Source: a virus. From it: a stretch of DNA of 20,095 bases. Position numbers and translations under genes: made by a program. Location of the stretch: positions 1 through 20,095 of IMG/VR virus record IMGVR_UViG_3300033571_023830; one strand, written 5' to 3'. How positions within the stretch are numbered: the stretch's first letter is position 1; the number at the start of each line of letters is the position of its first letter. This document shows positions 1-20,095 of this stretch, piece after piece. The notes under the pieces are model-generated. The model was given only the letters and a program-made list of their open reading frames with translations. It was not told the origin of the DNA and did no database searches.

Positions 1-885
1 ATGGTCACTCTGTATACCGGAGCAGATACAAACAGCCTAGCAAACCCAGGAGCAACAAAACCGTACTGGAAGGAAGTTGTAAACTTATGGAACCATCCAC
101 ATCATAATGCAGCACCAGATACACTACAATCTAGTTGGGAAGAGAATCTTTTAAAAGGATTTCCAACTCAAAAAGATATTAATCCACTTGTAGCTAATCC
201 AGGAGATACTTTAATAGAAGGTAGATTAGGTCAATCCATAAGATTTGGAGGAAGTAAAGGTGCTTCCACAATAATAAATGATAATAACAACGGGAAACCT
301 ATTATAATCATAAGTAATGGACAAGTAAAGACAGATAACGGAAGTGATTTAATTGAAGAGAATATAAATGAAGATTTTAACTCATTCTATTTTACCTCAG
401 ATCACCAAATACCGTTAACTTCTGCTAATACTAAGAGAGATTCTTATAACGAAGTACCGAAAACCTCAGATCAATTCAAAGGAAATCAAGTAATACTAAA
501 CGGAGGAAGGCTATATTTTAACGCAAAAGAAGAAAGTGCTTTCATTTCTGCAAAAGACTCAGTAGGATTAAATGCAAATACATTGAATCTTGATGCAACA
601 GATTATTTCTGTGTAGATGCTAAGAAAATTTACATTGGAAAAAAAGCAAGAACAGCTTCTTCTAGTGTTCAACAGCCGGCGGTATTAGGAAAACAGTTAG
701 AAAATTGGATGAGTGCATTATTAGATGCTTTAGATTCTGTTGCAACATCAATGAGTACCGCATCAGCCGTAGGAGCTGGCCCAGTAACACAGTTAAACGC
801 TACAGGTCCGATCTTAAAATCTACCGTACAATCCTTAAAAACGCAGTTTAAATTATTTCAATCTAAAAAAGTATTTGTAGAATAA
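1..885 (+). CDS. Baseplate hub/tail-spike-like protein (possibly 5'-partial)
   Basis: A 294-residue protein that resembles the C-terminal part of spike/hub proteins in marine T4-like phages. Residues 31-36 read NHPHHN. Residues 69-83 hold GDTLIEGRLGQSIRFG, which looks like an OB-fold/spike segment. Residues 160-215 (GNQVILNGGRLYFNAK, then LNANTLNLDA and KKIYIG) have the repetitive short-strand pattern of a beta-helical spike stem. Residues 225-290 are probably helical. The reading frame begins at the first base of the window, so the ATG at position 1 may be an internal Met and an upstream domain may be missing. It is followed by a one-base TAATG overlap with the next gene and lies two genes before gp25, as expected for a central baseplate component. 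The structural role is likely; equating it with T4 gp5 is an inference. Confidence 0.6.
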   Translation: MVTLYTGADTNSLANPGATKPYWKEVVNLWNHPHHNAAPDTLQSSWEENLLKGFPTQKDINPLVANPGDTLIEGRLGQSIRFGGSKGASTIINDNNNGKPIIIISNGQVKTDNGSDLIEENINEDFNSFYFTSDHQIPLTSANTKRDSYNEVPKTSDQFKGNQVILNGGRLYFNAKEESAFISAKDSVGLNANTLNLDATDYFCVDAKKIYIGKKARTASSSVQQPAVLGKQLENWMSALLDALDSVATSMSTASAVGAGPVTQLNATGPILKSTVQSLKTQFKLFQSKKVFVE

Positions 886-1676
886 TGGCAATCATACCTC
901 AAATATCAGGGATTATAGCAAGACAAGTAGGATCTGTTCAAGGAAAACTTGTTAATCAAGTACAAGGTCAGGTACTTAGTGTACTTTCTAAATTTTCAAG
1001 CCAATGTCCTGATGCTAAAGAAATAGAGAAAATAATTAAGACAAAGAATAACTTATTACAGAATATAAATGCATTAGAAAGACGTTTACAGACGTTAAAC
1101 AGAGCAGCAAGTAATTTAGATGCAGCAATTAGAGCTGCTAGAGTAGCAATAGAATTTATCAAAGCAATTCCTACCCCTACAGCCTTTACTGTTATACCTG
1201 GACAGATAGGAGGTGTCGTTATTGGTGTACCTTTCTCTTCACTAACTAGATTAAGTGACACTTTAATACGATTAAATAAACTTTTAGACAGATTAGAAGC
1301 TGACAGAGAAGGGATTATAGGAGTAGTAAGTGTTGCATCCGGAACATTACAGGGGTTAAAAGGTAGATTAGAAGCTATTGATTTAGCAATACAGGGATGT
1401 AGTAGAGACTCCTTAGAGTTATCTCAAATAGTTGCAACTACTCAACCTCCAGAAAATACAGGTTCGGAAGGTATTCCTAATTCAGACTACCTATACAGAG
1501 GATATACATTAGAAATTGTACAAGATCCAAATTCACCAGCAATAGCTCCAAGAAGGTATGCAATTGCAAAAGATAGAGTAGGAGTAATAGTACTTTACGG
1601 ACCATCTTCATTTAGTTCAGATACTCAAGTATTATTAGATGAAATCAAATTTAGAATAGATAATCAATTACCATAA
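885..1676 (+). CDS. Conserved phage structural protein with central coiled coil
   Basis: A 263-residue protein that starts in a TAATG overlap with the spike-like gene. Residues about 45-95 (KEIEKIIKTKNNLLQNINALERRLQ and following) and 120-170 show heptad-like spacing and probably form two long helices or coiled coils. They are separated by a hydrophobic Gly/Pro/Val segment (GQIGGVVIGVPF). The C-terminal 60 residues form a distinct compact domain, with YRGYTLEIVQDP, APRRYAIAKDRVGV and VLLDEIKFRIDNQL. I recognise this ending as recurrent in marine T4-like phages, but I know of no assigned function. Its place between the spike-like gene and gp25 points to a baseplate or tail-tube-associated component. 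The role is inferred from context. Confidence 0.6.
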   Translation: MAIIPQISGIIARQVGSVQGKLVNQVQGQVLSVLSKFSSQCPDAKEIEKIIKTKNNLLQNINALERRLQTLNRAASNLDAAIRAARVAIEFIKAIPTPTAFTVIPGQIGGVVIGVPFSSLTRLSDTLIRLNKLLDRLEADREGIIGVVSVASGTLQGLKGRLEAIDLAIQGCSRDSLELSQIVATTQPPENTGSEGIPNSDYLYRGYTLEIVQDPNSPAIAPRRYAIAKDRVGVIVLYGPSSFSSDTQVLLDEIKFRIDNQLP

Positions 1677-1693
1677 CATAACTATTTATTAGT

Positions 1694-2110
1694 ATGAAGG
1701 CAGACGCATTTAAGAAATTAATAAAAGAAGCAGTAAGAGAAGTGCTTAGAGAAGAGTTAGCAGGTACGCTAACAGAAGCACCTGTAAAACAAACTTCAAA
1801 AGTTACAAAATTTGAACCATATAAGCCAACTGTTAGTAGACCAGTATCAACAGGAGACCCTATTATGGACTTATTGGAAGAAACAAAAGCAAGTATGAAA
1901 CAAGACCCAGGTGTAGGATATTATCAAGATATGTCTCAATTTGTTCAAGCACCAGGATTAGGGGAAGATACATTTAAACCTACAATGATGGAAGAAGGTT
2001 TTTCAAGATCAGAACCAGGTTTAGATCTTTCACAGTTTGATTTTGTAAAAAATGCATCTGCTGTTTTTAAAGCATCGCAGCAGAAGGATAAAGAAAGATT
2101 CGGAGGATAA
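1694..2110 (+). CDS. Small phage protein with N-terminal amphipathic helix
   Basis: A 138-residue protein of unknown function. Residues 5-22 (AFKKLIKEAVREVLREEL) form a clear Lys/Arg/Glu amphipathic helix. The rest is Pro-, Ser- and Gln-rich and probably extended or disordered (EPYKPTVSRPVSTGDP, then MSQFVQAPGLGEDTF). It begins 17 nt after the previous stop, in an AT-rich leader with no Shine-Dalgarno motif, and ends in a TAATG overlap with gp25. The GGAGG just before that overlap encodes its final Gly-Gly residues and is only 3 nt from the next ATG, so it may not act as a ribosome site. N-terminal helices of this kind recur on small virion-associated proteins of T4-like phages. A structural or chaperone role is possible but unproven. 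Confidence 0.55.
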   Translation: MKADAFKKLIKEAVREVLREELAGTLTEAPVKQTSKVTKFEPYKPTVSRPVSTGDPIMDLLEETKASMKQDPGVGYYQDMSQFVQAPGLGEDTFKPTMMEEGFSRSEPGLDLSQFDFVKNASAVFKASQQKDKERFGG

Positions 2111-2520
2111 TGGCATTTGAAATAAAACAAATAAACCCTTTAGACCTACAACCAAGTGTTGGAGTAGGAGTTGGACTACCATTCAGCTCAAACCAGGTAT
2201 TCACCACTACCTACACCACCCAAGAAGCTATAAAAACAAATCTAATTAATTACCTACTGACTGGTACTTCTGAAAGATACTACAACCCAGATCTAGGAGC
2301 AGGTTTACGGGCAGTTCTTTTTGATCAAATGACTGAAGATAATTCTCTAGAGATAGAGTCTAGAATTAGATCAGGTATTGCAACTTGGTTTCCAAATGTG
2401 GAAATACGTGAAATATCAACACAAAGCCAACCAGATGTAAATGCTTTTATGATAATGCTTAAGTATAGTGTAAGGATGACTAACATACAAGACCAATTAG
2501 TAATTAATTTTCAACAATAA
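2110..2520 (+). CDS. 25: Baseplate wedge protein, T4 gp25 family
   Basis: A 136-residue protein matching the gp25/GPW lysozyme-like family, a universal wedge component of contractile tails that joins gp6 near the sheath base. Visible family features are the early LPFSSN segment, the helix TQEAIKTNLINYLLTGTSERYYNPDLGAGLR (tail LLT..GERxxxPxxGxGL), then EIESRIRSGIATWFPNVEI and a closing hydrophobic beta region. The length is typical of the family (about 130 residues). The start is set by the TAATG overlap with the preceding gene. It ends in another TAATG overlap with gp6, so wedge partners are probably translationally coupled. The gp25-gp6 adjacency is a strong contractile-tail signature. Confidence 0.9.
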   Translation: MAFEIKQINPLDLQPSVGVGVGLPFSSNQVFTTTYTTQEAIKTNLINYLLTGTSERYYNPDLGAGLRAVLFDQMTEDNSLEIESRIRSGIATWFPNVEIREISTQSQPDVNAFMIMLKYSVRMTNIQDQLVINFQQ

Positions 2521-4334
2521 TGGCTCAAGATAGAGAAATTAAGTATATAAATAAGGATTTTACCGATTTTAGATCTCAGTTAATAGAGTTTACTAAAAAC
2601 TATTTTCCAAACACCTACAACGATTTTACTCCTACATCACCAGGTATGATGTTTATGGAGATGGCTGCCTATGTAGGAGATGTATTATCTTTTTATCAAG
2701 ATATGCAATTACAGGAAACATATTTACAATATGCTAAAAATCCTGCAAATTTATATAACTTAGCCTATATGATGGGGTACAGACCAAAGACAACTACAGT
2801 AGCTGAAGCAGAGATAGAAGTCTCTCATTTAGTAAACGCAACTGGAACAGGTCAACCTAACTGGTCAGAAACCTTACAAATTACAGCAGGAACCCAACTT
2901 AGTTCTAATGCTACAGGTCAAGTAAGATTCTATATAGATAAACCTATTGATTTTTCATTCTCTAGTTCTTACGATCCTACAACAGTTGTAGTTGAAAGTT
3001 TAGATGTAAATGGCCAACCAAACCAGTTTAGATTAACCAAAACAGTAAAAGCTTTCTCAGGGGAAGTAAGAACAACTACAGAAGCTATTACTAATGTTGA
3101 AAAATTTAAAACTATTACTATCAATGATTCGAACATTATAGGAGTTTTATCGGTAATTGATAATAATGGAACAGGAAATACGTGGTATGAAGTTCCTTTT
3201 TTAGGACAAGATACAGTATTTACAGACACTCAAAACTTAAACCCAACAGATAACGGAGCAGTTCCATACATACTGCAATTACAGAGAGTTCCTAGAAGAT
3301 TTACTACTAGATTTAATTCTACAGGACAACTATTAGTACAATTCGGAGCAGGGATAACAGGTCAAAGCGATACAGTTCTAACACCAGACCCAACTAATGT
3401 AGGGTTAGGGGCAAATCAAGGTATCTCAAGAATTGATTACGCTTATGATCCTTCAAATTTCTTGTATACTCAAACATACGGACAAGCACCTTTAGGAACT
3501 TTACAAATTAGGTACCTAGTAGGAGGAGGTGTTTCCGCAAACGTACCAGCAAACAGTATTACAACAGTAATTAGCGTAGCTGTAACAGGTACAGGTACAG
3601 GATTAACCTTTACAAATCTATCTGCTGCAACAGGAGGTAGAGACGGAGATACAGTAGAGGAAATAAGACAGAATTCCTTAAGAGCATTTAATGAACAAGG
3701 AAGAGCAGTAACTCTACAGGATTATACAGTTAGAGCATTATCACTACCTTCCAAATACGGATCAGTAGGAAAAATCTATATAACACAAGACCAGTTAACA
3801 AATCCAAATTCAGCTACAGATAGTATAATTGATAGTAACCCACTATCCTTATCTCTATACACTCTAGCTTATGATAGTAGTAGAAATCTTATTACTGCAA
3901 CAGCAAATTTAAAAAACAATCTAAAAACATACCTATCACAGTATATGCTTATAACAGATGCTATTAATATTAAAGATGCATTTGTAGTGAATATAGGTGT
4001 AAATTTTGATATAATTGTACGTCCGAACTATTTAGGAAGTGATGTATTACTGCAATGTACAACAGCATTACAGGATCATTTTGATATAACAAAATGGAAT
4101 ATAAATCAACCTGTAGATATATCAACCATTTATACATTATTGGATCAAATAAAAGGAGTTCAGACAGTACAGAAAGTAGAAATAGTAAATAATGCAGGAG
4201 GAATTTACTCAGAATATGCATACGATATAAAAGGAGCTACTAGAAACAACGTAGTATATCCTTCTTACGATCCTATGATTTTCGAAGTAAAATTCCCAGA
4301 TACAGATATTAAAGGAAGAATAACAACATTATAA
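2520..4334 (+). CDS. 6: Baseplate wedge protein, T4 gp6 / baseplate J family
   Basis: A 604-residue protein of the gp6/Baseplate_J group, which dimerises around the T4 baseplate core to form the inner ring with gp25 and gp53. The N-terminal 90 residues carry the T4-type signature: INKDFTDFRSQLIEFTKNYF, SPGMMFMEMAAYVGDVLSFY and a following helix ending LAYMMGYRPK. Residues about 100-330 are beta-rich. Residues 365-420 contain the baseplate-J-like GGRDGDTVEEIRQNSLRAF and VTLQDYTVRAL. The C-terminal 130 residues include DVLLQCTTALQDHFD and TLLDQIKGVQTV, which resemble the gp6 C-terminal dimer domain. The length is close to T4 gp6 (660 residues). It starts in a TAATG overlap with gp25. Confidence 0.9.
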   Translation: MAQDREIKYINKDFTDFRSQLIEFTKNYFPNTYNDFTPTSPGMMFMEMAAYVGDVLSFYQDMQLQETYLQYAKNPANLYNLAYMMGYRPKTTTVAEAEIEVSHLVNATGTGQPNWSETLQITAGTQLSSNATGQVRFYIDKPIDFSFSSSYDPTTVVVESLDVNGQPNQFRLTKTVKAFSGEVRTTTEAITNVEKFKTITINDSNIIGVLSVIDNNGTGNTWYEVPFLGQDTVFTDTQNLNPTDNGAVPYILQLQRVPRRFTTRFNSTGQLLVQFGAGITGQSDTVLTPDPTNVGLGANQGISRIDYAYDPSNFLYTQTYGQAPLGTLQIRYLVGGGVSANVPANSITTVISVAVTGTGTGLTFTNLSAATGGRDGDTVEEIRQNSLRAFNEQGRAVTLQDYTVRALSLPSKYGSVGKIYITQDQLTNPNSATDSIIDSNPLSLSLYTLAYDSSRNLITATANLKNNLKTYLSQYMLITDAINIKDAFVVNIGVNFDIIVRPNYLGSDVLLQCTTALQDHFDITKWNINQPVDISTIYTLLDQIKGVQTVQKVEIVNNAGGIYSEYAYDIKGATRNNVVYPSYDPMIFEVKFPDTDIKGRITTL

Positions 4335-4335
4335 C

Positions 4336-5454
4336 ATGGCAGTATATAGAATATTCCCACAACAGGATGCATTTATTTTTAGTGAAACTCCTACAGGAAA
4401 TGCAGGACTAGATGAAATTCTAGAAATAGGAGGTTATGCAGACTCTACAGGTTTAGGAGAGACAAGCAGACTATTGGTACAGTTTAGCTCTACAGATATT
4501 GCTGATGTTATTACAAATAAAATAGGTGCAAGTACATATAGTGCTTCTTTAGGACTGTACTTAGCTGATGCTTATCAAATACCGGTCAACTACATACTTT
4601 ATGCATATCCAGTATATGGAGCATGGGATAACGGTACCGGTAAGTACGGAGACAATCCTGTAAATACTACAGGAGTTTCTTGGCAATATAGACTAGCCGG
4701 AGGAGCAGGTGCATGGACAACGACAGGATTTGCAACAAATACTACAGGATCATTCCTAACAGGATCAGCAGCCGGAGGAGGTAACTGGTACACAGGATCA
4801 AATGGAGTAAATTTAGAGTTCACACAATCACATGTTTTAAACTCTACCAATGATGTTGATATAAATGTAACAAGAGCAATACAATTATTTAATGCTGGAA
4901 CGATAGATAATAACGGGTTCATTTTAAAACTGCCTAATAATCTAGAATACAATACTACATCTTCTATAAGATTAAAATACTTTAGTGCAGATACAAATAC
5001 AATATACCCGCCTTATTTGGATTTCAAATGGGATGACTCATCTTATAGTACAGGGTCTTTATCAATATTAAATAATAGTATTTCAACTATAAAAATCAGT
5101 AATAATAAAGGAGAATATGTAGATACAGGTAAGCAGAGATTTAGAATAACAGCACAACCGAAATACCCTGTAAGAATCTTTACTACCTCTTCTGTGTATC
5201 TAACCAATTATGCTCTTCCTTCAGCATCTTACTGGGGAATAAGAGATGAAAATACAGAGGAGATGATTGTTGATTTTGATACTCAATTTACAAAAATTAG
5301 CTGCGATTCAAATGGAGGCTTTTTTGATGTATACATGGACGGGTTGCAACCGGAAAGATATTACCGTATATTACTTAAGACAGTTTTAGATGGAAGTACT
5401 ACAGTAGTAAACGATAGTAATAATAACATATTTAAGGTAGTAAGAAATGGATAG
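4336..5454 (+). CDS. Virion structural protein with DNRLRE-like beta-sandwich domain
   Basis: A 372-residue protein. The first 200 residues resemble a DNRLRE/CBM96-type beta-sandwich: an opening QDAFIFSETPTGNAGLDEIL, a SRLLVQF strand near residue 45, a variable Gly/Thr-rich segment (residues 95-160) and a terminal DVDINVTRAIQLFNAG...NNGFILK element (174-198). The C-terminal part (residues 240-372) is a separate beta-rich domain ending in DGLQPERYYRILLKT. DNRLRE-type domains are often carbohydrate-binding or passive surface modules. In this slot, after gp6 and before a large tail protein, it is probably a peripheral baseplate or wedge component. It begins one base after the gp6 stop and overlaps the next gene by 8 nt. 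The domain assignment is by pattern only. Confidence 0.6.
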   Translation: MAVYRIFPQQDAFIFSETPTGNAGLDEILEIGGYADSTGLGETSRLLVQFSSTDIADVITNKIGASTYSASLGLYLADAYQIPVNYILYAYPVYGAWDNGTGKYGDNPVNTTGVSWQYRLAGGAGAWTTTGFATNTTGSFLTGSAAGGGNWYTGSNGVNLEFTQSHVLNSTNDVDINVTRAIQLFNAGTIDNNGFILKLPNNLEYNTTSSIRLKYFSADTNTIYPPYLDFKWDDSSYSTGSLSILNNSISTIKISNNKGEYVDTGKQRFRITAQPKYPVRIFTTSSVYLTNYALPSASYWGIRDENTEEMIVDFDTQFTKISCDSNGGFFDVYMDGLQPERYYRILLKTVLDGSTTVVNDSNNNIFKVVRNG

Positions 5455-5785
5455 TAATATTCAAATAGTAAAAACTGTATTTAGTACTGATAAATTTAAT
5501 AAAGTAGTTGATACTACCTTTAAGACATTTACACAACCAGTACCTGAAGAAGATACAGATACTCCTGAAGAATTATTTAGATTATACGAAAAATTATATT
5601 ACAGTATTAATATAACAGGACCGACTGATTCTCACGAATATTTAATAAAGAAAAGTTCTGAATTAGTAAATTTCGATAGAGTAACAGAAGATATACAGCC
5701 TCTTTTAGATGAAATTACACAATTAAGAGAGCAGAATTTATCATTAAATCAGCAGATAATAGACTTAGAAGCAGTTAATAAATAA
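5447..5785 (+). CDS. Small phage structural protein with C-terminal coiled coil
   Basis: A 112-residue protein of unknown function. It overlaps the upstream gene by 8 nt (ATGGATAG, where TAG ends the upstream frame) and overlaps the downstream large gene in a TAATG. Residues 1-60 are mixed and acidic (EEDTDTPEELFRLYEKLYY). Residues 62-80 contain HEYLIKKSSELVNF. The C-terminal 30 residues (PLLDEITQLREQNLSLNQQ onward) show clean heptad spacing of Leu/Ile and should form a short coiled coil. Coupling to two structural genes suggests it binds one of them, perhaps as an assembly partner of the 1156-residue protein. I do not recognise a named family. Confidence 0.6.
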   Translation: MDSNIQIVKTVFSTDKFNKVVDTTFKTFTQPVPEEDTDTPEELFRLYEKLYYSINITGPTDSHEYLIKKSSELVNFDRVTEDIQPLLDEITQLREQNLSLNQQIIDLEAVNK

Positions 5786-8700
5786 TGGCAGATATTACAT
5801 ATACAGTCAACCAAGATGATCCAAACAGTATAAGCGGTTTTGAGCAATTCTCACAAGCTGATACAAATCTTATTGGTACTTTTCAAGTAAATAATTTATT
5901 TGACAGTACAAAGAATTTAACTGAATTACATATACTATCCCTATCAGATACATTATTAGAAAGTCATTACGATTATTCTAACTACAAATTACTAGGTAAT
6001 GCAGAATCTGCAGGTAAATCAGGAGCTTCTATAATTACTATTGATCCTATAGAAGATTCAAAACTATACGGATATCAGTATGGAGGAATAAAATTACTTT
6101 ACCATTTCTTAAACGATTTATATACAATTAAAAAAGAAAGAATACCTTTCTTTGTTGAAGCTATTTCGCCAGATAGAACTGAATTGAGATTGCAATCATT
6201 AGATCTAAGTAATGAAGATATAAAGTCATTTACACAAGCTATAAAAGATAAATTAGCTAGTCAATCATACTTCAGTGATTTTAGATTAAATTTTGATAAT
6301 AACGATTTGTTTATAGGTATAAACATTGATGTATTAGATAGTAACGGAAATAGTTACGTAGTAGTAAAATTATATGAACCACTACCAACAACTTATGATT
6401 TAAAATCAACAACATACATAACTGAAATTATATCAGATTCGGTAGCGTTTGAAGTAGATAGTTTAACAGCAATAGATACTCCTACTCCATCAACACTACG
6501 TTCTCCTAATTTTAACTTAGATGTAGTTGATTACAGCGTTATACCTACAGGATACTACTCATATAATGATTTATTTAGCTACCCAGTAAATAATACAAAT
6601 AGTCAAGTATTTTCACTATATAGCGAGAAAGGAGCAGAACTAAGTATAGATCATTCTGATTATAGTAACTTTGTTCATTTTTCATCAGCATATGAAAGGT
6701 TAGTTAACTTTAAGTACAAATTACAGTTAGTTGAAAGCTATTCTTCAAGTCTAGGACAAATAACTACACAAACATCCCAATCATTAGGAACAACAGGAAG
6801 TGTTTCGTATTATAATAACTTAATACAAGGGGTATTAGATAATTTTGATCACTATGAAAGATTTTTGTATTACAAATCTAGTAGTTATGCTTGGCCAAAA
6901 TCTAATACAGTTGAACCATATATTAATCTAAGCAGTAGAAGTACTATTGCCACAAATTGGTATGCAAATCAATTAGCAGTAGCAAATAGTTATGATTTAT
7001 CTAACGGCAGTATTTTAATAAACACAATACCGTCTTTCCTTAGAGATGATCCAGATAATGATAATTATCTAACATTTATCTATATGATAGGGCAGCATTT
7101 CGATAACCTATGGGTATATGGGAAAGCTGTAACAGATAAGTATAATGGAGATAATAGAACAAATTACGGTATTTCAAAAGACTTAGTAGGGGAAGCTTTA
7201 AAGAATTTTGGAGTTAAATTATATACATCTAACAAATCTACTGAAGACCTGTTTGCTTCTTTTATAGGACAGGGGTACCAATCAGGAAGTGAAGTAATTA
7301 ACTACTATATAACAGGATCTGTTACAGGATCAAACATCCCTGTAGCAGAAGTATCTTATGACGATTATAATAAGGAGGTACAGAAAAGAATATACCACAA
7401 TTTATCTCACTTATTAAAAACAAAAGGAACTGAAAGAGGATTAAGAGCTTTAATTAACTGTTTTGGGATTCCTTCTGATATTTTAAAAATAAAACAGTAC
7501 GGAGGAAGAAATATAAATGAAAGACCTTTCTATGGAGATTATAGATACTATACAAGCTCTTTAGATAAAATACGTCTAGACAATACAGGAAGCATAGTAT
7601 CAGGAAGTACACTTTCTCAATATACTTCTATTGTTAAAAGAGAATATAAGTATACAGATGACCTACATCCAGTTGAAATAGGTTTCTCTCCAACGGATAA
7701 TGTAGATAATTATATAATAAATAGACAGACCTGTGTTAGCTATAGACTAGTTAATGGGCCGCTTCAATCCTTCTACTCATATACAGATTGTACCGGAAGC
7801 TTTGTTGGACCGGTCTCAATACTTGGAAATCGAGCAGCAGTAATTAATGCTCTTCAAGAATCAATAGTGGTAAATGGTAACTTTGATAGCATAACCCCTT
7901 TAAATAGCACTTCATCTTTTAACATAGACAATTATTTAGGAGATCCTAGAAATCTTTATTTAAATAACTATTACATACTATCTGCAACAGGAAGTATATC
8001 AAGTAGCTTAGGTCAGCTGACAGATCAAATTATGAGTAGTTCTGCTGCTTATGATGTACAAGATTACATTAGATTAATTAAGTTTTTTGATAACACTATC
8101 TTTAAGATGGTTAAAGATTTTATTCCTGCAAGATCTACAGCAGATACAGGAGTAATAATCAAGCCGCACTTATTGCAGAGAAATAAAGCAAAATCAGTAC
8201 AAGTAGAAGTAGAAGATGCGGTATATACAGGTTCTATCGATACTGCTTTTATAACAGGAAGTAACGGAAGTACTTTTGGAGGAAGGGATAACTATATTAC
8301 TTCTTATATAGAAACAGTTCAAACTCCTATAGGGCTTGCACCAAATGAATACCATTTTCATGGAGAAGCTACATTTGATGGAGAATTTGAAGGAACAGTG
8401 ATAACTGTATCAACAGGGAGCTTAAACGCAGCAAACCCTTTTAAATATGATAATCCTGTAGCAGAAAATCTTTACATTACATTAATACAGGATTTTCCTT
8501 CAAATATATGTGTAATAAATCCAAGCTATACTCCAATACAGCTAACTTCACATTCTCCTAGAAATATAGCTCTAGATTTTACATCATTAGGTATATCAGG
8601 AATAGTCTTTACTACCGGATCTACAGATATTACATCACAGATTACCGCTTTTAGTTTCCCAAGCGAAAATTATACACAACATACAATCTCAGCTTCAAAT

Positions 8701-9255
8701 AGCTCATTAGTTAGCTGTTCAGGATCAATAACATATACAACTGCCTACTGTGATATAACCTCTACAGGATTAGCACCGTACTCTATTACTTCAGGATCTC
8801 CAACTGCATATAATTTAACTACATGGTTTACCACAGGATCTAATACAAATACATCTTTTACAGCATCTTGGGGATCAACAGTAGCAGGTATAAGTAATCC
8901 AACAACTTATACATTTACACAGCCTGTAACATCAGTTGTAATAACAAGAAGAGATAATATAATAGCAGGATGTTCACAAAGCATAACTATTGACGTAGTA
9001 GCAGCTCCATATGTATGTCTTTACTTAGATTATATAACAATTCTTAAAAATGGAGGAGAAGGACTTCCTGACCAAGGTCGATTTAGTTATATACCATGTA
9101 ATCAGGGAGCAGGAGGATTACCTATATCATACGACTGGGAAGCAGAGATTACACCAACTACCATAGACATAGATCTATGTATAGCTTCAGGAAGTTTTAC
9201 AAACTTAGCCGGCGGCGCTAGACCTACTTATTCTGCAAGCGGAGTATGTTCATAA
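5785..9255 (+). CDS. Large baseplate/tail structural protein (position of T4 gp7)
   Basis: A 1156-residue protein, the largest in the window. The N-terminal part holds TELHILSLSDTLLESHYDY and KLYGYQYGGIKLLYHFLND. Residues about 425-490 hold NYLTFIYMIGQHFDNLW and a following helical stretch. Residues about 533-570 hold KRIYHNLSHLLKTKGTERG and LRALINCFGIPSDIL, which I recognise as a recurrent element of large structural proteins in marine T4-like phages. A small Cys module lies at 650-669 (TCVSYRL...YTDCTG). The last 248 residues contain 8 of the protein's 11 cysteines in a Ser/Thr/Gly-rich, Ig-like context. Position after gp25-gp6 and length suggest the slot of T4 gp7 (1032 residues), but I see no direct gp7 similarity, so this is a synteny argument. 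The start is a TAATG overlap. Confidence 0.65.
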   Translation: MADITYTVNQDDPNSISGFEQFSQADTNLIGTFQVNNLFDSTKNLTELHILSLSDTLLESHYDYSNYKLLGNAESAGKSGASIITIDPIEDSKLYGYQYGGIKLLYHFLNDLYTIKKERIPFFVEAISPDRTELRLQSLDLSNEDIKSFTQAIKDKLASQSYFSDFRLNFDNNDLFIGINIDVLDSNGNSYVVVKLYEPLPTTYDLKSTTYITEIISDSVAFEVDSLTAIDTPTPSTLRSPNFNLDVVDYSVIPTGYYSYNDLFSYPVNNTNSQVFSLYSEKGAELSIDHSDYSNFVHFSSAYERLVNFKYKLQLVESYSSSLGQITTQTSQSLGTTGSVSYYNNLIQGVLDNFDHYERFLYYKSSSYAWPKSNTVEPYINLSSRSTIATNWYANQLAVANSYDLSNGSILINTIPSFLRDDPDNDNYLTFIYMIGQHFDNLWVYGKAVTDKYNGDNRTNYGISKDLVGEALKNFGVKLYTSNKSTEDLFASFIGQGYQSGSEVINYYITGSVTGSNIPVAEVSYDDYNKEVQKRIYHNLSHLLKTKGTERGLRALINCFGIPSDILKIKQYGGRNINERPFYGDYRYYTSSLDKIRLDNTGSIVSGSTLSQYTSIVKREYKYTDDLHPVEIGFSPTDNVDNYIINRQTCVSYRLVNGPLQSFYSYTDCTGSFVGPVSILGNRAAVINALQESIVVNGNFDSITPLNSTSSFNIDNYLGDPRNLYLNNYYILSATGSISSSLGQLTDQIMSSSAAYDVQDYIRLIKFFDNTIFKMVKDFIPARSTADTGVIIKPHLLQRNKAKSVQVEVEDAVYTGSIDTAFITGSNGSTFGGRDNYITSYIETVQTPIGLAPNEYHFHGEATFDGEFEGTVITVSTGSLNAANPFKYDNPVAENLYITLIQDFPSNICVINPSYTPIQLTSHSPRNIALDFTSLGISGIVFTTGSTDITSQITAFSFPSENYTQHTISASNSSLVSCSGSITYTTAYCDITSTGLAPYSITSGSPTAYNLTTWFTTGSNTNTSFTASWGSTVAGISNPTTYTFTQPVTSVVITRRDNIIAGCSQSITIDVVAAPYVCLYLDYITILKNGGEGLPDQGRFSYIPCNQGAGGLPISYDWEAEITPTTIDIDLCIASGSFTNLAGGARPTYSASGVCS

Positions 9256-9280
9256 CGTAAAATAATATAATATAGATACA

Positions 9281-10456
9281 ATGACAGTACCTCAGTTCAA
9301 ATTTTTACTACAGCCAGGAGAATTATTAGATTCTGTAGATAGAGATGTAAATATACTCTATACAGGATCTTTTATACAAGCAATTGCAGTAAGGATAACA
9401 GGAGAGAATTTAACACAATTGCAACAAGCAACAACAATTGTGTTGAAAGCTCCACAAGCAGGAGCTACTTTAAATATTTCTTTAGAAAGTTCACAAGTAC
9501 CTATTAAGACAGTAAATAGAGAACAAGTAAGTAATTACTATATGTACACTATTGTTGAACAAGATCAGCTACCTGTAATGACAGTAATTCCGTCCCCATC
9601 AGGAACTCCTTCATTAGAAAATTACTTTACAGACGTAATAATTCTTCCTTCCCTAAGTGGAGAAGTTTTTCAAGGAAGTGACTATGATGTACTGTTAAAT
9701 AATAGCATGGATAACCGTCTATCATCTTATCTTCAAGTATCTGAAAGAGGGGAACAACAAACCAACCCAGTTAACCTCTCAAGTATATTAATAGATAATG
9801 CCGAGCTAGCAAGTATACAGGATAGTAATTACTCAGATACAGGATGGATAAATGGTAGATATAATGGTAGCTTTACCCAGGGAAGTAACTTCGGAGGTAT
9901 AGATCCTGCATTAAATGGAAGTACTTTCCAAGGAGCAATATTCCCGGTAGGACTCTCACAGCAAGAAATTATAGCTGCAGCTTCAGAAGGAATTACGTAT
10001 GTGGATTACTTCTTTGCAGGTAAATCTACTTTCCCTACCTTTATAGGACAGGAAACAAGCCTAGGACTATACTCAGCATTAACTGTATCTCAAAGTTTCC
10101 TAGACTTAAAAGTAATTATAGGTTCAGGAATATCATACCAACCTAAACAAGGAGACATTATTGCTTTATCACTAGGTTCGTTAGGGTCAATTACAGATGA
10201 GTATATGAAAGTTACATCATTTGTAAATACTGGCGGAACAGCCGGACGTATTTTTGTAGAAAGAGGGTGGGGAGGTACCCCTATTTATGCACAGGCACCT
10301 GATACTGCTATCTTCTTAATTACACCTATCCAAATTTTTGAACTAGAAAGAAATAAACCTCAAGGAATTCAAAAAAGTAAACTATATGTAAAAGATTCAG
10401 GAGATGTACTTCTTATCAATAGCTTAGGATACGTAATAACAGGAAGCACGGTATAA
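9281..10456 (+). CDS. Conserved phage tail structural protein
   Basis: A 391-residue protein without a named function. It opens with PQFKFLLQPGELLDSVDRDV, followed by beta-rich sequence. Residues 120-160 contain the segment VFQGSDYDVLLNNSMDNR. Residues 180-215 (SDTGWINGRYNGSFTQGSNF and following, to FQGAIFP) match a motif I associate with tail proteins of marine phages with Bacteroidota-like features. The C-terminal third is a compact beta domain (YQPKQGDIIALSLGSLG, then GRIFVERGWGGTP) ending in a short strand segment. It begins 25 nt after the large gene in a leader made mostly of A and T, with no Shine-Dalgarno motif, and is followed by the longest gap of the window (58 nt). The structural role comes from context and motif recall. 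Confidence 0.6.
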   Translation: MTVPQFKFLLQPGELLDSVDRDVNILYTGSFIQAIAVRITGENLTQLQQATTIVLKAPQAGATLNISLESSQVPIKTVNREQVSNYYMYTIVEQDQLPVMTVIPSPSGTPSLENYFTDVIILPSLSGEVFQGSDYDVLLNNSMDNRLSSYLQVSERGEQQTNPVNLSSILIDNAELASIQDSNYSDTGWINGRYNGSFTQGSNFGGIDPALNGSTFQGAIFPVGLSQQEIIAAASEGITYVDYFFAGKSTFPTFIGQETSLGLYSALTVSQSFLDLKVIIGSGISYQPKQGDIIALSLGSLGSITDEYMKVTSFVNTGGTAGRIFVERGWGGTPIYAQAPDTAIFLITPIQIFELERNKPQGIQKSKLYVKDSGDVLLINSLGYVITGSTV

Positions 10457-10493
10457 AAGGTAGCTTGGATTTAAAATAATAAAACTGTATATT

Positions 10494-10501
10494 TATAAAT
10501 A
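10494..10501 (+). promoter_or_regulatory. Candidate T4-type late promoter (TATAAATA)
   Basis: A perfect TATAAATA octamer, the core of T4 late promoters recognised by the phage sigma-like factor gp55. It lies in the 58-nt gap before the gene at 10515, 13 nt upstream of its ATG, a plausible place for a late promoter with a very short leader. At this base composition about three or four such octamers per strand are expected by chance, so the intergenic position is the real support. Confidence 0.45.
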
Positions 10502-10514
10502 AAGATAATTTAAA

Positions 10515-11174
10515 ATGGGATACTTAAGTAATACAGTCGTAACAGTAGATGCGATTTTAACAAAAAAAGGAAGAGAACTTTTAGCAAAAGGAGACGGTAC
10601 TTTTAAGATTACACAATTTGCAGTAGCAGATGATGAAATAGATTATACTCTTTATAATCCTAACCATCCATCAGGTTCTGCCTACTATGGAGAAGCTATT
10701 GAAGCTATGCCTCTATTAGAAGCATTTCCTGATGAAAATCAAATCATGAAATACAAACTTACTACTCTTCCAAGAGGTACTGCTAAGTTACCAATTCTTG
10801 ATTTAGGATATGCAGCTATTAGACTAAAACAAGGAGCATCACTTGCTATTACTCCTCAAACATTAAACTATTTAGGATCTTCAAACACTTTTGAATCTTC
10901 AGGATATGTAGCAACTATTGCTGATGCTAGAGTTTTAAACACCTTTAATGGTGTAGGAGTTAACACACCAGAAGCTACAGCACTAAACTCAACTACAACT
11001 TTAGGAACAAATGTTTCTAAGACAGTAATTGGAACTTCAATCAACTTAACTGCAACAACAATAAATACTTTGTTTGGAACAAACACAGAATTAAGCACAA
11101 CAATTACAGTTATAGGAAGAGATTCAGGAGCAAGATTAACTATCCCAGTAACTATTATTAAAGTAAACCAATAA
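10515..11174 (+). CDS. Conserved phage structural protein (MGYL-NTVVTVDAILTKKGRE family)
   Basis: A 219-residue protein. The N-terminal 75 residues (MGYLSNTVVTVDAILTKKGR, ELLAKGDGTFKITQFAVADD and EIDYTLYNPNHPSGSAYYGE) are highly characteristic of a structural protein I recall from many uncultured marine T4-like phages, usually beside tail-fibre genes. The middle (EAIEAMPLLEAFPDENQIMK) completes this conserved domain. Residues 100-219 are a Thr/Ser/Asn-rich beta domain of low complexity, probably exposed on the virion. A TATAAATA octamer precedes the gene. The biochemical role is unknown; a baseplate or fibre-attachment function is inferred from the neighbouring fibre genes. A 6-nt gap separates it from the next gene. 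Confidence 0.65.
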   Translation: MGYLSNTVVTVDAILTKKGRELLAKGDGTFKITQFAVADDEIDYTLYNPNHPSGSAYYGEAIEAMPLLEAFPDENQIMKYKLTTLPRGTAKLPILDLGYAAIRLKQGASLAITPQTLNYLGSSNTFESSGYVATIADARVLNTFNGVGVNTPEATALNSTTTLGTNVSKTVIGTSINLTATTINTLFGTNTELSTTITVIGRDSGARLTIPVTIIKVNQ

Positions 11175-11180
11175 TAAGAT

Positions 11181-12182
11181 ATGTCATTTAAAAGATTAGA
11201 CCCGGAAGATATTACAATAAGTGCTGAATCAATAGTAGCACCAGCCTGGACAGGGCAGGTAACTACTTTAACTTCTTTTATTACAAGCTCTCAAGTAGAT
11301 TTAACATCTGGACTGTATTATTACGATATCTATCAGACAGCATCTTCAGCAACTGGAGCAGAAGTTCAATTCTCACTAGCTTATGGAAACGTAAATGGAA
11401 GTGGATCAGCATTTATTACAGATGGAGTTATAGGAAAATCCCCATCTTCTATTATATATGGGCAGTATAGAACGTTAATAAACGGAGATGAAAACACAGA
11501 TTTTACTTTTGGTAACATTACTCCTGATTCTATTTTTGCAATAACAGTTGATAGATCGAGATATAAAGAAAAACTACTACCAGGAAGTTTTAACATAACT
11601 CTAACAAGTGGAAGTAGAACATTAAAATTAACAGATAATAGTGTAACTTCTACAACAGTATCTTATGTAGATGCAGGAAGAGTATTTGACATTGTAAGTG
11701 GATCGAACGGAACACCATATTCAGGAACAGGATTCCACCCAACATCAGGTTCATACGGTAAATTCCTACCAGATATTGGTGTACTATTATTTAACGGTTT
11801 AGCATTAAGGGATAACTCTATATTCGGATTAAACCTTAAAGTAAGTGAGAGTTATGATATAGATGGGAATAATTTAGACACATTCTACAATGCTGTAACA
11901 GCAGGAAGTAGCTTCTCTCTTCGTTCAGAAGAAACAGTAACTTCTAATTATATATTCGTAAGAGTACGTAATAGTGAATTGAACTATTCAACTAATCCGT
12001 CAAACATTTCAGGATCTGGAGAAATATTATGGAGTGTTATGGTAAATACTCCACAGTCGTACATGACAACAGTAGGATTATATAATGATAATAACGATCT
12101 TTTAGCAGTAGCTAAATTATCAAGACCTTTATTAAAAGATTTTACAAAAGAAGCATTACTAAGAATTAAGCTTGATTATTAA
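11181..12182 (+). CDS. Tail/baseplate structural protein, paralogue 1
   Basis: A 333-residue beta-rich protein (MSFKRLDPEDITISAESIVA onward). The C-terminal ~80 residues hold VRNSELNYSTNPSNISGSGE, SYMTTVGLYNDNNDLLAVAK and SRPLLKDFTKEALLRIKLDY. This module recurs in the next gene (RESEFNFTYNPSAISSS and YITTVGLYNDANELIAVGKM), so the two genes are paralogous at least at their C-termini. A free-standing N-terminal region of about 250 residues differs between them and probably gives each its own binding surface. I know the shared C-terminal module from other marine phage structural proteins but not its function. The gap to the next gene is 3 nt. Confidence 0.65.
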   Translation: MSFKRLDPEDITISAESIVAPAWTGQVTTLTSFITSSQVDLTSGLYYYDIYQTASSATGAEVQFSLAYGNVNGSGSAFITDGVIGKSPSSIIYGQYRTLINGDENTDFTFGNITPDSIFAITVDRSRYKEKLLPGSFNITLTSGSRTLKLTDNSVTSTTVSYVDAGRVFDIVSGSNGTPYSGTGFHPTSGSYGKFLPDIGVLLFNGLALRDNSIFGLNLKVSESYDIDGNNLDTFYNAVTAGSSFSLRSEETVTSNYIFVRVRNSELNYSTNPSNISGSGEILWSVMVNTPQSYMTTVGLYNDNNDLLAVAKLSRPLLKDFTKEALLRIKLDY

Positions 12183-12185
12183 TGA

Positions 12186-13079
12186 ATGAGTGCTTACAAA
12201 AAATTAAACAAACAAGATGCTTACATAACTACCTATACTGCTCATAAAACATGGGCAGTAACAGGAAGTGCTACCACATCTTATGGCATTAATGTAATTC
12301 AAGCAACAGGTAGTTACCTAAGCAGTTTACATCAGCTATACTATCCAAATAAAATATCAGGAAGTATTATATCACATTCCTACGATTACTATAATCAAAC
12401 TACATTAAACTACCCCTCATCAAGAAACTTAGCTGTAAATTCTAATATATATTCTATTCCTAGAGATTTATTTGGAGTAAATATAAAACCAGCATCTTTC
12501 CAAATAAAACTCACAAATATAGACAGAGGGTTATACGTATCAGGAGGGTATTGGACTTCTTCCTATGAAGCAAACCTTGTAGATCCAACAACAGGTTCTG
12601 TAAAAATTAACGATGATGGAGAGGGTAATCTGTACCTATCAGGAAGTATACCAGTACTATACTTAGGGGATATTATATATCCACATGGATTAGCCATAAT
12701 AACCGATCCAGCTTACGATTATTTAGTAGATTCAGTTACATTAGATGAAATTTCATGGCAAACAAGTCATCCTATTTTTACTCATAACTACCACTGTAAA
12801 ATAAGAGAATCAGAATTTAACTTTACATATAACCCATCAGCAATATCAAGCTCAGCAGTGACAACGTATGATAATGAAGGAGCTATTTATAATATATCTC
12901 AATCAATATCGAAAGGAATCTTAAACGATAATATAACAGGTAGTGCATTTCAACCATACATTACAACAGTAGGATTATATAATGACGCAAATGAATTGAT
13001 AGCAGTAGGTAAAATGGCACAACCAGTCCCTAAACCAGCAAATACAGAAATGACAATAATAGTTAAAATAGACATATAA
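12186..13079 (+). CDS. Tail/baseplate structural protein, paralogue 2
   Basis: A 297-residue protein carrying the same C-terminal module as its upstream neighbour (residues about 205-297) after an unrelated-looking Tyr/Ser/Thr-rich N-terminal region (MSAYKKLNKQDAYITTYTAH). The start at 12186 is preferred over the ATG at 12182. The latter overlaps the upstream TAA but opens a different frame that stops after 21 codons. It ends in a TAATG overlap with the SHAEG fibre gene, so production of this protein and the fibre is probably coupled. It may act as an adaptor between baseplate and fibre; that is inference from adjacency. Confidence 0.65.
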   Translation: MSAYKKLNKQDAYITTYTAHKTWAVTGSATTSYGINVIQATGSYLSSLHQLYYPNKISGSIISHSYDYYNQTTLNYPSSRNLAVNSNIYSIPRDLFGVNIKPASFQIKLTNIDRGLYVSGGYWTSSYEANLVDPTTGSVKINDDGEGNLYLSGSIPVLYLGDIIYPHGLAIITDPAYDYLVDSVTLDEISWQTSHPIFTHNYHCKIRESEFNFTYNPSAISSSAVTTYDNEGAIYNISQSISKGILNDNITGSAFQPYITTVGLYNDANELIAVGKMAQPVPKPANTEMTIIVKIDI

Positions 13080-14230
13080 TGGCAATAACACTAAGATCAG
13101 TAACAGGATCAGCACTGTCACATCTACAAGTAGATACAAATTTCTCCTCATTAATATACTCAGCCTCTCAATCAGGCAGCAGTATCGCATTTCACACAAC
13201 AGGAAGTAGCACAATAAGTAAGCCACCCGCTAGTACGACAATAAACGTAGGACTTGGATTAAACACAACGGCAACAGGGCAATACTCTCATGCTGAAGGA
13301 ATTGGTACAACTGCTAGCGGACCTTATTCGCACGCTGAGGGAGAAGCTACATCTGCAACTGCATATGGTTCTCATGCAGAAGGAGTTAGTACACTAGCAC
13401 AAGGTGACAGTTCACACGCCGAAGGTGATAACTCAATAGCAGGCGGATATGCATCGCATGCAGAAGGATTTAATACATCAGCAAATGGAGATTGGTCACA
13501 TGCAGAAGGAAACCAGACAACAGCAGCAGGAAATTACTCACACGCAGAAGGAAGTAACACGTCAGCAAATGGAAATTATTCACATGCTGAAGGACATATT
13601 ACTGTATCTTCAGGACAGTATTCCCACGCTGAAGGAGTTACTACAACAGCAGCCGGAAATTATTCACATGCTGAAGGACAAGGCTCAATAGCGAATGGAG
13701 CTTACTCACATGCAGAGGGATTTACCACAATAGCATCAGGATCTCACTCACATGCTGAAGGTAACATTGCAGTATCAATAGGATCATGGTCACATGCTGA
13801 AGGATATAACACAAGAGCGTCAGGATCATTTTCACATGCTGAAGGACATACAACTCATGCAAAAGGAACTGCTGCACATGCTGAAGGACTTATTACATCT
13901 GCATCAGGAGACTATTCTCATGCTGAAGGAGGAGGTACAATAACTACAACGGACTATCAACATGCTCAAGGACTTTATAATGCAACTTCATCAATAGCAG
14001 CAGCATTTATGCATGGAAATGGATCTTCACATACATCTAGATCTAACCTTATACTCGCATATAATGATACAGTAGAAATAACAGGATCATTAAAGCTAAA
14101 AGATATATTAGTACTAGCACCAAGAACAACAACACCAACACCTACAGCAGGAATGGTAATAGTATCAGGTTCTGGAGCAGATCAACATATATATTGTTAC
14201 TTAAATAGTACTTGGAAACAATTAGACTAA
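13079..14230 (+). CDS. Tail fibre with YadA-type head repeats (SHAEG)
   Basis: A 383-residue protein. Residues 1-60 form a virion-attachment-like N-terminus (MAITLRSVTGSALSHLQVDT). Residues 70-298 hold 17 units of a 14-residue repeat: 15 with perfect SHAEG, one AHAEG and a final QHAQG. This is the left-handed parallel beta-roll motif of trimeric autotransporter adhesin heads such as YadA, which bind host surface molecules. Residues 300-345 (SSIAAAFMHGNGSSHTSRSN onward) probably cap the roll. The last 40 residues (PTAGMVIVSGSGADQHIYCY...STWKQLD) look like the short beta tip common at phage fibre ends. As a trimer it would form a slender fibre for host recognition. It has no signal peptide or membrane anchor, which separates it from a true autotransporter and fits a virion component. 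Confidence 0.85.
   Translation: MAITLRSVTGSALSHLQVDTNFSSLIYSASQSGSSIAFHTTGSSTISKPPASTTINVGLGLNTTATGQYSHAEGIGTTASGPYSHAEGEATSATAYGSHAEGVSTLAQGDSSHAEGDNSIAGGYASHAEGFNTSANGDWSHAEGNQTTAAGNYSHAEGSNTSANGNYSHAEGHITVSSGQYSHAEGVTTTAAGNYSHAEGQGSIANGAYSHAEGFTTIASGSHSHAEGNIAVSIGSWSHAEGYNTRASGSFSHAEGHTTHAKGTAAHAEGLITSASGDYSHAEGGGTITTTDYQHAQGLYNATSSIAAAFMHGNGSSHTSRSNLILAYNDTVEITGSLKLKDILVLAPRTTTPTPTAGMVIVSGSGADQHIYCYLNSTWKQLD
13286..13972 (+). repeat. Tandem 42-nt coding repeat (17 SHAEG units)
   Basis: Seventeen in-frame units of nominally 42 nt encode the beta-roll. The Ser-His-Ala-Glu-Gly core is almost constant as protein while its codons vary (TCA/TCT/TCG/TCC, CAT/CAC, GCT/GCA/GCC). The array is therefore not a fresh DNA expansion, although several neighbouring units share runs such as TTCACATGCTGAAGGA that could still recombine. 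Confidence 0.9.
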
Positions 14231-14234
14231 CACA

Positions 14235-14242
14235 TATAAATA
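14235..14242 (+). promoter_or_regulatory. Candidate T4-type late promoter (TATAAATA)
   Basis: A perfect TATAAATA octamer in the 18-nt gap after the fibre gene, ending 6 nt before the ATG at 14249. If it works like a T4 late promoter, transcription would begin close to that start codon and give an almost leaderless message. Position supports it; chance occurrence cannot be excluded in this AT-rich sequence. Confidence 0.35.
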
Positions 14243-14248
14243 AAAAAG

Positions 14249-14572
14249 ATGACAATAACTTGGCAAATTTATAACACAAAAAGAAGAACATCAGATGGAC
14301 TAATACTAGAAGTGACATACGGGTGTACAGCTGAATTAGAAAATTTTATTGATACAAAAGTCGGTAAACTACAATTAACCGGAGATCCATCAGTACCGGG
14401 ATTTATTCCTTATGAAAATTTAACACAAGAAGTAATAATAGGATGGGTAAAAGCATCTTTGGGTAATCCTCAAGTAGCAGCTATTGAAACAGGAGTACAG
14501 AATAACGTCACTGCTCAAAAAACAGCTAAAGATAACATTACAGAAGCAAACGGCCTTCCTTGGATACAATAA
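14249..14572 (+). CDS. Conserved small T4-like phage protein
   Basis: A 107-residue protein. The sequence MTITWQIYNTKRRTSDGLIL, the cysteine in TYGCTAELENF, GDPSVPGFIPYENLTQEVII, GWVKASLG and the NGLPW ending match a small protein family I recognise next to tail-fibre genes in many marine T4-like phages. No enzymatic motif is present. The first half looks like two beta hairpins and the second half like two helices. Its consistent position after fibres suggests a fibre-associated structural or assembly factor, but the function is unknown. It is the last gene before the accessory cassette. Confidence 0.65.
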   Translation: MTITWQIYNTKRRTSDGLILEVTYGCTAELENFIDTKVGKLQLTGDPSVPGFIPYENLTQEVIIGWVKASLGNPQVAAIETGVQNNVTAQKTAKDNITEANGLPWIQ

Positions 14573-14585
14573 AGTAGAATAAAAA

Positions 14586-15035
14586 ATGTGGTTATATCAA
14601 AATAAAGAAATAAAAGAATTAGTAGATATGCCCGAAGACATCTTCGGGTTTATCTATGAAGTAACACATCTGCCAACAGGTAGAAAGTATTTAGGAAAGA
14701 AGCAACTTATTTCTGTTACAAAAAAACCTTTAGGTAAAAAAGAATTAGCTTTATTAACAGATAGAAGAGCAAAAACATATAAAATAGTAAAGAAAGAATC
14801 TGATTGGAAAACATATTATGGATCTCATTTAGAAATAAAGCAATTACTAAAAGAAGGTAAACAGTCGGAATTCTCAAGAGAAATTCTTATCTTTACACCA
14901 AATAAGAAATTGCATACTTACTACGAGAATAAGATGCTATTTATTAAAGAAGTAATAGAACCAGATTCTAATTATATTAATGACAATATAGAAGGAAGAT
15001 ATTTTAGAAAAGATTTTTATGATAAAACTGCTTAA
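14586..15035 (+). CDS. GIY-YIG-like endonuclease
   Basis: A 149-residue protein with the layout of small phage GIY-YIG nucleases: GFIYEV at residues 21-26 (GIY strand), KYLGKK at 34-39 (YIG strand), basic residues at 45-70, ESDWKTYYGS at 71-80, SREIL at 97-101, YYENK at 112-116 whose Glu would be the metal ligand, and the Asn-containing NYINDNI at 129-135. The family cuts DNA with one catalytic domain; phage members include homing and repair-type nucleases. There is no recognisable DNA-binding extension, so target specificity cannot be read. The gene overlaps the next by 17 nt. An inverted repeat lies 45 nt after its start. The superfamily call is by motif and the exact subfamily is unknown. 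Confidence 0.6.
   Translation: MWLYQNKEIKELVDMPEDIFGFIYEVTHLPTGRKYLGKKQLISVTKKPLGKKELALLTDRRAKTYKIVKKESDWKTYYGSHLEIKQLLKEGKQSEFSREILIFTPNKKLHTYYENKMLFIKEVIEPDSNYINDNIEGRYFRKDFYDKTA
14631..14648 (+). terminator. Strong inverted repeat inside nuclease gene start (possible attenuator/terminator)
   Basis: CCCGAAGA-CA-TCTTCGGG is a perfect 8-bp inverted repeat with a two-base centre (realistically a 7-bp stem with a tetraloop), followed by TTTAT. It is unusually GC-rich for this window and sits at codons 16-21 of the nuclease gene. It could end or reduce transcription coming from the fibre genes, or fold to limit translation of the nuclease. It also encodes MPEDIFG, so protein constraint explains part of the sequence. 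Confidence 0.4.
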
Positions 15036-15765
15036 CCTATTGGTTGATACAACACCAGGTTTAAATTACCACTTAAAGCATGGTATCCCTTTATCTGAGA
15101 ATATCTACCGATATTCTTCTAAAGAATTTGTACAATTATTTACTGAGGCAAGAAACCTTCATAGAGACGGATATTTGCAGTTATGCAAAGAAGATAGAAT
15201 TCTTTTAGAAGAAACAAATATAGGGGAATATACAGAGTATGAAGATAAAATTGTACCGTTAGATTTACCTTTTGCTTATACTGATGAAGTTAAAGTAAAT
15301 ATGATTGTTAACGGACAGGATAATGTTACATACAGAGTTGTAGATATAGAAGGAGATAAATATTTTTTAAAACCTACCTTAACAGAAAAACCAGCTGCAA
15401 TATTTCCAGACGACTTTATACAAACAAGACAACCGGTTGATTTTTGGGATTATTTTACTCTAGATAAAATAATGGAAGCAAAATACAGAGGTAAAGATGT
15501 TCCTTTAAATAAACCAAAAAGAGGTGGTTCTAAAAAATTCTACGTTTATACCAAAAATAAAAAAGGAAATGTAGTAAAAGTATCTTTTGGAGGTACAACA
15601 GGATTAAACGTTAAAATAGATGAACCAGGAGCAAGAGCTTCTTTTGCTGCCCGTCATCAATGTGCTACTAAAAAAGATAAAACAAAACCAGGATACTGGG
15701 CTTGCAATATCGGAAGATATTGGAAATCTTTAGGAGGTAGTAGAAACTTCTCAGGATATTGGTAA
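15019..15765 (+). CDS. Conserved phage protein with C-terminal His/Cys domain
   Basis: A 248-residue protein whose start overlaps the nuclease gene by 17 nt. Residues 12-80 (PGLNYHLKHGIPLSENIYRY and FVQLFTEARNLHRDG, then GEYTEYEDKIVPLDLP) and the C-terminal domain (residues 170-248: SKKFYVYTKNKKGNVVKVSF, ARASFAARHQC, then GYWACNIGRYWKSLGG) both recur in marine T4-like phages. The C-terminal domain carries H213, C215 and C229 next to conserved basic and aromatic residues and could bind a metal or nucleic acid. A linker (152-170, MEAKYRGKDVPLNKPKRGG) joins the two parts. I know of no experimental function. A virion or DNA-associated role is possible. Confidence 0.6.
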   Translation: MIKLLNLLVDTTPGLNYHLKHGIPLSENIYRYSSKEFVQLFTEARNLHRDGYLQLCKEDRILLEETNIGEYTEYEDKIVPLDLPFAYTDEVKVNMIVNGQDNVTYRVVDIEGDKYFLKPTLTEKPAAIFPDDFIQTRQPVDFWDYFTLDKIMEAKYRGKDVPLNKPKRGGSKKFYVYTKNKKGNVVKVSFGGTTGLNVKIDEPGARASFAARHQCATKKDKTKPGYWACNIGRYWKSLGGSRNFSGYW

Positions 15766-15781
15766 AATTAAATAAAATAAA

Positions 15782-16294
15782 ATGGATATTACACAACAAA
15801 TTTTAAAACCACAAACTCTTTCAGGAGAAGTAGTTGCATTACTAACTGAGAGATTAGGAGATGAGTATACAGCTCATTATTTTTACAGAAATGCATCAAA
15901 CTGGTGTGAAGAAAAAGCATACTTAAAAGCAGCAGCATTTTTTGCTAAAGAAGCAGCTAATGAATTAGAGCATGCTGAAAAAGTACAGAAGTATTTAGTA
16001 GACTGGAATGTAATTCCAACTATTCCAGCTGTTAATATGCAACCTGCCTTCAATTCATTAATCGATATTGTTAATAAAGCATATCAATTAGAGTATAACT
16101 TATTCTTACAATATAATGCAAACTCTGCAGAGATATTCCCAGGTGATATAGCAACTTTTGATTTCTTACAAGAGTTAAGAATTGGACAAACACAATCTGT
16201 AGCTGAATATGCAACTCTATTAAATGGAGCAGAGTTAGTAGATATCAATAATAAATTAGACGTTCTTTATTACGAAAATCAATATTTCGCATAA
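15782..16294 (+). CDS. Ferritin (FtnA-like, phage-encoded)
   Basis: A 170-residue four-helix-bundle protein resembling bacterial non-haem ferritin, which oxidises Fe(II) at a di-iron centre and stores iron in a 24-subunit shell. Visible ligand candidates are E28 in helix A (GDEYTAHYFY), the E61xxH64 pair in helix B (ELEHAEK), E104 in helix C (YQLEYNLFLQ) and Q136 in helix D (FDFLQELRIGQTQ). They align with E17, E50/H53, E94 and Q127 of E. coli FtnA. The acidic cluster that follows in FtnA helix D is replaced here by T-Q-S-V, so the third iron site and perhaps part of the second look weakened. The ending LDVLYYENQYF matches the FtnA tail, and the length is typical. It overlaps the cupin-like gene by one base. 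The family call is good; activity is unproven. Confidence 0.8.
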   Translation: MDITQQILKPQTLSGEVVALLTERLGDEYTAHYFYRNASNWCEEKAYLKAAAFFAKEAANELEHAEKVQKYLVDWNVIPTIPAVNMQPAFNSLIDIVNKAYQLEYNLFLQYNANSAEIFPGDIATFDFLQELRIGQTQSVAEYATLLNGAELVDINNKLDVLYYENQYFA

Positions 16295-16563
16295 TGACTG
16301 ATCAAAGTAGTCCTTATAAACAAGTAGAAGAGAATGACTTATTAATAAGAACATTCACACAAGATGTTAATGAGGATGAATTGGTTTGGCATAGAGATAG
16401 AAGAGATAGAAGGGTAACTGTACTAGAAGAAACAGATTGGAAATTCCAATTTGATAATGAATTACCGCAGGTACTGAAAGACGTAATATTTATACCAAAG
16501 AATACCTATCACAGGGTAATAAAAGGAACAGGAGAGTTAACTATAAGTATACAAGAATTCTGA
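16294..16563 (+). CDS. Small cupin-like protein
   Basis: An 89-residue protein conserved in T4-like phages, with VWHRDRRDRRVTVLEETDWK at residues 31-50, FQFDNELP at 51-58 and IFIPKNTYHRVIKGTGEL at 65-82. The alternating strands and the final YHRVIKG turn fit a minimal cupin barrel. H33 and H73 are the only histidines and could supply metal or ligand contacts. Function is not known. It is coupled by TAATG to the ferritin upstream and by TGATG to the 30-residue membrane protein downstream, so all three are probably made together. A link to iron handling is suggested only by that neighbourhood. Confidence 0.65.
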   Translation: MTDQSSPYKQVEENDLLIRTFTQDVNEDELVWHRDRRDRRVTVLEETDWKFQFDNELPQVLKDVIFIPKNTYHRVIKGTGELTISIQEF

Positions 16564-16655
16564 TGGACGGAGGAAATGCCCCTTATTATTGGATAGCAGC
16601 AGTAACTATTTTAGGTATAGTACTGATTATAAAGGAATTTAAAGAAACTAAATAA
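16563..16655 (+). CDS. 30-residue single-span membrane protein
   Basis: A micro-gene with one-base overlaps on both sides: TGATG with the cupin-like gene and TAATG with the next gene. The product has a short N-terminus (MDGGNAPYY), a hydrophobic helix at residues 10-23 (WIAAVTILGIVLII) and a charged C-terminus (KEFKETK). By the positive-inside rule the charged tail would be cytoplasmic. The exact fit between two frames, the full 30 sense codons and the clean transmembrane pattern argue for a real gene. It could modulate the host membrane, assist lysis or anchor a neighbour. No family is recognised. Confidence 0.6.
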   Translation: MDGGNAPYYWIAAVTILGIVLIIKEFKETK

Positions 16656-17068
16656 TGAAAAAATCTGAATTAAGAAAATTAGTACTGGAAGTAATGGGAG
16701 GGTACGAACCGGATGGAAAAGGAAACCTTGTACGACATAACGATAAGTTTGATAGTACTAAGTTAAGTAATATTTTAATGAAAGTAGCTAAGGGACCTGT
16801 TAATGAAGATGATGAGGATGAGTTTTACTCCAAAGAAGAAGTGATAGATTACATTAAAAATCACCCACCTGTTAAATACTATAGAATTGGAGTAGGTCAA
16901 GGTGTATCAAGGGATTTAAGAGATGATGCAGAAGCAGCAATTGAACTAGTACAGAAATCTGGAGTAAATAAATACAAACTAAGCAGATACGGACAAGTTA
17001 TTCAGTTTAGTCTTCCATTTGATGAAAGACATGGTGACTTGGTAAGATCAATGGGTTCTTTAGACTAA
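16655..17068 (+). CDS. Hypothetical acidic phage protein with N-terminal helix
   Basis: A 137-residue protein of unknown function. It starts MKKSELRKLVLEVMGGYEPD, a short basic/amphipathic helix followed by a Gly turn, of the kind seen on several small proteins in this genome. Residues 50-62 are strongly acidic (NEDDEDEFYSKEE). Residues 74-137 look like a compact alpha/beta domain (KYYRIGVGQGVSRDLRDDAE, IELVQKSGVNKYKLSRYG, VIQFSLPFDERHG). Both ends are one-base TAATG overlaps, placing it firmly in the run from ferritin to the leader-peptide array. It could be a virion-packaged protein given its N-terminus, but I see no catalytic motif. Confidence 0.55.
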   Translation: MKKSELRKLVLEVMGGYEPDGKGNLVRHNDKFDSTKLSNILMKVAKGPVNEDDEDEFYSKEEVIDYIKNHPPVKYYRIGVGQGVSRDLRDDAEAAIELVQKSGVNKYKLSRYGQVIQFSLPFDERHGDLVRSMGSLD

Positions 17069-17508
17069 TGATAAGTCTTCAAAAAATATTAAAAGAGATC
17101 TTAGATCCAACTCAAGAATACCAAGAACTTGTAGACGATATTGTTGACCAAGGAGGAGAATATGTAGGAGAGGGAGACTATGGAGTTGTTTTTTTATTAG
17201 GAGATAGAATAGTAAAAGTGACTACTGATTCAGAAGAATTAGAAGATGCACAAAAAATAAAAGGACAAAAGACCAAGTATTTTGTTTACATATATGATGT
17301 AGAGGTTAGGAATCCAAAACTAGGAATTATTACAATGGAAAACCTAGAACCATATACAGCAGATCCAGATGAAATTCCAATTGATGAAATAATGGAAGAA
17401 GCAGATCAGCTAGACATTTATCCTGACCTAGAAGGACCAGGAGGTTCTATTAAAATAGACAACATCATGCAAGACAGAAGAGGTAAAATAAAAATAATAG
17501 ACGTATAA
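17068..17508 (+). CDS. Mini protein-kinase-like protein (probably degenerate)
   Basis: A 146-residue protein resembling a cut-down protein kinase fold. Residues 33-41 (VGEGDYGVV) match the glycine-rich loop and K50 in DRIVKVT matches the ATP-anchoring lysine. Acidic residues 57-60 could serve as the helix C glutamate. ITMENLEPY (88-96) sits where the hinge is expected. Near the end, KIDNIMQDRRGKIKIIDV resembles the catalytic-loop Asn (N132) and the Asp of DFG (D145), but the HxD motif before it is replaced by EGPGGS and the chain stops right after D145-V. It therefore lacks the activation loop and C-terminal lobe of a standard kinase (about 250 residues). It may bind ATP without phosphorylating, or be a minimal phage kinase. 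The TAATG at 17508 couples it to the leader-peptide array. Confidence 0.55.
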   Translation: MISLQKILKEILDPTQEYQELVDDIVDQGGEYVGEGDYGVVFLLGDRIVKVTTDSEELEDAQKIKGQKTKYFVYIYDVEVRNPKLGIITMENLEPYTADPDEIPIDEIMEEADQLDIYPDLEGPGGSIKIDNIMQDRRGKIKIIDV

Positions 17509-17579
17509 TGGAAAACACATTTGACTTAAAAAAATTCTTGGTAGAGAATAAATTAACTAGCAATTCTAGATTGTTAGAA
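17508..17579 (+). repeat. Repeated gene-start leader (copy 1 of at least 5)
   Basis: The first 72 nt are repeated at 18105-18176, 18725-18796 and 19423-19494, and the first 8 nt reappear at 20088. Bases 2-32 are identical in copies 1, 3 and 4, and copy 2 differs at one synonymous site. Bodies after the leader diverge much more, so the leader is under stronger constraint or is being homogenised by recombination. Confidence 0.9.
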
Positions 17580-18071
17580 GCAGAAGGAGCAATAACACCA
17601 GAAGAAGCAGCTCAAGTAGTAACAGCACAAGCAGATAAAATAGCACAGGATCCTACCGTTAAAAAAATAATTAATAATATAGTAAATGATCCAGCTGCTA
17701 AAAAAGAATTATTAAATTTAGCAAGTAAGAACGGAATTGCAGTAGATACAGTAAGTGAAGGTGCAGATGATCTTATTTATAAACTATCTCTAGGAATGGC
17801 TAAGAAAGCAGAAAGAGAAGAGGTAGATATGTCTGAATATGATACAGGTGATGGCAGTCCTAGTGTAGGGGGAGGATTATTTGGAGGAGGATTTTTAGGA
17901 GGAGTATTAGCAAACTATATAGCACCTCACTTTGAAGCACTATCACATCAGTGTGAAGGGTTATTTGGAGATATGGTAACTCACCCAAACGGATGGGTAA
18001 TCCCTGTAGGAGCACTTGTTGGAGCAATTATAGGTATGGCACTAGAAGTACTAGCCCAATCTCGAGACTAA
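17508..18071 (+). CDS. Leader-peptide array member A (distinct cargo)
   Basis: A 187-residue protein with the array leader (residues 1-24: MENTFDLKKFLVEN, then KLTSNSRLLE). The body is unlike that of the other three. Residues 31-75 are helical and rich in Ala/Lys (PEEAAQVVTAQADKIAQDP), residues 105-117 are acidic, residues 120-132 are glycine-rich (VGGGLFGGGFLGG) and residues 163-182 form a hydrophobic helix (WVIPVGALVGAIIGMALEVL) able to span a membrane. Two (L/I)-x-E sites occur in the leader (L11-V-E13 and L22-L-E24), matching the consensus for T4 prohead protease. It may be an internal head protein or an injected membrane-active protein. No known family is recognised, and the start is fixed by the TAATG overlap and the conserved leader. 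Confidence 0.6.
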   Translation: MENTFDLKKFLVENKLTSNSRLLEAEGAITPEEAAQVVTAQADKIAQDPTVKKIINNIVNDPAAKKELLNLASKNGIAVDTVSEGADDLIYKLSLGMAKKAEREEVDMSEYDTGDGSPSVGGGLFGGGFLGGVLANYIAPHFEALSHQCEGLFGDMVTHPNGWVIPVGALVGAIIGMALEVLAQSRD

Positions 18072-18085
18072 AACTACTAATACAG

Positions 18086-18093
18086 TATAAAAA
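18086..18093 (+). promoter_or_regulatory. Weak candidate late promoter (TATAAAAA)
   Basis: One mismatch from TATAAATA, located in the 33-nt gap before array member B and 11 nt upstream of its ATG. The spacing is like that of the octamer at 10494. Poly-A-rich leaders are common here, so this may be only a start-site context. Confidence 0.25.
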
Positions 18094-18104
18094 TAATTAA
18101 AGAA

Positions 18105-18722
18105 ATGGAAAATACATTTGACTTAAAAAAATTCTTAGTAGAGAATAAATTAACATCTAATTCTAGAATATTAGAAGCAGAGGTAGCACCACAAGCAGAT
18201 CCTGAAGCAGAACAGGATGCAAAACAAGGATTAAATGGAGCTTTAGCTCTACTACAACAAGGAGCAAATACTATTAAACCATCTCCAAAAGACGGACAAT
18301 TAGAAGAGTCAATGACTTTAGGATTGATAGTAGGGGCACCAGGTATTATCTCTTTATTAGGAAAAGGAGTAAATGGAATGGCTTCTCTATTTCAAAAAGA
18401 TAAAAAAAGCGGAACTGTAGTCGGTAATGCTCTAAAGAAATTTGGACATAGTTTAGAGCATAAATATATAGATGTAATTGGAGGTATGGTAAAAGCAGCT
18501 TTTCCAAAAAGATATGGACAGCAAGATGTTAATGATAAGACTACAGAATTATATAAAGTAGCACATGGAATATACGCATCAATGTTAGTAGCAGCTGCAG
18601 CATCAAGCGGACTGGAAGCAGCAAAAGCTCACAGCTTGATAGGATCAGGATTAGAAGGAGGATTATCAGCTTTTAAATCATCAGAAGTAGTAGATTTAGC
18701 AAAAAAAATAGCAGCGGTATAA
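18105..18722 (+). CDS. Leader-peptide array member B
   Basis: A 205-residue protein with the leader ending RILE (I22-L-E24). The body is shared with members C and D: KPSPKDGQLEESMTLG at residues 58-73, a hydrophobic GLIVGAPGIISLLGKGVNGM segment at 73-92, SLEHKYIDVIGGMVKAAFPK at 116-135, QQDVNDKTTELYKVAHGIYA at 139-158, a hydrophobic stretch at 159-170 and a final AKKIAAV. It is closest to member D through NG...FQ...GTVVG.AL. Two hydrophobic helices flank a charged middle, suggesting a membrane-interacting or amphipathic bundle protein. A 33-nt AT-rich gap without a Shine-Dalgarno motif precedes it. Function is unknown; a packaged or injected phage protein is my leading guess. Confidence 0.6.
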   Translation: MENTFDLKKFLVENKLTSNSRILEAEVAPQADPEAEQDAKQGLNGALALLQQGANTIKPSPKDGQLEESMTLGLIVGAPGIISLLGKGVNGMASLFQKDKKSGTVVGNALKKFGHSLEHKYIDVIGGMVKAAFPKRYGQQDVNDKTTELYKVAHGIYASMLVAAAASSGLEAAKAHSLIGSGLEGGLSAFKSSEVVDLAKKIAAV

Positions 18723-18725
18723 ATA
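18718..18725 (+). promoter_or_regulatory. TATAAATA overlapping the start of array member C
   Basis: A perfect octamer that covers the stop of member B (TAA) and the A of the next ATG. As a T4-type late promoter it would initiate inside the gene, so it is more likely a by-product of the stop-start junction than a functional promoter. Confidence 0.15.
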
Positions 18726-19381
18726 TGGAAAACACATTTGACTTAAAAAAATTCTTAGTAGAGAATAGGCTAACTAGCAATTCTAGAATGTTAAATGAGG
18801 AAGATAGTAAATTAGAAGCCGATATTAAAAATAAGCTCTCACAATTATCATCTGAACTAATCTCTATAGCTGCTACAGCTAAACCATCCGCTAAAGATGA
18901 TGAATTAGGTGAAAGTGTTTTAGCAGGTGCTGGTTTAGTGATAGGAGCTCCTGGATTACTTACTTTCTTAGGTAAAGCAGCCGATAGTATAGCAGATATT
19001 GCTAAAAAAGGAACAGATTCAGCAGTATTTAAGAAAGGTACTTACCAAAAAGGAGGAAGTAAGAACATACCGCAAACAATAGGAAAAGGATTAAGAGATG
19101 CGGGACATTGGTTGGAAGACAAGTATGTAAAGGCATTAGGTTTATACCTCACCAAAACGTATCCCGATAAATACGCCGGCCAGAAAGTAGAAGATAAGAC
19201 ATCTGAATTATATGACCACGCTCATATGATATATGCTGCATTACTTGTAGGAGCTGGTATAGCTACAGGATTAGAAGCAGTTAGCTCATTTGGAACAATT
19301 GTAGGAGGATTGGAAGGAGGAGCAACAGCTTTAAAAGCAAAAGAAGTGGTGGATATAGCACGAAAAATAGCAGCAGCTTAG
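18725..19381 (+). CDS. Leader-peptide array member C
   Basis: A 218-residue protein with the same leader (ending RMLNEE, with L23-N-E25 as a candidate cleavage site). The body aligns with B and D: AKPSAKDDELGES at 52-64, LVIGAPGLLTFLGKAADSIA at 71-90, WLEDKYVKALGLYLTKTYPD at 129-148, GQKVEDKTSELYDHAHMIYA at 152-171, GLEGG near 195-199 and a final ARKIAAA. It differs from B and D by a basic Gly/Lys-rich insertion at residues 103-122 (KKGTYQKGGSKNIPQTIGKG), which could contact DNA or lipid. The gap from member B is only 2 nt, so the two are almost fused. It ends with TAG, one of only two in the window. Confidence 0.6.
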   Translation: MENTFDLKKFLVENRLTSNSRMLNEEDSKLEADIKNKLSQLSSELISIAATAKPSAKDDELGESVLAGAGLVIGAPGLLTFLGKAADSIADIAKKGTDSAVFKKGTYQKGGSKNIPQTIGKGLRDAGHWLEDKYVKALGLYLTKTYPDKYAGQKVEDKTSELYDHAHMIYAALLVGAGIATGLEAVSSFGTIVGGLEGGATALKAKEVVDIARKIAAA

Positions 19382-19422
19382 TTATAGAAAATATAAAGTA
19401 TTTATAGTAAAGATATATTAAA

Positions 19423-20085
19423 GTGGAAAACACATTTGACTTAAAAAAATTCTTAATAGAAAATAAGCTGACAGTAAATTCTAGACTATTAGAATTAAAT
19501 TCTGAATCAGACGAATTAACAGGTTCCGATGTACAGCAAGGATTGGATAAAGGTTTAGCCATAATTCAACAAGGAGCTGCTAACGCTAAACCTGTAGAGT
19601 CAGAAGACACTTTAGATGAATCACTTATACTGGGAACAATCTTAACAGCACCATCATTACTAAAAGTATTAGGAAATGCAGTAAATGGAATCTCATATAT
19701 CTTCCAGGACAAAGACGCAAATGGAACTGTAGTAGGGGATGCTCTTGTAAAATGGGGGGACAGTTTAAAGGAAAAGTATATGGAAGGAATAGCAGCACTA
19801 TTAGTAAAACTATTCCCTGAAAAATTTAAAGGCCAAGATGTAAATGATAAAACCTCGTTATTATACAAAGTATCTTTAGGATTATACGTATCAGTATTAG
19901 TTGGAGTAACATTTACAGCAGGCACACCACTTATGGCAGCAACTAAGGCAGCTCCAGTTACAACTACAGCATCTTATCTAGGAGCTTCAATGTCACCAGC
20001 AATAATAAAATTAATAAAGAAATATCGTTCTGTATTTACACCTGAAGAAGTAACAACAATAGCAAAAAAACTAACACCAGCATAA
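19423..20085 (+). CDS. Leader-peptide array member D (GTG start)
   Basis: A 220-residue protein whose start is GTG: the first codon of the leader, ATG in the other copies, is GTG here while the following 31 bases match. The leader reads ENTFDLKKFLIENKLTVN and ends SRLLE (L22-L-E24). The body resembles B most closely (VQQGLDKGLAIIQQGAANAK, GTVVGDALVKWGDSLKEKY and QDVNDKTSLLYKVSLGLYVS). The C-terminus is replaced: after residue 165 a longer hydrophobic Ala/Thr-rich tail (GTPLMAATKAAPVTTTASYL) leads to MSPAIIKLIKKYRSVF and AKKLTPA. A weaker start codon could lower its dose relative to its neighbours. The 41-nt leader upstream holds only AT-rich sequence (TATAAAGT and TATTTATA). Confidence 0.6.
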   Translation: MENTFDLKKFLIENKLTVNSRLLELNSESDELTGSDVQQGLDKGLAIIQQGAANAKPVESEDTLDESLILGTILTAPSLLKVLGNAVNGISYIFQDKDANGTVVGDALVKWGDSLKEKYMEGIAALLVKLFPEKFKGQDVNDKTSLLYKVSLGLYVSVLVGVTFTAGTPLMAATKAAPVTTTASYLGASMSPAIIKLIKKYRSVFTPEEVTTIAKKLTPA

Positions 20086-20087
20086 TT

Positions 20088-20095
20088 ATGGAAAA
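20088..20095 (+). CDS. Start of array member E (cut by window edge)
   Basis: Two bases after the stop of member D, ATGGAAAA begins and the window ends. These eight bases are identical to the first eight of members A, B and C (ATGGAAAA), so a fifth leader gene very probably continues to the right. Nothing can be said about its body. Confidence 0.45.

Follow-up and report, generated by a model that had tools for sequence, protein, structure and literature searches.

In the window, i.e. the whole 20,095-nucleotide stretch of DNA analysed here, positions 17508-20095 contain four complete genes, arranged head to tail, and the initial eight bases of a fifth (Table 1). The proteins encoded by genes 1 to 4 all begin with M-E-N-T-F-D-L-K-K-F-L-(V/I)-E-N-(K/R)-L-T-x-N-S-R. 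A preliminary description of this DNA had reported one 21-residue leader on four genes and at the start of a fifth, and the open reading frames and their translations agree with it. It had also placed (L/I)-x-E motifs at residues 11-13 and 22-25 of each leader. L-(V/I)-E is indeed found at residues 11-13 in 4/4 window leaders; the second motif occupies residues 22-24 in genes 1, 2 and 4 and is shifted by one residue, to 23-25, in gene 3, so that the leaders are 24-25 residues long. With a leader HMM, the window and immuto copies scored 38-50 bits and the best other ORF of those sequences about 4, and the shared leader is therefore not due to chance.

The bodies behind the leader had been described as diverged, with one of them unrelated. 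This holds for gene 1, whose match to gene 2 is confined to the first 33 residues and whose body is unrelated. The bodies of genes 2-4, however, are homologous (44-48% identity to gene 2) and form a single family, termed family A, rather than separate effectors. For gene 2, an all-helical structure is predicted in which the leader junction is disordered (pLDDT <50); the prediction for gene 1 is of low confidence (pLDDT 62). In family A, L66 and E68 are invariant in 16 homologs and are followed by S, A or G; the mature form may therefore start at residue 69, which is located just ahead of hydrophobic helices.

Table 1. Leader-bearing genes and associated features at the right end of the window.
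Feature	Coordinates	Strand	Remarks
Left anchor of putative cargo cassette	17068..17508	+	Fixed; immuto_178 homolog
Putative cargo gene 1, 187 aa	17508..18071	+	Leader and helical body with Gly-rich hydrophobic C-terminal segments; immuto_179 homolog
Gene 1 leader, residues 1-24	17508..17579	+	Ends L-L-E
Putative cargo gene 2, 205 aa	18105..18722	+	Family A body, predicted all-helical (pLDDT 80.8)
Gene 2 leader, residues 1-24	18105..18176	+	Ends I-L-E
Gene 2 second candidate protease site	18300..18308	+	L66-E67-E68 before S69; family A alignment
Putative cargo gene 3, 218 aa	18725..19381	+	Family A body
Gene 3 leader, residues 1-25	18725..18799	+	Ends L-N-E (M-L-N-E after the shared 21)
Weak candidate late-promoter element TATTTATA	19399..19406	+	24 bases upstream of gene 4
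Putative cargo gene 4, 220 aa	19423..20085	+	GTG start; family A body
Gene 4 leader, residues 1-24	19423..19494	+	Ends L-L-E
Start of fifth gene, ATGGAAAA	20088..20095	+	Fits the same leader; truncated at the window end

The window is a 20 kb fragment from a virus record and, as read from its genes, is a piece of a T4-like myovirus genome related to Flavobacterium phage immuto (MW353175, 160 kb). The order of the baseplate genes, the tail-fibre genes and their neighbours is the same in both, immuto_179 is the homolog of gene 1, and immuto 171, 172, 177 and 178 match genes that precede it. The head genes of immuto comprise a terminase, a T4 gp20-type portal, an S77 prohead protease (gene 201), a scaffold-like gene (204) and a Gp23-type capsid protein; terminase, portal, S77 protease, scaffold and Gp23 capsid genes were not found within the 20 kb window. 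We infer Flavobacterium as the host of the window phage from immuto only.

Several other window genes were recorded. A fibre-like protein (13079-14230, + strand) contains SHAEG repeats matching YadA head repeats (PF05658), and similar repeats are present in immuto_170. A SegE-type GIY-YIG endonuclease (14586-15035, +; PF19835, E 7.6e-26) occupies a position conserved in relatives. A phage-encoded ferritin-like protein (15782-16294, +; PF00210, E 3.5e-18) is flanked by 172- and 173-like genes and has no counterpart at the corresponding position in immuto.

Distribution and genomic sites of the leader

The leader core was searched for with a degenerate DNA pattern, which yielded 89 stretches in viral contigs and one in a species-genome collection. 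A scan of other phages had been proposed in the preliminary description, and it bore out the expectation of one leader on many unrelated bodies: the leader is N-terminal in 95 distinct proteins of the viral contigs. Single-linkage clustering of the bodies at E 1e-3 resulted in 51 clusters, an upper bound on the number of unrelated families, as this threshold overcounts families where proteins are short or fast-evolving; the viral contigs, moreover, are uneven samples. The phages that bear the leader form a group of large T4-like phages, of which one cultured relative, immuto, infects Flavobacterium (sp. LMO8). The single species-genome match sits in a contig with T4-type terminase, portal and capsid genes, and a bacterial origin of the leader is therefore unsupported. 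A signal peptide is disfavoured as well, the leader having no hydrophobic core (best 11-residue mean -0.09).

Per-column information is high along the leader, about 1-1.6 bits at L-x-E and at most 0.5 bits from the next residue on. At the leader end, (L/I/M/V)-x-E is present in 91 of the 95 proteins against 18% expected from equally long body stretches; with L or I only in the first position, the values are 80/95 and 10%. Since this region lay outside the search pattern, the result is independent, which is not the case for the inner L-V-E (residues 11-13) that belonged to the pattern. No enrichment of L-x-E was detected inside the bodies (z about 1), and the residue following the putative cleavage E is variable. 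Leader codons are more uniform across phages than body codons (e.g. TTA at L11, 88/95), and within the window, synonymous codons are shared more among the leaders than among the bodies. This pattern suggests that the tag spread by recombination, which would also explain the exchange of cargo.

In 13 relatives, one to four genes lie in the interval from the 178-like gene to the primase, and 22 of the 24 ORFs in it carry the leader. These loci were mostly found via the leader, so that its presence was selected; the near-absence of other genes was not. The interval is empty in two relatives (126 and 46 bp). On this comparison it is a plug-in cassette for putative cargo, the right anchor of which, the primase, lies past the end of the window. 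Other recurrent sites of leader genes are just upstream of the terminase and, in many contigs, between the S77 prohead protease and the scaffold. Near or between the tube and tape measure genes there are a few more leader genes (L045, L051, L108), and the window array adjoins tail-fibre genes.

The preliminary description had called for the prohead protease to be found in the rest of the genome. An S77 protease is encoded by immuto, by 14/14 first-leader contigs of at least 46 kb and, among the matches listed, by 6/6 contigs of at least 89 kb with the RMQKLAG leader described below, and not by the 20 kb of the window itself. Gp23 capsid protein was found in 9/9 relatives, and T4-type head genes (portal, scaffold, Gp23) are present in the relatives and in immuto. 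As all of these contigs belong to T4-like phages, where S77 is expected, the co-occurrence with S77 indicates compatibility and not an independent association.

Alternative leaders and the scaffold C-terminus

On contigs L009 and L010, the body of gene 2 (60% identity) stands behind a different start with R-M-Q-(K/Q)-L-A-G-(L/I)-I. In a peptide scan this second leader, RMQKLAGII(T)E, was N-terminal in at least 101 proteins with at least 64 body clusters; its terminal residue, for which the pattern allowed D or E, is E in 100 of 101 among the matches listed. Both window body families, and several others, occur with either leader. The peptide R-(M/W)-Q-(K/R/Q)-L-A-G-(I/L)-I also forms the C-terminus of the scaffold in 19/19 scaffolds recovered from relatives. 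Since the scaffold tail and the start of putative cargo proteins have this peptide in common, we infer that both would bind one and the same partner in the prohead core.

A third start, MKKSELVKLIKEELN, precedes a distant family-A body in immuto_176. Lysine/leucine-rich helical starts resembling it are carried by two window genes, MKKSELRKLVLE by the gene at 16655-17068 (+) and MKADAFKKLIKEAVREVL by that at 1694-2110 (+). These starts are possibly further docking peptides, one of them in the baseplate cluster.

The first leader is also found at the N-terminus of the core-like immuto_194 family, which is encoded beside the terminase. In three phages the family ends in A-L-Q-E-G-F-D-L-R-K-F-L-A-E-N-R-K and so has the leader at both ends, and in about ten other phages an extra domain follows the inner leader copy. 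In these fusions, one x-x-E (such as L-Q-E, L-A-E or L-S-E) usually stands just before the inner copy and another after it, a layout that would be expected of a processed fusion. The roughly ten fusions are not independent events because their sequences share ancestry.

Properties and expression of the leader genes

Pfam and PHROGs searches returned no informative family for the window bodies, nor for 57 and 89 leader proteins; the matches were single weak ones (e.g. PF21769 at 1.9e-4). With Foldseek, no BFVD or PDB structure matched the gene 2 model at E 0.001 or better, and a profile search of PDB sequences gave no match. TetR-type helical chains, the best VIA-align result for the gene 2 model, were rejected, as their Z of 6.2 is within the chance range for helical proteins.

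The bodies are mostly acidic, with 35 of 51 cluster bodies below pI 5.5, which leaves room for a core-component role of some members. Mature proteins of 17-21 kDa are small, but with pI 4.5-8.1 they do not correspond to the small basic mature parts of the T4 internal proteins, a property that the mechanism does not need.

The T4 late promoter TATAAATA is not distinctive. TATTTATA was found upstream of 6/89 leader genes compared with 1.6% of random stretches (p 0.004), a signal too weak to assign late expression of the leader genes to this element. It also occurs at 10490 (+) and is enriched upstream of late genes in immuto.

A candidate capsid-targeting propeptide and its alternatives

According to reviews of T4, its internal proteins vary greatly and have only the capsid-targeting sequence (CTS) conserved (PMC3012670), and the CTS may be a general route by which T4-like phages take in various proteins (PMC9026906). 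We consider it probable that the leader is an interchangeable N-terminal capsid-targeting propeptide similar to those of T4 internal proteins, cut after L-x-E, and that the body is kept and probably injected. The leader would act as a short helix that docks the precursor onto the prohead core as it assembles. The S77 prohead protease would then cut after (L/I/M/V)-x-E at the leader end and, in family A, perhaps a second time at the invariant L66-x-E68. The released body would stay inside the filled head and probably enter the host along with the DNA. RMQKLAGIITE, also the scaffold end, would be at least one other docking peptide, interchangeable with the first leader.

Support for these steps is best for packaging into the forming head, which is strongly suggested by the constant leader on unrelated bodies, the sharp L-x-E boundary, leader swapping, head-operon positions, the scaffold-tail match and the presence of S77 in relatives. 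Cleavage of the leader comes next and is likely; injection has the least support and, like an effector function of the bodies or an anti-restriction role such as that of IPI, is unproven, the bodies matching no informative family and being mostly acidic. Counted against the proposal are the acidic bodies unlike basic IPII, the array beside tail-fibre genes and leader genes near tube and tape measure, the lack of L-x-E enrichment in bodies, the variable residue after E, and a protease that lies outside the window and whose type, S77, is only permissive.

The proteins resemble T4 IPI-IPIII and Alt, which are processed by gp21 (PMC9026906, PMC3012670), in having a short N-terminal propeptide on small proteins with divergent mature parts; the L/I-x-E propeptide end and the S77 protease are also alike. 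T4 Alt is cleaved at both termini (PMC9026906), as the immuto_194 family may be. Within the leader, L-K-K-F-L-V-E resembles Y-Q-E-F-I-A-E of T4 IPII (X04567), a likeness in F-(L/I)-x-E only that is too short for a homology test. The leader is 24-25 residues long, whereas the T4 CTS has 10-19, and the bodies are mostly acidic, in contrast to the basic T4 IPII. Here, moreover, the body families number in the dozens, at least two tags are interchangeable, one of them equals the scaffold C-terminus, there are fusions to a core protein, and packaging is predicted.

The Dar proteins of phage P1 (PMC9024508, PMC12810830) are comparable in that the 30 N-terminal residues of DarB direct a reporter to the head, the prohead protease cuts DarA, and the proteins enter the cell; unlike the proteins here, Dar proteins have N-termini without a consensus and are larger, known anti-restriction factors. 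In the giant phages SPN3US/phiKZ (PMC5694885), the ejection proteins are likewise numerous head proteins whose propeptides are removed after x-x-E, and the paralogs gp53 and gp54 have the first 15 residues in common. Their propeptides, in contrast, are often >100 residues long, and PMC5694885 reports no single tag on many unrelated bodies. In the open-access literature, which leaves most subscription papers outside its coverage, we found no description of the present leaders.

The system fits the T4 CTS principle and differs in repertoire size, leader length and sequence, interchangeable tags, scaffold-tail match and fusions. It had been introduced as a possible "analogous but separate" system and is better regarded as a lineage-specific elaboration of the T4 principle. 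The idea of a cargo tag like that of T4 internal proteins is strongly supported by unrelated bodies, leader swapping, the scaffold tail, S77 and head-operon sites; the idea of separate effectors did not survive for genes 2-4, which are one family.

Alternatively, leader proteins could be parts of the prohead core or scaffold that enter via the leader and are then consumed, expelled or kept as structural filler, rather than injected effectors. Their genes lie between protease and scaffold and beside the terminase, the alternative leader is common to the scaffold, and the bodies are mostly acidic. We nevertheless regard this as unlikely, since essential assembly parts would not be expected to have so many unrelated bodies or to lie in an optional cassette, which can be empty. 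Docking on the tail or baseplate instead of inside the head is quite improbable: the window array follows tail-fibre genes and the leader genes of L045, L051 and L108 lie near tube and tape measure, but the swapped-in leader is the scaffold C-terminus, sites between S77 and scaffold are frequent, and the leader ends at an L-x-E boundary. The uniform leader codons and the synonymous codons shared by window leaders would also suit a leader that serves mainly as a DNA homology arm for recombining 5' gene ends, its peptide having no targeting role. We give this little credence; conservation ends at E and C-terminal copies exist, and a purely DNA-level role is unlikely because the same bodies also swap to an unrelated peptide encoded by unrelated DNA. 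Finally, homologous bodies 2-4 share the leader, but a leader built into a single conserved fold, named in the preliminary description as a possible outcome, is refuted by its presence on many unrelated bodies (body 1 and about 50 other clusters), and the leader junction has a pLDDT <50.

Returning to the capsid-targeting propeptide, we see an even chance that it reflects a general address-tag system of a mostly uncultured T4-like clade, in which interchangeable prohead-docking peptides, one matching the scaffold C-terminus, bring protein families in the order of a hundred into the head, some of the cargo arriving as a core-protein fusion with cuts on either side of the tag. Proteins that phages inject are difficult to detect, being small and variable and lacking known relatives; a constant tag could allow candidate carried-in proteins of these phages to be picked out straight from sequence. 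The likeness of one tag to the scaffold C-terminus points to a concrete docking mechanism, open to testing in a cultured phage. If the address-tag reading is true, the tags would provide a catalogue of a large, hidden set of injected proteins.
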